Positions 1 through 64,000 of a stretch of DNA of 64,000 bases are shown piece after piece. Within the stretch, counting starts at the first letter, position 1. Every line of letters begins with the position of its first letter. The DNA comes from Komagataeibacter sp. FNDCR2. GTDB taxonomy: Bacteria; Pseudomonadota; Alphaproteobacteria; Acetobacterales; Acetobacteraceae. A program made the translations under genes and the position numbers. The stretch lies in contig NZ_JAIWOU010000001.1 in NCBI RefSeq assembly GCF_021295395.1, forward strand, positions 2,372,501 to 2,436,500. The letters are read 5' to 3'. The notes beneath the pieces are model-generated. The model saw nothing but the letters and a program-made list of their open reading frames with translations. It searched no databases and was not told the origin of the DNA.

Positions 1-1714
<1,714 letters not shown>

Positions 1715-1828
1715 CATTCCATCGCCACAATCGTGGCAACATACATGCACAGCAGTCATCCACTCTCAACACTCATACAAAACACACCAACCCATCCACA
1801 TCCTCTCCCCTCAATCAGGGGGACTGGA

Positions 1829-1948
1829 TGACCTGGTGGCCATGGCGGGGAATGATCCACCCGATCCCATCCCGAACTCGGCCGTGAAATACCCCAGCGC
1901 CCATGATACTGTGCCTTAAGGCACGGGAAAGTCGGTCGCCGCCAGGTC
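1829..1948 (+). rRNA. rrf: 5S ribosomal RNA
   Basis: A ~118-nt sequence beginning ACCTGGTGGCCATGGCGGGG and ending in the complementary CGCCGCCAGGT pairs its two ends into the 5S helix I. It carries the conserved GATCCCATCCCGAACTCGG core near 1860-1880. It lies ~115 nt after the 23S end and just before the initiator tRNA, the standard rrn order. The ends are good to within 2-3 bases. Confidence 0.95.
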
Positions 1949-1967
1949 TTCCAATCCCCCTCACAAT

Positions 1968-2044
<77 letters not shown>

Positions 2045-2070
2045 AATCCTATCCGTCTGTAAAGACAAGA

Positions 2071-2098
2071 AAAAGCCACCCACACGGGTGGCTTTTTT
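2071..2098 (+). terminator. Rho-independent terminator of the rrn operon
   Basis: AAAAGCCACCC and GGGTGGCTTTT form an 11-bp stem with a 4-nt loop (ACAC) followed by a run of Ts. It lies 27 nt after the tRNA, so it ends the rrn transcript. Confidence 0.92.
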
Positions 2099-2263
2099 GC
2101 GTTTGGGCGTATAGCGCAGGGAGCCGGTTCTTGCGTGATCAGGCAGCTTCCAGGATCAGCCATCCCCTCAGCCTGTCAGCAAACGGATTCTGTCGGCTGG
2201 GATGTTCAAGACCAAGGTTATTCAAGAAATATCCACGTAATCGATACACTTATACATCGGAAC

Positions 2264-2282
2264 GATAATCATTTTCATAATA
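2264..2282 (+). promoter_or_regulatory. Fur-box-like site upstream of the metal RND cluster
   Basis: GATAATCATTTTCATAATA matches the classical 19-bp Fur consensus (GATAATGATAATCATTATC) at 14 of 19 positions by my count. It sits in an AT-rich stretch (2220-2300) about 90-110 bp before the first gene of the cluster. The cluster ends in a VIT1/CCC1-type iron/manganese carrier, which fits iron control. Fur, Mur or Irr binding is inferred; AT-rich promoters can mimic this consensus. Confidence 0.5.
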
Positions 2283-2371
2283 TAAATTTTATTTCGTAGA
2301 TGAGGTGTTCAGGTTCGCGTCAGGTTTCTTTGTTATCGGTGGAAAGTCATCGTCTTGATGACGGAAATTTC

Positions 2372-2875
2372 ATGTATAACGGGGAACAGACGCTTATTAT
2401 GCGAAGGGTATGGCAGGGCAGTCTGTATATAGCCTGTATTTTCTTCCTGATGGTGTCGACCGCCTGGGCAGATAATGGGACAGAAGGCATATGCATGACA
2501 GTCCAGCAGGGTATTCGCCTGCATGTGGACGGCATGTATGGCGGATATCCTCATTCCGTACTGCGCGCTGCAGTGTTGCAGGGCGTGGCGTGCCCGTCTG
2601 ATGCGGCTGAACTGCATGCGTTCAGTCTGATTGCTGACCCATCACCGCACCTGCGTGTTTCCGTTACGAGGCCCATGGGGCAGGGACAGCAGGGATCAAT
2701 TTCTGCCCGACTGTTCTCGCGGGGACATTTTGTCATTGGGGAGCGTATGTCGCTCTCTCCATTGGCGCGTTCCCAGTCCCCGTTTTCAGTCACTTCTGAC
2801 ATCAATCTCATGATGGCGCGGCTGTGGAGCGATCTCGCCGAACGGATCAGCCACGGTGGTCCGGTCATGCCATGA
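2372..2875 (+). CDS. Exported protein of unknown function, first gene of metal efflux cluster
   Basis: This 167-residue protein has a signal peptide: basic start, hydrophobic run (IACIFFLMVSTAWA) and a likely cleavage after AWA at about residue 33. No domain is recognised. Two cysteines (in GICMTV and GVACPSD) lie ~40 residues apart and could form a disulfide in the periplasm. The start at 2372 is preferred because GGAAA precedes it at normal spacing; ATG 2399 would also leave a signal peptide, and a longer frame begins at 2300. It ends 11 bp before the RND outer-membrane gene, so it is probably co-transcribed and periplasmic, like the small accessory proteins found beside many heavy-metal RND systems. 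That role is inference only. Confidence 0.65.
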   Translation: MYNGEQTLIMRRVWQGSLYIACIFFLMVSTAWADNGTEGICMTVQQGIRLHVDGMYGGYPHSVLRAAVLQGVACPSDAAELHAFSLIADPSPHLRVSVTRPMGQGQQGSISARLFSRGHFVIGERMSLSPLARSQSPFSVTSDINLMMARLWSDLAERISHGGPVMP

Positions 2876-2886
2876 TGGCCTGAGGC

Positions 2887-4140
2887 ATGAACCGCGCCAT
2901 GCACCCCATCCTGTCGGTCGCCATGGCCTGCGCGCTGGCATGGGTGACTTTCGCCCGGGCTCAGGCGCCCCAGTCTGGCCTGTCCTTCCATGATGCGGTC
3001 GGAATGGCATGGGCCATTGATCCTGTCCGCACCGAACTGCAGATCGGCCACCATTCCGCCCGTGCCCGCGCCAGCGCCGCGGGGTCATGGTTTGCTGGTG
3101 GTCCAACTCTGTCTGGTGAATACATGGATGACCATATGCTGGGCAGTAACGAAGGCTATACAACGTATCAGGGCGGTGTGTCCGTACCGTTATGGCTGCC
3201 GGGACAGGGTAGTGCTACGCAACAGGTCGCAAGCGCGGAAGCCGCGTCGCTTGATGAACAGCTCAATGTCGAACACATGGCGCTGTCCATCCGTGTGCTT
3301 GACGCGGGAGCTGCCGCCCTGATCGCCCGTACCCGGGTGGATGTGGCCCATGTCCTGTATGATGCGACGGCACGCATGGCTACAAGTGCTACGCGTGCGG
3401 TGCATGGTGGCGAACTGGCCTCGGCTGATGGGCAGATGGCGCAGGCGGCGATGGAAAATGCCCGCAACGAACTGGCCCTGGCGCAGGAGGAGGCCGAAAA
3501 CGCAGTTGCCTCACTGGAGGTGCTTCTGGGCCGTCCGGTCGTGCCGGATCTGGCGCGGTATGGGGAGGGCGACGTCACGCACGCCCGCTTCATCGCGCCC
3601 CGTGACATGGAAGACAATGACCCCCGCATCAAGGTGGCGCACCGTAATGTGGAAGCCGCCGAGGCCAACATGAAGCTGGCGCGCCGTTCGTTCATGCCCA
3701 ACCCGGAAATCGGTGTGGATGCCATCCATGAGAAGCAGTACGGCAGCCCGTGGGATGACCGGGTCGGGCTGAATTTCAGCATTCCCCTGCCCAGCGAGGT
3801 CCGCAATACCCCCATCATGTCCGAAGCGCGCAACCGGCTGGCTACGGCCACCAGCCAGGAAACGCAGGCGCGACGCATGGTGCACCTGGAAATGATGCGC
3901 GTGCGTGAACGCCTGATTGCGGCAACCACGGCGCGGCAGACCACCCGCGCCGCCGCGGACAGCATGGAACGGCGTGCCGCGGCACAGGAACATGCATGGC
4001 GCGTGGGTGAGGCCAGTCTGGATACGGCACTTGCCGCCCGGCAGGCTGCGGCCAGCACCCGGCTGGCCAGTGCGCGGGCCGATGTGGAATGGCATGTCGC
4101 CAGCATCCGCATGCTGATCGCGACAGGCATCGTGCCATGA
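2887..4140 (+). CDS. RND efflux outer-membrane channel (CzcC/TolC family)
   Basis: This 417-residue protein has an N-terminal signal peptide (to about ARAQA, residue 27) and the two long heptad-rich, alanine-rich halves of outer membrane efflux proteins (residues ~35-220 and ~225-415). The second half keeps the family pattern NPRIKVAHRNVEAAEANMKLARRSFMPNPEIG (quoted here as positions ~235-270). It would form the trimeric outer-membrane exit duct of the efflux pump encoded next. Its stop overlaps the start of the adaptor gene by 4 bp (ATGA), indicating translational coupling. No lipobox is seen, in line with CzcC/CusC-like proteins that vary in lipidation. Confidence 0.88.
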   Translation: MNRAMHPILSVAMACALAWVTFARAQAPQSGLSFHDAVGMAWAIDPVRTELQIGHHSARARASAAGSWFAGGPTLSGEYMDDHMLGSNEGYTTYQGGVSVPLWLPGQGSATQQVASAEAASLDEQLNVEHMALSIRVLDAGAAALIARTRVDVAHVLYDATARMATSATRAVHGGELASADGQMAQAAMENARNELALAQEEAENAVASLEVLLGRPVVPDLARYGEGDVTHARFIAPRDMEDNDPRIKVAHRNVEAAEANMKLARRSFMPNPEIGVDAIHEKQYGSPWDDRVGLNFSIPLPSEVRNTPIMSEARNRLATATSQETQARRMVHLEMMRVRERLIAATTARQTTRAAADSMERRAAAQEHAWRVGEASLDTALAARQAAASTRLASARADVEWHVASIRMLIATGIVP

Positions 4141-5288
4141 AGCGCATTACCCTTGTCCTGCTGCTTCTGGGGGGCGGCTGCCTTCCTGCCCAGGCGGAGG
4201 AAGGCGCGCTGCCCCCGGTCGTGAAGCTGGATGCGGCGGCGGTCGCCAATGAAGGTGTGAGTGTCGTCACGGCCACGCCCGGCACGATTGCGCCCGTGCT
4301 GCCGACCGTAAGCCGGGTCATGCCCGATACGACGCGGGTCGTGCATATCCACCCGGCGGGCAGTGGCAAGGTGCTGGCGGTGCCGGTCCAGCCGGGCATG
4401 CATGTCACGCGCGGGCAGGCGCTGGTGCGCTATCAGGATCATTCCCTGCATGTCGCGCGCCTGCAGGCCGTTCAGATGCGCGCGGCGCTCACGGCCGCTG
4501 TCGCCGCCCGGGCCGATGCGGCGGGCGCGGTGCAGCGGGCAAGGGCACTGGCGGGCGAGAGCATATCCATGGCCGAACTGCGCCGCAGGCAGGACGCGCT
4601 GGCGCAGGCGGACGCCACCCTGCGCGCGCGACAGGCGGACATGGACACGCTGGGCCACCGCTTTGCCGAGGAGTTCAATTCATCATCGGAACAGGACAGC
4701 CGGGGTGCGGAAGATGAAACCTCCACCCTGATTTCCCCGGTCGATGGCATGGTGCAGGCGATCGGCACGTCGGTGGCGGGCGACGTGGATCCGACCATGG
4801 ACGTGGCCACCGTGGCCGACCTGTCCCATGTCTGGATCGTATCGGATATAGCACCCGATCAGGCCGCACGGATCGCACCGGGTGGCCAGCAGGTGACACA
4901 GGCGGCCAGTGGCCCGCTGATATCGCGCATCGACACGGTGGATGGCATGGCCAGCCCGCTGACCGGACTGGTCCGGGTCATAAGCAGGGTTGCCAACCCC
5001 ACCAGCGCGCTGATGCCCGGCATGGTGCTGGACGCGACACTGGCGCAGCGTGACAGCGTGGCGGGCATTGTCGTGCCGTCCGAATCCATCCAGCGCATTG
5101 ATGGGCGTAGCGTCGTGTTCGTGCGGGTGAGCGTAACCGATTACCGGCCCGTCGTGGTCGATGTGGCGCTGGATGACGGGCGGCAGGCGGTCATCCGCTC
5201 CGGCCTGAAAGGGGGCGAGCCGGTCGTGGGCCACGGCAGCTTCGCCCTGCGTTCGGTCATCGGTCTAGCCGGGATGGACGCGGACTGA
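4137..5288 (+). CDS. RND efflux periplasmic adaptor (CzcB family)
   Basis: This membrane-fusion protein of 383 residues links the inner-membrane pump to the outer-membrane channel. The start at 4137 overlaps the previous stop (ATGA) and yields a clean signal peptide (MKRITLVLLLLGGGCLPAQA); a longer frame from 4089 is not needed. Visible parts are the barrel-sandwich/lipoyl half near residues 75-105 (HPAGSGKVLAVPVQPGMHVT), an alanine/arginine-rich alpha-hairpin at ~110-180, and the second lipoyl half at ~195-230. A beta-barrel region follows. The segment FNSSSEQDSRGAEDE is an acidic/serine insert near residue 185 that could be flexible. It overlaps the CzcA gene start by one base (TGATG). Confidence 0.88.
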   Translation: MKRITLVLLLLGGGCLPAQAEEGALPPVVKLDAAAVANEGVSVVTATPGTIAPVLPTVSRVMPDTTRVVHIHPAGSGKVLAVPVQPGMHVTRGQALVRYQDHSLHVARLQAVQMRAALTAAVAARADAAGAVQRARALAGESISMAELRRRQDALAQADATLRARQADMDTLGHRFAEEFNSSSEQDSRGAEDETSTLISPVDGMVQAIGTSVAGDVDPTMDVATVADLSHVWIVSDIAPDQAARIAPGGQQVTQAASGPLISRIDTVDGMASPLTGLVRVISRVANPTSALMPGMVLDATLAQRDSVAGIVVPSESIQRIDGRSVVFVRVSVTDYRPVVVDVALDDGRQAVIRSGLKGGEPVVGHGSFALRSVIGLAGMDAD

Positions 5289-8200
5289 TGGCGCGCAGGT
5301 ATCTCGAGGCCGTGTTGCGCGCGCGCATGCTGGTGCTCGGCGGGCTTGGCCTGCTGCTGGCGGCCGGCATCATGGCGGTGCTGGGCCTGCCGGTGGAGGC
5401 GGTGCCGGATATTTCGCCCAAACAGGTCCTCGTCTCGGTCGTGGCCCCCGGCCTCGCGACGGAGGAGGTGGAGAAACTCATCACCTTTCCCGTCGAGGCC
5501 AGCATGACCGGTATTCCCGGCATGACCGACCTGCGCTCCGTCTCCCGTGGCGGGGTGTCGGTGGTGTACGTGCAGTTTGCCGACGGGACCGACCTCAACC
5601 TGGACCGCACCCGTGTGAACGAGCGCATACAGCAGGCGCGTGCAAACATATCCGTACCCGGCATTACCGTCAGCATGGGGCCGCTGGCCACGGGCATGGG
5701 TGAAATCATGCAGTTCCAGATCCGGGGTACAGGGCGCTCGCTCATGGACCTAAACCGCATCATGAACTGGACCGTGGTGCCGCAGATGCGCCTCGTGCCC
5801 GGTGTGGTGGATGTCAATGTCAATGGCGGGGCGGAAGAAACCTATGAGGTAACATTGGACCCCGCGCGGCTGATTGGCGGCAACCTTTCGGTGGGCGAGG
5901 TCTATCGCGCGGTGGATGCCGGTAACGCTGCGTCCGGCGGCGGGTGGATCACCCACCATGCCGAACAGCAGAGCGTGGTCGGGCGCGGGCTGGTTGCAAG
6001 CCTTGCGGATTTTGGCAATATCGCCGTGCGGACCAACGCCGATGGTTCGGCGGTGCGGCTGCGTGACCTCGGGCGCATCACCACGGGCGCGCGCACCCGG
6101 CTGGGGGCGGTAACGCGTGACGGGCAGGGTGAGATCGTGATCGGCGTGGTGATGATGGAAAGCGGGGCCAGTTCCAACGCCACCCTTGCCGCGATAGACC
6201 GCGCCCTGCCGCGTATCAGGCAGGCGCTGCCCACGGGGGTTACACTCGAACCCTATTACACCCGCGCCACCCTGACCGGGCAGACCATCGCCACCGTGCG
6301 CGACAACCTGGTTATGGGGGCGGTGCTGGTGGTGGGCGTACTGGTGGTGGTGATCGGAAGCTGGCAGGCGGCGCTGGTCATTGCCTCAGTCATTCCGGTC
6401 GCCCTTGTCTGCGCCATGGCGGGGATGCGGCAGTTCGGCATCTCGGCCAACCTGCTCAGCCTTGGCGCGATCGATTTCGGCATGATCGTCGATGGCTCGC
6501 TGGTGGTGATCGAGCATGTCCTGTCGCGGCGCGAGGAAGAACCGGAGGCGGAATTCATCCCGCTGGTCATCTCGTCCGTGCAGCAGGTCATACGCCCGGT
6601 GGGGTTTGCCATACTGGTCATCATCATGGTCTATCTGCCCATCCTGACCCTGCAGGGGATCGAGGGGCATATGTTCCGCCCCATGGCGCAGACGGTTATC
6701 ATGGCGCTGCTGGCGTCGCTTGCGTACTGCTTCATCTGCATCCCCGTGCTGGCGGCCCTGGCGCTGGGGGGCGTGCGGCCTGTGGGCGATACGCGGCTGA
6801 TCGCCTTCATGCGCCGCCCTTATACCCATATGGTGACATGGGGGGAGGCGCATCCGCGCATCCTGTTTGGCGGTACGCTGGCGGTGCTGGCCATCTCGGC
6901 GGGGCTTGCGATGCGGCTGGGCGGTGAGTTCATTCCGCAGCTTGATGAAGGCGCACTCGCGGTCACAACCACGCGGCTGCCTTCGGCCTCGCTCGACACC
7001 GTGCTGGCTTCGGTCACGAAACAGGAGCAGATCCTGCGCCGCTTCCCCGAAGTGAAAGCGGTGGTCAGCAATACCGGCACGTCCGCCATCCCTACCGACC
7101 CGATGGGCGTGAACGAGACCGACAGCTTCATCTTCCTCACCCCGCCCGCCACATGGAAAACCGCCCGCACGCAGGCGGGGCTTGTGGCCGTGATGGATGA
7201 TACCCTGCGCCGTGAACTGCCTGACGCGCTGTATTCATGGAGCCAGCCGGTGCAGATGCGTATGGACGACCTGCTGTCGGGTGTCAGGACGCAGATCGCC
7301 GTTTCGATCTTTGGTGATGACCTGACGAAGCTGGCCGATCTGGGCGACCGGGTGGTGGCGGCGATGTCGGGCGTGAAGGGTGCGGCGGACGTGGCGGCGG
7401 CGGGCGATGGCACCGTGCCGCTGATCGTGGCTGACATCGACCGCACGCAGGCTGCCAGCCGCAATGTGGCGGTGCAGGACATTCTGGATACGGTGGAAGC
7501 CGTGGGCGGTCATATCGGCACAAGGCCGGTGATCGTGGACAGTGCCATCATCAGCACGCAGGTCCGCCTTGACCCGAGGCGCGTGATCTCGGCGGCCGCA
7601 ATCGGCGCGCTGCAGGTCCGGCGGATGGACGGGCAGGGGAATGTCCTGCTGTCACAGGTAGCGCATGTACATGAAGTCGATGGCCCGCCGCGCATAAGCC
7701 GCGATGGCGTGCGGCGGCGCATGGTGGTGCAGGCCAATGTGCGCGGGCGTGACCTGGCGGATTATGTGGCCGAAGCGCAGGCCCGCGTGGCGCGGGACGT
7801 GAAACTGCCGGCAGGCTACACCGTGCAGTGGGACGGGCAGTTCCGTAACCTGCAATCGGCGGTGCTGCGGCTGGAAATCGTGCTGCCCATTGCCCTTGGC
7901 CTGATTTTCGCACTGCTGGTGGTGGCCTTTGGCGCGGTGCGGCCGGCACTTCTGGTTTTCATCAACCTGCCGGTGGCGGCAACCGGCGGCATTGTGGCGC
8001 TGACGGTGCGCGGGCTGCCGTTCAGCATTTCGGCAGGGATTGGTTTTATCGCGCTGTTTGGTGTGGCGATCCTCAACGGTGTGGTGCTGGTCAGTGAAAT
8101 CGCGGCCCTGCGGGCACGCGGCATGGCCGTGGCGCAGGCTGCCTTTGCCGCGGCGGAATCCCGTTTCCGCCCGGTCATGGCCACGGCCCTTGTGGCAAGC

Positions 8201-8362
8201 CTTGGCTTTTTTCCCATGGCGTTTTCCGAAAGTGCTGGTGCTGAGGTCGAACGCCCGCTGGCCAGCGTGGTGATTGGCGGGCTGGTGACATCCACCCTGC
8301 TTACGCTGCTGGTGTTGCCATCACTTTATGCCCGGGTCATGCGAGAGAAGGTTCAGGATTGA
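5288..8362 (+). CDS. Heavy-metal RND efflux pump, CzcA/HME family
   Basis: A proton-driven inner-membrane pump of 1024 residues, the usual CzcA length, with 12 predicted membrane helices: TM1 near residues 10-30, TM2-6 ~335-500, TM7 ~530, TM8-12 ~865-1015. TM4 carries DFGMIVDGSLVVIEH, matching the DFGxxxDGAxxxxEN signature of pumps for divalent ions (Zn, Co, Ni, Cd type), not the motif of the Cu/Ag (CusA) branch. That classification is family knowledge; the actual ion cannot be read from sequence. The neighbouring Fur-like site and VIT-family gene make iron or manganese possible too. It overlaps the response regulator gene by one base. Confidence 0.92.
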   Translation: MARRYLEAVLRARMLVLGGLGLLLAAGIMAVLGLPVEAVPDISPKQVLVSVVAPGLATEEVEKLITFPVEASMTGIPGMTDLRSVSRGGVSVVYVQFADGTDLNLDRTRVNERIQQARANISVPGITVSMGPLATGMGEIMQFQIRGTGRSLMDLNRIMNWTVVPQMRLVPGVVDVNVNGGAEETYEVTLDPARLIGGNLSVGEVYRAVDAGNAASGGGWITHHAEQQSVVGRGLVASLADFGNIAVRTNADGSAVRLRDLGRITTGARTRLGAVTRDGQGEIVIGVVMMESGASSNATLAAIDRALPRIRQALPTGVTLEPYYTRATLTGQTIATVRDNLVMGAVLVVGVLVVVIGSWQAALVIASVIPVALVCAMAGMRQFGISANLLSLGAIDFGMIVDGSLVVIEHVLSRREEEPEAEFIPLVISSVQQVIRPVGFAILVIIMVYLPILTLQGIEGHMFRPMAQTVIMALLASLAYCFICIPVLAALALGGVRPVGDTRLIAFMRRPYTHMVTWGEAHPRILFGGTLAVLAISAGLAMRLGGEFIPQLDEGALAVTTTRLPSASLDTVLASVTKQEQILRRFPEVKAVVSNTGTSAIPTDPMGVNETDSFIFLTPPATWKTARTQAGLVAVMDDTLRRELPDALYSWSQPVQMRMDDLLSGVRTQIAVSIFGDDLTKLADLGDRVVAAMSGVKGAADVAAAGDGTVPLIVADIDRTQAASRNVAVQDILDTVEAVGGHIGTRPVIVDSAIISTQVRLDPRRVISAAAIGALQVRRMDGQGNVLLSQVAHVHEVDGPPRISRDGVRRRMVVQANVRGRDLADYVAEAQARVARDVKLPAGYTVQWDGQFRNLQSAVLRLEIVLPIALGLIFALLVVAFGAVRPALLVFINLPVAATGGIVALTVRGLPFSISAGIGFIALFGVAILNGVVLVSEIAALRARGMAVAQAAFAAAESRFRPVMATALVASLGFFPMAFSESAGAEVERPLASVVIGGLVTSTLLTLLVLPSLYARVMREKVQD

Positions 8363-9033
8363 TGCGTATCCTTATCGTGGAAGATGAACATGACCTTGGG
8401 GCTGCGGTACAGGAACATGTGCGGCTGGACGGGCATGCCGTGGACTGGTTCACGACGCTGGAGGACGCGCGCGCGGCCATGGCCACCGTGGAGTATGATT
8501 TCATGCTGCTCGACCTTGGCCTGCCGGACGGGAGCGGGCGCGACCTGCTGCGCGAGGTGCGCCGGACGTCATCGAATGTCGCCATCCTCATCACCACGGC
8601 GGAAGACCAGATCAGCGACCGCATTGCCGGCCTGTCCGAAGGGGCGGATGACTATATCGTCAAGCCCTATGACCTGAATGAACTCGTAGCCCGTATTTCT
8701 GCGGTGGCGCGGCGCTATGCCGCCCCGCGCAGGCGGGTCCGTTACCGTATTGGCGAGATTATGATTGACCGGGAAAACCGCTCGGTATCATGCGATGGAC
8801 GGGCGCTGGACCTGACCGCACGCGAATGGGCCATCATGGAACTGCTGTCGCGCAGTCCCGGCCGGATCTATTCACGCCAGCAGATCGATACGGCCCTGTA
8901 TGCGCTGGATCAGGATGTGGATAGCAACACGGTTGAGGTTTTCATAAGCCGCCTGCGCAAGAAGGTGGGCAATAAGGTTATCAGGACCGTCCGTGGCCGT
9001 GGTTACTGCCTGGCCGATGGGGAGGCCGCATGA
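8362..9033 (+). CDS. OmpR/PhoB-family response regulator of the metal efflux cluster
   Basis: A 223-residue two-domain regulator. The receiver domain (residues 1-115) has the acidic pair EDE near residue 7, the phospho-acceptor aspartate in LLDLGLPDGSG near residue 51, and the conserved lysine in IVKPYD near 102. The C-terminal winged helix (about 125-220) ends in SRLRKKVGNKVIRTVRGRGY, typical of OmpR members. Start ATG 8362 overlaps the CzcA stop; TTG 8359 is possible. Its position between pump and kinase points to metal-dependent control of this cluster, as with CzcR/CopR. It should not be taken for PhoB. Confidence 0.92.
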   Translation: MRILIVEDEHDLGAAVQEHVRLDGHAVDWFTTLEDARAAMATVEYDFMLLDLGLPDGSGRDLLREVRRTSSNVAILITTAEDQISDRIAGLSEGADDYIVKPYDLNELVARISAVARRYAAPRRRVRYRIGEIMIDRENRSVSCDGRALDLTAREWAIMELLSRSPGRIYSRQQIDTALYALDQDVDSNTVEVFISRLRKKVGNKVIRTVRGRGYCLADGEAA

Positions 9034-10379
9034 AGAACTGGAGCCTTGCCACCCGGATTGTCAGCAGTGTCCTGGGTGTCGTGACGCTCAGTCTGCTCGC
9101 CCTCAGCCTCGCCGTCGCGGGGTTCACCCGTTACGAAATAACGGAACGGCTGGACAATTCCCTGCAGGAAGTTTCCGAACGGCTGCAGGCCACCATCGCG
9201 ACACAGCCCCATGGACCACGGGACACTGTTGCATGGGTGCCTGATGTCGGACCACGGACGCTCGCCTATCAGGTGGTCGATCAGTCCGGGCACGTCGTGT
9301 TGCGCTCACAGAATGCGCCGGTTCAGCCCTTTGTGCCGGATATCCATACCGGGTTTGTCGATACGCCCCGTTTCCGGGTTTATATTGCGGCGCCGACTGC
9401 CGCAGCCTATCGTGTGCTGGTGGGGGAGCCCACGTTGCATCGTCGTGGCGCCACATGGCGCGCAACGGCGATTGCCATCGTGCCGATACTGGTTTTCCTG
9501 CCTGTCATCTGGCTGCTGGTGCGCCTGATCGTGCGGCGGGCTTTGCGCCCGCTCGACCGTCTGCATGATGAAATGCAATCCCGTGGCAGCGGCAACCTGC
9601 GGCCCATCCCGTCGCTTGACCTGCCGGTCGAACTCGTATCCATCCAGCATGCCGTCAATACCCTCCTGGCCCGTCTGGAAACGGCGCTTTCCACCGAGCG
9701 GGCCTTTGCCGCAAGTGCCGCGCATGAACTGCGCAACCCGCTTGGCGCCCTGCTGGCGCAGGTGCAGATGCTGGGCCGTATGGTTCCGGCGGAAACGGAG
9801 GCAGGCCGGCGGGTGGACATCATTGCCGACCGTACCCGCCGGCTGGGACGGACGGTTGAAAAACTGCTGCAGTTTTCCCGCGCATCGTCGGGCGCTGCCT
9901 TCCGGCGCAATCGCTTTGACCTGCTGACCGTGCTGCGCGTCCTGGCGGATGATCTGGACCATAACCCGCGTGATGGGTGCGGCATCATCCTGAACTCAAA
10001 CGGGATCAGCCATATATTTGTGCATGGTGACATGGATGCGACCGGCATCATGCTGCGCAACCTGCTTGAAAACGCGCTGCTGCATGGGCGGGGTGATATG
10101 CCGGTGCAGGTGACCGTCCTGCCGGATGGTCGCATTGACGTCATCAACGACTGCCCGGCCCTGGCGCCGGACATACTGGCGCGGCTGACCAGCCCGTTCG
10201 TGCGCGGCGGGACCGGCACGCCCGGCAGCGGCCTCGGCCTGGCCATCGCCAGCAATATCGCCAGGCAGATGGATGCGACCGTGTGCCTGCGTTCCCCACT
10301 TTCGAAGTCAGGCAGGGGATTTGGCGCCCGCATCACTTTTCCTGACCCGGACGTGATGCGATCACCCGATGAAGCCTGA
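9030..10379 (+). CDS. Sensor histidine kinase of the metal efflux cluster
   Basis: An inner-membrane kinase of 449 residues overlapping the response regulator by 4 bp. It has TM1 at ~10-32, a periplasmic sensor of about 110 residues, TM2 at ~150-172 and a HAMP-like linker. The phospho-acceptor H-box is AFAASAAHELRNPLGALLAQ (about residue 230). The ATP-binding domain carries an N-box (LRNLLENALLHG) and a G-box (GSGLGLAIASNIARQ). The order of domains resembles QseC/TctE/CzcS kinases. The periplasmic part has no obvious histidine- or cysteine-rich metal site. Confidence 0.92.
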   Translation: MKNWSLATRIVSSVLGVVTLSLLALSLAVAGFTRYEITERLDNSLQEVSERLQATIATQPHGPRDTVAWVPDVGPRTLAYQVVDQSGHVVLRSQNAPVQPFVPDIHTGFVDTPRFRVYIAAPTAAAYRVLVGEPTLHRRGATWRATAIAIVPILVFLPVIWLLVRLIVRRALRPLDRLHDEMQSRGSGNLRPIPSLDLPVELVSIQHAVNTLLARLETALSTERAFAASAAHELRNPLGALLAQVQMLGRMVPAETEAGRRVDIIADRTRRLGRTVEKLLQFSRASSGAAFRRNRFDLLTVLRVLADDLDHNPRDGCGIILNSNGISHIFVHGDMDATGIMLRNLLENALLHGRGDMPVQVTVLPDGRIDVINDCPALAPDILARLTSPFVRGGTGTPGSGLGLAIASNIARQMDATVCLRSPLSKSGRGFGARITFPDPDVMRSPDEA

Positions 10380-10415
10380 GACCTTGCGTTCAGCTTCGCG
10401 TCATATGGGACCGAT

Positions 10416-10997
10416 ATGAATACTGGCATGACACAGGAAACGTCCCCGGACCGCATGCGCTATGACGTGCCGACAGTCCTTTTTCACTGGAGTTGTGCGG
10501 CAATCATCGTGCTGCAGTTCATAAGCGCGAATATATGGGGCCTGTTTCGCAATCCGCTGCATCACCAGCTTGTAGTGGTGCACCTGACGGCGGGCATGGT
10601 GCTGAGCGTGCTGCTGCCCCTGCGCATTATGTGGCGGGCAGGCTGGGGGCGGCGCATGCCTGCGTCAGACCGCTGGCTGGATGCGGTCATGGCCCGCAGC
10701 GTTGAGTACAGCCTGTATGGGCTGGGCATGGTGGAAATCTGCCTTGGGTATCTGTGGCGATGGGGGAACGGGCAGGCCATGAGTTTCGTGTCCGTGCAGG
10801 TCATGCCCCCGTTTGGGAAATTTTCGATACGGACAATAGAGCTGCTGCACGAACTGCACCTGTACAATGGCTGGTTGATCGTGGTGCTTGCCACAGGTCA
10901 CGCGCTGGCGGCGTGTTTTCATTACTTCATCCTGCGCGACAATGTTTTGCAGCGCATGTTCATTACAGGGAATATATCAGATGAACGTAACAGATAA
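10416..10997 (+). CDS. Cytochrome b561 family membrane protein
   Basis: A 193-residue four-helix membrane protein of the bacterial CybB/cytochrome b561 family, which carries two b hemes and moves electrons across or out of the membrane. The heme-ligand histidines are in the expected helices: FHW in helix 1 (near residue 26), VVHL in helix 2, and LLHELH plus GHALAACFH at the end of helices 3 and 4. It starts 37 bp after the kinase and its 3' end overlaps the VIT-family gene by 17 bp, so the three are probably one transcript. A b-type cytochrome next to an iron/manganese carrier could reduce the metal, but this is inference. Confidence 0.85.
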   Translation: MNTGMTQETSPDRMRYDVPTVLFHWSCAAIIVLQFISANIWGLFRNPLHHQLVVVHLTAGMVLSVLLPLRIMWRAGWGRRMPASDRWLDAVMARSVEYSLYGLGMVEICLGYLWRWGNGQAMSFVSVQVMPPFGKFSIRTIELLHELHLYNGWLIVVLATGHALAACFHYFILRDNVLQRMFITGNISDERNR

Positions 10998-11688
10998 GGG
11001 CGTGTCCAGCCCGGGGGAGAGACATGCGACGGCCCGTCTGGGCTGGCTGCGGGCCTCGGTTCTTGGGGCGAATGACGGTATCCTGTCCACTTCCAGCCTT
11101 ATTATTGGTGTTGCAAGTGCCCATACCTCACAGGCTGGAATATTACTGGCTGGCATATCCAGTCTGATAGCTGGCGCCATGTCCATGGCAGCGGGTGAAT
11201 ATGTGTCCGTCAGTTCCCAGGCAGATTCGGAAAAGGCGGATCTGAGCCGTGAAAAAAAGGAATTGGGTAGTCGCTGGGATTCTGAAGTCGATGAACTGGC
11301 TGGCATATATCGTCAGCGTGGGCTGGACGATCTTCTGGCGCATCAGGTCGCCATCGCATTGATGAAACATGATGCGCTGGGCGCCCATGCCCGCGACGAA
11401 CTTGGTATTTCAGAGGCGACGGCAGCGCGTCCGGTACAGGCCGCCCTTGCATCCGCATGTGCATTTGCACTTGGCGCCATACTGCCGGTGCTTACGGCCG
11501 TACTGTCACCTTTCAGGCTGGTGTCATGGAGTGTGTCTGTCGTTTCCCTGATCTGCCTTGCAATTCTGGGAACTGTCGGCGCACTGGCGGGAGGTACGGC
11601 ACCCTGGCGTCCTGCATTGCGAGTGATATTCTGGGGCCTGATGGCTATGATTATTACTGCCGCTGTTGGAAATATATTCAATAATTAA
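10981..11688 (+). CDS. VIT1/CCC1 family iron/manganese transporter
   Basis: A 235-residue membrane protein beginning at ATG 10981 inside the end of the cytochrome gene; an upstream-extended frame lacks family similarity. It has the family's opening LGWLRASVLGANDGILSTSS, then helix 2 and a cytoplasmic metal-binding loop rich in acidic residues (about 75-140, EKADLSREKKEL and a following DSEVDELAGIY), then three C-terminal helices. VIT1/CCC1 proteins move Fe2+ or Mn2+ out of the cytoplasm. Being last in a cluster with an RND pump, it suggests that the whole unit protects against excess transition metal. Confidence 0.9.
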   Translation: MNVTDKGVSSPGERHATARLGWLRASVLGANDGILSTSSLIIGVASAHTSQAGILLAGISSLIAGAMSMAAGEYVSVSSQADSEKADLSREKKELGSRWDSEVDELAGIYRQRGLDDLLAHQVAIALMKHDALGAHARDELGISEATAARPVQAALASACAFALGAILPVLTAVLSPFRLVSWSVSVVSLICLAILGTVGALAGGTAPWRPALRVIFWGLMAMIITAAVGNIFNN

Positions 11689-11703
11689 AAATATATATTT
11701 ATT

Positions 11704-11753
11704 CTGTTACGGGCATGATTGCGGACGACCGGCACGTACTCCCCTGTAACCAG
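11704..11753. other. Long imperfect hairpin between the VIT gene and the Rsr-linked RNA
   Basis: CTGTTACGGG (11704-11713) pairs with CCCCTGTAACCAG (11741-11753), with two bulged bases, around a ~27-nt loop. It lies between two convergent transcripts. There is no T-run on either side, so it is not a classical terminator. It may be a second structured RNA element downstream of rsr or simply a transcript end. Confidence 0.4.
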
Positions 11754-11758
11754 CGTGG

Positions 11759-11857
11759 AAAAAAGGGGCCCGGCGACAAGGGATTGGAGGGACGTAGGGG
11801 TAAGGGTTCCCGTAGGAGTGGCCTCGTGACTGTAGTCCCCCCGGCATTCGCCGGGCC
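11759..11857 (-). ncRNA. Candidate Y RNA (Ro/Rsr-associated small RNA)
   Basis: Read on the minus strand, directly after the rsr stop codon, the sequence folds as follows. A 10-bp terminal helix is formed by GGCCCGGCGA (11857-11848) with TCGCCGGGCC (11776-11767), without mismatch. An internal loop follows (ATGCC against AATCCCTTG). An 8-bp upper helix is formed by GGGGGGAC (11842-11835) with GTCCCTCC (11793-11786), one G-U pair. A ~40-nt pyrimidine-rich loop closes it. The 3' end runs into CC and six Ts, as in a Rho-independent end. Two stacked helices with a bulge plus a large pyrimidine-rich loop is the architecture of Y RNAs, the partners of Ro60/Rsr proteins, and bacterial Y RNAs are usually encoded beside rsr. 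The lower helix has CGAA on one side and CTTG on the other, reminiscent of the Ro-binding stem. I see no tRNA-like module as in YrlA. A competing local hairpin (CCCGGC gaat GCCGGG) exists. Confidence 0.6.
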
Positions 11858-11860
11858 TGT

Positions 11861-13417
11861 TCAGAGGGGCTGGGCCATGATCTGCCCAACCCAGTGCGTG
11901 GCGTCCATCCGGCCCGATGCGAATTCGGCCATCTGGTCGAAGGCCGCATCGGAAAAGCCGCCAATATTCAGCACATCCTCCTGTTCGGCTGCCTGAGTGG
12001 TGCCGTAAGGCTGGATGTCGATGCACATGAGGCGCGCCGCCGGATTACGGGCTTTCAGCCTTGTCCACTTCCGCATCATATTCGTGGGTGTCCCATCAGG
12101 CCATGCCCTGTTCCATGATTCGTTATCCGACACGAACACAACCAGATCCACTGCCTCGTGCCGGGCATTGAGCCATGCCAGCGGGGCCGCGCAATCCGTG
12201 CCGCCTCCGCCCAGTTCCGCAAGGCGGCGGGCGTTGGTCAGGATCGTATCGCAGGGCTCCAGCGTGATGTCGTGTACCTGCATCGCGAAGGGCAGGACGC
12301 GGGCGGCAGGGTTGCTGCGCTTGATCGCCGCCGTCACGAGGGCCGCGACATCAATGCACCGTACCGCCGTGGTGGCGCTGCCCCGGTAACCCGTAACCGG
12401 CGAAAGCATGGAACTGGAGACATCGGGGCACACCACAACATGCCCGCCAAAGTGGGGCACATTGTCCACCGCGCGCTCCATGGCGTCATGCAGGGCTTCC
12501 CGCAAGGGGGGAGGCACCGCCGGGTCCAGCGCCCGCAGGGTGGCGAGCAACTGATAAGGCAGGACTTTCGCCGCCCGGATCCGCTTCTGGTCGCGTAGCA
12601 CGGCCGCCACATGGGTCACGATGACCGGGTCGGTAAAGGCGCCGTTGCGTGTCAGCATGTTCAGCCCCTGCCGCAGGGTCTGCCATGAGGCCATGCGGGC
12701 GACCGCACCCCACTGCGCCGGCGAAAGCGGCAGGCTGCTCAGCAACTGGAACGACACGGCGGGCACCCGGTCCGACATGCCGGAACGGAAGGCCAGCAGA
12801 TCCTGCACGATGGGCGGCAGGGCCGATATGGCGGCAGGCCGGTCGATCAGCCATGCATAGAAGGCCTCACGCCGCGGGTTGCCGGGGCGCGGATGGACCA
12901 TGCGTATCACATCGGCCAGTGACGGGTCATTCCCCACCGAGGCAGCCAGAAGCTGTTCGTCGGAGGCGCCATCAAGCCAGTCCCGCACCATAGCCTTTGG
13001 GCGTGAACCCAGGGATTTGCGTCCGGTCTGTCCGGAGCGCATGATCTGCACAAAGGTGCGCAGCACCCGGCCGGATGTCACCACTTTCGGGAACGCACGG
13101 GCGAACAGCACCGGGTCGCGCCCGGACAGGACGGCCAGCAGCAGGGCGGGCGTATCCTTCATGTGGCCCTTGTCCCGAACATGGATGGCGGTGCGGGCCA
13201 GGAAATCCGGGCTTACGGTGCGGGCCAGTTCGACAAGGGCGCGCACCTGTGTCTGTGCATCCTGATAACAGCCGCCGGCAAAGGTAGCTGTCATGGCAAG
13301 CTGGGCCAGCCTGTGGGCCGGAACCAGGTCATAGGCAGGAGCGCCTGCCGCGTTACGGGTATTGGCATGCGGTGCGAACCGCCCCCGCAGCGACGCAAAC
13401 ACTGATCGGTCTGCCAT
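11861..13417 (-). CDS. rsr: Ro60-like RNA-binding protein, TROVE domain (Rsr)
   Basis: A 518-residue homologue of the animal Ro60 autoantigen and bacterial Rsr. The N-terminal TROVE part (residues ~25-330) is an alpha-helical HEAT-like ring that binds Y RNAs and ends of misfolded RNA; it includes the family-like stretch ARTAIHVRDKGHMKDTPALL near residue 80-100. The C-terminal von Willebrand A domain (about 340-515) keeps the MIDAS metal site: DVSSSM near residue 345, a later threonine/glycine loop GGGGTDCAAPL, and FVSDNESW. It is divergent from the RtcR-type gene, as in the rsr-rtcBA systems of other bacteria, and is followed on its own strand by a Y-RNA-like structure. The protein probably acts in RNA quality control or in targeting RNA to nucleases. 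Confidence 0.9.
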   Translation of the reverse strand: MADRSVFASLRGRFAPHANTRNAAGAPAYDLVPAHRLAQLAMTATFAGGCYQDAQTQVRALVELARTVSPDFLARTAIHVRDKGHMKDTPALLLAVLSGRDPVLFARAFPKVVTSGRVLRTFVQIMRSGQTGRKSLGSRPKAMVRDWLDGASDEQLLAASVGNDPSLADVIRMVHPRPGNPRREAFYAWLIDRPAAISALPPIVQDLLAFRSGMSDRVPAVSFQLLSSLPLSPAQWGAVARMASWQTLRQGLNMLTRNGAFTDPVIVTHVAAVLRDQKRIRAAKVLPYQLLATLRALDPAVPPPLREALHDAMERAVDNVPHFGGHVVVCPDVSSSMLSPVTGYRGSATTAVRCIDVAALVTAAIKRSNPAARVLPFAMQVHDITLEPCDTILTNARRLAELGGGGTDCAAPLAWLNARHEAVDLVVFVSDNESWNRAWPDGTPTNMMRKWTRLKARNPAARLMCIDIQPYGTTQAAEQEDVLNIGGFSDAAFDQMAEFASGRMDATHWVGQIMAQPL

Positions 13418-13593
13418 GATCCTGTTTCCTTTCTTCGTGCCCCCCTTTTTTTGCCAGAGGAGAATGCGCGGAAAAAGAAAAACGACATTTCATGATAATA
13501 TATTGTTATTAAAATGAATTATCGATATTTCGGTGTAGGGTCATCAAAAAATATTATATGGATTTATAGTGATTTATCGCTTTATATAAGAAT
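13418..13593. promoter_or_regulatory. Divergent promoter region between rsr and the RtcR-type gene
   Basis: 176 bp without a gene, very AT-rich from 13490 to 13590. On the rsr side, GGAAA precedes the ATG as ribosome-binding site. I searched for the sigma54 pattern (GG, ten bases, GC): the nearest look-alike, TGGCAAAAAAAGGGGGGCAC on the minus strand (about 13438-13457), has 13 bases between GG and GC and does not fit. Confidence 0.6.
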
Positions 13594-15168
13594 ATGCGTA
13601 ATGTCGTCATTGGCTTCCTCGGCACCATCCTTGACCAGGGGCGTCGCCGCTCGTGGCGGCCCTCGGTGCAGATCTGCGCCCACCCGGATTTCCCGGTCGA
13701 TCGGCTGGAACTGCTCCATGACCACCTCAATCTGCAACTGGCCGAGAAGGTGGCGCGCGATGTCGTGGTCCTGTCGCCCCGGACCGAGGTGCGGCTGGTG
13801 GATATGGAACTCGACAACCCGTGGGATTTTCAGGAAGTTTATGGAAAGTTATATGATTTCGCGGAATCCTACGGCTTTGACGAGGATCGGGAACACTATT
13901 ACGTCCACCTGACAACCGGCACGCATGTCGCCCAGATCTGCTGGTTCCTGCTGACGGAAAGCCGCCATATACCAGCCCGCCTGCTCCAGAGTGGACCACC
14001 ACGCGCGGAGGACGCGCCCAACGGCACGATCGACATCATCGATCTTGACCTTGCCCGCTACAATGCGTTGCAGCGTCGCTTCGAGGCGGCGGCGCGTGAA
14101 CATTCCTACATGCTGCGCGGCGGTATCCAGACCCGGAACGCCGCTTTCCATCACATGATAGAACGGCTGGAGCAGGTCGTGACCCGCTCGGACGAACCGG
14201 TCGTGCTGGTGGGAGAGGCAGGCGTTGGCAAGACGACGCTTGCGCGGCGCATTTATGAACTGAAGCTCCAGCGCCGCCGGGTAAAGGGGCGTCTGGTCCA
14301 TGTGAACTGCGCCGGGTTGCAGGGGCCACACGGCATGGCCGCCCTGTTTGGCCAGCGGCGCAATGTCGTGGGGCTTGCGGGCACGGAGCGGGCAGGGTTC
14401 CTGAGCGAGGCGGAAGGCGGGGTGCTGTTCCTTGATGACATCGACCTGCTGCCCCATGCGGCACAGGGGCTGCTGCTCGATGCGCTGGAAAGCGGCAGTT
14501 ACTATCCCGTGGGGTCCGATACCGCGCAGAGTTGCCGTTTCCACCTGATTGCCGCAACCGGTTGCGACTTGTCGGTACTGGCGCGGCAGGGTCTCATGCG
14601 CCGCGATCTGCTGGCACGGCTGGCGCTATGGGTTTTTCACCTTCCGCCGCTGCGCGACCGGCGGGAGGATATGGAAGCCGAACTGGCGTATGAACTGGGG
14701 GAAGCGGAACGGAGCCTGGGGTGCAAGGTCGGCTTCAATGTGGATGCGAGAACGCGCTACCTGCATTTTGCCCGTGACCCGGCCATGCCATGGTCGGGTA
14801 ATTACCGGGATCTGTCAGCTTCGGCCCGCAGGCTGTGCACCCTTGCCGAACGCGGGCGCATAACCCTGCCGATGGTGGAGGCGGAAGTCATGACCCTGAG
14901 CCACCAGTGGGCGGCGGTCCAGCGGGATGGCGACCTGACGCTGCTGGCTGAAATACTGCCCGACCCGGCAGGCGTGGATGAGTTTGACCGGGCGCAACTG
15001 GCGGCCGTGGTGCGGGCGTGCCGGGAGGCCTCATCGCTTTCCGCGGCGGGGCGGCGGCTGTTCGCCATATCCCGGCAGGCAAAGGCCAGCCAGAACGACG
15101 CGGATCGCCTGCGCAAATACCTGGCCCGCTTTGGCCTGAACTGGGAGATGGTCGCGAGTGGCGCTTAA
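13594..15168 (+). CDS. rtcR: RtcR-type regulator (CARF-like domain plus AAA+), sigma54 loop lost
   Basis: A 524-residue homologue of RtcR, the activator of RNA-repair operons. The N-terminal part (1-180) is the CARF-like RNA-ligand domain, with HLTTGTHVAQICWFLLTESR near residues 108-127. The AAA+ domain follows: Walker A GEAGVGKTTLARR near 207-219 and Walker B GGVLFLDDI near 278-286. The C-terminal SAAGRRLFAISRQAKASQND...LRKYLARFGLNW resembles the end of RtcR. Two departures stand out. The GAFTGA loop that touches sigma54 is replaced by NVVGLA (about residues 256-261), and the usual Walker B aspartate-glutamate pair is aspartate-aspartate. The protein may sense damaged RNA, but it is unlikely to work as a normal sigma54 activator. 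It is divergent from rsr. Confidence 0.85.
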   Translation: MRNVVIGFLGTILDQGRRRSWRPSVQICAHPDFPVDRLELLHDHLNLQLAEKVARDVVVLSPRTEVRLVDMELDNPWDFQEVYGKLYDFAESYGFDEDREHYYVHLTTGTHVAQICWFLLTESRHIPARLLQSGPPRAEDAPNGTIDIIDLDLARYNALQRRFEAAAREHSYMLRGGIQTRNAAFHHMIERLEQVVTRSDEPVVLVGEAGVGKTTLARRIYELKLQRRRVKGRLVHVNCAGLQGPHGMAALFGQRRNVVGLAGTERAGFLSEAEGGVLFLDDIDLLPHAAQGLLLDALESGSYYPVGSDTAQSCRFHLIAATGCDLSVLARQGLMRRDLLARLALWVFHLPPLRDRREDMEAELAYELGEAERSLGCKVGFNVDARTRYLHFARDPAMPWSGNYRDLSASARRLCTLAERGRITLPMVEAEVMTLSHQWAAVQRDGDLTLLAEILPDPAGVDEFDRAQLAAVVRACREASSLSAAGRRLFAISRQAKASQNDADRLRKYLARFGLNWEMVASGA

Positions 15169-15269
15169 ACGCGCCGGTGCATTCTGGCTCTGTCCCGGTG
15201 TGGGATGGCGAGGCGGGGCCTCTCGCAATCATAAGAAAGCTTTAGGTGACGCTTTTTCCAGACCGCTCC

Positions 15270-15968
15270 TTAGTCAAATGTTTTCCCACGCGGGCGCACG
15301 ATGGGCAGTATGTTTCCAGTCACCGCGTAATATACACGCTCTGAAATATTTGTGGCGTGGTCACCGATACGCTCAAGATTCTTGGCAATGAACAGCAGAT
15401 GGGCACAAGGCCCGATATTGCGCGGATCTTCCATCATGTAGGTCACCAGTTCACGGAACATGGAGACATACAGTTCATCCACCGCCGTATCCGAATGCCA
15501 TACAAGGCGCGCCAGTTCAGGGTCACGCTGGTCCATCGCGTCAATGGTGCGCCGCAGGTTTTCCTGCACCAGCCGCCCCATGCTGTGCAGCCCTGTCAGT
15601 GAAATGGGGCATGACAGCAGTTCGTTGCGCATGGCTCGGCGTGCGATGCTGGCGGCGCAATCCCCGATGCGTTCCAGGTCGCCCGAGATTTTCAGCGCCA
15701 CAACCACCTCACGCAGGTCGCCCGCCATGGGCGCGCGCAGGGCCAGCAGGCGAATGACCAGCGCCTCGGTTTCGCGTTCCAGTTCATCGACCTGCGGGTC
15801 CATTTCGGGCGCATCCAGGGCCGCGACCTCGTCATGTTCGACCACGGCGGTAATGGCCTGCGCCACCTGCCGTTCCACCAGGCCCCCCATCTTGTTTACA
15901 AGCGAACGTAAATGTTCCAGTTCCTGGTCATAGCTCTGGACCGTATGTACGGATTCATGGGGCATCAT
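15270..15968 (-). CDS. phoU: Phosphate signalling protein PhoU
   Basis: A ~232-residue all-helical protein with the two PhoU repeats. Signature stretches are KISGDLERIGDCAASIARR near residue 93-110 and the matching FIAKNLERIGDHATNISERV near residue 195-213; the acidic E/D residues in these bind metal. PhoU links the Pst importer to the PhoR kinase and keeps the Pho regulon off when phosphate is plentiful. It is the last gene of pstC-pstA-pstB-phoU. Start is GTG 15971 or ATG 15968; the ATG is used here. It is convergent with the RtcR-type gene. Confidence 0.93.
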   Translation of the reverse strand: MMPHESVHTVQSYDQELEHLRSLVNKMGGLVERQVAQAITAVVEHDEVAALDAPEMDPQVDELERETEALVIRLLALRAPMAGDLREVVVALKISGDLERIGDCAASIARRAMRNELLSCPISLTGLHSMGRLVQENLRRTIDAMDQRDPELARLVWHSDTAVDELYVSMFRELVTYMMEDPRNIGPCAHLLFIAKNLERIGDHATNISERVYYAVTGNILPIVRPRGKTFD

Positions 15969-15982
15969 CACTGCTTTCGCTT

Positions 15983-16780
15983 TTAGCCGAAGCGGCCGGT
16001 AATATAATCCTGGGTGCGTTTGGCATACGGGGCCGTGAACATCTTGTCGGCCGTGTCCACCTCCACCAGTTCACCCATGTAAAAAAACGCCACACGATCC
16101 GCGCATCGCGCCGCCTGCTGCAGGTTATGCGTCACGATGGCGATGGAGAATTCCTGCTTCAGTTCATCCAGAAGTTCCTCGATCCGGGCGGTGGAAATCG
16201 GATCCAGCGCACTGGTCGGTTCATCCAGCAGGATGATTTCGGGGCGCGTTGCAATGGTGCGCGCAATGCACAGGCGCTGCTGCTGCCCACCCGACAGGGC
16301 CGCCGCGGATGCATTAAGCCGGTCCTTGACTTCGTTCCACAGCGCCACGCGCCGCAGCACGCTCTCCACGCGCTGGTCCATATCCGTACGTGACAGGCGT
16401 TCATGCAGCCGCACGCCAAAGGCGATGTTATCGTAAATGGACATGGGAAACGGCGTGGGTTTCTGGAACACCATGCCAATGCGCGAGCGCAGCACGTTCA
16501 CATCCAGCCCCGGCGAGAGGATGTTGCAGCCGTCAAACAGTACTTCCCCCGTCGCGCGCTGGCCCGGATAGAGGTCATACATGCGGTTGAAGATACGCAG
16601 CAGCGTTGACTTGCCGCAGCCCGACGGGCCGATCATGCCCGTGACCTGACGCGCGGGAAAATCCAGCGATATACCCTTGAGCGCATGGTTGCCGCCATAC
16701 CAGAAATCCAGGTTGCGTATGGCCAGTGCCGACACGGTCCTGTTGCGGCCTGTCGTGTCATCCATGGTGATTTTGTTCAT
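15983..16780 (-). CDS. pstB: Phosphate ABC transporter ATP-binding protein PstB
   Basis: ATPase subunit of the high-affinity phosphate importer, 265 residues from ATG 16780, which overlaps the pstA stop by 4 bp; a 30-residue longer reading frame is rejected for that reason. Seen motifs: Walker [12 protein letters not shown] (near residue 52), Q-loop [10 protein letters not shown] typical of PstB, ABC signature [16 protein letters not shown], Walker [13 protein letters not shown] and the H-loop in [14 protein letters not shown]. It ends with YITGRFG, a PstB-specific C-terminus. Confidence 0.96.
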
Positions 16781-17688
16781 TGTTGTGCAGATCCATTGCG
16801 CGTAAGCCACCAGCGGGCGAGGATGTTCGTCGCAAGTACCGCGACAGTAATCAGCAACGCCCCGGTCCATGCCATCTGCACCCAGTCATCATAGGCCGAA
16901 CCGGCGTACTGGTAGATCGTGACCGGCAGGCTGGCCATGGGCGCGTCAAGGTTGGTGGACCAGTTCAGGTTGCCAAGGGAGGTGAATAGCAGGGGGGCCG
17001 TCTCACCCGATATGCGGGCCAGCGCCAGCAGGACGCCGGTCATGATGCCGCCGCGCGCCGAACGCAGGCAGACACTCAGGATCACCCGCCATCCCGGCGC
17101 GCCCAGCGCATAGGCCGCTTCGCGCATGGCGCGGGGGACGAGGCGCAGCATGTCCTCCGTCGTGCGGACAACGATGGGAATAAACAGGACCGCCAGCGCC
17201 AGCGTGCCCGCCATGCCGGAAAAATGCCCCGCCGGTTCCACGATGATAAGGTAGATGAACAGCCCCACCAGAATGGACGGCACCGACAGCAACATGTCGG
17301 ACACGAACCGGACAAGGGTGACAATCCGCCCGTCCTGACTGAATTCCGACAGGTAGATGCCCGCCATCATGCCAACCGGCGTGCCGATCAGCGCGGCAAG
17401 GCCGGTCTGTTCGCAACTGCCGATAATGGCGTTCGCCAGCCCGCCGCCAGTGCCGGGTGCGGCCGTGCTGTGCACGAAGGTGGGAAGTGACAGGCCCGCC
17501 GCCCCCCGTGTCACCAATGTCCATAAAATCGAAAACAGCACGAACAGCACGATCACCGTCGCCATGTTGCACGACAGGCTGACAAACCGTTCGACCAGCC
17601 TGCGCCGTATGGCCTGCGCACCGCCGCGCTGCCATCCACTGGCATCGCCGGATTGCGACTGGGGGGCTGACATCATGGATTGCCTCAT
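16777..17688 (-). CDS. pstA: Phosphate ABC transporter permease PstA
   Basis: A 303-residue inner-membrane permease with about six transmembrane helices; TM1 is at residues ~40-62. The cytoplasmic loop that docks on PstB is [21 protein letters not shown] (positions ~180-200), the EAA motif of ABC importers. A periplasmic-side segment [20 protein letters not shown] is typical for PstA. It overlaps pstC by 4 bp at its start and pstB by 4 bp at its end, so translation of the three is coupled. Confidence 0.95.
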
Positions 17689-18662
17689 TTCGACGCGCCG
17701 CGTTGCAGGAAGATGCGCGAGCAGGCCAGGGTAATGAATGAAATGATCATCAGGATCGCCCCCAGCGCCAGCAGGGCGGATAGTTTCAGGCTGCCGGCCG
17801 CGCTTTCGGGAAATTCCAGCGCGATCAGGGAGGCGATGGTGTTGCCCGGCGCAAACAGCGACCAGCCAAGGTGGTTGCTGTTGCCGATGACGAAGGTCAC
17901 GGCCATCGTCTCACCCAGCGCGCGTCCCGTGCCCAGCATGATGCCCCCCATGACCGCCTGCCGCGACCATGGCAGGACGACCTGGCGCATCACCTCCCAC
18001 CGCGTGGCGCCAAGGCCGAAGGCGCTTTCCTTCAGCACGGCGGGAATGGAGACGAATACATCCGTCATGACGGAACAGATGAACGGCGTGATCATGATAG
18101 CGAGGATCAGCCCGCCACTGAGCAGCCCGGTGCCATAGGGCGCGCCACGAAACAGCAGGCCGATACCGGGCACATGGCCAATGTAATGCGTGGTTACGGG
18201 TTCGATATAATGCGCCATGAACGGCACCACGATGAAAAACCCCCACATGCCGAATATGATGGAGGGCACCGCAGCCAGAAGCTGCACGGCGGTCTCGATA
18301 AACCGCGCCAGTGCCGGGGGAGCCATCTCCACCAGCCAGAAGGCCACGCCAAATGCGAACGGCACCGCGAAGACAAGGGCGATGGCGGTCGTGACCAGCG
18401 TACCGAAAATGGACGTCGCGGCGCCGAAATGGTCTGAAATCGGATTCCATGCCGTGCTGGTGATGAAACCGGGGCCAAAGGCGGAAAATGCCCGCCACCC
18501 CCCGCTGACCAGCACAACGACAATACCCGCCATGACAAGCAGGATGAACCATCCGGCCAGGCGGGCGATCATGCCAAAAATGAAATCGCCGTACCGCCCG
18601 TGCGTGTTCGTGTCCATTCCGGCACCGTCCCGGGCCGTCATGGCGGATGGAAGTTCCATCAT
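17685..18662 (-). CDS. pstC: Phosphate ABC transporter permease PstC
   Basis: A 325-residue permease that pairs with PstA to form the phosphate channel. TM1 is at about residues 33-58, and the EAA-type loop is VLKESAFGLGATRWEVMRQV near residue 205-225. The segment GTLVTTAIALVFAVPFAFGVA (about 86-106) is characteristic of PstC. First gene of the operon: a Pho-box-like site lies about 85-100 bp upstream. pstS is not adjacent; it is found about 36 kb away at 55017-56036. Confidence 0.95.
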   Translation of the reverse strand: MMELPSAMTARDGAGMDTNTHGRYGDFIFGMIARLAGWFILLVMAGIVVVLVSGGWRAFSAFGPGFITSTAWNPISDHFGAATSIFGTLVTTAIALVFAVPFAFGVAFWLVEMAPPALARFIETAVQLLAAVPSIIFGMWGFFIVVPFMAHYIEPVTTHYIGHVPGIGLLFRGAPYGTGLLSGGLILAIMITPFICSVMTDVFVSIPAVLKESAFGLGATRWEVMRQVVLPWSRQAVMGGIMLGTGRALGETMAVTFVIGNSNHLGWSLFAPGNTIASLIALEFPESAAGSLKLSALLALGAILMIISFITLACSRIFLQRGASK

Positions 18663-18743
18663 GTAATTCCTGATGTGTATGACACAACTGCAGCACTAGG
18701 CCGCCATGCCGCATTGTTGCAATAATAACTTCCTGTATTTTGT

Positions 18744-18761
18744 ATGAAGTTTTTATGACAC
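18744..18761 (-). promoter_or_regulatory. Pho box upstream of pstCAB-phoU
   Basis: On the minus strand GTGTCAT-AAAA-ACTTCAT gives two 7-mers with the TCAT core repeated at exactly 11 bp, the spacing of PhoB binding units (consensus CTGTCAT). A further TGTCAT lies just upstream (18668-18673 direction, at 18768-18773) but is one base out of phase. It faces pstC. Confidence 0.72.
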
Positions 18762-18919
18762 AAGTCATGACATGCGTGTGAGCTTATGTATATTTGTGCA
18801 TGTCATAGAAAGTTCATTTATTTCTGGTTGCGGGTGCCCATGAACTCCTGCATAGCACCCGCAGCGGGGACGGCCGTGCCTATACCGCCCCCAAAGGACA
18901 ACAGGCAGGAAGCAGCCTT

Positions 18920-19147
18920 ATGTTTGAATCCAGCGTTATCGAAATCGATGGTATCTTCGTTGGCATCGTTTTTCACAATGGACCCGATGAACCTTATGAA
19001 TTCCGGGCCATGCATGAACGCGTGACGCAGATGGACGGGGACATCCTGCCCACGTTCGAGGCCGCTGTGGCGCAGGCCCGCACCCGTTTCCGGCTGGGTC
19101 GCCGCCACGCCCCGCGCGCCATGGAAACCGTACGTCTGCGGGCCTGA
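18920..19147 (+). CDS. Small conserved-looking protein of unknown function
   Basis: A 75-residue soluble protein, unrecognised. It starts with a ribosome-binding-like AGGAAG ten bases before ATG 18920. The N-terminal half is acidic (VIEIDGIFVGIVFHNGPDEP), the C-terminal end strongly basic with seven arginines. It is transcribed away from the pst operon and shares its promoter region. Codon use and the strong base-composition bias at third positions look like a real gene. Confidence 0.6.
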   Translation: MFESSVIEIDGIFVGIVFHNGPDEPYEFRAMHERVTQMDGDILPTFEAAVAQARTRFRLGRRHAPRAMETVRLRA

Positions 19148-19195
19148 AAGGCTGCGCCCCTGCGCACCATTTCAAGTAATAGGTCGAAAAAAACA

Positions 19196-19290
19196 ATAAA
19201 AGTTTTTGGGGGCTGCCTTTCTTCAAAAAGGCGGCGTTTCCTGAAGCTTTTTGAAAAAAGCTTCACCAAAAACTTCTTTTGATGCTGACT
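19196..19290 (+). repeat. Dispersed intergenic repeat, copy A
   Basis: A ~95-bp imperfect palindrome with two nested hairpins: GCCTTTCTTCAAAAAGGC and GAAGCTTTTTGAAAAAAGCTTC, ending in ACCAAAAACTTCTTTT. Close copies occur at 31611-31680 and 47409-47450 (minus), and a truncated one at 43852-43911 (minus). The rest of the gap 19148-19566 shows no gene. Confidence 0.8.
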
Positions 19291-19566
19291 GTACTCAAAA
19301 TATAAAATTCTTTTTGATTCTTTTTTCAGAAGCGGAGCCCGGATTACATCATGCCGGTCCCCGCGCGCGCCAGCATACCGGCGCGTGGGAAGGATAACCC
19401 GCAGCCTGTCGGTCGCGCCACGGTTTACACCCGGTTTCCGCCCGGGATACATTTTTCGCGTGCTTCAGTGCGATTTCAGCTGCCCCGCAAATGCCCGGGC
19501 GCGGCTCCCCTTTCCAGGCCGCCGCGCCTGTTTTCCGATTGCCCCCTTCATTTTCCGAGCAAGGTC

Positions 19567-20436
19567 ATGACCCGAACCTCCTTTATTTTTCCCGCCGTAC
19601 ATACTGTCATGCGGCGCGGCGCGCCGACCCTGCGCCGTGCATGTCCCATGCTGGCGGCCGGCATGCTGCTGGCGGCGGGGCTGTGCCATGCGGCCGCATC
19701 GGCTTCCACCGTGCCGGAGGAGACGGGATATTTTACCGCCACGACACCATCGCCCGATGCTACGCGCTATCTGCCACCCCCGCCGCAGGCAGGCACGGCG
19801 CGGCAGGCAACCGATGACAGGGCTTTCCTGTCTACACGCGCGCAGGCAGGCAGTTCGCGCTGGGCGCTTGCCACATCTGATGCCGACCTGCGTGAAGATT
19901 CGCTGCTGCATTCATTTTCCTGCGCCGTGGGGTTTGTGATTGATACCGCCCATGCGCCACGCCTGACGGCGCTTATCCATAAGATGGACGTATCCGAAAC
20001 CCCGGACATGCGCGCCAGCAAGGACTACTGGCATCGCGCGCGTCCGTTCGTGGGGAACAGCCAGCCTATCTGCACCGAGGCCGACCGGGCCCATCTGGCG
20101 ACTTCCGGCTCGTATCCATCGGGGCACACCATGCTGGGCTGGAGCACCGCGCTTGTGCTGGCGGAACTCCTGCCCGAGCGCGCGACGGAAATCCTGCAAC
20201 GTGGCCGCGTATTCGGGGAAAGCCGCATTGTATGCGGCGTGCATTGGGAGAGCGACGTGCAGGCGGGCTATATGCTGGGTACGGCCGAGATCGCGGCCAT
20301 GCATGGACTCCCCGCTTTCCGGTCGGACATGGACGCCGCCCGCGCGGAGCTTGATGCCCTGCGGCATACGGCGCGCCACCCCAAGGCCGCGACATGTACC
20401 CGCGAAGGTGGCGCGGCCACCCATTCCCCGCTGTAA
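19567..20436 (+). CDS. Class A non-specific acid phosphatase (PAP2 superfamily), exported
   Basis: A periplasmic phosphomonoesterase of the PhoC/PhoN type, 289 residues from ATG 19567. A signal peptide spans to about AAASA; ATG 19609 is an alternative start, and a frame reaching back to 19351 is rejected. The complete class A signature is present: KDYWHRARP (K-x6-RP), PSGH, and SRIVCGVHWESD (SR-x5-H-x3-D), at about residues 153, 183 and 222, holding the nucleophilic histidine and acid/base residues. Four cysteines could form disulfides. It would release phosphate from organic phosphates outside the cytoplasm, in line with the nearby pst genes, though no Pho box was found upstream. Confidence 0.9.
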   Translation: MTRTSFIFPAVHTVMRRGAPTLRRACPMLAAGMLLAAGLCHAAASASTVPEETGYFTATTPSPDATRYLPPPPQAGTARQATDDRAFLSTRAQAGSSRWALATSDADLREDSLLHSFSCAVGFVIDTAHAPRLTALIHKMDVSETPDMRASKDYWHRARPFVGNSQPICTEADRAHLATSGSYPSGHTMLGWSTALVLAELLPERATEILQRGRVFGESRIVCGVHWESDVQAGYMLGTAEIAAMHGLPAFRSDMDAARAELDALRHTARHPKAATCTREGGAATHSPL

Positions 20437-20494
20437 AGTAGGTAAACAGGCTGATTTTCAGGAACTTGTCACGTAGGTAGGCAGCCTGGGCGGG

Positions 20495-20797
20495 ATGATG
20501 CTTCTTGCAACGCGGCGCGCCCGCGCCGGGGCATCCCTGGCGCTGCGGTCCCTTGTCATGGCGCATCGGGGGGTGAGCGCATCCCGCTGCCGCACCATGA
20601 CAATTGATGGTGTGGCCGAGACCGGGTGGTTCACGACCGATTTCACCCTTGCGGAACCCAGGACCCTGCGCGCAAGGGAGCGCCTGCCCATCCTGCGCGC
20701 CCAGCTTCGCAATCATCCGGACGGCGCAACGGGACTGCGCGGCTGGTGGGCGTATATTGCGCATCCTGCGGCACGGAATTTGCGTCCCGATCCCTGA
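20495..20797 (+). pseudogene. Remnant of a glycerophosphodiester phosphodiesterase (GlpQ/GDPD-like)
   Basis: The reading frame contains two pieces of the GDPD family only about 14 residues apart: MAHRGVSAS, which matches the catalytic AHRGxS start of the domain, and [15 protein letters not shown] plus [15 protein letters not shown], which match a segment that normally lies ~70-90 residues further on. The segment between them, including the metal-binding glutamate/aspartate pair, is missing, and after about residue 80 the similarity ends. This looks like an internal deletion plus 3' truncation of a once functional phosphodiesterase. It would not be active. Identification rests on remembered family motifs. 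Confidence 0.6.
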
Positions 20798-20839
20798 CAA
20801 TAGTCAGGGCCGATTGAGGCGATGCAACAGGAGTCACGC

Positions 20840-21370
20840 ATGATAGAAACGTCTGCTGAACCCGACGTGATCAATTTTGGCCCCCTGCCAGCCCCGATCA
20901 ACGCCCTGCTGCAGCAGGGTGTGCTTGCCTATCGTGACGATTACGCCCGTGCCGACGCGCTTTTCCGGCAGGCCCTGCAGGCCGCGCCAGACCAGCTTCC
21001 GGTTTATTTCTGTCTCTATAAAATCCATACCTACCGGGGCAATCTTGAAGACGCGCAGGCCGTCGCGGAAAGCGGCCTGCGGGAAGCCGCGCGACAGGCC
21101 GGGTGGAATGCGGACTGGCGGCAGTGGTGTCCCGAACCGGACATGCCCGATGGCCCCGGCCGCTTCGCGTTATATACCCTCAAGGCACTCGCCTTCATCA
21201 ACCTGCGCCAGAACCTGCATGATGAGGCGCAACGCAAACTCGACGCGCTGAAAATCCTCGATCCCTCCGGGGCGGTCGGCTGGCGGGTCATCGACGCCCT
21301 GGCCGAAGGTGTCGTGCCCGAGGGGACCGTGCGGAACCCGTCCGCCCCGACACCGGGCCGCGTCAACTGA
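20840..21370 (+). CDS. Tetratricopeptide-repeat-like protein
   Basis: A 176-residue cytosolic protein. ATG 20840 is chosen because AGGAG sits six bases before it; ATG 20822 would add six residues. Helical pairs such as GVLAYRDDYARADALFRQALQAAPDQ (positions ~24-50) and the following YKIHTYRGNLEDAQAVAESG fit TPR units used in protein-protein contacts. No catalytic motif is seen. It is followed 73 bp later by the CCA-like HD protein. Confidence 0.7.
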   Translation: MIETSAEPDVINFGPLPAPINALLQQGVLAYRDDYARADALFRQALQAAPDQLPVYFCLYKIHTYRGNLEDAQAVAESGLREAARQAGWNADWRQWCPEPDMPDGPGRFALYTLKALAFINLRQNLHDEAQRKLDALKILDPSGAVGWRVIDALAEGVVPEGTVRNPSAPTPGRVN

Positions 21371-21443
21371 GATGTCCGGGAACCATCATTCTGTTCAGGA
21401 TTTGTAATTTGTCAGCTATTTCAATGTTGTTACGTACGGTTCC

Positions 21444-22313
21444 ATGACGCGCAAACCCGCAATACAGGTGGAAGATTTCCTGCAGCCCCATCAGGGTCTC
21501 GGTGTGCTGCGGCTGGCCACCCTGCTGGCCGAGGGCGAATGCCGGGCCGAGGACGAGGATCTGGACAGGATGTACGGCCAGATGGAGGCCGGTGCGCTGG
21601 CCGCCACCCCTGCATCCCTAATGTGGCTTGAACTGGCGCGCGGCCTGATGGCGCCAGCCCCCGCCACCATGCTGCGCACCCTGCGGGAGTGTGGTTGCCT
21701 GCAGGAAATCCTGCCGGAGGTGGCGGGCCTGTTCGGTGTGCCCCAGATTTCGGATGATCTGGGGGAAACCGATCTCGGCACGCATATGCTGGCCACACTG
21801 GCCGAGGCGGCCCTGCGGCAGGCCCCCCTGAGCGTGCGCTTCGCGTTGCTGGTGATGAATGTTGGCAAGACGGATTCCCCGCCGGAGCACCTGCCCCATC
21901 ATTACCGCCATACCGAGCGCGCCCGGCCACGGATCGAGGCGCTTTGCGCGCGTTTTGGCGTGCCGCCCGAATGTCGCACCCTTGCCCTGATGGCCAGCAC
22001 GGATGTGGAGCGGGTGCACCGTGTCTCCCCGGTGCGGGCCGGTCCCGTCACCGATCTGCTGCAGCAGATCGGGGGCTTCGATGCGCCCGCCCTCTATGAT
22101 CTGCTGCTGCAGGTCTGCACCTGCGACTACTGTGCCTATGGCTCCCGGTCAGGTCAGGATTATCCCAAGGCGGTCCTGCTGGAGATCGCGCGCAACGCCT
22201 GTGCCGGCATCACCCCCGCACAGGATGCTGATGCGCAAAATACGGAAGCCGTGCGTGAGGCCCGCGCCATGGCGGTGGCCCATGCCTTCCGCCCGCTGCG
22301 CTGGTCTACCTGA
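21444..22313 (+). CDS. CCA-adding-enzyme-like HD domain protein, no nucleotidyltransferase domain
   Basis: A 289-residue protein similar only to the C-terminal half of bacterial tRNA nucleotidyltransferase (Cca). The aligned core runs from ELARGLMAPAPATMLRTLRE (about residue 63) through CGCLQEILPEVAGLFGVPQ and RFALLVMNVGK to PHHYRHTERARPRIEALC and YPKAVLLEIAR. The N-terminal polymerase domain with its GSxxDxD site is absent, and the metal-binding HD of the HD domain (LVHDLGK in E. coli Cca) is replaced by MN in LVMNVGK. It is therefore unlikely to add CCA or act as a phosphohydrolase. It might bind tRNA or serve another role. No frameshift is visible, so it looks maintained, not decaying. Confidence 0.7.
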   Translation: MTRKPAIQVEDFLQPHQGLGVLRLATLLAEGECRAEDEDLDRMYGQMEAGALAATPASLMWLELARGLMAPAPATMLRTLRECGCLQEILPEVAGLFGVPQISDDLGETDLGTHMLATLAEAALRQAPLSVRFALLVMNVGKTDSPPEHLPHHYRHTERARPRIEALCARFGVPPECRTLALMASTDVERVHRVSPVRAGPVTDLLQQIGGFDAPALYDLLLQVCTCDYCAYGSRSGQDYPKAVLLEIARNACAGITPAQDADAQNTEAVREARAMAVAHAFRPLRWST

Positions 22314-22353
22314 TGGTGTCTTCTTTTTTCAAATGGCTTCCGGATCCGCAGGG

Positions 22354-23376
22354 TTACGCGGTTCTGGTGGCCGCATCGATTTCCAGCGCCAGTTGCGCCA
22401 TTCTTATCGCCCCCTCCCGGCTTGCCGCACCGCAGATAAAGCGCGCCGGGTGGGCGAAGACCGCATCCGGCACGCCCGACGCCGTGGCGAGCGCCGCGCC
22501 TTCCAGCCCACGCCATGCTTCCGGCAGGGACACCCGCTGCCCGAAATCGCCCCGCACCGGGGGCACGGCCTTTACGTTCCAGCGCTCGGGGCCCGCAGGC
22601 GACACCACATACACAACCGGAAGGTCATGCTCAAAAATCACCTTTTCGGTGGGCATGCCCGTTTCCATGACCAGAATACGCTGGTCTTCCGCCTGCCCAT
22701 AAGCCGCCAGCACCCGGTTTACCGCCTTGAGACTGGCGCGCGTGCGATCGACCATGTTGACCAGATGGGCGGCGACCGCACTCGCGGCGTTGGCGAAGCC
22801 CAGCGCCTCACGCGCCCGGGCTTCATCCGCGCCGTACAGTTCGGCCGTGTCCCACGGCGGGCTACAGGCCGACACGATATCGGCCAGCGAGAGCTTACCC
22901 ATCTTCACCACGCCATTGTCATCCTGGTCGATTGGCAGGATCAGGGACTTGTCCATGGACTGCCACAATGTGGCGAGCGTGGCGTCATCCACGGGTGTTT
23001 TCAGGATATTGCGGAGTGCGGCCACACCATAATCCCTCCACAGCAGCCCGGCCGCGCTATAGGGCGTGCCGTCCTCGCGCAGGGGCTTGTCCTTCATATG
23101 GTGGTCGTAGCGCCCTGCGGCAGGTTCGTACCGGCCCCCCACATCGAACACGATGTCAGCCGCCCCGATGCGTTCGGGCGATCTCGTGCGGACGAAATCA
23201 AGCCGGTCGGCGGGCTGGCCGCCAAGAACCCGCCCCCGCAGATCCCCCCCGGGCGCGAGCGCATAGTGAAGGATGACATAGCCCAGCGTCTCGTCGGCGT
23301 GGAAATTTCCCGAATGGGTCAGCGCCCGGACCGGGGCCGTTCCATTATCGAGACCGATGGGGGTGTACTCTGGCAT
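22354..23376 (-). CDS. MYG1 family protein (UPF0160, DHH-type metal-dependent hydrolase)
   Basis: A 340-residue member of the MYG1/UPF0160 family, found in bacteria and in mitochondria, where it acts as an exonuclease on RNA. The N-terminal metal site THSGNFHADE (about residues 19-28), DVGGRYEPAAGRYDHH (about 77-92, the DHH signature) and a mid-domain IDQDDNG are intact. ATG 23376 is chosen since the family begins a few residues before THSGNFHADE; the frame extends to 23451 without family similarity. It is convergent with the CCA-like gene. Confidence 0.85.
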   Translation of the reverse strand: MPEYTPIGLDNGTAPVRALTHSGNFHADETLGYVILHYALAPGGDLRGRVLGGQPADRLDFVRTRSPERIGAADIVFDVGGRYEPAAGRYDHHMKDKPLREDGTPYSAAGLLWRDYGVAALRNILKTPVDDATLATLWQSMDKSLILPIDQDDNGVVKMGKLSLADIVSACSPPWDTAELYGADEARAREALGFANAASAVAAHLVNMVDRTRASLKAVNRVLAAYGQAEDQRILVMETGMPTEKVIFEHDLPVVYVVSPAGPERWNVKAVPPVRGDFGQRVSLPEAWRGLEGAALATASGVPDAVFAHPARFICGAASREGAIRMAQLALEIDAATRTA

Positions 23377-23567
23377 TTCAGAACCTGCTGGCAGACAAAA
23401 GGTGAATTCCTGATCGTGCCCTCTCATGCCGCAAAGGTCGCGGCAAGACAATAAACTTCAGCATCCACGGCAGAGGATGCAGCCCTGCCTAACGTTTTTG
23501 CGCTCTCCTGCGGCCTGTGCGGCTGTTGTATCGTCAGGCAGGCACGTGAGGAGAAAGGGGAGACCGC

Positions 23568-24080
23568 GTGAGTCAGACGTGGGGTGATTTTCAGGCCATT
23601 GTCCAGTTATCGGCGGGCCTGAATGTAGCTATTCTCAGCTTTGTGGATATCAGCCTGCCCGCCATCAAGGAACGCAGGCATGTCTTTACCAAGGCGCAGC
23701 AGGAACTCGACATGCATCGCAAATCGCCATCCAGGCCGACCGATGCGGAACAGAAGGCCTATGACAGCCAGGTCGAGGAAATGAACCAGAAGCTGTACCT
23801 GCTGTGGAAGGAATCCTCCTCGTTCAGCAATGAAGAGGATTCCCTCATCCGCTCCACCGGCATTCTGGGTTTTTTCGGTGCGATCCTGAGCCTTCTGCTG
23901 CTCTGGTATTCCGCCGAATATTATGACGGGGTGATTACCCGCGGCGGAAAGGCGGTGATCCTGCTGTCATTCTGTTCACTGATCGGCGCGTTCATCATCA
24001 ATTTCATGACGGCATCCCAGGCCAGCATTTTCACCAAGAAATGCAACCAGATCCGCCAGGAAATGCGCCAGAAGCTGTAG
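23568..24080 (+). CDS. Membrane protein of unknown function with two transmembrane helices
   Basis: A 170-residue protein starting with GTG 23568 behind a strong purine-rich site (AGGAGAAAGGGGAG). A long charged segment (residues 34-95, rich in Q, E and K, likely helical/coiled) is followed by two membrane helices at about 97-115 (GILGFFGAILSLLLLWYSA) and 127-148. The C-terminal tail is basic. No family is recognised. It is convergent with the TetR gene, only 8 bp apart. Confidence 0.7.
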   Translation: MSQTWGDFQAIVQLSAGLNVAILSFVDISLPAIKERRHVFTKAQQELDMHRKSPSRPTDAEQKAYDSQVEEMNQKLYLLWKESSSFSNEEDSLIRSTGILGFFGAILSLLLLWYSAEYYDGVITRGGKAVILLSFCSLIGAFIINFMTASQASIFTKKCNQIRQEMRQKL

Positions 24081-24088
24081 GAAGGCCC

Positions 24089-24778
24089 CTACGGGCCGGT
24101 GCACCCCTGCGCGAAGCCCGCCAGAAAAATCCGTACCGCGCGATGAAAGCGCGGGCGCATGTTCTGCAAAAGAACCGATGTTTCAGAGGCGCAGGCCAGG
24201 TTCTGGAGCATGAAGTCACCCACGGTCATGCCAAACAGCATGTTGCTGTACATGGATATGTCGCTCACCGCGTAATGCTTGCGCTGCACGTAGCAGTTCA
24301 GCCACGTGGTCAGGGCCGTATCCTTCCCCCCCGCGCGCAGGCTGGTCAGGATGTGGCGGATGTCTTCCGATTGCTGTGATTCGGCAATCAGCGCCCGGAT
24401 CAGGCTCATCCGGTCGGGACACAGGATGATGCTGCCCAGGTTCATGAGCAGTTCGGTCAGCTCCTCTACAGGGTCGTCGCTGTAGTGGCACAGATCGGGG
24501 GCGAAATTGAACAGCCTGCTGCTGACCAGCGTATGGAACAGGTCCTGCTTGGATTCGAACATCTGGTACAGCGTCCGCTTGGACATGCCCGAATGCTGCG
24601 CCACCCGGTCCATGGACGCGGCGTGGTAGCCACATTGCTGGAGCACCTCGCTCGCGGCGTCCAGAATCCGTTCGCGACGTTCACATTCTTCCATTTCCGG
24701 CGGCCGGCCGGGGCCACGCCGCCCGCTGTCACAGCCGTTTGGCGCGGATGGTCGCGTTTCGTGCTCATTCCTGCTCAT
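24089..24778 (-). CDS. TetR/AcrR family transcriptional regulator of the RND operon
   Basis: A 229-residue repressor. The helix-turn-helix is at about residues 35-75: RILDAASEVLQQCGYHAASM, then DRVAQHSGMSKRTLYQMFES and KQDLFHTLV. The C-terminal ligand domain (about 85-225) has no recognisable motif, as usual for drug sensors. ATG 24778 gives the normal N-terminal length; a longer frame from 24901 would run into the probable operator. It is divergent from the acrA-like gene and is likely to repress it. Confidence 0.9.
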   Translation of the reverse strand: MSRNEHETRPSAPNGCDSGRRGPGRPPEMEECERRERILDAASEVLQQCGYHAASMDRVAQHSGMSKRTLYQMFESKQDLFHTLVSSRLFNFAPDLCHYSDDPVEELTELLMNLGSIILCPDRMSLIRALIAESQQSEDIRHILTSLRAGGKDTALTTWLNCYVQRKHYAVSDISMYSNMLFGMTVGDFMLQNLACASETSVLLQNMRPRFHRAVRIFLAGFAQGCTGP

Positions 24779-24862
24779 TTGTAATATAATCCCGACCACT
24801 TTTAGGTGGATGCCCTGCTTGACCGTCTTATGGAGACGATATAGTTTTCCATCCATTGAAAA

Positions 24863-24883
24863 CCAAATAGTTTCGTTATTTGG
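24863..24883. promoter_or_regulatory. Inverted repeat, probable TetR-family operator
   Basis: CCAAATA and TATTTGG form a perfect 7-bp inverted repeat around a 7-bp centre (GTTTCGT). It lies between the divergent regulator and the efflux operon, ~88 bp before the acrA start, where a TetR operator is expected. Confidence 0.6.
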
Positions 24884-24970
24884 CTTTCTTATGGCGGCCA
24901 TGCCCGTTACGGACAGGGCCGTGTTTCAGAAACATTTTAAATGTAACGGCACGTAAGCCGGTTGGTGACC

Positions 24971-26113
24971 ATGATGCATTATTCCCGTGTCGTAGCCCCG
25001 GCGGCTCTGATTCTTGGCCTCGCGGCCTGTCAGCGGCACGCCGCCCCCCCCAAAATGCCGCCCCAGCCGGTCAAGGTGGTAACGCTCAGAACCCAGCCGG
25101 TGGAAATCCACACCCTGCTGCCCGGCCGTACCGAAGCATTTGAAATCGCGCAGGTGCGCCCGCAGGTCAGCGGCGTGATCATGCAGCGCCTGTTTGTCGA
25201 AGGCACGGATGTCAAGGCGGGGCAGCAGCTCTACCAGATCGACCCGCGCACCTATCAGGCCGCGGTCGATGTGGCGCAGGGGCAGTTGCTCCATGCGCAG
25301 GGGAACGAGGTCACGACCCGCGCCAAGCTGAACCGGTACGGGCCGCTGCTCAAGGCGCATGCCATAAGCCAGCAGGAATATGACGACGCCCTGGCCGCCG
25401 AGCGTGAGGCGCAGGGCGACATCCAGTCGGCCAAGGGCCAGCTTGAGCGCGCCAGCGTCGATCTGGGCTATACCCATATGAATGCGCCGATCACCGGGCG
25501 TATCGGGCGGTCCATCCTGACGGTGGGCGCGCTGGTTACGGTCAACCAGACCAATAACGTCGCGATCGTGACCCGTCTTGACCCCATCTATGTGGATGTG
25601 AACCTGCCCGCGACCGAACTGCTGCGCTTCAAGCGCGAACTGGCGCAGGGGCGGCTGACCCGCGTGGGCGACAACGCCGCCAGCATCACCGTGGCACTGG
25701 AAGACGGCACGACCTATGAACACGCCGGCCGCATGGAATTCTCGGAAGTGAACGTCGATGAAGCGACGGCCACGGTGGTGGTACGCGCGGTCATGCCCAA
25801 CCCCGAACACCTGCTGCTGCCCGGCATGTATGTCCATGCCCAACTGGCCGAAGGCACGGATCCGGCCGCCCTGCTGGTGCCGCAGGAAGCCGTGCAGCGC
25901 AACTCCCACGGGGATGCGCAGGTCTGGGTGGTCGATGGCGACAGCAAGGTCAGCATCCGCCCGGTGGTGACGCAGCAGGCCATCGGCACCGACTGGCTCG
26001 TGACCGACGGGCTGAAGGATGGCGAACGTGTGGTGGTGGAAGGCGTGCTGAAGATTCATCCGGGCGACAAGGTGACGCCGGTGGATGTGTCCCCCACCGC
26101 CAAGGCAGGATAA
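24971..26113 (+). CDS. Multidrug RND efflux periplasmic adaptor (AcrA/MexA family), lipoprotein
   Basis: A 380-residue membrane-fusion protein. The lipobox LAAC (about residue 17) marks it as a lipoprotein anchored in the inner membrane. Then come the first lipoyl half (RTEAFEIAQVRPQVSGVI), the coiled alpha-hairpin (about 105-160), the second lipoyl half with LGYTHMNAPITGRIGRS (about 165-180), and the beta-barrel. ATG 24971 is used; TTG 24962 and ATG 24974 are alternatives. It is six bp before the pump gene and downstream of the TetR operator. Confidence 0.93.
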   Translation: MMHYSRVVAPAALILGLAACQRHAAPPKMPPQPVKVVTLRTQPVEIHTLLPGRTEAFEIAQVRPQVSGVIMQRLFVEGTDVKAGQQLYQIDPRTYQAAVDVAQGQLLHAQGNEVTTRAKLNRYGPLLKAHAISQQEYDDALAAEREAQGDIQSAKGQLERASVDLGYTHMNAPITGRIGRSILTVGALVTVNQTNNVAIVTRLDPIYVDVNLPATELLRFKRELAQGRLTRVGDNAASITVALEDGTTYEHAGRMEFSEVNVDEATATVVVRAVMPNPEHLLLPGMYVHAQLAEGTDPAALLVPQEAVQRNSHGDAQVWVVDGDSKVSIRPVVTQQAIGTDWLVTDGLKDGERVVVEGVLKIHPGDKVTPVDVSPTAKAG

Positions 26114-26119
26114 CCCCCG

Positions 26120-29100
26120 ATGTCACTGTCACGCTTTTTTATCGACCGCCCCGTTTTCGCGTGGGTGATCGGGCTGATCATCATGCTGGTGGGCGGGGTT
26201 TCGATCCTGCGCCTGCCTATCGCGCAGTACCCGGCCATCGCCCCGCCACAGATCGCCATTTCGGTCACCTATCCCGGCGCTTCGGCCGATACGGTGAACG
26301 ATACGGTGGTGCGCCCGATTTTGCAGCAGATGTTCGGGCTGGATCACCTGGAATATATTTCCGCCCAGTCCTATGCCTCCGGGCAGATGGAAATCGACCT
26401 GACCTTCGCGCAGGGGACCAATCCCGACATCGCGCAGGTGCAGGTGCAGAACAAGCTCCAGCTCGCCCAGCCCAAGCTGCCGCCGGAAGTCACCGCGCAG
26501 GGCCTGAGCATCACGAAGGCCGTCAAGAACTTCATGATGGTCATCGCCTTCATCTCGACCGATAACAGCATGACCGGCGCGGATATCGCCGATTACGTGG
26601 CCTCGAACATTTCCGATCCGCTCAGCCGCGTGACCGGCGTGGGTGACCACACGCTGTTCGGCGCGGAATATGCGATGCGCATCTGGCTCGACCCCTCCAG
26701 GTTGTACAAATACAGCCTGACCGTGGGTGACGTGCAGACGGCGATCCAGACCCAGAATATCCAGGTTTCGTCAGGTGAACTTGGCGGCGTGCCCGCGACC
26801 AGGGGCGCGCGGCTGGACGCCACCATCATCGGGCCGACCCGCCTGCATTCGCCCGAGGAATTCGAGAAGATCCTGCTCAAGGTGCAGCAGGACGGCTCGC
26901 AGGTGCGCATACGCGACGTCGCGCGCGTGGAACTGGGGCCGCAGACCTATAATACCCATTCCTTCTACAACAACATGCCCGCATCGGGCATGGCGCTGAA
27001 GCTTGCCCCCGGCGCCAACCAGCTCCAGACCGAAAACGCCGTGCGCGCGCAGATCCATGAACTGGAGCAGTTCTTCCCGCCGGGGCTGAAGACCGTCTAT
27101 CCGCTGGATACGGCCCCCTTCATCGTCCTGTCGATCAAGGAAGTGATCATTACGCTGGCCGAGGCGATCGCCCTCGTATTCGTGGTGATGCTGATTTTCC
27201 TGCAGAACTTCCGTGCCACCCTGATTCCCACCATCGCGGTGCCGGTGGTGCTGCTGGGCACGTTCGGCATTCTGGCCGCCCTTGGTTTTTCCATCAACAC
27301 CCTGACCATGCTGGCCATGGTGCTGGCCGTGGGCCTTCTGGTGGATGACGCCATCGTGGTGGTGGAAAATGTCGAGCGCGTGATGACGGAAAAGCAGCTT
27401 TCGCCCAAGGAAGCGGCCCGTCAGTCGATGGATGAGATTTCGGGCGCGCTGGTCGGCATCGTGCTGGTGCTGACGGCGGTGTTCCTGCCCATGGCGGCCT
27501 TTGGCGGCTCGACGGGGGTGATCTACCGGCAGTTCTCCATCACCATCGTCTCCGCCATGTGGCTGTCGGTGGTGGTGGCCATGGTCATGACCCCGGCCCT
27601 GTGCGCCACCATGCTCAAGCCCGGCACCCATGAAAAGACGACCGGCGCGGCCGGCTGGTTCAACCGGCACTTCACCCGCCTGACCAAAGGCTACCAGAAG
27701 GGTGTTACCCGCGTGCTGGGCCATACCGGGCTGTCCATGCTGGTGTTCGTGCTGATCACGGCGGGGGTGGGCTGGCTGTTCATGCGCCTGCCCGGCGGCT
27801 TCCTGCCCGATGAGGACCAGGGCCTGATCTTCGGTCAGGTGACCATGCCCCCCGGGTCCACGCTGGAACAGACCGCCGCCGTCAACCGCAAGGTCAGCGA
27901 CTACATTCTCAAGACCGAAGGCGGGAATGTCGAATCGGTCTATTCCATGAACGGCTTCAACTTCGCCGGGCAGGGGCAGAGCGCGGGGGCCTTCTTCATC
28001 CGGCTCAAGGACTGGGATGAGCGTCCTTCCGCCACGCAGACATCGGCGGCGATCGCCATGCGCATCATGATGCATTTCTGGATGGATCCGGTGGCGCAGA
28101 TATTCGCCATCAACCCGCCCGCCGTGCTGGAACTGGGCAACGCCACGGGTTTCGATGTCGAGCTTGAGGATCGTGGCCATCTGGGCCATGCCAAGCTGCT
28201 GGAAGCGCGCAACATGGTGCTGGGCATGGCGGCGAAGGACCACCGCCTGACGGCCGTGCGCCCCAACGGCATGGAGGACGCGCCGCAGTTCCATCTGGAC
28301 ATCGACCGTGAAAAGGCGAATGCGCTGGGTGTCACGATCGCGGATATCAACACCACCATCGAGGGCGCGCTGGGGTCGATCTACGTCAACCAGTTCCTGC
28401 GCGATGACCGTGTGAAGCAGGTCTATATCCAGGGTGAGCCGGATTCACGCATGATCCCCGATGACCTGAACAAATGGTACATGCGCAACGCGCTGGGGGG
28501 CATGGTGCCGTTCAATGCCTTCATCTCCGGGCAGTGGGTCGTCGGGCCGCAGAAGGTGGAGGATTATAACGGCCTCAATGCCTTCGAGATCCTGGGCCAG
28601 CCTGCCGCGGGCTACAGTTCGGGGGATTCCATCGCCGCGATGAAGGACATCCTGGCCAAGCTGCCGCCCGGCGTGGGGTATGAATGGACCGGCCTGTCGT
28701 TCGAGCAGATGGCCTCGGGCGCGGCAACCGGCCCGCTTTATGGGCTGGCGGCCATCGTCATCCTGTTCTGTCTCGCCGCACTGTATGAAAGCTGGGCCAT
28801 TCCCTTCGCCGTGCTGCTGGTCATTCCGCTGGGCGTGCTGGGGGCCATTGTGGCCACCCTGCTGCGCGGCATGGCCAATGACGTGTATTTCCAGGTCGGG
28901 CTGCTGACCACGGTGGGGCTGGCGGTGAAGAACGCCATCCTGATCGTGGAATTCGCCAAGGCGTTTTTCGAAAACGGGGCGACACTGGAAGAATCCGTGC
29001 TGGAAGCCGGGCGCGAGCGGCTGCGGCCCATTCTCATGACCTCCATCGCCTTCGTGGTGGGGGTGTTCCCGCTGGCCATCGCCAGTGGGGCGGGTTCCGC

Positions 29101-29245
29101 CGCGCGTGTCGCGATCGGCACGGCGGTAGTGGGCGGCATGGTGACGGCCACCTTGCTGGCCGTATATTTTGTGCCGCTGTTCTTCGTGGTCGTGCTGCGC
29201 CTGTTCCGTGTGCGGCGCGTATCCGAACGGACAACGGGGGAGTGA
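26120..29245 (+). CDS. Multidrug RND efflux pump (AcrB/HAE1 family)
   Basis: A 1041-residue inner-membrane proton/drug antiporter. It begins MSLSRFFIDRPVFAWVIGLI, the hallmark of hydrophobe/amphiphile exporters. TM4 holds the proton-relay pair of aspartates in GLLVDDAIVVVENVERVM (near residue 408), and a lysine in TM10 is in GLAVKNAILIVEFAK (near 938). The porter and docking domains occupy ~30-335 and ~560-870. Full length with no interruption. Overlaps the outer-membrane gene by one base. Confidence 0.96.
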   Translation: MSLSRFFIDRPVFAWVIGLIIMLVGGVSILRLPIAQYPAIAPPQIAISVTYPGASADTVNDTVVRPILQQMFGLDHLEYISAQSYASGQMEIDLTFAQGTNPDIAQVQVQNKLQLAQPKLPPEVTAQGLSITKAVKNFMMVIAFISTDNSMTGADIADYVASNISDPLSRVTGVGDHTLFGAEYAMRIWLDPSRLYKYSLTVGDVQTAIQTQNIQVSSGELGGVPATRGARLDATIIGPTRLHSPEEFEKILLKVQQDGSQVRIRDVARVELGPQTYNTHSFYNNMPASGMALKLAPGANQLQTENAVRAQIHELEQFFPPGLKTVYPLDTAPFIVLSIKEVIITLAEAIALVFVVMLIFLQNFRATLIPTIAVPVVLLGTFGILAALGFSINTLTMLAMVLAVGLLVDDAIVVVENVERVMTEKQLSPKEAARQSMDEISGALVGIVLVLTAVFLPMAAFGGSTGVIYRQFSITIVSAMWLSVVVAMVMTPALCATMLKPGTHEKTTGAAGWFNRHFTRLTKGYQKGVTRVLGHTGLSMLVFVLITAGVGWLFMRLPGGFLPDEDQGLIFGQVTMPPGSTLEQTAAVNRKVSDYILKTEGGNVESVYSMNGFNFAGQGQSAGAFFIRLKDWDERPSATQTSAAIAMRIMMHFWMDPVAQIFAINPPAVLELGNATGFDVELEDRGHLGHAKLLEARNMVLGMAAKDHRLTAVRPNGMEDAPQFHLDIDREKANALGVTIADINTTIEGALGSIYVNQFLRDDRVKQVYIQGEPDSRMIPDDLNKWYMRNALGGMVPFNAFISGQWVVGPQKVEDYNGLNAFEILGQPAAGYSSGDSIAAMKDILAKLPPGVGYEWTGLSFEQMASGAATGPLYGLAAIVILFCLAALYESWAIPFAVLLVIPLGVLGAIVATLLRGMANDVYFQVGLLTTVGLAVKNAILIVEFAKAFFENGATLEESVLEAGRERLRPILMTSIAFVVGVFPLAIASGAGSAARVAIGTAVVGGMVTATLLAVYFVPLFFVVVLRLFRVRRVSERTTGE

Positions 29246-30738
29246 TGCAGATGGTCGTATTCTCCACCCTCAGGCGCGCCGGAGCCGCCAGCATGGCGGC
29301 CGTCATGCTGGCGGGCTGTACCATGATCCCGCATTACAAGCGGCCCGCGCCGCCGCTGGCAAAGGCATGGCCCGCCTATGCCAATACGGGCGACCCGATG
29401 ATTGAAAACCCCCTGGCGGCGGATCTGGGCTGGTCGGAATTCTTTACCGACCCCCGACTGAAGGCGCTCATCGCCATCGCCATCCGTGAAAACCGTGACC
29501 TGCGGCAGGCGGCGGCGGATATACGCCGCGCGCAGGGGCAGTTTGCCATCCAGCATGCCAGCCTGTTCCCCGCTATCGGTGGTGGAGGGGAAGCGATGTA
29601 CCAGGGTCCCTCGGGGGCTGCGGGTCTGAGCTTCGCGCCGGGGCTGGATACCGGCAATCCGCCCATGTTCAAATACTACCAGATGGGCATTGGCGTCTCG
29701 TCCTACGAAATCGACCTGTTCGGGCGCATACGCAGCCTGTCGCGTGAGGCGGCGGAGCATGCGCTGATGCAGCGCGAGAACGCCCGCGCCATGCTGATCA
29801 GCATCATATCGCAGGTGGCGACGGCCTATATCTCGTGGCTGGGCGATCAGGCGCAGTTGCGGCTGTCCGATGACACGATCGCCTCGCAGAACGCGACGCT
29901 GGATATGGTCCGGGCCCAGTTCGCCCATGGCGAAACGGACGAGATGACCGTGCGCCAGACCGAAACGCAGGTTGCGCAGAGCGGGGCCTTCCGCGATGAG
30001 TCGCGCCGGCATGTCGCGCAGGATGAAAACCTGCTGACCCTGCTGATCGGCCAGCCGATCCCTGACAACCTGCCCCCCGCCCAGCCACTGGGGCGGCAGA
30101 CCATCATGCAGGACCTGCCGCCGGGCCTGCCGGCGGAGGTGCTGGAACACCGGCCCGACATCATGGCGGCCGAGCATGACCTGCTGGCGGCCAATGCGGA
30201 TATCGGCGCGGCCAAGGCGGCGTTCTATCCACGCATTACCCTGACCGCGTCGGACGGGATCAGTAGCCTCCAGCCGCACAGGCTGTTCACCTCGGCCGCG
30301 ACGACATGGGGGGTGTCACCGCAGTTGCAGGTGCCCCTGCTGAACTGGGGGCAGAACAGCGGTAACCTCAAGGCGTCGCGCGCCATGCGGGCTTCCAAGA
30401 TGGCCGTTTATGAAAAGACGGTGCAGTCCGCCTTCCGCGAGGTGGCGGACGCGCTGGCCGCGCGCGATACCTATCGCGATGAAACGGGGCAGATGGATCA
30501 ATACGTCTCCACCACGTCCGACGCCTACCGTCTGGCCATGCTACGGTATGAGGCGGGAACGGATTCCTACCTGACTTCGCTGGTTTCGCAGCGCGCCATG
30601 TTGCAGGCGCAGCAATGGCAGATCTCCATCGCCGTTTCGCGCTACCAGAACCTTGTCACCCTTTACCGCGCGCTGGGCGGTGGCTGGACCGAACATACCC
30701 CGGTAAAACATGCAAACTCATCGCATGGTACCAACTGA
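29245..30738 (+). CDS. RND efflux outer-membrane lipoprotein (NodT/OprM family)
   Basis: A 497-residue outer-membrane factor. The lipobox LAGC occurs near residue 24 in AAVMLAGCTMIPHYKRP, which is typical of NodT-type channels. Two outer-membrane-efflux repeats (about 65-260 and 285-485) follow, with the family-like YEIDLFGRIRSLSREAAEHAL in the first and YPRITLTASDG in the second. ATG 29245 overlaps the pump stop (TGATG); GTG 29242 is possible. It completes a three-gene AcrAB-OprM-type operon. Confidence 0.92.
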   Translation: MQMVVFSTLRRAGAASMAAVMLAGCTMIPHYKRPAPPLAKAWPAYANTGDPMIENPLAADLGWSEFFTDPRLKALIAIAIRENRDLRQAAADIRRAQGQFAIQHASLFPAIGGGGEAMYQGPSGAAGLSFAPGLDTGNPPMFKYYQMGIGVSSYEIDLFGRIRSLSREAAEHALMQRENARAMLISIISQVATAYISWLGDQAQLRLSDDTIASQNATLDMVRAQFAHGETDEMTVRQTETQVAQSGAFRDESRRHVAQDENLLTLLIGQPIPDNLPPAQPLGRQTIMQDLPPGLPAEVLEHRPDIMAAEHDLLAANADIGAAKAAFYPRITLTASDGISSLQPHRLFTSAATTWGVSPQLQVPLLNWGQNSGNLKASRAMRASKMAVYEKTVQSAFREVADALAARDTYRDETGQMDQYVSTTSDAYRLAMLRYEAGTDSYLTSLVSQRAMLQAQQWQISIAVSRYQNLVTLYRALGGGWTEHTPVKHANSSHGTN

Positions 30739-30763
30739 CGATTGCGGGCCTTTTCGCGGTGTC

Positions 30764-30796
30764 CGGGCGGGAGGCTGACAGCCGGCATCCCGCCCG
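30764..30796. terminator. GC-rich hairpin between convergent genes
   Basis: CGGGCGGGA and TCCCGCCCG form a perfect 9-bp stem with a 15-nt loop, 26 bp after the NodT gene and before the end of marC. There is no T-run, so it may be a transcript-stabilising or Rho-related hairpin and not a classical terminator. Confidence 0.5.
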
Positions 30797-30856
30797 TAAG
30801 CCTTCCGGCCCGTTCACGAATGTCTGCCCCTGTTCCATATTCCATGGCGAACAGGG

Positions 30857-31492
30857 TTAACGGGAAAGTCCCGGCAGTACCGCCTTGAGACCGGCGATCA
30901 CCATGCCAACGGAAATGGCCAGCAGGATCATGCCCATAAGGCGCGTCGTGATGGTGCGCATCGTCTCGCTCATGACTTTCCCGATTTCCGAGGCGAAGAA
31001 CAGCGTCACGAACAGAACAAGCAGTATTCCCGCAATAATGCCCCCTATTTCCAGTATGTCGATCAGGGGGGCGGGACGCCCGGTATAGATGATGATGGTT
31101 GCGATGGTGCCGGGGCCAATCAGCATGGGAAAGGTAAGGGGGTAGAAGGCCAGCCCCGACAGGTTCTGCAACTGGGCCTGTTCCTGATGGCTGCCCTGAT
31201 GCGAGGGGATATTGCTGCCATTCAGCATGGACCACGAGATCTGGGCCAGAACAATGCCGCCCGCCACGCGGAACTGGTCGATGGTAATGCCAAAGAAGCT
31301 GATGATCTTCTGTCCCGCCAGCAGGATGACCAGACACATGATGGCCGAGAAAAGGGTGACCTTCACGGCAAGTACCCGCTGCTGGGCCACCGAAAATCCT
31401 GATGTCATCGCCAGAAAGACGGGCAGGCTCAGGAAAGGATTCATAATGGCGAGAAAGGTGCCGAGCGCCTTGACGATTTCGGTGTGGTCCAA
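30857..31492 (-). CDS. MarC family integral membrane protein
   Basis: A 211-residue six-helix membrane protein of the MarC/UPF0056 family. It opens with LGTFLAIMNPFLSLPVFLAM and has the family's central PLTFPMLIGPGTIATIIIY near residue 115. Both stretches repeat the MNP/GPGT pattern of the two inverted halves. The role of the family is not established; a link to multiple antibiotic resistance has been withdrawn. It is convergent with the RND operon and has its own promoter. Confidence 0.85.
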   Translation of the reverse strand: MDHTEIVKALGTFLAIMNPFLSLPVFLAMTSGFSVAQQRVLAVKVTLFSAIMCLVILLAGQKIISFFGITIDQFRVAGGIVLAQISWSMLNGSNIPSHQGSHQEQAQLQNLSGLAFYPLTFPMLIGPGTIATIIIYTGRPAPLIDILEIGGIIAGILLVLFVTLFFASEIGKVMSETMRTITTRLMGMILLAISVGMVIAGLKAVLPGLSR

Positions 31493-31610
31493 TGGTCGGT
31501 ATCTTTCATAATGTGCTGATTATGTCAGGAAAAAACAAAACACGTCATACGGTCACAATCCATGGCTGCCAACCTTTTTGCGCCGCGGCCACGGCAGGGA
31601 AGCTATGTGT

Positions 31611-31680
31611 TGGTGCCTTCTTTCAAAAAGGCGCGTTTCGTGAAGCTTTTTGAAAAAAGCTTCACCAAAAACGTTCTTAT
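31611..31680 (+). repeat. Dispersed intergenic repeat, copy B
   Basis: Copy of the element at 19196-19290: GCCTTCTTTCAAAAAGGCGC then GTGAAGCTTTTTGAAAAAAG and CTTCACCAAAAACGTTC. The 12-bp hairpin arms are almost perfect (GTGAAGCTTTTT / AAAAAAGCTTCAC). Confidence 0.82.
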
Positions 31681-31975
31681 GTTTTGCGGCCTGTCTCAAA
31701 GGCAGGTTTTTCAGACAGCCTTCCAGTCATTGCAACGCGCGGAGACCCGCTCCCGCGCGATCGGGACGCGGCCGCAGGGACCATCATCACATCAAATTTC
31801 CTGAAGGAATTTGGGAAACGTTACCAATCCGTTACGGGTTTGAGGCGGGTGGAAATGGCCCGAACGGCACTGGCCGTACGGAAATCGGAACATTTTTTCC
31901 TTGGAACGAATCGGGTTATGGGTTATTTATCAGTAATACTATTTCTCAATCCCGTAATACCGGAGCCGTGGTCTC
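31681..31975 (+). promoter_or_regulatory. Leader/promoter region of the guanidine-urea operon
   Basis: Nearly 300 bp between the repeat and the first operon gene. It was inspected for a guanidine-I (ykkC) riboswitch, because such operons often carry one, and for a sigma54 -24/-12 site; neither pattern was recognised. An AT-rich part (31880-31950) is the likeliest promoter. GGAGCC about 17 bp before the first ATG is a weak ribosome-binding site. Confidence 0.45.
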
Positions 31976-32962
31976 ATGCTGGTTTTCCCATCGCTTAAAC
32001 AGGCTGTCTGGGCTGGAATCATTGCATTCTGTGGGGTCTCCCAGGCGGCGCATGCCGCCGAACCCCTCAGGATCGGGTATAGTGACTGGCCGGGCTGGGT
32101 GGCATGGCAGGTCGCCATTGATAAGGGCTGGCTTGCCGAAGCCGGGGTGGATGCGCAGTTCCAGTGGTTTGATTACAGCGCGTCCCTCGATGCATTCGCG
32201 GCGGGCAAGCTGGACGGCGTCCTTGCCACAAATGGTGACGCGCTGGTCACCGGCGTAAGCCACAAGGGGCGGATGATCCTTGTAACGGATTATTCTGATG
32301 GCAATGACATGATCATCGCCAGGCCCGGCATCCACGATATGGCGGAGCTGAAGGGGCAGGCCGTTGCCGTGGAAGAAGGGCTGGTCGATCACCTCCTGCT
32401 GCTCAAGGCGCTTGAAAAGTCGAACATGAGCGAAAAGGACGTCAGGCTGGTCAATACCAAGACCAACGAGACGCCGCAGGTCCTGGCCTCGGGGGAGGTG
32501 GCGGCAATCGCCGCGTGGCAGCCCAATTCGGGGCAGGCCCTGCGCATGGTGCCCGGTTCGCGCCCGGTATTCACGTCGCATGAAGTGCCGGGGCTGATCT
32601 ACGATACGCTGCTGGTTGATCCCGTCAGCCTCAAGGACCATGCCGACCAGTGGCGCCGCCTCGTAAAGGTATGGGACCATGTGGTGAGTTACATCGAGGA
32701 TCCCGCCACGCAGCCCGATGCCCTGCGCATCATGGCGGCCCGCACAGGTGTCGCGCCCGCATCCTATGCCCATCTTCTCAAGGGGACGCACCTGCTGAGC
32801 CTTGCCGATGACCGGAAGGTTTTTGAAAAGAAGGACGGCCTGGGCTCCCTTTATGGCTCAAGCCACGAAGCCGACACGTTCAATGTCAAATACGGGGTCT
32901 ATAAGGTCAATCAGGACGTAAACCGTTACATCGATCCGTCATTCGTCGCCGCTGCTCAATAA
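31976..32962 (+). CDS. ABC transporter substrate-binding protein (NMT1/ThiY-like), nitrogen operon
   Basis: A 328-residue periplasmic protein with a signal peptide cut after about QAAHAA (residue 29). The N-terminal lobe opens with RIGYSDWPGWVAWQVAIDKG, the pattern of the taurine/nitrate/thiamine-precursor binding family. The two lobes are followed by IYDTLLVDP. It belongs to the same-strand cluster with a permease, an ATPase, UAAP1/UAAP2, a biotin carboxylase and allophanate hydrolase, so the ligand is probably guanidine or urea. The substrate is inferred from context only. Confidence 0.88.
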   Translation: MLVFPSLKQAVWAGIIAFCGVSQAAHAAEPLRIGYSDWPGWVAWQVAIDKGWLAEAGVDAQFQWFDYSASLDAFAAGKLDGVLATNGDALVTGVSHKGRMILVTDYSDGNDMIIARPGIHDMAELKGQAVAVEEGLVDHLLLLKALEKSNMSEKDVRLVNTKTNETPQVLASGEVAAIAAWQPNSGQALRMVPGSRPVFTSHEVPGLIYDTLLVDPVSLKDHADQWRRLVKVWDHVVSYIEDPATQPDALRIMAARTGVAPASYAHLLKGTHLLSLADDRKVFEKKDGLGSLYGSSHEADTFNVKYGVYKVNQDVNRYIDPSFVAAAQ

Positions 32963-32980
32963 TAATTGGGGGGAAGGGAA

Positions 32981-33943
32981 ATGGCGCGGTTCATGTCAGG
33001 TTGGCGGCTATATGAAGATACTGCCAGATCGACCCGCACTGTTCTGGGTATTCTGTCGGTAGTGATTCCATTGTCCATATGGAGCCTTGTCAGCTATGTG
33101 CCGTTCATCTGGCATCCGCAGGTCCTGATCACCAACCCGGGTGGTGAGGAATATCTGGAAGCCGGCATGCGCATGAACCGCGTGGACTTCCGCCATGCCG
33201 TGCAGGAAATGCGTGACAGCGGCCAGCAGCTTCCTACCGGGGTGGCCGCCAATCCCGTCTATCTTCCCACACCGGGGGAGGTGGCGCTGGCCTTCTGCCA
33301 TGCTTTCACCCAGTCGGCCTCGACCGGTCCGGAAAAGTCCATACTGGTGGCGTTCGGGCATAGCCTGCAGATCATTTTCTGGGGGTTTCTTATCTCCTCC
33401 CTCATCGGGGTGCCGCTGGGGGTCATGTGCGGCGCCCTGCCGGCGCTGGCCAGGCTGGTTGAACCCTCGGTCGATTTCCTGCGGTACCTGCCCGCACCCG
33501 CCTTTGGCGCGCTGGTGGTGGCGATCCTGGGTATTTACGATGCCCCCAAGATCGCGATCATCGTTATCGGCACGCTGTTCCAGCAGATCCTGGTCATAGC
33601 CAATACGACCCGCAAACTGGATCTGGCGCTGATCGAGGCGGCGCGCACGCTGGGCGCAAGCGGCAAGCGCCTTCTCTTTCGCGTTATCGTGCCCGCCATT
33701 TTGCCGGATCTGTACCGTGACCAGCGTATTCTGCTTGGCTGGGCATGGACGTATCTGATTGTTGCTGAACTGATCGGGACCTCCTCGGGCATTACCTGGT
33801 TCATCACCCAGCAGGCCAGATACCAGCATTTTGAAAATGTCTATGCCGCAATGGCCTTTATCGGAATTGTCGGTCTGGGTGGTGACATGCTGCTGGGCTA
33901 CGCCGCCCGCTTCCTGTTCCGGTCAAGGCGGGAGAACGCGTGA
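32981..33943 (+). CDS. ABC transporter permease, nitrogen operon
   Basis: A 320-residue permease of the SsuC/TauC/NrtB group. ATG 32981 is preceded by GGGGGGAAGGG and gives the better start than TTG 32966. TM1 lies at about 20-40, followed by a ~75-residue periplasmic insert with YLPTPGEVALAFCHAF. The core helices start near 125, and the docking loop has LIEAARTLGASGKRLLFRVI (about residue 212-231). It overlaps the ATPase gene by one base (TGATG). Confidence 0.88.
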   Translation: MARFMSGWRLYEDTARSTRTVLGILSVVIPLSIWSLVSYVPFIWHPQVLITNPGGEEYLEAGMRMNRVDFRHAVQEMRDSGQQLPTGVAANPVYLPTPGEVALAFCHAFTQSASTGPEKSILVAFGHSLQIIFWGFLISSLIGVPLGVMCGALPALARLVEPSVDFLRYLPAPAFGALVVAILGIYDAPKIAIIVIGTLFQQILVIANTTRKLDLALIEAARTLGASGKRLLFRVIVPAILPDLYRDQRILLGWAWTYLIVAELIGTSSGITWFITQQARYQHFENVYAAMAFIGIVGLGGDMLLGYAARFLFRSRRENA

Positions 33944-34854
33944 TGACCGATCATACGCCCACCGGCCCGGTGGATTACCGTGACCTTCCGCCCGATGTCG
34001 CCGCACGCATGGCGCGTATTCGCGCCCGCGAACTGGTCATGCAGGTCGAGCATGTCGGCAAGGTCTTCACCCAGGGAAAGAAGCAGACCGTCGCCCTGGA
34101 GGATATAAGCCTGGGTGTGCACCGGCGCGAGTTCGTGTGCGTCGTCGGGCCCTCGGGCTGTGGCAAGTCAACACTAGTACGCATTCTGGCGGGGCTTGAA
34201 AGTGCCACTTCGGGCCGGATCCTGGTTGATGGCAGGCAGGTGACGGAGCCGGGGCCGGACCGGGGAATGGTGTTTCAGAAATACACCCTCTTTCCGTGGC
34301 TGAACGTGTGCCAGAATGTCATGTTCGGCATGGAAATGACTGGCAGCAGCCGTGACGAGGCCCGCCGGCAGGCCCTGCAGTGGCTACAGATCATCGGGCT
34401 CGAACAGTTCGCGCATTCATGGCCGCATCAACTGTCCGGCGGCATGCAGCAGCGCGTGGCCATTGCCCGCGCCCTGGCCGCGCAGCCACGGGTATTGCTG
34501 ATGGACGAACCCTTCAGCGCGCTGGATGCCCAGAGCCGGGTGCGCATGCAGAACTACCTTATGGAAATCTGGCGCAAGATTGACATCACCATCGTATTCA
34601 TCACGCACGATCTGGATGAGGCCATCTATCTGGCCGACCGTATCCTGGTGCTCAGGGCGCATCCGGGCAAGGTGGAGGAAATCATAGATGTTCCCCTGCC
34701 ACGGCCGCGGCACGCGCGGCAGATGGACAGCGCGGAATTCCAGGCCACCAAGGCCCGGCTGGAAGAACTGATCCATACGCAGGCCGATCCGGAACCCGAC
34801 ATGGACAACCTGAATATTCCCCTTCTCACCCTAGTAACGAATACGGTTGAATAG
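33943..34854 (+). CDS. ABC transporter ATP-binding protein, nitrogen operon
   Basis: A 303-residue ATPase of the SsuB/TauB/NrtD group. Walker A is [14 protein letters not shown] (near residue 70), the Q-loop is [12 protein letters not shown], the ABC signature is [16 protein letters not shown] (near 166), Walker B is [12 protein letters not shown] and the H-loop is [17 protein letters not shown] ~30-residue N-terminal extension with [20 protein letters not shown] precedes the domain. Energises uptake of the operon's nitrogen substrate. Confidence 0.92.
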
Positions 34855-34867
34855 AGGCTGACGGATC

Positions 34868-35344
34868 ATGGCCAGAAAAAAAACAGACGAGCAGGTAAGT
34901 CGCGTAAGTATTTCCCTGCCCCCCCACATCCTGCGTGATCTGGATGAAATGGTGGAGGCGAAAGGGTACCTGAGCCGGTCGCAGGCCATCCAGAACGTGC
35001 TGCATCAGGAACTGATTTCGTGCCGGCAGGACAATGAAGACGAAGTGATGGCGGGTGTCATCATCCTTTTCTACGACAATGCCGCAACCGGCCTGCAACA
35101 GAAACTTGCGGACATGCAGTATGAAAACCTGGCCGAGGTCATAAGCTCCCTCCATGTCAACCTGATACGCAGGCAGACCCTTGAGGTCATGCTCGTGCAG
35201 GGGAAAGTAAAAAAGCTCAGGGAAATTGAAAACCAGTTCAAGACCCTTGCCGGCGTCATATCGGGTGACATGCACCTGATCGCGTCCCTTATCCCGCCGG
35301 TACATACCGCGGGCCAGCACGATCGCGCCGGGGCGGAAGACTGA
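34868..35344 (+). CDS. NikR-like ribbon-helix-helix regulator lacking the nickel site
   Basis: A 158-residue regulator. The N-terminal ribbon-helix-helix (residues 10-50) includes VSRVSISLPPHILRDLDEMV and GYLSRSQAIQNVL, as in NikR. An ACT-like sensor domain (about 60-145) follows. Aligned to E. coli NikR, only one of four nickel ligands remains: His76 is Tyr, His87 is kept (in SSLHVN), His89 is Asn and Cys95 is Thr. It therefore probably binds something other than nickel. Encoded inside the operon, it is likely to control it, perhaps responding to guanidine, urea or a pathway intermediate; that is inference. Confidence 0.8.
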   Translation: MARKKTDEQVSRVSISLPPHILRDLDEMVEAKGYLSRSQAIQNVLHQELISCRQDNEDEVMAGVIILFYDNAATGLQQKLADMQYENLAEVISSLHVNLIRRQTLEVMLVQGKVKKLREIENQFKTLAGVISGDMHLIASLIPPVHTAGQHDRAGAED

Positions 35345-35379
35345 ACCTACGTATTGCGCAGAACGTCATCGCAAAACGA

Positions 35380-36198
35380 ATGGAAATGAAGAAGATGCAG
35401 ATAGATCAACAGACCCCCGCATGGTACCGCGAAAGGTACAACCACCTTCGTGACCGCGCCCTGCAAGAAGAGCGGGCATCCCGCCCCGTGTACACACCCA
35501 TCGACATGACCGAAGATGCAGTCAGGCACCGCGAGACGGTTCCGGGTGGATGGTACTGGAGCACCGTCGTGCCGCGTGGTCAGGCGCTGAGAATAATCAA
35601 TACATCCGGCAATAATGGTGTTTCCGTCATGCTGTGGAACGCCGATGACCCGAGCGAACGCTACAACGCGGGCGATACGGTCAAGCTGCAATGGACAACG
35701 CGGCTGTCGACCGGCCGCGTCCTGTTTTCGGACATGGGGCGCGTACTCGCATCCATTATCGGTGATACGGGCGGTTACAATGATGCACTGGCGGGCGGTA
35801 GCACCCCGCAAAGTAACGAGAAGAACTTCGGTAATGCCGCATTGCGCAATACGCGTAACAATATGCGGCTCATGGCGGGCAAGCATGGCATGACCGTGCG
35901 GGATGTACCGCCCTGCATGAACTTTTTTTCGCATGTCAGCGCGGGGCCGGACGGGCGTCTGGCGTGGGTGGATGACAGCATCAGGGCTGGCGCGCATGTC
36001 GACCTGCGGGCGGAGATGAATCTGCTTGTCGGTATTTCGAACTGCTATCACCCGCTGAGCCCCGATACGACATTCGCGCCCGAACCCATCGAGATCGTCC
36101 GCTGGCAGGCCCCGGCCCCCGCAGCGGATGACCTTTGTCGTACTTTCTGTGAGGAAGCACGCCGCGGTTTTGAAAACACGGACCCGCTGTTTCGCTAA
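35380..36198 (+). CDS. Urea carboxylase-associated protein 1 / carboxyguanidine deiminase subunit (DUF1989)
   Basis: A 272-residue DUF1989 protein, the larger of two adjacent paralogues (with 36214-36858). Shared signatures are VVPRGQALRIINTSGNNGVS near residue 62, FSDMGRVLASIIGDTGGYND near 108 and NFFSHVSAGPDGRLAW near 181, then GAHVDLRAEMNLLVGISNC. In characterised operons of this layout, the pair (CgdA/CgdB) deiminates carboxyguanidine to allophanate, releasing ammonia. This comes from published work on the family, not from this sequence alone. ATG 35380 is used; an internal ATG at 35395 is possible. Confidence 0.83.
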   Translation: MEMKKMQIDQQTPAWYRERYNHLRDRALQEERASRPVYTPIDMTEDAVRHRETVPGGWYWSTVVPRGQALRIINTSGNNGVSVMLWNADDPSERYNAGDTVKLQWTTRLSTGRVLFSDMGRVLASIIGDTGGYNDALAGGSTPQSNEKNFGNAALRNTRNNMRLMAGKHGMTVRDVPPCMNFFSHVSAGPDGRLAWVDDSIRAGAHVDLRAEMNLLVGISNCYHPLSPDTTFAPEPIEIVRWQAPAPAADDLCRTFCEEARRGFENTDPLFR

Positions 36199-36213
36199 TT
36201 CAGGAATCTTGTC

Positions 36214-36858
36214 ATGACCGCCAATACCAACCCGATCCAGTCCGCCAGAACCGTACTGGATCACGTCGTGCCCGCGCGCATGCCGTGGTCCGCCATTGTT
36301 GAAAAAGGCCAGATCCTGCGCATTATTGATCTGGAAAGCCAGCAGGCCGTCGATGCGCTTTTCTACAATGCCCGTGCCACGCACGAGCGTTACAGCGCGC
36401 AGGATACGATCATAAACCAGGGCGCTGCCTATATAGGCAAGGACGCACGGCTGTATTCCAACGAAGGCAATGTCCTCATGACCGTGGTGGAAGATACCTG
36501 CGGTCGTCATGATACGCTGGCGGGTGCGTGCAGTTGTGAATCCAATACAGTGCGTTTCGGGCATGATACAAAATACATGCATGCATGCCGCGAGAACTTC
36601 CTGCTGGAACTGGCCAGGTACGGCATGGGAAAGCGCGACCTTGTCAGTAACGTCAACTTCTTCATGAATGTTCCCATTCTGGAAAATGGGGAACTCGTCA
36701 TTGACGACGGGCTGTCCGATCCGGGTGGCTATGTTGACCTGCGCGCCGAAATGGACACGCTTGTGGTGCTGTCCAACTGTCCGCAGGTCAACAATCCCTG
36801 CAACGGGTTCGTGCCCACGCCCATCCGTGTGGTCATTACCGAACCTGTTTCCGCCTGA
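36214..36858 (+). CDS. Urea carboxylase-associated protein 2 / carboxyguanidine deiminase subunit (DUF1989)
   Basis: The second DUF1989 protein, 214 residues, 15 bp after the first. It keeps the same blocks as its neighbour (VEKGQILRIIDLESQQAVDA, LMTVVEDTCGRHDTLAGACS, NVNFFMNVPILENGELVIDD, GYVDLRAEMDTLVVLSNC) and has four cysteines in the middle and C-terminal parts (TCGRHDTLAGACSCES, SNCPQ) that could bind metal. Partners CgdA/CgdB act as a heteromer in guanidine degradation. Both genes are needed for activity in characterised cases; here the pairing is inferred from adjacency. Confidence 0.83.
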   Translation: MTANTNPIQSARTVLDHVVPARMPWSAIVEKGQILRIIDLESQQAVDALFYNARATHERYSAQDTIINQGAAYIGKDARLYSNEGNVLMTVVEDTCGRHDTLAGACSCESNTVRFGHDTKYMHACRENFLLELARYGMGKRDLVSNVNFFMNVPILENGELVIDDGLSDPGGYVDLRAEMDTLVVLSNCPQVNNPCNGFVPTPIRVVITEPVSA

Positions 36859-36881
36859 GCCTGACCGTCTGGAACGCATCC

Positions 36882-39800
36882 ATGTTTTCAAAAGTCCTGA
36901 TCGCCAATCGTGGTGAAATCGTCCGTCGTATCACGCGTACCCTCAAGCGTATGGATATTGGTTCCGTAGCGGTATGTTCGGTGGCCGACAGGTTTTCCCC
37001 GCCGGTTCTCGAGGCGCAGGAAGCCATAACGATTGGCGGGGCGGCTGTAACGGACAGCTACCTGAACATGGATGCGATTGTGGACGCCTGCGTGGAAATG
37101 GGCGCGCAAGCCGTGCATCCCGGTTATGGCTTTTTAAGCGAACGGGCCGAATTCGCGGAAAGACTGGCGCAAAAGGGCATCCGTTTCATCGGCCCGCGCC
37201 CCGAACATATGCGCGCCTTCGGGCTGAAGCACACCGCGCGCGCACTGGCCGTGGAAAATGGCGTGCCCCTGCTGCCGGGCACGGACATCCTAACCTCCAT
37301 CGACGAGGCCGTGCAGGCGGCGGTCCGTATCGGTTATCCCGTCATGCTGAAAAGCACGGCGGGCGGTGGCGGCATCGGCATGCAGGTTTGCGCCAATGAA
37401 GCCGAACTGCGCGCCTGTTTCGACGGGGTATCGCGGCTGGGCGGAAACAATTTTGGTGACGCCCGGGTTTTCCTGGAAAAATTCATAGCATCCGCGCGCC
37501 ACATAGAAGTGCAGATATTCGGTGACGGCAAAGGCAATATCCTGACGCTGGGGGAGCGGGACTGCTCGCTGCAACGGCGCAACCAGAAAGTCATCGAGGA
37601 AACTCCCGCCCCGGGGCTGAGTGCCGAAACAAGGCGGAATATCCACGAGGCCGCGCGCGCCCTCGGGTCCGCGGTGCAGTATGAATCCGCTGGCACCGTG
37701 GAGTTCATTTACGACACGCAGACGGACCGGTTCTATTTTCTGGAGGTCAATACGCGCCTGCAGGTCGAGCATTGCGTGACCGAGGAAATCTACGGTGTCG
37801 ATCTTGTCGAATGGATGGTGCGACAGGCCAGCGGTGATTTCATCCTGCCGGATCCGGAAACGCTGAAGCCCCGTGGCGCGGCCATCGAAGCCCGGATTTA
37901 TGCTGAAAACGCCGCCGAGAATTTCCGCCCCGCGACCGGGCGCCTGACCCGCGTAAGCTTCGCACCGGGCGTGCGTGTGGATGGCTGGGTCGAAACCGGG
38001 ACGGAGGTCACGTCGTATTACGACCCCATGCTCGCGAAAGTCATCGCCCGGGGTGACGACAGGACGCAGGCGCTGCGGAACCTGCATGAAGCCCTGAAGG
38101 CGACGGATATCGACGGGCTTGAAAGCAATCTGGATTACCTGCGCGCCATCACAGCCCACCCCGCCGTGGTGGGGGGCGATGTCACAACCGCGTTTCTGAA
38201 CGGGTTCGCCTATACTCCCCATACAATCGAGGTTCTTGCACCCGGCCTGCAATCCACCGTGCAGGACTGGCCCGGTCGCCTGGGGTACTGGGATGTGGGT
38301 GTGCCCCCCAGTGGCCCCATGGATAACAGAAGCTTCGGCATGGCCAACAGGATTGTTGGAAATGCCGAAGGGGACGCGGCGATCGAACTGACGCTTTCCG
38401 GCCCGGTGCTGCGTTTCAATGCCGGGGCCGTCATCGCCCTGACCGGGGCCTACATGCCCGCGACCCTGGATGGCAACGCCATTGCGTACTGGGAACCCGT
38501 TACGGTTAAGGCGGGGCAGATACTCGCGATCGGACAGATCAGGGGGGCGGGACACAGGACCTACCTGGCCATCAGGGGGGGGATCGACGCGCCGACTTAT
38601 CTTGGCTCGCGTGCGACCTTCATGCTGGGGCAGTTCGGGGGGCACGCGACAGGACAGCTCAAGACGGGGGATGTGCTGCGGTTCCATCCGGTTGCCGGAC
38701 TTCCCGCGCCGTCAGGTACGTCCATAGCCGGGGAAGACCGTCCGGTCCTGACCCGTGAATGGGAACTGGGGGTTCTGTACGGCCCCCACGGCGCCCCGGA
38801 CTACTTTCTTGAAAGCGATATCGAGACCCTGTTTTCCAGCGAGTATGAGGTCCATTTCAACAGCGCGCGGACCGGCGTGCGCCTGATCGGCCCCAAGCCC
38901 CGCTGGGCCCGGACGGATGGGGGGGAGGCGGGTCTCCATCCATCGAACATCCATGATAATGCCTACGCCATCGGCGCCATAGATTTTACCGGGGACATGC
39001 CCATCCTGCTGGGGCCTGATGGCCCCAGTCTGGGCGGTTTTGTCTGCCCTGCCGTGCTGGCGCGTGATGAGTTATGGAAAATGGGGCAACTGCATCCGGG
39101 CGACAAGGTCAGGTTCCGGCGCATCACGCCACCCGCACTGAACGTGTCCTTTCTGGAACAGCCCATAAGCGGGCAGGAGCCGGTCCTGTTCAGCTCCCCA
39201 GGCGTTACGCCTGTTGTCTATCGCCGGGCTGGTGATACGTACCTGCTGCTGGAATTCGGGGCGCCCGTACTGGACATCGCCCTGCGCCTGCGTGTGCAGA
39301 TCATGCTTGAACAGATCAAGGCCCATCGGATCGAGGGGATCATCGACCTGACGCCGGGCATCCGGTCCCTGCAGGTGCATTACGACCCCGATCGCCTGTC
39401 CCTGCCGGCGCTGCTGGAACGGCTGCATACCATCGAGCAGGCCCTGCCCGATGAAGACGATGATATCGTGGTGCCCAGCCGTATCGTCCACCTGCCCCTG
39501 TCGTGGGATGACGAGCAGGCGCGGCTGGCCATGCAGCGCTACCAGCAACTGGTGCGCCCCAATGCGCCGTGGTGTCCGTCCAACATTGAGTTCATCCGTC
39601 GGATCAACGGCCTGAACAGCATCGAGGACGTAAGGAAAATCATATGCGACGCCTCATACCTGGTCATGGGGTTGGGGGATGTCTATCTGGGGGCGCCCGT
39701 TGCAACGCCGGTTGATCCGCGCCATCAACTGGTCACGACAAAATACAACCCGGCCCGGACATGGACACCGGATAATGTCGTGGGCATCGGTGGCAGCTAC

Positions 39801-40424
39801 ATGTGTATCTACGGCATGGAAGGGCCGGGTGGGTACCAGTTGTTCGGCCGCACCCTTCAGGTATGGAATACCTGGCGCAGCACCCCGGTATTCCGCGATG
39901 GCCAGCCGTGGCTCCTGCGCTGTTTTGACCAGATCCGCTTCTACCTTGTTTCACACGATGAACTTATGGAAGCGAGAGCCGCCTTTCCCTATGGCCGCTA
40001 TCCCATCGAGGTGGAAGAAACACGCTTCAGCCTGAAGGAATACCGCGCATTCCTTGCGCGGCATGCCGATGAGATCGCGGTGGCCAAGGCCCGCCAGCAG
40101 GCCGCGTTCGAAGCCGAACGCCAGGACTGGATCGCGAAGGGGCTGGATACTTACGAAGAGGAAGCCACAGCCCCTGCCGCCGAGGAAACCGTGCTGCCCG
40201 AAGGGCATGTCGGGGTGGACAGTCCGGTGCCCGGTAATGTGTGGCAGTTACTTGTTTCGGTTGGCGACACCGTACGCAGCGGTGACGCGGTACTGGTGAT
40301 CGAAGCCATGAAAACGGAAATGAAGGTAGTCGCACCCGTCTCCGGCAAGGTCAGTGAGATCCTGTGCCGCACGGGCCGCGAGGTGCGCGGTGGCGAACGG
40401 GTGATGGTGCTCAGCACCCCGTAA
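36882..40424 (+). CDS. Biotin-dependent urea/guanidine carboxylase
   Basis: A single-chain carboxylase of 1180 residues. Biotin carboxylase domain at about 1-450: LIANRGEIVRRITRTL, ATP-grasp loop KSTAGGGGIGMQVC, and EVNTRLQVEHCVTEEIYG. The carboxyltransferase part (about 460-1050) has two blocks related to KipA/KipI (GLQSTVQDWPGRLGYWDVGV, and VGIGGSYMCIYGMEGPGGYQ). The C-terminal biotinyl domain contains EAMKTEMK with biotin lysine at residue 1144. The reaction adds CO2 from bicarbonate to urea or guanidine at the cost of ATP. The DUF1989 pair directly upstream argues for guanidine as substrate. Allophanate hydrolase follows. Confidence 0.92.
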   Translation: MFSKVLIANRGEIVRRITRTLKRMDIGSVAVCSVADRFSPPVLEAQEAITIGGAAVTDSYLNMDAIVDACVEMGAQAVHPGYGFLSERAEFAERLAQKGIRFIGPRPEHMRAFGLKHTARALAVENGVPLLPGTDILTSIDEAVQAAVRIGYPVMLKSTAGGGGIGMQVCANEAELRACFDGVSRLGGNNFGDARVFLEKFIASARHIEVQIFGDGKGNILTLGERDCSLQRRNQKVIEETPAPGLSAETRRNIHEAARALGSAVQYESAGTVEFIYDTQTDRFYFLEVNTRLQVEHCVTEEIYGVDLVEWMVRQASGDFILPDPETLKPRGAAIEARIYAENAAENFRPATGRLTRVSFAPGVRVDGWVETGTEVTSYYDPMLAKVIARGDDRTQALRNLHEALKATDIDGLESNLDYLRAITAHPAVVGGDVTTAFLNGFAYTPHTIEVLAPGLQSTVQDWPGRLGYWDVGVPPSGPMDNRSFGMANRIVGNAEGDAAIELTLSGPVLRFNAGAVIALTGAYMPATLDGNAIAYWEPVTVKAGQILAIGQIRGAGHRTYLAIRGGIDAPTYLGSRATFMLGQFGGHATGQLKTGDVLRFHPVAGLPAPSGTSIAGEDRPVLTREWELGVLYGPHGAPDYFLESDIETLFSSEYEVHFNSARTGVRLIGPKPRWARTDGGEAGLHPSNIHDNAYAIGAIDFTGDMPILLGPDGPSLGGFVCPAVLARDELWKMGQLHPGDKVRFRRITPPALNVSFLEQPISGQEPVLFSSPGVTPVVYRRAGDTYLLLEFGAPVLDIALRLRVQIMLEQIKAHRIEGIIDLTPGIRSLQVHYDPDRLSLPALLERLHTIEQALPDEDDDIVVPSRIVHLPLSWDDEQARLAMQRYQQLVRPNAPWCPSNIEFIRRINGLNSIEDVRKIICDASYLVMGLGDVYLGAPVATPVDPRHQLVTTKYNPARTWTPDNVVGIGGSYMCIYGMEGPGGYQLFGRTLQVWNTWRSTPVFRDGQPWLLRCFDQIRFYLVSHDELMEARAAFPYGRYPIEVEETRFSLKEYRAFLARHADEIAVAKARQQAAFEAERQDWIAKGLDTYEEEATAPAAEETVLPEGHVGVDSPVPGNVWQLLVSVGDTVRSGDAVLVIEAMKTEMKVVAPVSGKVSEILCRTGREVRGGERVMVLSTP

Positions 40425-40484
40425 ATACTTTCTCCCATCCCGCTCCCGTCAGGGGGCGGAATGTCAGGAAAAGGGAGCAGGAAG

Positions 40485-42284
40485 ATGTTACCGACAATGT
40501 TGCAGATCCGTGATGTCCTGGATGCTTACCGCTCCGGCGCCCTGCGTCCATCCGCGCTGGTTGGGATCGTGTATGAACGGATCACGGCCTATGCGCAAAA
40601 GGATCCGGCGGTCTGGATCAGCGTGGCGCCACTGGAGCATCTGCTGGAGCGCGCCGCGTTTCTGGAAAGCCGGTCAATGGATGCCCTGCCCCTGTATGGC
40701 GTTCCCTTCGCGGTCAAGGACAATATCGATGTGGCGGGCCTGCCAACCACGGCGGCCTGTCCGGCCTTCGCCTACACGCCCGCGGTCAGCGCCGAAGTCG
40801 TGCAGCGGCTTGAAGCCGCCGGGGCGATTGTCATTGGCAAGACCAACCTGGACCAGTTTGCGACGGGACTGGTCGGAACCCGCTCACCCTATGGCGCGCC
40901 GCACTGCGTGTTTGATTCCCGGTACGTATCGGGTGGCTCCAGTTCCGGTTCGGCCGTGGCCGTGGCGGCGGGGCTGGTTTCCTTCGCGCTGGGCACGGAT
41001 ACCGCCGGTTCGGGTCGGGTGCCGGCGGCGTTCAATAATATTGTGGGCCTCAAGCCCTCACGTGGGGTGCTGAGTAACCAGGGCGTCGTGCCTGCCTGTA
41101 AATCACTGGACTGCATTTCCATTTTCGCGGGTTCGGTGGCGGATGCCGCTCTGGTTGAACGCAAGGCCGCATCATGGGATCCGCGCACCCCTTATTCGCG
41201 TCCGATGGTGCCGCGTCCCGCATTGGGGGAAAGCTTCCGGTTCGGCATCCTTGCCCCGCAGGACAGGTTTTTTGACAACGACACCGAAAACGCTGACCTG
41301 TACGAGCAGGCTGTCAGGAATATGGAGGCGCTGGGGGGCACGCCGGTCGAACTGGATTATGCCCCGTTACGCGAAGCCGCGGAATTACTGTACAATGGCC
41401 CGTTCGTTGTGGAACGGATCACGGCCATTGAAGAATTCCACAGGCGGCATGCCGCTGAAATGGACCCGACCGTCGCCAGCATCTATGACAATGCGCGGCG
41501 ATATGGCGCGACGGATGTCTTCCGGGGGCTTTATCGCCAGCGGGAACTCCAGCAGGTGGCCACGCAGATGTGGCGGCAGTTCGATGTCATGCTGCTGCCA
41601 ACAGCGCCCCGCATCGTATCACGCGCCGAGGTGAAGGCCGAACCCATAGCGGCGAACAGCCTGCTTGGCACGTACACCAACTTCGTCAATATACTCGATA
41701 TGTCGGCATGCGCCGTTCCCGCTGGCTTCCGGGGTAACGGGCTGCCGTTCGGGGTTACGTTGATCGCGCCCGCCAATGCGGATTATGCACTGGCGGATCT
41801 GGCGCAGCGTTACCAGATGGCCGGGGATGACACCATCGGGATGGCACGACACGAAAAACCGCATCCGGTATCGCTGCCCCCCCATGAAGAAACGGATCGC
41901 GTGTTACTGGCCGTAGTGGGGGCGCATCTGCGCGGATTACCGCTGCATTTCCAGCTTGAGCGCGAAAACGCCGTGTTCAGGCGGGCGGCACGTACCGCCC
42001 CGGATTACAGGCTGTTCGCATTGCCGGACAGTACTCCCCCCAAACCGGGAATGTTCCGTCAGGCCGGATTTGCCGGAGCCGGGCTGGAGGTTGAAATCTA
42101 TGAACTGAGCGCGGCGGCTTTTGGCCGGTTTGTCGCATCAATCCCCCAGCCCATGGCGATTGGACGGATCACGCTGGCGGATGGGGAGGAAGTGGATGGC
42201 TTTCTCTGCGCGGAAGCCGCCGCCAGGAACGGGCGCGATATTACCGCTTTTGGTGGATGGAAAAACTATCTGGATACGATGTGA
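40485..42284 (+). CDS. atzF: Allophanate hydrolase (AtzF family)
   Basis: A 599-residue amidase-superfamily enzyme that splits allophanate into ammonia and CO2. The Ser-cisSer-Lys triad is intact: lysine in PFAVKDNIDV (about residue 82), the glycine/serine-rich GGSSSGSAVAVAAGLVSF (near 156) and the nucleophile region TDTAGSGRVPAAF (near 180). A ~150-residue C-terminal domain (from about 455) with MAIGRITLADGEEVDGFLC is the allophanate-hydrolase-specific part. ATG 40485 follows AGGGAG; ATG 40461, also with a purine-rich site, would add eight residues. It is the last gene of the operon. Confidence 0.92.
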   Translation: MLPTMLQIRDVLDAYRSGALRPSALVGIVYERITAYAQKDPAVWISVAPLEHLLERAAFLESRSMDALPLYGVPFAVKDNIDVAGLPTTAACPAFAYTPAVSAEVVQRLEAAGAIVIGKTNLDQFATGLVGTRSPYGAPHCVFDSRYVSGGSSSGSAVAVAAGLVSFALGTDTAGSGRVPAAFNNIVGLKPSRGVLSNQGVVPACKSLDCISIFAGSVADAALVERKAASWDPRTPYSRPMVPRPALGESFRFGILAPQDRFFDNDTENADLYEQAVRNMEALGGTPVELDYAPLREAAELLYNGPFVVERITAIEEFHRRHAAEMDPTVASIYDNARRYGATDVFRGLYRQRELQQVATQMWRQFDVMLLPTAPRIVSRAEVKAEPIAANSLLGTYTNFVNILDMSACAVPAGFRGNGLPFGVTLIAPANADYALADLAQRYQMAGDDTIGMARHEKPHPVSLPPHEETDRVLLAVVGAHLRGLPLHFQLERENAVFRRAARTAPDYRLFALPDSTPPKPGMFRQAGFAGAGLEVEIYELSAAAFGRFVASIPQPMAIGRITLADGEEVDGFLCAEAAARNGRDITAFGGWKNYLDTM

Positions 42285-42361
42285 AGCGATCCCCATATGT
42301 CACGTATTTTACATAATAAAACACACTTGTTTATTTAAAATTAAGGATGTTTTTTTCATAT

Positions 42362-42377
42362 GTTACGTTGACGTAAC
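42362..42377. promoter_or_regulatory. Perfect palindrome upstream of the porin gene
   Basis: GTTACG-TTGA-CGTAAC is a perfect 6-bp inverted repeat around 4 bp, ~80 bp before the porin start, in an AT-rich promoter region. It may bind a regulator; none is identified. Confidence 0.4.
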
Positions 42378-42456
42378 GATGATGTACGGTAAAAGGAATC
42401 CATACGAACAATTGTTTCGAATCGTTGTTTATCCTGACATCGAATAGGAAATCCGC

Positions 42457-43851
42457 ATGAGACGGTTCTGTACCCTGCTTGGCATAAGCATTCTGGCCTT
42501 TCCCATGGACGAAGGGGCGCGGGCCCAGACCCCGGATATTCCAACGGAAGTGGAACGCCCCCTGGAAGCGACCGAACCGGTGGAGGAAGCAACCCCCGCC
42601 CCCGTTACGGGCAATATCTTCCACCCCCGTCCGGGTCACGCCCGCACCTACTGGGACGGGCTGGAAGGCCATGTGCAGATCGAGGCCGGCATTTCGGGTA
42701 ACCCCTGGACCCGCTCGGGCCGCAACTTCGGCCAGTTCTATACCGACCGCGCCAATACGGTCACGATGAACCAGATCATGGGTTCGCTCTCGCATGCCGT
42801 CACCGATGTCGGGCATGGCTACGGCCTGGGTTTCGTGATCGAGGCGATGTACGGTTCGGACGCACGTTTCGACCCGACGGCAGGGATGGGGTCGGGATCG
42901 CTGACCGGGCTGTACCAGTGGGTGCCGACACAGGTCCACCTGGATGCGCACCTGCCATGGATCTACCGGCGCGGGATCGATGTGCAGATCGGGCAGATGT
43001 ACGGCCTGCTGGGATCGGAAGGCACGCCCGCGACGGCGCGGCCCTTCTATACCTTCAACTATGCTTCCGACTATATCGTCCCGTTCGAGACGGTCGGTAT
43101 TGTCGCGACCATGCACCTGACGCGGACCATGGACTGGATACTGGGCGTGGATGCCGGTAATTCCACCACGTTCGGCGCGTACGGGAACAATAACAAGCCC
43201 AAGGGATATTTCGGGTTTTCATGGAACAACCTGATGCATGGCAAGCTGAACCTGCATGCCATCGGCCATTTCGGCCCGCAGGGCAATAATGGCCGCTCCA
43301 TCAGTGGCGGCGGCTGGACCAGCGCGGGCCTTGGCCGCAGCGCCAACCACCTGATGCAGTATAACGGTGACATCATGGCCACGTACCATGTCAATGATCG
43401 GGTCACGCTGACGGTGGACGGCACCTACCTGCATGATGACGCCCTGCGCGACGATGCCTATGGCATCAGCAGTTATGTGGCGTGGGACATCCGCCCGTGG
43501 CTGACATTCAATGCGCGTGGCGAAATCTTCCGTGACAATACCGGCGGCGTCATTACGGAATATGCGAGCTTCACCTCTTTCACCAAATCCATCACCAACC
43601 AGCCCTTTCCGTACTATGCGGCCCCGCCCACAACCTATGGCGCGCTGACGCTGGGCGTGTCCTACCGGCCGGAGTTCATCAACCGCCGGATGTCGCTGGG
43701 CAAGCTGACCATCCGCCCCGAAATCCGTCTGGACAAGTCCCTCAACGGCACGCGACCCTTCAACCAGTCCGGCACGACGGCCAATCCCATTGTAAACAAT
43801 GGCACGAACAACATGCTCTGGTTCAGTTGTGACGCCATCTGGTCGTTCTAG
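42457..43851 (+). CDS. Outer-membrane beta-barrel porin (BBP2/OmpL-like)
   Basis: A 464-residue exported protein with a signal peptide (to about ARAQ, residue 23) and a proline/glutamate-rich stretch (24-50). The rest has alternating-hydrophobicity strands of a large barrel ending in aromatic F (CDAIWSF), the outer-membrane assembly signal. Segments such as LPWIYRRGIDVQIGQMYGLL and HYASDYIVPFE-like FNYASDYIVPFETVG match the putative beta-barrel porin-2 family. It is directly downstream of the guanidine/urea operon but has its own promoter region; whether it admits that nitrogen source is unknown. Confidence 0.75.
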   Translation: MRRFCTLLGISILAFPMDEGARAQTPDIPTEVERPLEATEPVEEATPAPVTGNIFHPRPGHARTYWDGLEGHVQIEAGISGNPWTRSGRNFGQFYTDRANTVTMNQIMGSLSHAVTDVGHGYGLGFVIEAMYGSDARFDPTAGMGSGSLTGLYQWVPTQVHLDAHLPWIYRRGIDVQIGQMYGLLGSEGTPATARPFYTFNYASDYIVPFETVGIVATMHLTRTMDWILGVDAGNSTTFGAYGNNNKPKGYFGFSWNNLMHGKLNLHAIGHFGPQGNNGRSISGGGWTSAGLGRSANHLMQYNGDIMATYHVNDRVTLTVDGTYLHDDALRDDAYGISSYVAWDIRPWLTFNARGEIFRDNTGGVITEYASFTSFTKSITNQPFPYYAAPPTTYGALTLGVSYRPEFINRRMSLGKLTIRPEIRLDKSLNGTRPFNQSGTTANPIVNNGTNNMLWFSCDAIWSF

Positions 43852-43911
43852 GAGACTGTTTGAAAGGCACCCAAAAACCTTTGTTGTTTTTTATCAAACA
43901 GCTTCTTACAT
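43852..43911 (-). repeat. Dispersed intergenic repeat, truncated copy C
   Basis: On the minus strand AAAGGTTTTTGGGTGCCTTT matches the start of copy A (AAAGTTTTTGGGGGCTGCCT), but the central hairpin is missing or diverged. It begins immediately after the porin stop. Confidence 0.45.
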
Positions 43912-44004
43912 CGTCACATACAGCCTGCATGCGGGATCGGGTCTCGGGAGTGGCGCAGGCCGGGCGTTGTGATCCGTCCGCATCCGGTCATGGGAGGAGT
44001 TGCC

Positions 44005-44745
44005 ATGTCCATTCGCGTCGGTGTTGCTGGCTGGTCGATCCCTTCCGCGCTTGCCGGGCAGTTTCCCCCGGTCGGCACGCATCTTGAACGCTATGGCGCA
44101 CGCTTCTCGGCTGTCGAGATCAACAGCAGTTTCTATCGACCGCACCGGCGCACAACCTACGAACGCTGGGCGGCAAGCGTGCCGCCTGCGTTCCGCTTCT
44201 CCGTCAAGCTGCCCAGAACGATCACGCATGAGCGCCGGCTGATCGACTGTCGGGCGCTGATCGCGCGCTTTGCCGAGGAAACGGGTGGCCTGGGCGACAG
44301 GCGTGGTCCCATCCTGGTTCAGCTTCCCCCAAGCTTCGCCTATCCCGGCGCGATTGCGGAACGATTTATGGACGATCTGCAAGCCATGATCGCAGGGGCT
44401 ATCGTTCTGGAGCCAAGACATGCAAGCTGGTTCCAGCCAGAGGTTGACCACATGCTGGCGGGGCGGCGGATCTCGCGCGTCGCGGCGGATCCGGCCAGGT
44501 TCCTGCCCGCGGCGCAACCCGGGGGCTGGAGCGGCCTCGCCTATTTCCGCCTGCACGGTTCCCCACGGATTTATGAGTCACCTTATGGCAAGGAGGCCAT
44601 TGAAGCCCATGCGAAAACCGTTGCCTCGCTTGCCGCGGCTGGCAGCGATGTCTGGACAATCTACGATAACACCACCTATGGCGCCGCCACGCGGAATGCG
44701 TTGGAACTTATGGACGCGTTCGCTGAAGACAGCGCCCGGAAATGA
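44005..44745 (+). CDS. DUF72 family protein (YecE-like)
   Basis: A 246-residue TIM-barrel-like protein of the DUF72/YecE family. It begins IRVGVAGWSIPSAL and has EINSSFYRPHRRTTYERW near residue 38, and FSVKLPRTITHERRL near 65. Near the end is YFRLHGSPRIYESPY. ATG 44005 follows GGAGGAG at ideal spacing; the frame extends upstream to 43969 but without family similarity. The function of the family is unclear; no operon partner. Confidence 0.85.
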   Translation: MSIRVGVAGWSIPSALAGQFPPVGTHLERYGARFSAVEINSSFYRPHRRTTYERWAASVPPAFRFSVKLPRTITHERRLIDCRALIARFAEETGGLGDRRGPILVQLPPSFAYPGAIAERFMDDLQAMIAGAIVLEPRHASWFQPEVDHMLAGRRISRVAADPARFLPAAQPGGWSGLAYFRLHGSPRIYESPYGKEAIEAHAKTVASLAAAGSDVWTIYDNTTYGAATRNALELMDAFAEDSARK

Positions 44746-45280
44746 AACGCTCAATCGCCGACAGGTGCTGGTGGTGATCCGTGAGGACACCAATTGAACG
44801 GATGCGCCCGTCTGTTCGCACGGTGCGTTGTGAATTTGAAAATCCTGCAAATCATCCATCCTGTGCCGAAGCAGCGGAGTCGTAAGGTCGGCCCCGTTCC
44901 GTTTTCGTGGTCCTGCCGTTTAGGGGCATGCCCGGTCTCAGGCGCGGCAGGGGAGGAGGGAACCTTTCCTGTCCGGTTCATGAACATATCATGGCCTGAA
45001 CATGGTGAATACATGAGTATTGCGTAATGGTATATGGATAATATATGTAATTAAAAAATAAAAACAATGAATTTTAGCAGTTTATTGTGAATATAAATTT
45101 AAATAAATGATGAAATATTATAAATAATCAGAAAATATTTTTATTTACTGCTTTGCAAAATTTTGTAAATTTTATCCTTCCAATATCAAAAATCATCACA
45201 TATCTATAGTGCATGACTTCTGGCGCCATATGTTTTGTGGTTCAGCGCGTAGGAAGTGCATGAAAGGTAGGGTCTGAACT
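44746..45280. other. Intergenic region with a strongly AT-rich core
   Basis: No convincing gene. The part 45027-45235 is extremely AT-rich against the GC-rich surroundings, with many short A/T runs and no long repeat. A 77-codon frame at 44794-45027 shows no coding signature. Possible roles: promoter of the HAD gene, a nucleoid-protein binding site or a scar of acquired DNA. Confidence 0.5.
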
Positions 45281-46012
45281 TTGAATTTACACAGCAAATC
45301 CGATAATCAACTGCCTGCGGCCGTGCGCCCTGATGGGAAATTACGCATGGTTATTTTCGATTGTGATGGCGTTCTGGTCGATGGGGAATACCTGTCCACC
45401 TCCATCATGGCGCAGGAAGCGCGGAAATATGGCTGGAACATTACGGACGCGCAGGCAAACAAACTGTTCACCGGCGGTGAACTGGCCAAAATCCGCGATC
45501 GTATCGCCCATGAAAGCGGCAGGGAACTGCCCGATAACTGGGATATGATCGTGCAGAACCGCATCGTAACCATGATGAAAACCGATGCCCAGACCGTGGA
45601 TGGCGCGGAAGACATGCTTCAGGCAACACTGGGTCTGGGGCTGCCGGTGCGTATCGGCTCCAATTCCTCCATGGCGGAGATGGACGCCAAATTCAGCAGC
45701 ACGGGCCTCGATCAGTTGCTGGAAGAAGACCGCATCCATTCAGGCCGCGATCTGGATATGCCCAAGCCCCGGCCCGATCTGTACCTGTATGCCGCGGAGC
45801 AGGACAATATCCCGCCCGGCAACTGTATCGTTCTGGAAGATTCCGATGCCGGCGTGGAAGCCGCCCGCCTGGCGGGCATGGCCTGTGTGCTGCTGCGTGA
45901 TCCGGGCCAGCCCGCGCCGCAGTGGCCGGGGCTGTTCCGCATTGCGCACCTGTCGGAATTCGTGCCGCTGCTGCGGCGCATCATGACCGAGCAGAAGCAG
46001 GTCGCCGCCTGA
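45281..46012 (+). CDS. HAD superfamily hydrolase (subfamily IA, beta-phosphoglucomutase/GPH-like)
   Basis: A 243-residue phosphatase or phosphomutase. Motif I is VIFDCDGVLVDGE (nucleophile aspartate near residue 27), motif II lies in RIGSNSS, the lysine is in MPKPRPDLYLYA (motif III) and motif IV is IVLEDSDAGVEAA. The four-helix cap inserts after motif I, as in subfamily IA. The frame opens with TTG 45281 (weak AGGTAGGG upstream); ATG 45347 would start right before motif I and truncate the N-terminus. The substrate is not evident. Confidence 0.85.
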   Translation: MNLHSKSDNQLPAAVRPDGKLRMVIFDCDGVLVDGEYLSTSIMAQEARKYGWNITDAQANKLFTGGELAKIRDRIAHESGRELPDNWDMIVQNRIVTMMKTDAQTVDGAEDMLQATLGLGLPVRIGSNSSMAEMDAKFSSTGLDQLLEEDRIHSGRDLDMPKPRPDLYLYAAEQDNIPPGNCIVLEDSDAGVEAARLAGMACVLLRDPGQPAPQWPGLFRIAHLSEFVPLLRRIMTEQKQVAA

Positions 46013-46025
46013 GCAGGTGCGCCGC

Positions 46026-46433
46026 TCAGTCGGTGTAACGGCTGCTGCGGCCCTGTTTGATGCGGCTGCGGTGCTGCTTGTTCTCCATCCGCCGCTTGCG
46101 CTGCCCGCGTGAGGGGCGGGTGGGCACACGATACGCCTGTACGGTGCTGGCCTGTGCGATCATGTCGTGCAGGCGGGCGACCGCGTCCTCGCGGTTGCGG
46201 ATCTGGCTGCGAAAGCGCCGCGCGGTCAGCACGATCACGCCATCCCCCGTCATCCGGCTGCCTGCTATCTCCACCAGCTTCTGTTTTATGCGTTGTGGCA
46301 GGGTGGGGGAATTGCGGGCGTCAAAGCGCAGTTGCGCGGCGGTCGCGACCTTGTTGACGTTCTGCCCACCCGGACCCGACGCCAGGATGTAGGTCACATG
46401 TAATTCATCATCCGGGATGGTGTGTGGAGACAT
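46026..46433 (-). CDS. arfB: Alternative ribosome-rescue factor ArfB (YaeJ family)
   Basis: A 135-residue peptidyl-tRNA hydrolase that frees stalled ribosomes. The catalytic GGQ is in ASGPGGQNVNKVATAAQLRF (about residues 19-38), and the basic C-terminal tail (about 105-135, RGQRKRRMENKQHRSRIKQG) fits the mRNA entry tunnel. It lacks the codon-recognition domains of RF1/RF2. It is convergent with the HAD gene. Confidence 0.93.
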   Translation of the reverse strand: MSPHTIPDDELHVTYILASGPGGQNVNKVATAAQLRFDARNSPTLPQRIKQKLVEIAGSRMTGDGVIVLTARRFRSQIRNREDAVARLHDMIAQASTVQAYRVPTRPSRGQRKRRMENKQHRSRIKQGRSSRYTD

Positions 46434-46567
46434 GGCGGTTTACGGTCCTGCGCGGGGGGCGTTACATCGTGAACGGATGGGCCGCCCTGCATGGGCGGCA
46501 TTGCTGCGTGGGCTGTTTGCTATCACCATGCCTGTCCGATGATGACAAGAGCGGAGTTGTTACAATC

Positions 46568-46852
46568 ATGAACGATCAGGCCATGACGGACCAGTTGCGC
46601 AAGGCCCTTGCGCAGGCGGCGGGCGATGCGGCGCAGGCCAAGGTCATGCCGGTGGTCAGGATGATTGCGGCCCAGCAGCTTGTTGTCATGGATCTCATGC
46701 AGATGCTGGTGGATGCGGGCGTTGTGGAGGCCGATGTGATCGCGGCCCGCATGCGCCATCATATCGAACACACCGATACGAAGGACATGGCGGCCCGAAC
46801 CCTGTTTGAACAGGTGCGTTCACGTTTCGCCTCCGCTCCCAAATCCCCCTGA
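46568..46852 (+). CDS. Small helical protein of unknown function
   Basis: A 94-residue protein from ATG 46568 (a longer frame from 46424 overlaps the arfB promoter). It is mostly helical and rich in alanine, methionine and glutamine, with a hydrophobic centre (VMPVVRMIAAQQLVVMDLMQ) but no clear membrane segment. It ends two bases before the next candidate frame. First of three very small genes (with 46873-47031 and 47055-47336) that look co-transcribed. Confidence 0.6.
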   Translation: MNDQAMTDQLRKALAQAAGDAAQAKVMPVVRMIAAQQLVVMDLMQMLVDAGVVEADVIAARMRHHIEHTDTKDMAARTLFEQVRSRFASAPKSP

Positions 46853-46872
46853 TAATGAAGAAAGGGCTGCCA

Positions 46873-47031
46873 ATGGCTGATCATCCTCCCGCCCTGCGGG
46901 CAGAAATCGTCGCACTCAAGGCGGAACTGGCCCGCGTGCGCGACGAACTGGCCATTGCCCGCAAGACCATCCAGGAACTCAGGCTGGACTTGCGGCGTGA
47001 GCAGACACGCCCCACCCCCAAGCGCCCATAA
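46873..47031 (+). CDS. Very small coiled-coil protein
   Basis: A 52-residue frame, short but well formed. ATG 46873 follows AAAGGG at six bases, and a longer start at 46855 is possible. The sequence has a heptad pattern from residue 10 to 45 (LRAEIVALKAELARVRDELA then IARKTIQELRLDLRREQ) and a proline-rich tail, suggesting a dimeric coiled coil. It sits 20 bp after one small gene and 23 bp before another. Confidence 0.55.
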   Translation: MADHPPALRAEIVALKAELARVRDELAIARKTIQELRLDLRREQTRPTPKRP

Positions 47032-47054
47032 GCCAGCAGGACAAGGTATTCCCC

Positions 47055-47336
47055 ATGAATGAGGAACGTGACGCGACCGGTCGGGTTGTTGTTTACCCCA
47101 CGGTCAGTTGTGGCGCGGAAGCCGCGCAGGATTCCATTGTGGTGATGGACCTGTTCATGGCCACGGCGCCCGAGCATATGCCCAAGGGCGACCGGCGGGT
47201 CGTGACCGTGCTGCCGCCGGAACTGGCCCTTAACCTGGCCGAACAGCTTCGCAGTGCGGCCGAGCGCGTGCAGGCGGCGCGGGGCCGCAGGCAGGCCACG
47301 CCTTCAGATGGCGTTCAGCCCCCTGTGAAATCCTAA
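47055..47336 (+). CDS. Small protein of unknown function
   Basis: A 93-residue protein, unrecognised, starting at ATG 47055 with AAGG nine bases upstream. It has a short beta-rich N-terminal part (GRVVVYPTVSCGAEAAQDSI), a central LFMATAPEHMPKGDRRVVTV and a basic helical C-terminus (LAEQLRSAAERVQAARGRRQ). Third member of the small-gene cluster. Confidence 0.55.
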   Translation: MNEERDATGRVVVYPTVSCGAEAAQDSIVVMDLFMATAPEHMPKGDRRVVTVLPPELALNLAEQLRSAAERVQAARGRRQATPSDGVQPPVKS

Positions 47337-47408
47337 GGGCCGATCACGGCGGGCTGGAAGCGTTCAGGGCCCGCTTGCGAAACTTCGTACCAGCCATGGA
47401 GAGGGGTT

Positions 47409-47450
47409 TGGTGGGGCTTTTTTCCAAAAAGCTTCAGGAACGCCGCATGC
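47409..47450 (-). repeat. Dispersed intergenic repeat, copy D, running into a gene end
   Basis: On the minus strand GCGGCGTTCCTGAAGCTTTT and the following TGGAAAAAAGCCCCACCAAA match copy A. The repeat covers the last codons of the adjacent glycosyltransferase gene: its stop TGA (47434-47436) belongs to the repeat's CTGAAGC. Confidence 0.7.
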
Positions 47451-48348
47451 CGCCATAGCGGATGTTGAGCGTGGCCTCTCCGCCGCTTACGGTCGGTATG
47501 GTTATGGTATGATGCAGTGCCGCGCGCATGGCTTTTTGCGATGCCATATGCACGATACCGACCGGCGCATGGGGAAAGAACAGGTTGGCCAGTTTTCCCG
47601 TCGCCTCGTCCAGCAGCCAGGGGCCTATGTAGTTGTGGCTGTTGTCCAGAAAGGTGACGGGTAGCCCGTCAATATAGACCGCCAGGGCGATGCAGAGCTG
47701 GTCCTGCGTAAACGCCATGCCCCGGCGCGGCAGGATGCGCGCCTGCCACCGCCGTAGCACGGGCCAGATCGGTGCGTCACGATGCAGGCAGAATACACCC
47801 GCGTTCAGCAGCGGCTTGGCCCCGATCTGCCTGCGTATGCTGAATGGCAGGCGGGCGCGGGTGGCGTTTTTATATAAGAACGAACGGATCTGCATCCAGC
47901 CGGGGCAGATCCAGCGCACGCCCAGCAGGTTGGCGATCTTGGCGCCGATTTCCGGCACGATGGCCAGCGTGCCCCCGGTTGCCGCCGCAAACATCTGTTC
48001 GATGGCCCGTCCGTCCTGCACCCATGCATCGGCGTCAATCCACAGGATCAGGTCGAAGTCGGGCAACATCTGGTCCAGCCAAAGCTTGCATATGTTGATC
48101 GCAAGGCTGGGGCGGCGTTTCAGGGCCCGCGCCGGGGCGTAATCGGGAATGAAGGGGGTAATGACCCGAATGCCCTGCGCCGCAAGTTGCGCCAGCTGGC
48201 TGGCATCCATGCCGCAGTCGATCACCCCGATGGGCGTCGGGCTGTGGTCACGTATGGAGGCGATCAGCTCCATGACCAGTTCGAAATAGGCATGGTCGCA
48301 GCCGGTTACGATAATCCGGCGGGCCGTGGTGGCGTCGGGCGGTGTCAT
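47434..48348 (-). CDS. Glycosyltransferase-like protein (GT-A fold, DxD type)
   Basis: A 304-residue protein with the layout of a retaining GT8-like or related glycosyltransferase. It opens RIIVTGCDHAYFELVMELIA, has a DxD metal motif in LILWIDADAWVQ (near residue 105) and a later NAGVFCLHRD (near 190), which is typical of sugar acceptor pockets. FTQDQLCIALAVYIDGLPVTF follows. Nucleotide-sugar and acceptor are unknown. The gene's last codons come from repeat copy D. It is the third gene of a same-strand glycosyltransferase set. Confidence 0.78.
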   Translation of the reverse strand: MTPPDATTARRIIVTGCDHAYFELVMELIASIRDHSPTPIGVIDCGMDASQLAQLAAQGIRVITPFIPDYAPARALKRRPSLAINICKLWLDQMLPDFDLILWIDADAWVQDGRAIEQMFAAATGGTLAIVPEIGAKIANLLGVRWICPGWMQIRSFLYKNATRARLPFSIRRQIGAKPLLNAGVFCLHRDAPIWPVLRRWQARILPRRGMAFTQDQLCIALAVYIDGLPVTFLDNSHNYIGPWLLDEATGKLANLFFPHAPVGIVHMASQKAMRAALHHTITIPTVSGGEATLNIRYGGMRRS

Positions 48349-48401
48349 GCCCGACCTTATAGGCGCAAAGGCGGGTCAGCGGAATGACCGTCTGCATGTC
48401 T

Positions 48402-49196
48402 TCATCCCAGCGGCGCGGGCCGGTTGCGCGCGCTGAGTGCTGGGTGGCGGAACGCCATGATGGCGCGCAGGTTCTCATGCGCGGCCCATGCATCATTGGT
48501 CGTGCGTGAATTGCCGTGGGTGCGGTAACGGCACAGGATCTCCGGCACGTAGGCGACCTCGAGGCCGTGATCTATGAATTTGAGCCAGAAATCATAATCT
48601 TCCCAGCCTTCGTCGATATGGCTGTAGCCATCCACCTTTTCCCATGCCTGCCGGCGGATCAGCGCCATCACATCCACATAGTTCTCCCGCGCCATCTGGG
48701 CGGGATCCCATATATCGGCCGAGCCGATGCGCTGTTCGTGGCCAAAATATTCGATCTGGCTGTACGTGGCGTCAAATTCCCCATCGCAGGCCGCTTTATG
48801 CAGGCGACCGATCGCGCGGGGATAGATGGTGTTATCCGCGTCCATCACGAAGACAAAGGTGCCTGAAGCCTGCCTGAACGCGGTGTTCCGTGCCTCGGAC
48901 GGGCCCTGGTTGCGGGTGTGGACGATCAGGGTGCAGCGCCAGAACCGCTCCTGGTTTTCCTCCATCCATGCGGTGATGCGCGCCACGGAATCATCCCTGT
49001 CCGAACAGTCATCGACCACGATCAGTTCAAGTGCCGCATGGCTCTGGGCCGCGATGGAATCGAGGGCGTCCACAATGTAGCGTGCGTAATTGAAATTTGT
49101 GACGCAGACGCTGACCAGTTCGGCTACCCGCCTGCGGCGGCTTCTGGAGGTGAAGATGGCGTGGCCGGTCGCCATCCAGGGGGCGGTGATGCTCAT
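48402..49196 (-). CDS. Family 2 glycosyltransferase
   Basis: A 264-residue GT2 enzyme. It begins the domain with LVSVCVTNFNYARYIVDALD (residues ~28-47), carries the nucleotide-binding LIVVDDCSDRDDS and DxD-type FVFVMDADNTIYPRAIGRL (near residue 112), and continues with GSADIWDPAQMARENYVDV. ATG 49196 overlaps the stop of the preceding gene by 4 bp, and the upstream extension to 49343 is rejected. Its likely role is transfer of a sugar to a surface polysaccharide or lipid. Confidence 0.85.
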   Translation of the reverse strand: MSITAPWMATGHAIFTSRSRRRRVAELVSVCVTNFNYARYIVDALDSIAAQSHAALELIVVDDCSDRDDSVARITAWMEENQERFWRCTLIVHTRNQGPSEARNTAFRQASGTFVFVMDADNTIYPRAIGRLHKAACDGEFDATYSQIEYFGHEQRIGSADIWDPAQMARENYVDVMALIRRQAWEKVDGYSHIDEGWEDYDFWLKFIDHGLEVAYVPEILCRYRTHGNSRTTNDAWAAHENLRAIMAFRHPALSARNRPAPLG

Positions 49197-50761
49197 GTTT
49201 CGGGCGTGCTCCATACATGCGCGATGAACCCGCGAATTTTCTCGCAATGCGCCTGGTTGCGGGCGGGTGTGCTGATCAGCTTCAGTGCGGCGCACCGGAT
49301 GGCCTCGGCCCTGGCCTGGCCATCGGGCGTATGCAGCAGCCATTCGATCAGGTTGGGGATATGACGGCCCGTTTCCTCAAGGAAATGCACGTTGGGGCGA
49401 AAGACGGGATGCGGCAGGCAGGGTTCCGAAACCACGACGCTCCCGTTGGCCATGGCGCCCTTGACGATGCGGTGCCATTCAAAAAAACCGTAATCATCGC
49501 GGTGGATGTTCAGCGTGATGCGTGAATGACCGGCAATATGCGCAGCAAGGCGGGAGAGCGGGTTGTCCCGTGGGCTGCTGTCGATGGGGTTCAGGAACTT
49601 GCGGTAGTAGATGTAATTGCGATACTGCGCGAGGAACGCGGCATTGCGGGCAAAGAACTTTTCCCGGTGGGTGGATGTATTGCCAAAAAAGCTGATGTCG
49701 ATCTGCCGGTCCGCAAAAGAGGTGGCGGGATCGGGCCGGGCGCGACACGCGGGCGGCAGGATGCGGACCATGGCGTGGCGCAGGTCGCCTTTTTCCAGAT
49801 AGTCGCGCGCGGGGCCGATCGTGGGCGTGAAGTGAATGGCGGGCAGCCCCGCCTGGCGGAAGCCCTCGGCCATCTGGTGGCAGATATCGATTACGCCAGC
49901 CGCCATGAGCATGAAGGGAAGGCCGCGTTCGAACCACAGCGTCTGGGGCTGTTCGGTGTTGAACATAAGGGCGTCACGGATAATGTTGCCCGTGGCCCAT
50001 AGCGGCCCGCGCCCGAGATGGAAGAACTCATGCGGGGCGACGAATATGCACAGATCCGGCCGGTTGGCGGGGTCGGCGGTTTCATCCAGCAGGGCGCAGT
50101 TCAGCCCCGCGTCGGTCAGGCTGCGTTGCAGGTCGGCCGCGATTTCATGAATGAATACATTGCCGCCGGTATTGTAATAAACGCCGATACTGTCCGGCAC
50201 CGCCCCGGTGGGGTTGATGTAATGGGCATCATCCAGCCCCGGGGCCGCGCATAAGGCCCCCAGCGTTTCGGATACGCGCATGGCGCCAAAGATGCGCCGC
50301 CCCTCCGGCACGCCATAGAGCAGGGCATGCTCGGCCATGTCGGTCGTCGTGCGGTCGATGTCGCGGTTGATGTCATGGTAGGCGGCGGGATCGAAAAACG
50401 GCAACTGCTCCAGTGTTTTGACGCCAAGACTGAGATCTTCGAGATGAAAGCGGGTGAGCAGCCCGTGATGGGCGATATGACATCCCTCATGCGTTTGCAG
50501 GAAATGAACGAAGGGATTGCGGTTTTTCGCCCCGGCTTCGGGGTGCTGGCTTACATACAGGGCAGGGCGGAAATTGCGGTTGGGCTGGCGGCCTTCACGG
50601 CACCCGTACCGGACATAGTGGACCAGCGGGTCGATTTCCGATCCGGCCACGTCCCTGTAGGTCGCGAGATAGAAGCCGGCATCGAACTGGCCTGACTCCT
50701 CTATGATCTTGAGATCCTGCTGTTCGGTGGGTGTCAGTGTAAGGAGCAGATCCGCGGACAA
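49193..50761 (-). CDS. Glycosyltransferase-like protein with repeated FDxxxY/EGR modules
   Basis: A 522-residue protein starting with TTG 50761 (AAGG upstream; no nearby ATG). The N-terminal part has two modules of the same pattern: FDAGFYLATYRDVAG...HYVRYGCREGRQPNRNF (about 26-63) and FFDPAAYHDINRDID...HALLYGVPEGRRIF (about 121-156), a motif common in large polysaccharide-modifying proteins. The C-terminal half (from ~200) looks like a glycosyltransferase B fold (GVYYNTGGNVFIHEIAADLQ; later NGSVVVSEPCLPHPVF). Overlaps the GT2 gene by 4 bp. Substrate unknown. Confidence 0.7.
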   Translation of the reverse strand: MSADLLLTLTPTEQQDLKIIEESGQFDAGFYLATYRDVAGSEIDPLVHYVRYGCREGRQPNRNFRPALYVSQHPEAGAKNRNPFVHFLQTHEGCHIAHHGLLTRFHLEDLSLGVKTLEQLPFFDPAAYHDINRDIDRTTTDMAEHALLYGVPEGRRIFGAMRVSETLGALCAAPGLDDAHYINPTGAVPDSIGVYYNTGGNVFIHEIAADLQRSLTDAGLNCALLDETADPANRPDLCIFVAPHEFFHLGRGPLWATGNIIRDALMFNTEQPQTLWFERGLPFMLMAAGVIDICHQMAEGFRQAGLPAIHFTPTIGPARDYLEKGDLRHAMVRILPPACRARPDPATSFADRQIDISFFGNTSTHREKFFARNAAFLAQYRNYIYYRKFLNPIDSSPRDNPLSRLAAHIAGHSRITLNIHRDDYGFFEWHRIVKGAMANGSVVVSEPCLPHPVFRPNVHFLEETGRHIPNLIEWLLHTPDGQARAEAIRCAALKLISTPARNQAHCEKIRGFIAHVWSTPET

Positions 50762-51026
50762 TGTCTTTACCTTGGCTGGGACGGGTCTGAAAACGCACGG
50801 GCCCGGTCAGTGTGACGGGGGCACGCAGTTATTCTGCTAGGGCAGATCAATTAATATTTGATTATTCCCCCCGCCGGTTTCGGCCCGGCCCATCGCGCGC
50901 CCCATGCTCTGCTGCGGTATTATCAATCCTAATTCATATAATGCAGGGCATGCCACGGGGGCTCCCCTTATGGCGCGGGGTGCGGAATAGTGGACACGCA
51001 TGCAACTGGCGGGGGACGGAGCGTAA

Positions 51027-52349
51027 GTGGCCACACTGGAATGGGAGGGAAAGCGCGCGGTCGCCGCCATGCTTGAGCGGATGCGCGCGGGTGTGCTGCG
51101 GCCCGATCCCGCGCTGTCACGCGGTGCGGCGGATGCGCGGGACTGGATCATTCAGGGCGATAACCTTGCCGCCCTGGCCACGCTCATGCCTGACCTGGCG
51201 GGTCGGGTGGATATGGTGCTGATTGACCCCCCCTATAATACCGGGCGGCGTGACTGGCTTTATGATGACAGCGCCAGCGCCCCCGCCGCACGGCGCTGGC
51301 TGGAAGCGGCGCTGGGCGCGCGCGCGCGTACCCTGTCGCGGCAGGACAGGTGGCTGTGCCTCATCTACCCGCGCCTGATCATGCTCCGGCGGTTGCTGGC
51401 GGAAAACGGCGTGATCGCCTGCTGTATCGACGACCACGAATACCCGCGCCTGCGGCTGTTGATGGAGGAAGTGTTCGGACCCGAAAACTTTCTGGCCACC
51501 TTCGTCTGGGTCAATACGGGCAATATGGACAACCACAGCCGCATCAAGACCAATCATGAATATGTGGTGGTCTTCGCGCGGGAGGCGCGGCGTTTCGTCC
51601 CCGGCTGCGTGATCGCGCCCCAGGTCGGCGCGCGTAGCAAGCTGCGGCGGCCGGTCATTCGCAACACCATTATCAAGAACGGCCCACGCAACCCGATCTC
51701 CGAACTTGTGCTGCCAGCGGGCTTTCCGGCCAGTTTTGAAAACGGGAAGATCGCCCCCCCGGCGGATGCGGGATTCTGGCCGCGTTTCACCACGCCGATT
51801 GTCGTGCGCGCAGGGCGGCTGGCCCGGCCCGTCGCGCTGCGCAGCGGGTGGAGTTCACGCAGGCAGTGCGCGGCTTTCATCGCGGGCGGGTTTCGGGACA
51901 TTCTCGACCGGCGGGGGCTGAAAACCCGCTTTTACCTGACACCAAGCGGCGCGGTTTTCATGGAAAAGGACCGCGATGACCAGTCCAGTCACATCCTGAG
52001 CGTGCTGGAGGGCATGGGCACCGTGCAGCAGGCCGCGGCGGGGCTGGCGCGGCAGGGCGTGCGCTTTGATTATCCCAAGCCTGTTCCACTGGTGCGGTAC
52101 CTGCTCAGCGCGCTGTGCGCGCGCCGGGACGCGCTGGTGCTTGACGCCTTTGGGGGGTCGGGCACCACCGGGCAGGCCGTGATGGACCTGAACGCGGCGG
52201 ATGGCGGGTGCAGGCGGTTCATCGTGATGGAAATGGACGAACGGATCGCCACCACCGTGACCCAGCCGCGACTGGCCCATGTGCTGGCGCGGCACGACCT
52301 GCCGGGTGCCGGGTTGCGCTTCTTCAGGCTCGCGGCCCCCCCTTGCTGA
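51027..52349 (+). CDS. Orphan site-specific DNA methyltransferase (N6-adenine/N4-cytosine, beta class)
   Basis: A 440-residue methyltransferase starting at GTG 51027. The catalytic motif IV DPPYNTG (near residue 67) precedes the AdoMet motif I DAFGGSGTTGQAV (near 378), the beta-class order seen in type III Mod subunits and some solitary enzymes. DWIIQGDNLAALATLMPDL and IACCIDDHEYPRLRLLMEEV are typical. No restriction (Res) gene lies next to it, so it may mark DNA for regulation. The recognition domain (about 200-330) is unfamiliar, so the target sequence is unknown. It is not CcrM-like in length or C-terminus. Confidence 0.85.
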   Translation: MATLEWEGKRAVAAMLERMRAGVLRPDPALSRGAADARDWIIQGDNLAALATLMPDLAGRVDMVLIDPPYNTGRRDWLYDDSASAPAARRWLEAALGARARTLSRQDRWLCLIYPRLIMLRRLLAENGVIACCIDDHEYPRLRLLMEEVFGPENFLATFVWVNTGNMDNHSRIKTNHEYVVVFAREARRFVPGCVIAPQVGARSKLRRPVIRNTIIKNGPRNPISELVLPAGFPASFENGKIAPPADAGFWPRFTTPIVVRAGRLARPVALRSGWSSRRQCAAFIAGGFRDILDRRGLKTRFYLTPSGAVFMEKDRDDQSSHILSVLEGMGTVQQAAAGLARQGVRFDYPKPVPLVRYLLSALCARRDALVLDAFGGSGTTGQAVMDLNAADGGCRRFIVMEMDERIATTVTQPRLAHVLARHDLPGAGLRFFRLAAPPC

Positions 52350-52462
52350 AGCGGGTATTCCCTCAGGCGGGTCCGGTCCGGTGGGCAGGCTTGCGTGAAG
52401 ACGGGGTCCCGCCCGCTGTGCATGGCATGGCAGGGTCTGTTCTGTTAGGGTGACAGGTCTGG

Positions 52463-52496
52463 AAAAAACGTTCCCGCTGGCCAGTGGCAGGGAACG
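52463..52496 (-). terminator. Orphan terminator-like hairpin, minus strand
   Basis: On the minus strand CGTTCCC pairs with GGGAACG around a 14-nt loop (with its own CTGGCCAG palindrome) and is followed by TTTTTT. No minus-strand gene lies upstream, so the terminator has no evident partner. It may end an antisense or small RNA from the 52500-53300 region. Confidence 0.5.
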
Positions 52497-52548
52497 CAGC
52501 GGGGCATGATGCATTTCTGGCAGGGTAGGGAACAGGGAGAACCGCTGG

Positions 52549-53217
52549 ATGGATCTGGCGTGGGCAGACAGGCATGCAACGGTCGGGACGTTTGTCAGGC
52601 GGCACTGGTGGGCCTGCATGGCGGTGCCGGTCCTGCTGGGCCTGCTTGGTGGTTTCGCGGGTTACGTGAACTGGAACAGCCATAGCGATGAGGATTTCGC
52701 CCGGCACAATGTCCTGATGAAACATTCGCAGGAGGAGGCGGCCTATGCCCGCCAGCTTGCGCAATACGACCAGACGGTCATAAAAAACCGCCGTGTCTTC
52801 CTGGACATCACCCGCGCGGAGTTCGACCGCATCGTCACCCCTGAACAGAAGGCGTGGCTTTTGCACGAATACCGCAAATTCGATATCACCCGCGTCAGCA
52901 CGTATGACGGGCATGACATCCGTCCCTTCCAGCCTTCAGCCTGTACGGTCGAATTGTGTTTTGTCCCGATCTTTGTTGAATCCCTGCATGATGATCCGGT
53001 CCACAACACCAAATACGTGCAGGTGGGCGCGCTGGAGGACATGTCGCGCACCCTGATCGTCGATCAGGAACAGTTCTGGCGCCTGCGCAAGCTGGTCATC
53101 CGGATCGACGCCATCCTGTTCGCCGCCCGGCGCCAGCAGATTGCGGATTACGAACAGATGATGCAGCTTCGCGCATCGCTTGATGTCCTGCGCACGACCA
53201 CACAGAAGATAAAATGA
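52549..53217 (+). CDS. Membrane-anchored protein of unknown function
   Basis: A 222-residue protein with one N-terminal transmembrane segment (WACMAVPVLLGLLGGFAGYV, about residues 21-40) and a charged, largely helical outside domain. It contains two cysteines (CTVELC near residue 132-137) and a C-terminal coiled stretch (LRKLVIRIDAILFAARRQQI). No family is recognised. It begins 200 bp after the methyltransferase and is followed 122 bp later by manC. Confidence 0.65.
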   Translation: MDLAWADRHATVGTFVRRHWWACMAVPVLLGLLGGFAGYVNWNSHSDEDFARHNVLMKHSQEEAAYARQLAQYDQTVIKNRRVFLDITRAEFDRIVTPEQKAWLLHEYRKFDITRVSTYDGHDIRPFQPSACTVELCFVPIFVESLHDDPVHNTKYVQVGALEDMSRTLIVDQEQFWRLRKLVIRIDAILFAARRQQIADYEQMMQLRASLDVLRTTTQKIK

Positions 53218-53339
53218 ACGAAGGAGGTCGTACACCCACGGGCGCATCCTGATTCCGGCAAGACCGTGCAACAAGAAGCAAGAATACGATCAGACTTTAT
53301 AGCACATAACATAAGTATGTTTTTTCAGGAGTAAAACTG

Positions 53340-54794
53340 GTGGCCTCCATTATGCAAGCAGCGGCGCAGCATTCTTCCTCTCCCGTGGTTCCGGTTATCC
53401 TGTCGGGTGGAAGTGGCAGCCGGTTGTGGCCCGTTTCACGCAGTTCCTATCCCAAGCAGTTCTGGCCGCTGGTCTCGCCCCTGACAATGGTGCAGGAAAC
53501 GGCGCTACGCAGCCATGGGCCCGGTTTTTCGGCCCCCATTGTCGTATGCAATAACGAACACCGCTTCATCATGGCCGAACAGTTGCGCGAAGTTGGCATC
53601 AACACGCCGCGTATCGTGCTGGAGCCGATGGGCCGCAATTCGGCGCCCGCCATCGCCGTCGCCGCCCTCCTTGCCGCCGAGACCGACCCCGATGCCGTAT
53701 TGTGGGTCATGGCCGCCGATGCCGCGCTGCTCAAGCCGGGGAATGTGCCCCCCATGCTCGACCTGGCCGTGCGCGTGGCGCGCTCGGGCCGTATCGTCAC
53801 CTTCGGCATGGTGCCGAGCAAGGCGGAAACCGGCTACGGCTATATTGAAAAAGGGGACGGGCTGCCCGGTTATGACGGGGCCTTTTCCGTTGCCAAATTC
53901 GTTGAAAAACCCGACGCCGCCCGTGCGGCCAGCATGTTCGAATCCGGGCGGTTCCTGTGGAATTCCGGCATGTTCGTATTCACCGCCCGCACCATGCTGC
54001 GCGAAATGGAAAAGTTCGAGCCCGCCATCCTGACCGCCGTGAAGGAAGCGGTCAGGGCCCGCCAGACGGACTTCGATTTCGAACGTCTGGATACGGTGGC
54101 CTTCGCCCGTTCGCCTGATATCTCGATCGACTACGCCGTGGCGGAACGCACGGATCTCATGACCGTCATTCCCGGTGATTTCGGCTGGTTCGATGTGGGA
54201 AGCTGGGATGCGCTGTGGGAACTCAGCCCCAAGGACGACCACGGCAACGCCACCAAGGGCGATGTGATCGTGAACAACACCAACAACAGCTACATCCGCA
54301 CCGACGGTGTCCTGACGGCGGTGGCGGGTGTGAACGACCTGCTGGTGGTGGTGAACGAGGATGCGGTTCTCGTCGCCCATCGCGATCACGCGCAGGATGT
54401 GAAGACCATCGTGGCGGAACTGAAAAAGGCCGGGCGCAAGGAAGCGACGGCCCACCGGCGCTGCTATCGTCCATGGGGTTTTTACGAATCCCTGATCGAA
54501 GGCTCGCGCTTTCAGGTCAAGCGGATCGTGGTCGAACCGGGGGAGAAGCTGTCCCTGCAGAAGCATTTCCACCGCGCCGAACACTGGGTGGTGGTGGAAG
54601 GCACGGCGCAGGTCACCCGTAATGAGGACATCATCCTGGTGCGCGAGAACGAGAGTATCTACCTGCCGCTCGGGGCCGTGCACCGGCTGGAAAACCCCGG
54701 TCGCATTCCCCTGACCCTGATCGAGGTGCAGTCCGGCCCCTATCTGGGCGAAGACGACATCGTCAGGCTGGAGGATGTGTACAGCCGCGCCTGA
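53340..54794 (+). CDS. manC: Mannose-1-phosphate guanylyltransferase / mannose-6-phosphate isomerase
   Basis: A bifunctional enzyme of 484 residues, normal for the type II family (ManC/AlgA/CpsB). The pyrophosphorylase signature is VILSGGSGSRLWPVSRSSYP (about 19-38), with YGYIEKGD and FVEKPDAARA in the middle. The C-terminal cupin with EPGEKLSLQKHFHRAEHWVV (about 400-420) holds the isomerase metal site. GDP-mannose made here feeds surface polysaccharide and, in acetic acid bacteria, acetan-type exopolysaccharide. GTG 53340 behind AGGAG is used; ATG 53352 is an alternative. Confidence 0.93.
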   Translation: MASIMQAAAQHSSSPVVPVILSGGSGSRLWPVSRSSYPKQFWPLVSPLTMVQETALRSHGPGFSAPIVVCNNEHRFIMAEQLREVGINTPRIVLEPMGRNSAPAIAVAALLAAETDPDAVLWVMAADAALLKPGNVPPMLDLAVRVARSGRIVTFGMVPSKAETGYGYIEKGDGLPGYDGAFSVAKFVEKPDAARAASMFESGRFLWNSGMFVFTARTMLREMEKFEPAILTAVKEAVRARQTDFDFERLDTVAFARSPDISIDYAVAERTDLMTVIPGDFGWFDVGSWDALWELSPKDDHGNATKGDVIVNNTNNSYIRTDGVLTAVAGVNDLLVVVNEDAVLVAHRDHAQDVKTIVAELKKAGRKEATAHRRCYRPWGFYESLIEGSRFQVKRIVVEPGEKLSLQKHFHRAEHWVVVEGTAQVTRNEDIILVRENESIYLPLGAVHRLENPGRIPLTLIEVQSGPYLGEDDIVRLEDVYSRA

Positions 54795-54820
54795 TCGCCC
54801 CACCCATGTAACGCCAGCAG

Positions 54821-54862
54821 GGCACGGAATGGCAGATTACTGTTTTTTCCGTGCCTTTTTTT
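54821..54862 (+). terminator. Rho-independent terminator after manC
   Basis: GGCACGGAA and TTCCGTGCC form a perfect 9-bp stem followed by seven Ts, 27 bp after the manC stop. Confidence 0.9.
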
Positions 54863-54894
54863 ATCCGGAGCATACCGCGCAGGCATGACGAAGG

Positions 54895-54934
54895 GGTTCA
54901 TATTTCCTTCATAAAACTGTCATGGACATATCAT
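54895..54934 (+). promoter_or_regulatory. Tandem Pho box (four half-sites) upstream of pstS
   Basis: Four 7-mers at exact 11-bp spacing: GGTTCAT, CCTTCAT, CTGTCAT and ATATCAT, each ending TCAT. The pair CCTTCAT-AAAA-CTGTCAT (54906-54923) is closest to the PhoB consensus. It lies ~80-120 bp before the pstS start. Confidence 0.85.
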
Positions 54935-55016
54935 TTTTATTTGCGCGAGCAGTTATCTACTGTCCCGCCTGTCTGCCGGATAGCCAGACATGTCTGTTTT
55001 CTTCATGTCGGAGAAC

Positions 55017-56036
55017 ATGAGTATTATGCACTTTTCTGCTCGAATCCTAACATGCGCCCTGCTGGCGACCGCATTGCCCGTCATGGCGCATGCCGCCGAT
55101 ATCACGGGCGCGGGCTCCAGCTTCGCCGCGCCCATTTACGGAGCGTGGGGAGCGGATAGCGGGCGTGCTGCCGGCGTCAACCTGAATTACCAGACCGTGG
55201 GCTCCAGCGCCGGGCAGAACCAGATTCTGGCGGGCACCGTTGATTTTGGCGCATCCGACGTGCCCATGGACGCGCAGAAGCTGGAAAACGCGCATCTGTT
55301 CCAGTTTCCCACCGTCATGGGCGGGATCGTGCCGGTCATCAACCTGCCGGGTATCGAAACCAACCAGCTCCAGCTTGATGGCCCGACACTGGCCGCCATC
55401 TACCGTGGCGAGATCGGGCAGTGGAACGATCCGAAAATCGCGGCCCTCAACCCCGGCCTGAAGCTGCCCGATACCGACATCGCCACGGTCCACCGCGCGG
55501 ATGGTTCCGGCACCACGGCGGTCTTTACCGGCTATCTCGCCCGTGTCTCGCCCGAATGGCATGAAGGGCAGGGGGCGGGGGCGTCCATCGCATGGCCCGG
55601 CGGCATTGGCGCGCGCGGGAATGATGGCGTGGCGGCCTCCGTGCGCAATACGGAAGGGGCCATCGGCTATGTCGAATACGCCTTCGCCGCCAATGCGCAC
55701 ATGACCACCGTCAAGCTGAAGAACCATAGCGGCGCCTATGTCGCGCCCGGCATGGACAGCTTCAGCCGCGCGGCCGAAGCCGCCGACTGGAAGGACGCCG
55801 CGCATTTCGCCGTGGACCTGCTGGATACGACGGGTGCTGGCGCATGGCCGATCGTCTCCCCCACCTATGTTCTGGTGCCCGTGCCCACCGGCAAGGCCAC
55901 GCATGGCGCGGCGGTACGCAAGTTCTTTGGCTACGCGCTCGGCAATGGGGATGCGGCGGCCTATCGTCTTGATTACGTTCCCGTGCCCGCCAATGTGAAG
56001 ACGGACATCCTGCAGCAGTGGGATAACGCCAAATAA
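55017..56036 (+). CDS. pstS: Phosphate ABC transporter substrate-binding protein PstS
   Basis: A 339-residue periplasmic phosphate-binding protein. Signal peptide MSIMHFSARILTCALLATAL up to about MAHA. The mature start ADITGAGSSFAAPIYGAWG and the ligand loops YQTVGSSAGQNQILAGTVDF, GASDVPM and HRADGSGTTAVFTGYL (near residue 165) contain the phosphate-contacting serine, aspartate and arginine residues. ATG 55017 follows GGAG; an earlier in-frame start at 54990 is possible. It is separated from pstCAB-phoU, and shares regulation by its tandem Pho box. Confidence 0.96.
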   Translation: MSIMHFSARILTCALLATALPVMAHAADITGAGSSFAAPIYGAWGADSGRAAGVNLNYQTVGSSAGQNQILAGTVDFGASDVPMDAQKLENAHLFQFPTVMGGIVPVINLPGIETNQLQLDGPTLAAIYRGEIGQWNDPKIAALNPGLKLPDTDIATVHRADGSGTTAVFTGYLARVSPEWHEGQGAGASIAWPGGIGARGNDGVAASVRNTEGAIGYVEYAFAANAHMTTVKLKNHSGAYVAPGMDSFSRAAEAADWKDAAHFAVDLLDTTGAGAWPIVSPTYVLVPVPTGKATHGAAVRKFFGYALGNGDAAAYRLDYVPVPANVKTDILQQWDNAK

Positions 56037-56063
56037 TACGTTACAACAAATAAAGACAAAATA

Positions 56064-56093
56064 AATCCGTCCGGTCTCCGGGCGGATTTTTTT
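56064..56093 (+). terminator. Rho-independent terminator after pstS
   Basis: AATCCGTCC pairs with GGGCGGATT (one G-U) around a 7-nt loop and is followed by seven Ts. It separates pstS from the porin's own Pho-controlled promoter. Confidence 0.9.
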
Positions 56094-56103
56094 GTATCTG
56101 GCG

Positions 56104-56132
56104 ATGTCATAAAACCTTCATAAAACTGTATT
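56104..56132 (+). promoter_or_regulatory. Tandem Pho box (three half-sites) upstream of the phosphate porin
   Basis: ATGTCAT-AAAA-CCTTCAT-AAAA-CTGTATT: three 7-mers at 11-bp period with identical AAAA spacers, ~70-95 bp before the porin start. Two spaced half-sites are the minimal PhoB unit. Confidence 0.85.
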
Positions 56133-56200
56133 GGAAACATAACACACAGAACAGATCAGTCATTCTAAATGAACCCGTCCTTCATTACGGAATGATTAAT

Positions 56201-57892
56201 ATGATTCGCCGGTCCGCTGTATCGTTCTTCCTCGGTTCTTCCGCCATATGGGGGGTATCCTTATCACACCAGGCTTCCGCGGCATCCGCATCGGATGCAC
56301 AGATCCAGGCCCTGCAGCATGAAATGCAGGAGATGCGGCGTGAGATGTCAGGACAGATCAGCGTGCTGCGCCAGCGTCTTGCCCGGGCCGAGACCCATGC
56401 GTCCCCCACCGCGGCCAACGCCGCGCAGGCCCGCCGCGTCGCGGCCGCCAACGGCCAGCCCCTGCCGGACAGCTACGCGCGTGACATCCGCATTGGTGAT
56501 GACAGCGCGAATACGATGAACGTGCTGCACAAGGCGGATCTCGGCACGCCGCCGTCGGATCGTGGCGTCTCGTCCTCATGGGCGTCCTTCCGTGCGGCAA
56601 CGGAGAAGGAAGAAGCCCTGCATATGGGTGGCATGGTGGTCGGCTTCCCCGGCGGGCGTCCCACCATTTCGACCGAGGACGGGATGTACGCCATGTCCAT
56701 CGGCCTGGCGTTTCATGAAGATATCGGCGGCTTCATGGGCATGTCGCCGCGCAGGGGCGAGAGCAAGGGCGATTTCGCGGGTCTGACCGAGAACGCCCGC
56801 CGGCTGCGTATTCCCATCTCGTTCCGTTACAAGAACTGGATCGCCAACATCACGCCGGATTTCGGCTCCAGCAGCCATGACGGTTCGGCCACGCTGTATG
56901 AGGCCAACCTGAACTATGCCGGGTTCCACAATACCATCATCACCGCCGGTTATTTCCAGCCGCGCGTGACGGAAGAAGATTCCGAAAGCTCGAACGAATT
57001 CGAAATGATGGAACGCCCCGCCATTACCGACATGGTGCGTAACATCGCCGCCGGTGACGCGCGCATGAGCCTTGGCGCCCTGCATTATGACAAGCGCTGG
57101 TGGATCGCGGGTTACCTGACCGGGCAGAGCTATGGCGCCCGTAGCGCGGGCAACGTCTATGACAGCCAGACCGGCGCCACCTTCCGTGTCGCGGGCCGTC
57201 CGTACCTGTCAAAGGACATAGACGTGCATATCGGCCTGTCCGCCATCAGCGCCTTCAAGATGGCGCAGACCAACGCCGCCGGAGGGGCCGCCCGCACCTC
57301 GGTCGCGATGAGCGAGGCCCCGGAAGTGGACCTGACCACGACCAAGCTGCTCAGCGCCACCGTTGGCAATGTCGGCAGCATGTGGTCCGCGGGTCCGGAA
57401 CTGGGCTTCAGGTGGAAGCGGCTGGTGCTGAAGGGTGAATACTATCACATCGGCATCACACGCGGCGACAACACGGCGGGCTCCGTGGGGAACGTAAGCA
57501 ACGCTGGCGGCACCGTGAACTTCCAGGGTTATTATGGCGCGGCCAACTATACCCTGTTCGGCGCGCCGCGCAGCTACAACATCAAGGAAGGCGCGTTCTC
57601 CGCACCGGGCGTGGACCATGCGTTCGATCCCGCGCATGGCTACTGGGGCGCGCTGGAAATCTCTGGCCGTTACAGCGTGGCCGACCTGAACAGCGGGCTG
57701 GGCAACAGCTTGACGGCGGTGCGTGGCGGGCAGCAGACGGTCTGGTCGGGCGGGCTGAACTGGTATCCGAACCGGCATTTCCGCTTCATGCTTGATTTCA
57801 ACCACTTCATCGTAAGCGACAACAGCGTCGCGCAGAATATCATGGGCCGCCACGGCAACTCCGTTGCGGGCCGTATCCAGGCGGCGTTCTGA
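56201..57892 (+). CDS. Phosphate-selective porin O/P family outer-membrane channel
   Basis: A 563-residue exported porin. Signal peptide from MIRRSAVSFFLGSSAIWGVS to about HQASA, then a coiled-coil segment (about 30-75, IQALQHEMQEMRREMSGQIS) as often found at the periplasmic start of OprP/OprO trimers, and a 16-strand-type barrel ending in aromatic AAF. Conserved pieces include YKNWIANITPDFG, ITAGYFQPRVTEEDSESSNE and GALEISGRYSVADLNSG. ATG 56201 has GGA at nine bases; ATG 56192 would leave no spacing. Its Pho box and pstS neighbour support phosphate (or polyphosphate) uptake across the outer membrane. Confidence 0.92.
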   Translation: MIRRSAVSFFLGSSAIWGVSLSHQASAASASDAQIQALQHEMQEMRREMSGQISVLRQRLARAETHASPTAANAAQARRVAAANGQPLPDSYARDIRIGDDSANTMNVLHKADLGTPPSDRGVSSSWASFRAATEKEEALHMGGMVVGFPGGRPTISTEDGMYAMSIGLAFHEDIGGFMGMSPRRGESKGDFAGLTENARRLRIPISFRYKNWIANITPDFGSSSHDGSATLYEANLNYAGFHNTIITAGYFQPRVTEEDSESSNEFEMMERPAITDMVRNIAAGDARMSLGALHYDKRWWIAGYLTGQSYGARSAGNVYDSQTGATFRVAGRPYLSKDIDVHIGLSAISAFKMAQTNAAGGAARTSVAMSEAPEVDLTTTKLLSATVGNVGSMWSAGPELGFRWKRLVLKGEYYHIGITRGDNTAGSVGNVSNAGGTVNFQGYYGAANYTLFGAPRSYNIKEGAFSAPGVDHAFDPAHGYWGALEISGRYSVADLNSGLGNSLTAVRGGQQTVWSGGLNWYPNRHFRFMLDFNHFIVSDNSVAQNIMGRHGNSVAGRIQAAF

Positions 57893-57940
57893 ACGCAGTC
57901 CCCCCATAAAAGTCTTCTTCCAAAGCCTTGTTTTCCGCGC

Positions 57941-57968
57941 GTGACGCCATATCCCCGTATGGCGTCAC
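57941..57968 (+). terminator. Perfect 11-bp hairpin downstream of the phosphate porin
   Basis: GTGACGCCATA pairs with TATGGCGTCAC around TCCCCG. There is no T-run, so termination is likely but of the hairpin-only kind. Confidence 0.6.
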
Positions 57969-58141
57969 GTCGTGCATTTCCGCCTGCCCCTTCCGTCCTG
58001 TCATGAAACGTGACGGAAGGGTTCCGGTTCCGCCGCCCGCCATAATCTTCATATCAGCCCCCCGCGCCGCAGGGGGCCGGTCTGGCCAGCAATGGCAGGC
58101 TGTGCAAGATTTGTTGCGGATAAACTGGGCGGCGAAAAATA

Positions 58142-61100
58142 ATGAACGGGTGGAAACGGGGAACTGTCGCAGCATTACTGGCCGCGACCATGCCATTGTC
58201 GTATGGGGTGGCACGGGCGGCCGATGATCCCCCGTCCTTCGCCTTCACCCGGACCCAGGTCAACGCGGGCGGTGAGCATCCGGAAATCTGCCTGATTTTC
58301 AACGGGGCGCTCGATGCGTCCCGAACGGATGGCCTGGCCGCGAATGTCACGCTTACGCCCGCGATGCATTTTGTCCCGCGTGTGGAGGATAACCACTTCT
58401 GCCTTGGCGGGCTTTCCTACAATACCGCCTATCATATCGCCGTAGCCCCCGGTTTCCGTTCCGCCGCACAGGAAATGCTGGCGGGCCCGCTGACGCTCTC
58501 GGCCCATTTTGGCGATCGCCCGGCCATGGTGGCGCTCAGTGGGGATGGATATGTTCTCCCGCAGGAGGTTTCGGGCAATATCGTTGTCCAGACCGTCAAC
58601 ATGCCGGTGGTGCGCGTGCATGTCTATCACCTGTCCCAAAGCCTGGCGCAGGTCGCGGGCATGGGTGGCGGTCCCGATATCAACATGGCGCAGACGACAA
58701 TGGACAGGGGCACCTTCCAGTTCCTGCTTTCCAACAGGCTGACCGAAGTCTGGCAGGGCACGCTGGAGACGGGTGGGCAGAAAAACCGCTCCCGGAGCAC
58801 GGGTTTTCCGCTTGGCACCATCACCCATGGCCAGCAGGATGGCCTCTATCTCGTCACGGCTGAAAATCCCGCCACATCCCGGCCGTCCGGCCCGGCGGCT
58901 GAGGGAGATGAAGACCCGGCCGATTCCGCCCCGCCGCTTGCGGTCCATTGGGTCAGCCTCAGCAATATCGGGCTTTCCGTCGCACGCGGCAGCGACGGGC
59001 TTTCCGTTACCGCGCGTTCCTACGCCACGGCCCTGCCCCTGCCGGGCGTGAAGGTGACGCTGGTATCCGCCGGGCAGGACGCGCTTGGCACGACCGTGAC
59101 CGATGCGCAGGGACAGGCCCGTTTCGATGCCGGGCTTCTGCGTGGCAGGCATGGCGCGGAAGCCGAGCAGTTGCGCGCCAGCACCGCCAATGATTTTACC
59201 ATGGTGCGGCTGAACAGGCCGTGGTTCGATTTTTCCGATCTGTGGCCACAGGGCGCGCGCGCATATTCCCGGCACACCGTGCTGCTGGAAACCGACCGGG
59301 GCATCTACCGCCCCGGTGAGACGGTGCAGCTTGTCGCCCTACTGCGCGACAGGTTCGGCATGGCGGTCGCCAACCAGCCGCTCACATTCGTCCTGCACCG
59401 TCCCGATAATGTCGAGGACCGCCGCTTCATGCGCGCGGGCAGCGCCGATGGCGGCTTCGTCCTTCCGCTGCCACTGGGCCGCAGCGCGCAACCGGGGCCG
59501 TGGCGCCTTGATGCCTTTACCGACCCGACCCTGCCCCCGGTCGGCAAGATCCAGTTCCAGGTCGATGATTTCCGACCCCAGACAATTTCCATGACCATGG
59601 CCGCGACCCCGCAGGTCTATCAGCCGGGCAACCCGGTGGCGCTGCATCTTTCAACACGGTATCTCTATGGCGCGCCCGGTGCCGGACTGCATGGTGAGGG
59701 CAGCTATGCCGTCAGGGTCATGCCCACCCCGGTTCCCGCTTACGCGGGCTGGGCCTTCGGGCTGGAAAATGAATCCGTGCCCGACATCGCGGACAGGCTC
59801 GACATCCCGGATGCCGACGCGCGGGGCAACAGCACCGTCTCGTTCACGCCCACCCTTCCGGCAGGCGGAACGCGCCCGCTTGAAATCCGGATTGACGCCG
59901 GTTTTTCCGACCCCTCGGGGCGGGAGGTCAGCCAGCAGCTATCCGTGCCGGTCCGCCGCGTGCATGAACTGATCGGGCTGCGCGCCAGACCGCCCGCCAG
60001 CAGTGATGGAACCGTGGCGGTGCCAGTGGATGTCGTGACCATTGACCCCGATGACCATCCCGTCGCGACAAAGGGGCTGCACTGGACCCTTTCACGGCTG
60101 AACCGGATTTTTGACTGGACCGGCAATGAGCAGGGTGGCTGGAGCTACACGGTCCATACGGTGGATGTTCCGGTTGGCGCGGGTGATACCCAGACCGATG
60201 GCAATGGCCTTGCCCATCTCACGCAGAACCTTGACTGGGGGGAGTACCGCCTGACGCTCGGCAATCCCGCGACCGGGGCGGCAAGTTCCACCACCATCGC
60301 GGTCGGCTGGTCCGCGCAGGATGACAGCGATACGCCCGACAGGCTGGCCGTTACGGCCCGCAATGACGAGATCCCGCCCAATGGCACGACACAGGTGCAT
60401 ATTGCCGGGGGTTTCGCGGGGCGGGCGCAACTGATGATCGCGACGGACCACATCCTGTCCACCCGCGTGCTTGACGTTCCGGCCCAGGGGCTGGATGTGC
60501 CGGTCACGGCGGATGCGCAATGGGGGCAGGGGGCCTACGCGCTGGTAACGCTTTACCGGCCGCTTTCCGCGCCCCATCGCCCCCATGACCCGGTGCGTGC
60601 CGTGGGGCTGGCGTGGATTGGCGTGGATAACCACACTCACCATCTTTCCATCGCCCTGCATGCGCCGGACAAGGCGCTTCCCCGCCAGCGGCTGAGCATA
60701 CCCGTGAATGTGAATGGCGCTACGGCAGGCAGGCCCATTAGGCTTACGCTGGCCGCCGTGGACCAGGGCATTCTGAACCTGACGTCGTTCCAGCAGCCCG
60801 ACCTGTTCCGGATCATGTTTGGCCCGCAGGGTCTCGGCGTGGACATAACCGACACCTATAACCGGCTCCTGCTGGGCAATGCGCCCGTTGGCCGCATCCG
60901 GGAAGGTGGGGACGCCTTCTCCGCGCAGGGCAGCGCGCTGTCCGTTACGACGGCACGCACCGTGGCGCTGTTTTCGGGAGAGGTCACGCCGGATGCGCGG
61001 GGTCATGGCACCGTTACGCTCGATGTGCCCGATTTTGAGGGACAACTGCACCTGATGGCCACCGCCTGGTCGGTCGATGGGATCGGCACGGCCACGGCCG

Positions 61101-63082
61101 ACACCCTCATCCGCGATCCCGTATTTCCGGATATGACCCTGCCGCGCTTCCTCGCCCCCGGTGACAGCGCGCAGTCCCTGCTTTCGATCGTGAATAACGA
61201 TGGCCCCGATCAGGCCTATCATCTGAACCTTACGGCAACAGGTCCGCTCCATTTCGGCAGGGATGCGTCCATAAACGCCACGCTGGCGCCCGGCGCACGC
61301 TATGATACGCCGGTTACGCTGGTGGCCGATCATGCCGGTATCGTCCATTTCCACGCGGTGCTGAGCGCGCCGGGCACCTCGGCCCCGCTGGCCGTGCGTG
61401 ACTGGTCGATGGAGATACGTCCGGGCCACCTGCCCTATACGCAGTCCCAGTCGGCGGCGTTCGCGCCGGGGGCGAAAGTGACCCTCGGGCCGGAGGTACT
61501 GGCCGGTCTGGCAAAAGGGGACGTGAAGGTCACCGCCGGTTTTTCCGCGGCGGAGGGGCTGGATACGATCGGCCTGCTGCAGGCGCTGCAAACCAGCGTG
61601 TGGGGATCTTCGGAAATGCTGGCGGCTCAGGCGCGCGCCCTGCTGTATCTCGACAATCCGGCGCTGCTGGGCATGGGCGAGACGCGGGCCAGCGTGCATG
61701 ACAGGGTGCAGTCCGCAATCGACGCCATGCTGGCGCGTGAGGACGGGTCCGGTGTCATTGGCCAATGGCGTCTGTATGATGGGGAAAGCCTGCCTGACAT
61801 GCAGGATTACCTGGCCGATTTCCTGACCCGCGCCCGGGCCGCGGGCTATAATGTGCCCGATACGGCCTACAACCTGCTGATGGACCAGATTGAAACCCGG
61901 CAGTTGCAGGCTGGTGGGGAGGATGATGCGTCCGACCGGAATTCGCGGGCCTATGCCGCCTATGTTTTCGCCCGCGCGGGACGGTTGCGGCCGGATGCGA
62001 TACAGGCGCTTGCGACCGACCTGAATACGGCCCGGCAGAACGGGCGGACCTACCTGTTATGGGCGGGTGCCGCGGCGGAACAGGCGCAGGCCATGCCGCT
62101 GGCTATTGGCCACGTGGCCGCCGCCCTTGCGCTGGACGACATGCCCGAGCAGGCGGCACACCTGTTCGATCAGGCCGAGAGCGCGCTGGGGGCAGCCAGG
62201 ACGGGACGGCCCGGCCTGCTGGATATTGATTACTGGCGTTATGTCCGTGACCTGTCGGGGCTTGCGGCGCTGGCGGCCGAGGCACATGACACGAACAGGG
62301 CGGCCGCGCTGATCCGGCGGTTCCAGTCCCTGCAACTCGGGGCTTCGGAACTGGACGGGACGGAGCAGACCGCCCTGCTGGAAGCCGCCGCGGCGCTGGA
62401 TCAGGATGAACCGGGGCGGCGCATCCGTATGGGAACCGCCAGCAGTGCGGATCCGCTGCACCTGCCAGCCGCGTTCCCCCTGGGGGAGCAGGCCCTCGCG
62501 CAGGGGATCAGCATGGAGAATACTGGCGACAAACCCCTCTATCGCACCCTGACCGTTCACGGCACGCCAGTGGGAGCGGTGCGGCCGCTCACCAACGGCA
62601 TGGTCCTGACAGCCAGCGCGGTCAGCCTGAGCGGGGAACCTGTCGATGTGACGCACCTGAACCAGAACGACCGCTTCATCATGCGCTTTGACGGGGAGGT
62701 ATCGGATAACGACATGCACCAGATCGGCCTTGTCGACCTGCTGCCTGCCGGGTGGGAGATCGAATCCGTGATCACACCGGGGAACGATGCCTATAAATTC
62801 CTGGGGCACCTGGACCTTCCGCGCAGCGTCCAGGCGCGCGATGACAGGTTTGTCGCGGTGATGCGGGTCAACGACCCGGATGCGGACCTGTCCGCCGAGG
62901 ATGATGACGGCGGCGATGGGTTGAAGCAGTCCGTCAATCCGCACGAGTTCCATGCCGCCTATATTGTCCGGGCCGTTACCCCGGGCACTTTCATCCGGCC
63001 CGAAATCCTGGCGGAGGACCTGAACCGGCCCATGATGCTGGCCCGCACGGCATCGTCCACCACCACGGTCATGGCGCGCTGA
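58142..63082 (+). CDS. Bacterial alpha-2-macroglobulin, thioester motif lost
   Basis: A 1646-residue periplasmic protein with a signal peptide (MNGWKRGTVAALLAATMPLS, cut near VARAA). No lipobox cysteine is visible, unlike E. coli YfhM, which is a lipoprotein. Macroglobulin-type beta domains fill most of the length (for example TDRGIYRPGETVQLVALLRD near residue 382 and FVLHRPDN). The thioester segment, PYGCxEQ in YfhM-type proteins, corresponds to QTSVWGSSEMLAAQARALLY (about 1147-1166), where cysteine is serine and glutamine is methionine. It would therefore trap proteases without covalent linkage, if at all. The pbpC gene follows after 6 bp, the classical pairing. Confidence 0.9.
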   Translation: MNGWKRGTVAALLAATMPLSYGVARAADDPPSFAFTRTQVNAGGEHPEICLIFNGALDASRTDGLAANVTLTPAMHFVPRVEDNHFCLGGLSYNTAYHIAVAPGFRSAAQEMLAGPLTLSAHFGDRPAMVALSGDGYVLPQEVSGNIVVQTVNMPVVRVHVYHLSQSLAQVAGMGGGPDINMAQTTMDRGTFQFLLSNRLTEVWQGTLETGGQKNRSRSTGFPLGTITHGQQDGLYLVTAENPATSRPSGPAAEGDEDPADSAPPLAVHWVSLSNIGLSVARGSDGLSVTARSYATALPLPGVKVTLVSAGQDALGTTVTDAQGQARFDAGLLRGRHGAEAEQLRASTANDFTMVRLNRPWFDFSDLWPQGARAYSRHTVLLETDRGIYRPGETVQLVALLRDRFGMAVANQPLTFVLHRPDNVEDRRFMRAGSADGGFVLPLPLGRSAQPGPWRLDAFTDPTLPPVGKIQFQVDDFRPQTISMTMAATPQVYQPGNPVALHLSTRYLYGAPGAGLHGEGSYAVRVMPTPVPAYAGWAFGLENESVPDIADRLDIPDADARGNSTVSFTPTLPAGGTRPLEIRIDAGFSDPSGREVSQQLSVPVRRVHELIGLRARPPASSDGTVAVPVDVVTIDPDDHPVATKGLHWTLSRLNRIFDWTGNEQGGWSYTVHTVDVPVGAGDTQTDGNGLAHLTQNLDWGEYRLTLGNPATGAASSTTIAVGWSAQDDSDTPDRLAVTARNDEIPPNGTTQVHIAGGFAGRAQLMIATDHILSTRVLDVPAQGLDVPVTADAQWGQGAYALVTLYRPLSAPHRPHDPVRAVGLAWIGVDNHTHHLSIALHAPDKALPRQRLSIPVNVNGATAGRPIRLTLAAVDQGILNLTSFQQPDLFRIMFGPQGLGVDITDTYNRLLLGNAPVGRIREGGDAFSAQGSALSVTTARTVALFSGEVTPDARGHGTVTLDVPDFEGQLHLMATAWSVDGIGTATADTLIRDPVFPDMTLPRFLAPGDSAQSLLSIVNNDGPDQAYHLNLTATGPLHFGRDASINATLAPGARYDTPVTLVADHAGIVHFHAVLSAPGTSAPLAVRDWSMEIRPGHLPYTQSQSAAFAPGAKVTLGPEVLAGLAKGDVKVTAGFSAAEGLDTIGLLQALQTSVWGSSEMLAAQARALLYLDNPALLGMGETRASVHDRVQSAIDAMLAREDGSGVIGQWRLYDGESLPDMQDYLADFLTRARAAGYNVPDTAYNLLMDQIETRQLQAGGEDDASDRNSRAYAAYVFARAGRLRPDAIQALATDLNTARQNGRTYLLWAGAAAEQAQAMPLAIGHVAAALALDDMPEQAAHLFDQAESALGAARTGRPGLLDIDYWRYVRDLSGLAALAAEAHDTNRAAALIRRFQSLQLGASELDGTEQTALLEAAAALDQDEPGRRIRMGTASSADPLHLPAAFPLGEQALAQGISMENTGDKPLYRTLTVHGTPVGAVRPLTNGMVLTASAVSLSGEPVDVTHLNQNDRFIMRFDGEVSDNDMHQIGLVDLLPAGWEIESVITPGNDAYKFLGHLDLPRSVQARDDRFVAVMRVNDPDADLSAEDDDGGDGLKQSVNPHEFHAAYIVRAVTPGTFIRPEILAEDLNRPMMLARTASSTTTVMAR

Positions 63083-63088
63083 GCCGCC

Positions 63089-64000
63089 ATTGCGCCGGAC
63101 GCCCGCCGTTACCCTGACGCTCGGCCTGCTGGCGGCGATGGTGCTGTCGGCAGGCATGCTCTGGATACTCGACCGCCTGCTGCCGCCGGATCTGTCCCGC
63201 CTGCAAGCATCCGCCCTGATCCTGACTGAGCGCACCGGCGCGCGGCTGGACGGGCGGACAAGCGTGGACGGGGCGTGGCGGCTGCCGCTTGCGGCGTCAC
63301 AGGTTGATCCGGTCTACATGCACATGCTGCTTCTTACCGAAGACCGGCGGTTCTACTGGCATCCGGGTGTCGATCCGTTCTCCATGGCGCGTGCCGTTGG
63401 CCAGCTTGTCACGCGCGGCCATATCGTTTCGGGGGGATCGACGCTGGCCATGCAGGCTTCCCGCCTGCTCAGCCCGCACCGTCACAGCCTGCGTGGCAAG
63501 CTGCTGGACATGGCCCGCGCCATGCAACTGGAATGGCGTTATGGCCGCAGGGGGGTGCTGGACATCTACCTGACCCTGACGCCGGAAGGGGGTAATATCG
63601 AGGGGATCCGCGCGGCATCCCTGCTGTATTTCAATCACGAGCCCGATCACCTCGCGCGGCAGGAGGCCGCCGTGCTGGTGGCCATTCCCCGGCACCCGAC
63701 CACGTTGCGCCCCGGTCGCCACAGCGCACTGGCGCTGGCGGCCGCCCGGCGGGTGCTGCGCCGCACGGGGATGGGGCGGGGAGTGGAGAACGTCCCGTCC
63801 GATGCGGCTTCCCTGCCCGGGGCCGCCGCCATGCCGCATGCGGCTCCGGCGCTGCTTGCCCATGCATGGCGGGCCGGGCGGCGGGGCACCGTGCGTACGA
63901 CGCTTGATGGCAGGCTGCAACGCATGTTGCGCAGCGTCGTGGCCGCCCGTGACGCACCGTTGCGCGGAACCTTCGCCGCCCTTGTCGTCCGGCATGATGG
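63089..64000 (+). CDS. pbpC: Penicillin-binding protein 1C (transglycosylase part), runs off the window
   Basis: 304 residues of the N-terminal part are inside the window; the 3' end lies outside. One membrane anchor (LTLGLLAAMVLSAGMLWILD, residues ~9-28) is followed by the glycosyltransferase 51 domain: LLLTEDRRFYWHPGVD (catalytic glutamate, near residue 82) and the second motif SGGSTLAMQASRLL (about 119-132). The spacing and the GTFAALVV start of a transpeptidase domain fit PbpC. PbpC polymerises peptidoglycan and, together with alpha-2-macroglobulin, is thought to protect and repair the wall. ATG 63089 is six bases after the upstream stop. Confidence 0.9.

Follow-up and report, generated by a model that had tools for sequence, protein, structure and literature searches.

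A short putative Y RNA without a tRNA-like domain downstream of rsr in Komagataeibacter sp. FNDCR2

Does the Ro60-like protein Rsr of Komagataeibacter sp. FNDCR2 have a Y RNA partner encoded directly behind its gene, and how might such an RNA work if it lacks the usual tRNA-like part? The original prediction, made from the 64,000-nucleotide stretch of DNA analyzed here (the window), had proposed a Y RNA at this place. In published descriptions, bacterial Y RNAs combine a stem bound by Ro with a tRNA-like effector domain to which PNPase attaches (PMC8394870); Rsr binds the basal stem (PMC8394870, PMC7790460). No title among those listed in literature searches concerned Y RNA in acetic acid bacteria, which is weak evidence of absence. 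Chen is said to have reported in 2014 that at least one Y RNA per species carries a tRNA-like domain, and may also have listed acetic acid bacteria.

Position and fold of the element

The stop codon of rsr (11863-11861, minus strand) is followed by ACA and then by a 99-nt element (11857-11759; Table 1). Direct reading of the sequence thus bears out the predicted start 3 nt past the stop on the strand of rsr, as well as the 3' end of CC plus six Ts, which reads CCUUUUUU. The proposed helix lengths and coordinates also agree with both sequence and fold, the lower helix having 10 perfect pairs and the upper helix 8 pairs with one G-U. Its predicted minimum free energy is -42.4 kcal/mol, whereas shuffles average -32.7, and 1 of 200 shuffles was equally or more stable. 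A T-rich 3' end is also seen in the second copies of loci L011 and L015 and in the copies of L012-L014. Our terminator scan covered loops of 3-8 nt, with the element outside its reach.

Three structural details of the original prediction survive in part. It had placed CGAA opposite CTTG in the lower helix: CGA/TCG do form the last pairs of that helix, but CTTG (11780-11777) falls within the internal loop. The large pyrimidine-rich top does contain the pyrimidine-rich stretch, but part of it is predicted to pair as a small hairpin (UCC-UACG-GGA), which recurs in the consensus fold. The 10-bp lower helix is perfectly paired here, but its two outermost pairs are not conserved in relatives; each is unpaired in four of seven Acetobacteraceae copies, so that the conserved helix is about 8 bp long.

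Table 1. Features of the rtcR/rsr locus, in coordinates of the window
Feature	Coordinates	Strand	Basis
Short putative Y RNA, without tRNA-like domain	11759-11857	-	Fold z -2.78; RF02553 27.9 bits; R1 67.9 bits
Lower (putative Ro-binding) helix, 5' strand	11848-11857	-	Pairs with 11767-11776; both-side changes in 3/10 pairs (A1, 7 copies) and 9/10 (A2, 36 copies; inner five A2 pairs biased by selection)
Lower helix, 3' strand	11767-11776	-	Same covariation basis as 5' strand
Internal-loop AUGC, part of conserved GAAUGC	11844-11847	-	Invariant in A1 and A2; present in YrlA consensus
Internal-loop CUUG, part of conserved CUUGUC	11777-11780	-	YrlA consensus AcUuGucGcc
Upper helix, 5' strand	11835-11842	-	Pairs with 11786-11793; covariation in 6/8 pairs (A2)
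Upper helix, 3' strand	11786-11793	-	Same covariation basis as 5' strand
Apical region: UACA, then short UACG-capped hairpin and pyrimidine-rich stretch	11794-11834	-	Without T-arm or D-arm signature
Terminal U tract, likely transcription terminator common to rsr	11759-11764	-	Sequence
rsr, Ro60-like ring protein, 518 aa	11861-13417	-	Pfam vWA_Ro60 63.3 bits; 2nvo match; predicted fold
Control region between divergent rtcR and rsr	13418-13593		Without recognizable sigma54 -24/-12 promoter
rtcR, divergent regulator without GAFTGA sigma54-contact loop	13594-15168	+	Pfam RtcR 248.7 bits; loop QRRNVVGLAGTE

The protein encoded upstream is related to Rsr of Deinococcus radiodurans (2nvo; E value, 3.8e-17), and the Pfam TROVE model gave no match to it at 1e-3. 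A structural model of it, built from an alignment of 28 sequences (mean pLDDT, 82.9; pTM, 0.75), matched 13 PDB entries at an E value of ≤0.001, all of them Ro60, Rsr or TROVE proteins; the top match was 2nvo (TM, 0.67/0.70), and the predicted fold follows 2nvo and Ro60 (1yvp) across nearly the full length. We take the protein to be of the Ro60 ring type; the element lies immediately next to a Ro60 ortholog recognized by both sequence and fold.

Copies in relatives and identity of the element

We scanned 40 loci with rsr relatives (L011-L050), which together with the window make 41 sources. The same motif is present 3' of rsr in Acetobacteraceae, Rhodobacterales, Labrys, Maricaulis, Verrucomicrobiota, and Myxococcota, and the fold is not peculiar to one strain; confinement to this strain would have counted against the original prediction. 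Within the 260 nt past the rsr stop, 37 of the 40 loci carry the motif (36 of these within 200 nt); it was not found in this interval in L034, L041, and L047, with L041 ending 93 nt beyond rsr. A loose search for the 5' motif and CYTGT only, with no pairing required, returned 110 copies, spread over 38 of the 41 sources and all on the strand of rsr, with none on the opposite strand. Of 8 positions in the lower helix, 6.94 are paired on average in these copies, and cross-shuffled ends average 5.31 (500 shuffles, none above 5.57). For the upper helix the two values are 7.36 and 6.14 (100 shuffles, none above 6.33).

A stricter scan gave 117 copies, every one starting 3' of rsr, with up to 8 per locus. 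Several loci (L020, L021, L036, L047, and others) hold arrays in which short and tRNA-like copies are mixed. In Acetobacter papayae, rsr is split by a frame change in the assembly (L015:6001-7552) and the Y RNA copies look intact.

Covariation was assessed in two sets. Set A1 comprises seven short Acetobacteraceae copies, including one from L016 with UUUG that was added by eye and omitting Asaia siamensis (L018), whose short copies carry a different motif. Set A2 comprises 36 of the 117 copies, namely 35 of ≤92 nt without a T-arm signature and the copy of L013; the five inner lower-stem pairs are biased in A2, since the stricter scan required them, and the loose search retests them free of this requirement. 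In A1, 90.5% of cells are paired, 6 of 18 pairs show changes on both sides (a number reached by 6 of 500 shuffles), and covariation scores 0.278, compared with 0.183 in shuffles (none of 500 as high). Further pair types show no excess there (12 against 11.2; 204 of 500 shuffles), and sliding the partners gave scores of 0.116-0.233, the highest for a slide of +1. In A2, changes on both sides affect 15 of 18 pairs and the score is 0.519 against 0.156 (0 of 500 shuffles), with slid partners at ≤0.137. The upper helix, whose pairing was unused in selection, has 95.3% of A2 cells paired. The CUUG of the internal loop is kept in six of the seven A1 copies, L016 being the one with UUUG, and in A2 its C, first U, and G are invariant while the third base varies. 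The covariance check proposed with the original prediction has thus been run, and it reveals pairing-preserving changes on both sides in each of the two helices named, in Acetobacteraceae and more strongly in the 36 short copies.

With gathering cutoffs applied, Rfam has no match to the element. When 301 bases were searched permissively, YrlA (RF02553) aligned to 11767-11854 with 27.9 bits (E value, 3.6e-4), which falls short of the family's cutoff of 69 bits. Both ends were aligned, via GGCGAAUGC...ACUA and CUUGUCGCC, and the tRNA-like middle was skipped; together with the covariation, this alignment points to a basal Ro-binding stem with a conserved internal loop. Across the eight loci L011-L018, which hold 15 motif copies, the RF02553 cutoff was reached once (L017), and short Y RNAs thus fall under the Rfam threshold for YrlA.

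One structural detail does not fit. A review (PMC4030889) states that bacterial Y RNAs keep the bulged cytosine known from the stem of vertebrate ones, which speaks against an exact fit of the element, whose lower helix consists of perfect pairs. The YrlA consensus, as aligned here, has no bulged cytosine in this helix either, and for this reason we do not treat it as defining.

Co-occurrence with rsr points in the same direction as the fold. Among 19 genomes of the genus, four carry rsr, and the same four carry RtcR. The R1 covariance model is strong in these four only (E values, 2.6e-15 to 1.2e-11; their copies are in the model); the next best match has an E value of 0.075 (a second place in G010), and the best in the 15 genomes without rsr is 0.109. 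A model-independent motif search gave one exact match in each of the four rsr genomes, and the remaining 15 had no match even with one mismatch allowed. The chance of two sets of four among 19 coinciding is 1/3876, if they are independent. Across 299 genomes of the family, Rsr was matched in seven and R1 in five, with four in common, under stricter filters; the three Rsr genomes without R1 (G047, G093, G125) carry distant Rsr relatives, and G293, which is 62% complete and has no Rsr match, gave a weak R1 match (E value, 0.004).

Taken together, the covariation, the resemblance to YrlA below its gathering score, and the coincidence with rsr in the genus support the interpretation as a Y RNA, and from its sequence and conservation we consider the element very probably a bacterial Y RNA, one that would presumably be transcribed and bound by Rsr.

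Two other readings of the same element bear on this assignment. The first is that it acts in cis, with Rsr binding its own 3' untranslated region in a feedback on message stability. Proximity to the stop codon would suit such a role, as would the fact that the minus strand of rsr shows no sigma70-like match. The arrays of relatives, however, with up to eight copies and first copies as far as 237 nt from the stop, resemble separate RNAs, and the Y RNAs studied are described as RNA-protein particles in their own right (PMC7790460, PMC4726728). We regard the cis reading as improbable, and the two roles could co-exist. Somewhat less probable again is a plain intrinsic terminator for the rsr mRNA, long and with a GC-rich stem ahead of a run of U's, that yields no separate RNA. 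The immediate start behind the stop codon, the U-rich end, and the GC-rich lower helix are what a terminator would show, but a terminator needs neither the conserved GAAUGC/CUUGUC loop nor a second covarying helix nor a resemblance to YrlA, and it would leave unexplained that relatives repeat such copies up to eight times, many with tRNA-like inserts.

Absence of the tRNA-like domain

A tRNA-like domain with T arm, D arm, and acceptor-like helix was not recognized in the window copy, which shows no T-arm or D-arm signature; instead, its apical region appears to stand in the place of that domain. Among the 117 copies, arm classes assigned by rough signature matching comprise 40 with neither signature, 43 with a T arm ahead of a D arm, 5 with D-arm end, T arm, and D-arm start, 26 with a T arm and no recognized D arm, and 3 with a D arm only. 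Four of the 41 sources are Komagataeibacter (the window and L012-L014), and each of these has a single short copy. A T-arm copy is present in all 36 other readable sources, L041 aside, with L027 and L040 recognized by a looser scan.

Two side observations concern tRNA-like copies elsewhere. In five inserts (L015:7559-7686, L020:7600-7733, L047:8090-8222, L016:7956-8082, and L018:7954-8074) the tRNA-like parts follow another circular order, with arms judged by eye: D-arm end, anticodon-like arm, T arm, acceptor-like hairpin, and D-arm start. With the D-arm end first and the D-arm start last, the Ro-binding stem would enter these at the D loop. In addition, the opposite strand near a distant Rsr relative (L008, approximately 1983-2065; 27% identity) has what looks like a T arm and then a D arm and is possibly a Y RNA.

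Within its own genome the element appears to be the only Y RNA. The R1 model, which has the window copy among its 36 sequences, recovers the element with an E value of 2.6e-15, and the second match in the genome has 17.1 bits (E value, 0.79). RF02553, searched at an E value of ≤1, gave three matches in the genome, namely the element, window positions 38508-38623 (24 bits), and one of 18.4 bits (E value, 0.51), with no convincing second one; 13 of 14 control genomes also have matches at this threshold, none over the cutoff. We took the match at 38508-38623 as chance, its sequence containing none of the conserved motifs. The motif used genome-wide is able to pick up T-arm copies like those in the two Acetobacter loci, though it misses those of Asaia, and we regard a diverged tRNA-like copy at another place in the genome as unlikely.

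In a tree of 28 Rsr proteins, the four Komagataeibacter sequences form a group of moderate support (90/88) inside sequences from Acetobacter, Asaia, and Salipiger, whose loci carry T-arm copies. Because the Rsr group nests among T-arm loci, loss of the tRNA-like form in Komagataeibacter would be the simplest reading. The idea that this loss left behind a decaying, functionless short copy draws on the same nested group and on the T-arm and further copies of the nearest relatives outside the genus (L011, L015, L016, L018), but none of the four Komagataeibacter copies has lost either helix or the internal loop, and each of the four genomes retains an open Rsr frame, which makes decay the least probable of the alternatives weighed here.

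Regulator, proposed mechanism, and known systems

The module has the divergent RtcR of an RNA repair operon. RtcR is described as a sigma54 activator (PMC7790460), and GAFTGA as having a role in such activators (PMC10274813). At the site of GAFTGA in canonical activators, the RtcR of the window reads LFGQRRNVVGLAGTE; the best sigma54 promoter candidate upstream of rsr scores 10 of 15 (shuffle P = 0.175), so that neither the contact loop nor the promoter of an RNA repair operon is recognizable here. The minus strand of the control region has two weak sigma70-like matches. Sigma54 itself is encoded in the window genome and in G005; it was not found in G003 and G010, though both carry the module.

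We observe the same pairing of traits more widely. Among 35 sources, a G[AS][FY]TGA loop goes with a promoter score of at least 13 of 15, a threshold set after the scores were seen, in 10 of 10 cases, whereas none of the 25 sources without the loop reaches it (maximum, 11; Fisher P = 5e-9, treating related sequences as independent). This count omits L020, L040, L044, and L046 (promoter scores 11, 15, 13, and 11) as well as L038 and L045. Two Maricaulis among the 25 read GAITGA and GAMTGA, one residue off the canonical loop, and have no promoter. The canonical loop is absent from the RtcR of Acetobacteraceae, Rhodobacterales, and Maricaulis, where rsr has no sigma54 promoter. Since NtrC proteins without GAFTGA are reported to act on sigma70 promoters in alphaproteobacteria (PMC10274813), a sigma54-free RtcR has precedents in mechanism, and the joint absence of loop and promoter in many alphaproteobacterial loci suggests a second mode of RtcR action.

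The repair enzymes of such operons were not found: searches of the window genome, the only one searched for RtcA, gave no match to RtcB (PF01139) or RtcA (PF01137), and the Escherichia coli control was positive in both. For 26 of the 40 loci the rsr-bearing genome was searched for RtcB, and 22 of these genomes have it; the four without a match are those of K. intermedius, K. saccharivorans, Asaia prunellae, and Labrys okinawensis. K. melaceti has RtcB about 0.5 kb after the Y RNA, and by these matches the absence appears to characterize the window genome and two more without extending to the whole genus. PNPase is encoded in the genome. In seven Acetobacteraceae loci (L011-L016 and L018; tblastn, 1e-8), rsr and rtcR were each found in 7 of 7, against 0 of 7 for the flanking genes (VIT-like, phoU, histidine kinase, and cytochrome b561; window positions 9000-16000, with only 3.5 kb available for L012). 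This fits a module that sits at varied places and moves as a unit. Megablast of 11700-15200 gave no plasmid match.

Our main reading, to which we assign a probability of roughly 0.8, is that the element serves as Y RNA partner to the upstream-encoded Rsr in a compact rtcR/rsr-Y RNA module. RtcR would activate transcription of rsr and the Y RNA as one unit, probably through a housekeeping-type promoter instead of a sigma54 one. The Y RNA would then be cut from the 3' end of this transcript, whose terminus it forms; release from this end is suggested by the 3-nt spacing and the U tract. Rsr would bind the lower helix and the conserved internal loop (GAAUGC/CUUGUC) on the outside of the ring, and this binding would stabilize the RNA and gate the ring against misfolded RNA. 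The upper helix and the short pyrimidine-rich top would replace the usual tRNA-like domain, and for that reason any tethering of PNPase would not use tRNA mimicry. Stabilization, gating, and tethering are described for D. radiodurans, Salmonella, and animal Ro60 (PMC7790460, PMC8394870, PMC4030889, PMC6340977, PMC4726728), and by analogy may extend to this pair. The mechanism as a whole is moderately likely.

A broader picture, tentative and in our view short of even odds, is of a Ro60 system pared down to a regulator, a ring, and one Y RNA, with no tRNA mimic, RtcB, or RtcA and with a sigma54-free RtcR. The RNA would here serve for ring gating or as a tether through its pyrimidine-rich top, much as is thought for animal Y RNAs, and the module may move among acetic acid bacteria.

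Among known systems, YrlA (RF02553, including Salmonella YrlA) shares with the element the lower helix, the GAAUGC/CUUGUC loop, and an upper helix ending in ACUA, as well as the neighbors rsr and divergent rtcR. The element differs from it in lacking the tRNA-like domain, in scoring well below the family cutoff, and in a genome without an RtcB or RtcA match. Short copies in Rhodobacterales, Acetobacter, and Asaia have the same short layout, strand, and place 3' of rsr, but they sit beside tRNA-like copies, whereas in the genome of the window a short copy is the only one found. A natural stem without the tRNA-like part, apparently alone in its genome, allows the question of what the stem does by itself to be asked directly.

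With the Y RNA/Rsr/PNPase complex of D. radiodurans (RYPER), the locus shares the Rsr ring partner and the presence of PNPase. In the module of the window RtcR is adjacent, an arrangement not known from Deinococcus. A further difference is that the element has no tRNA-like domain, to which PNPase binding is ascribed (PMC8394870).

In one published account, the vertebrate Y RNA clades share no homology with the bacterial ones (PMC4726728). The element differs from vertebrate Y RNAs in having no bulged cytidine in its lower helix. It shares with them a two-helix hairpin with an internal loop, a pyrimidine-rich top, and a U tail, and the vertebrate motif likewise places CUUG near CGAA.
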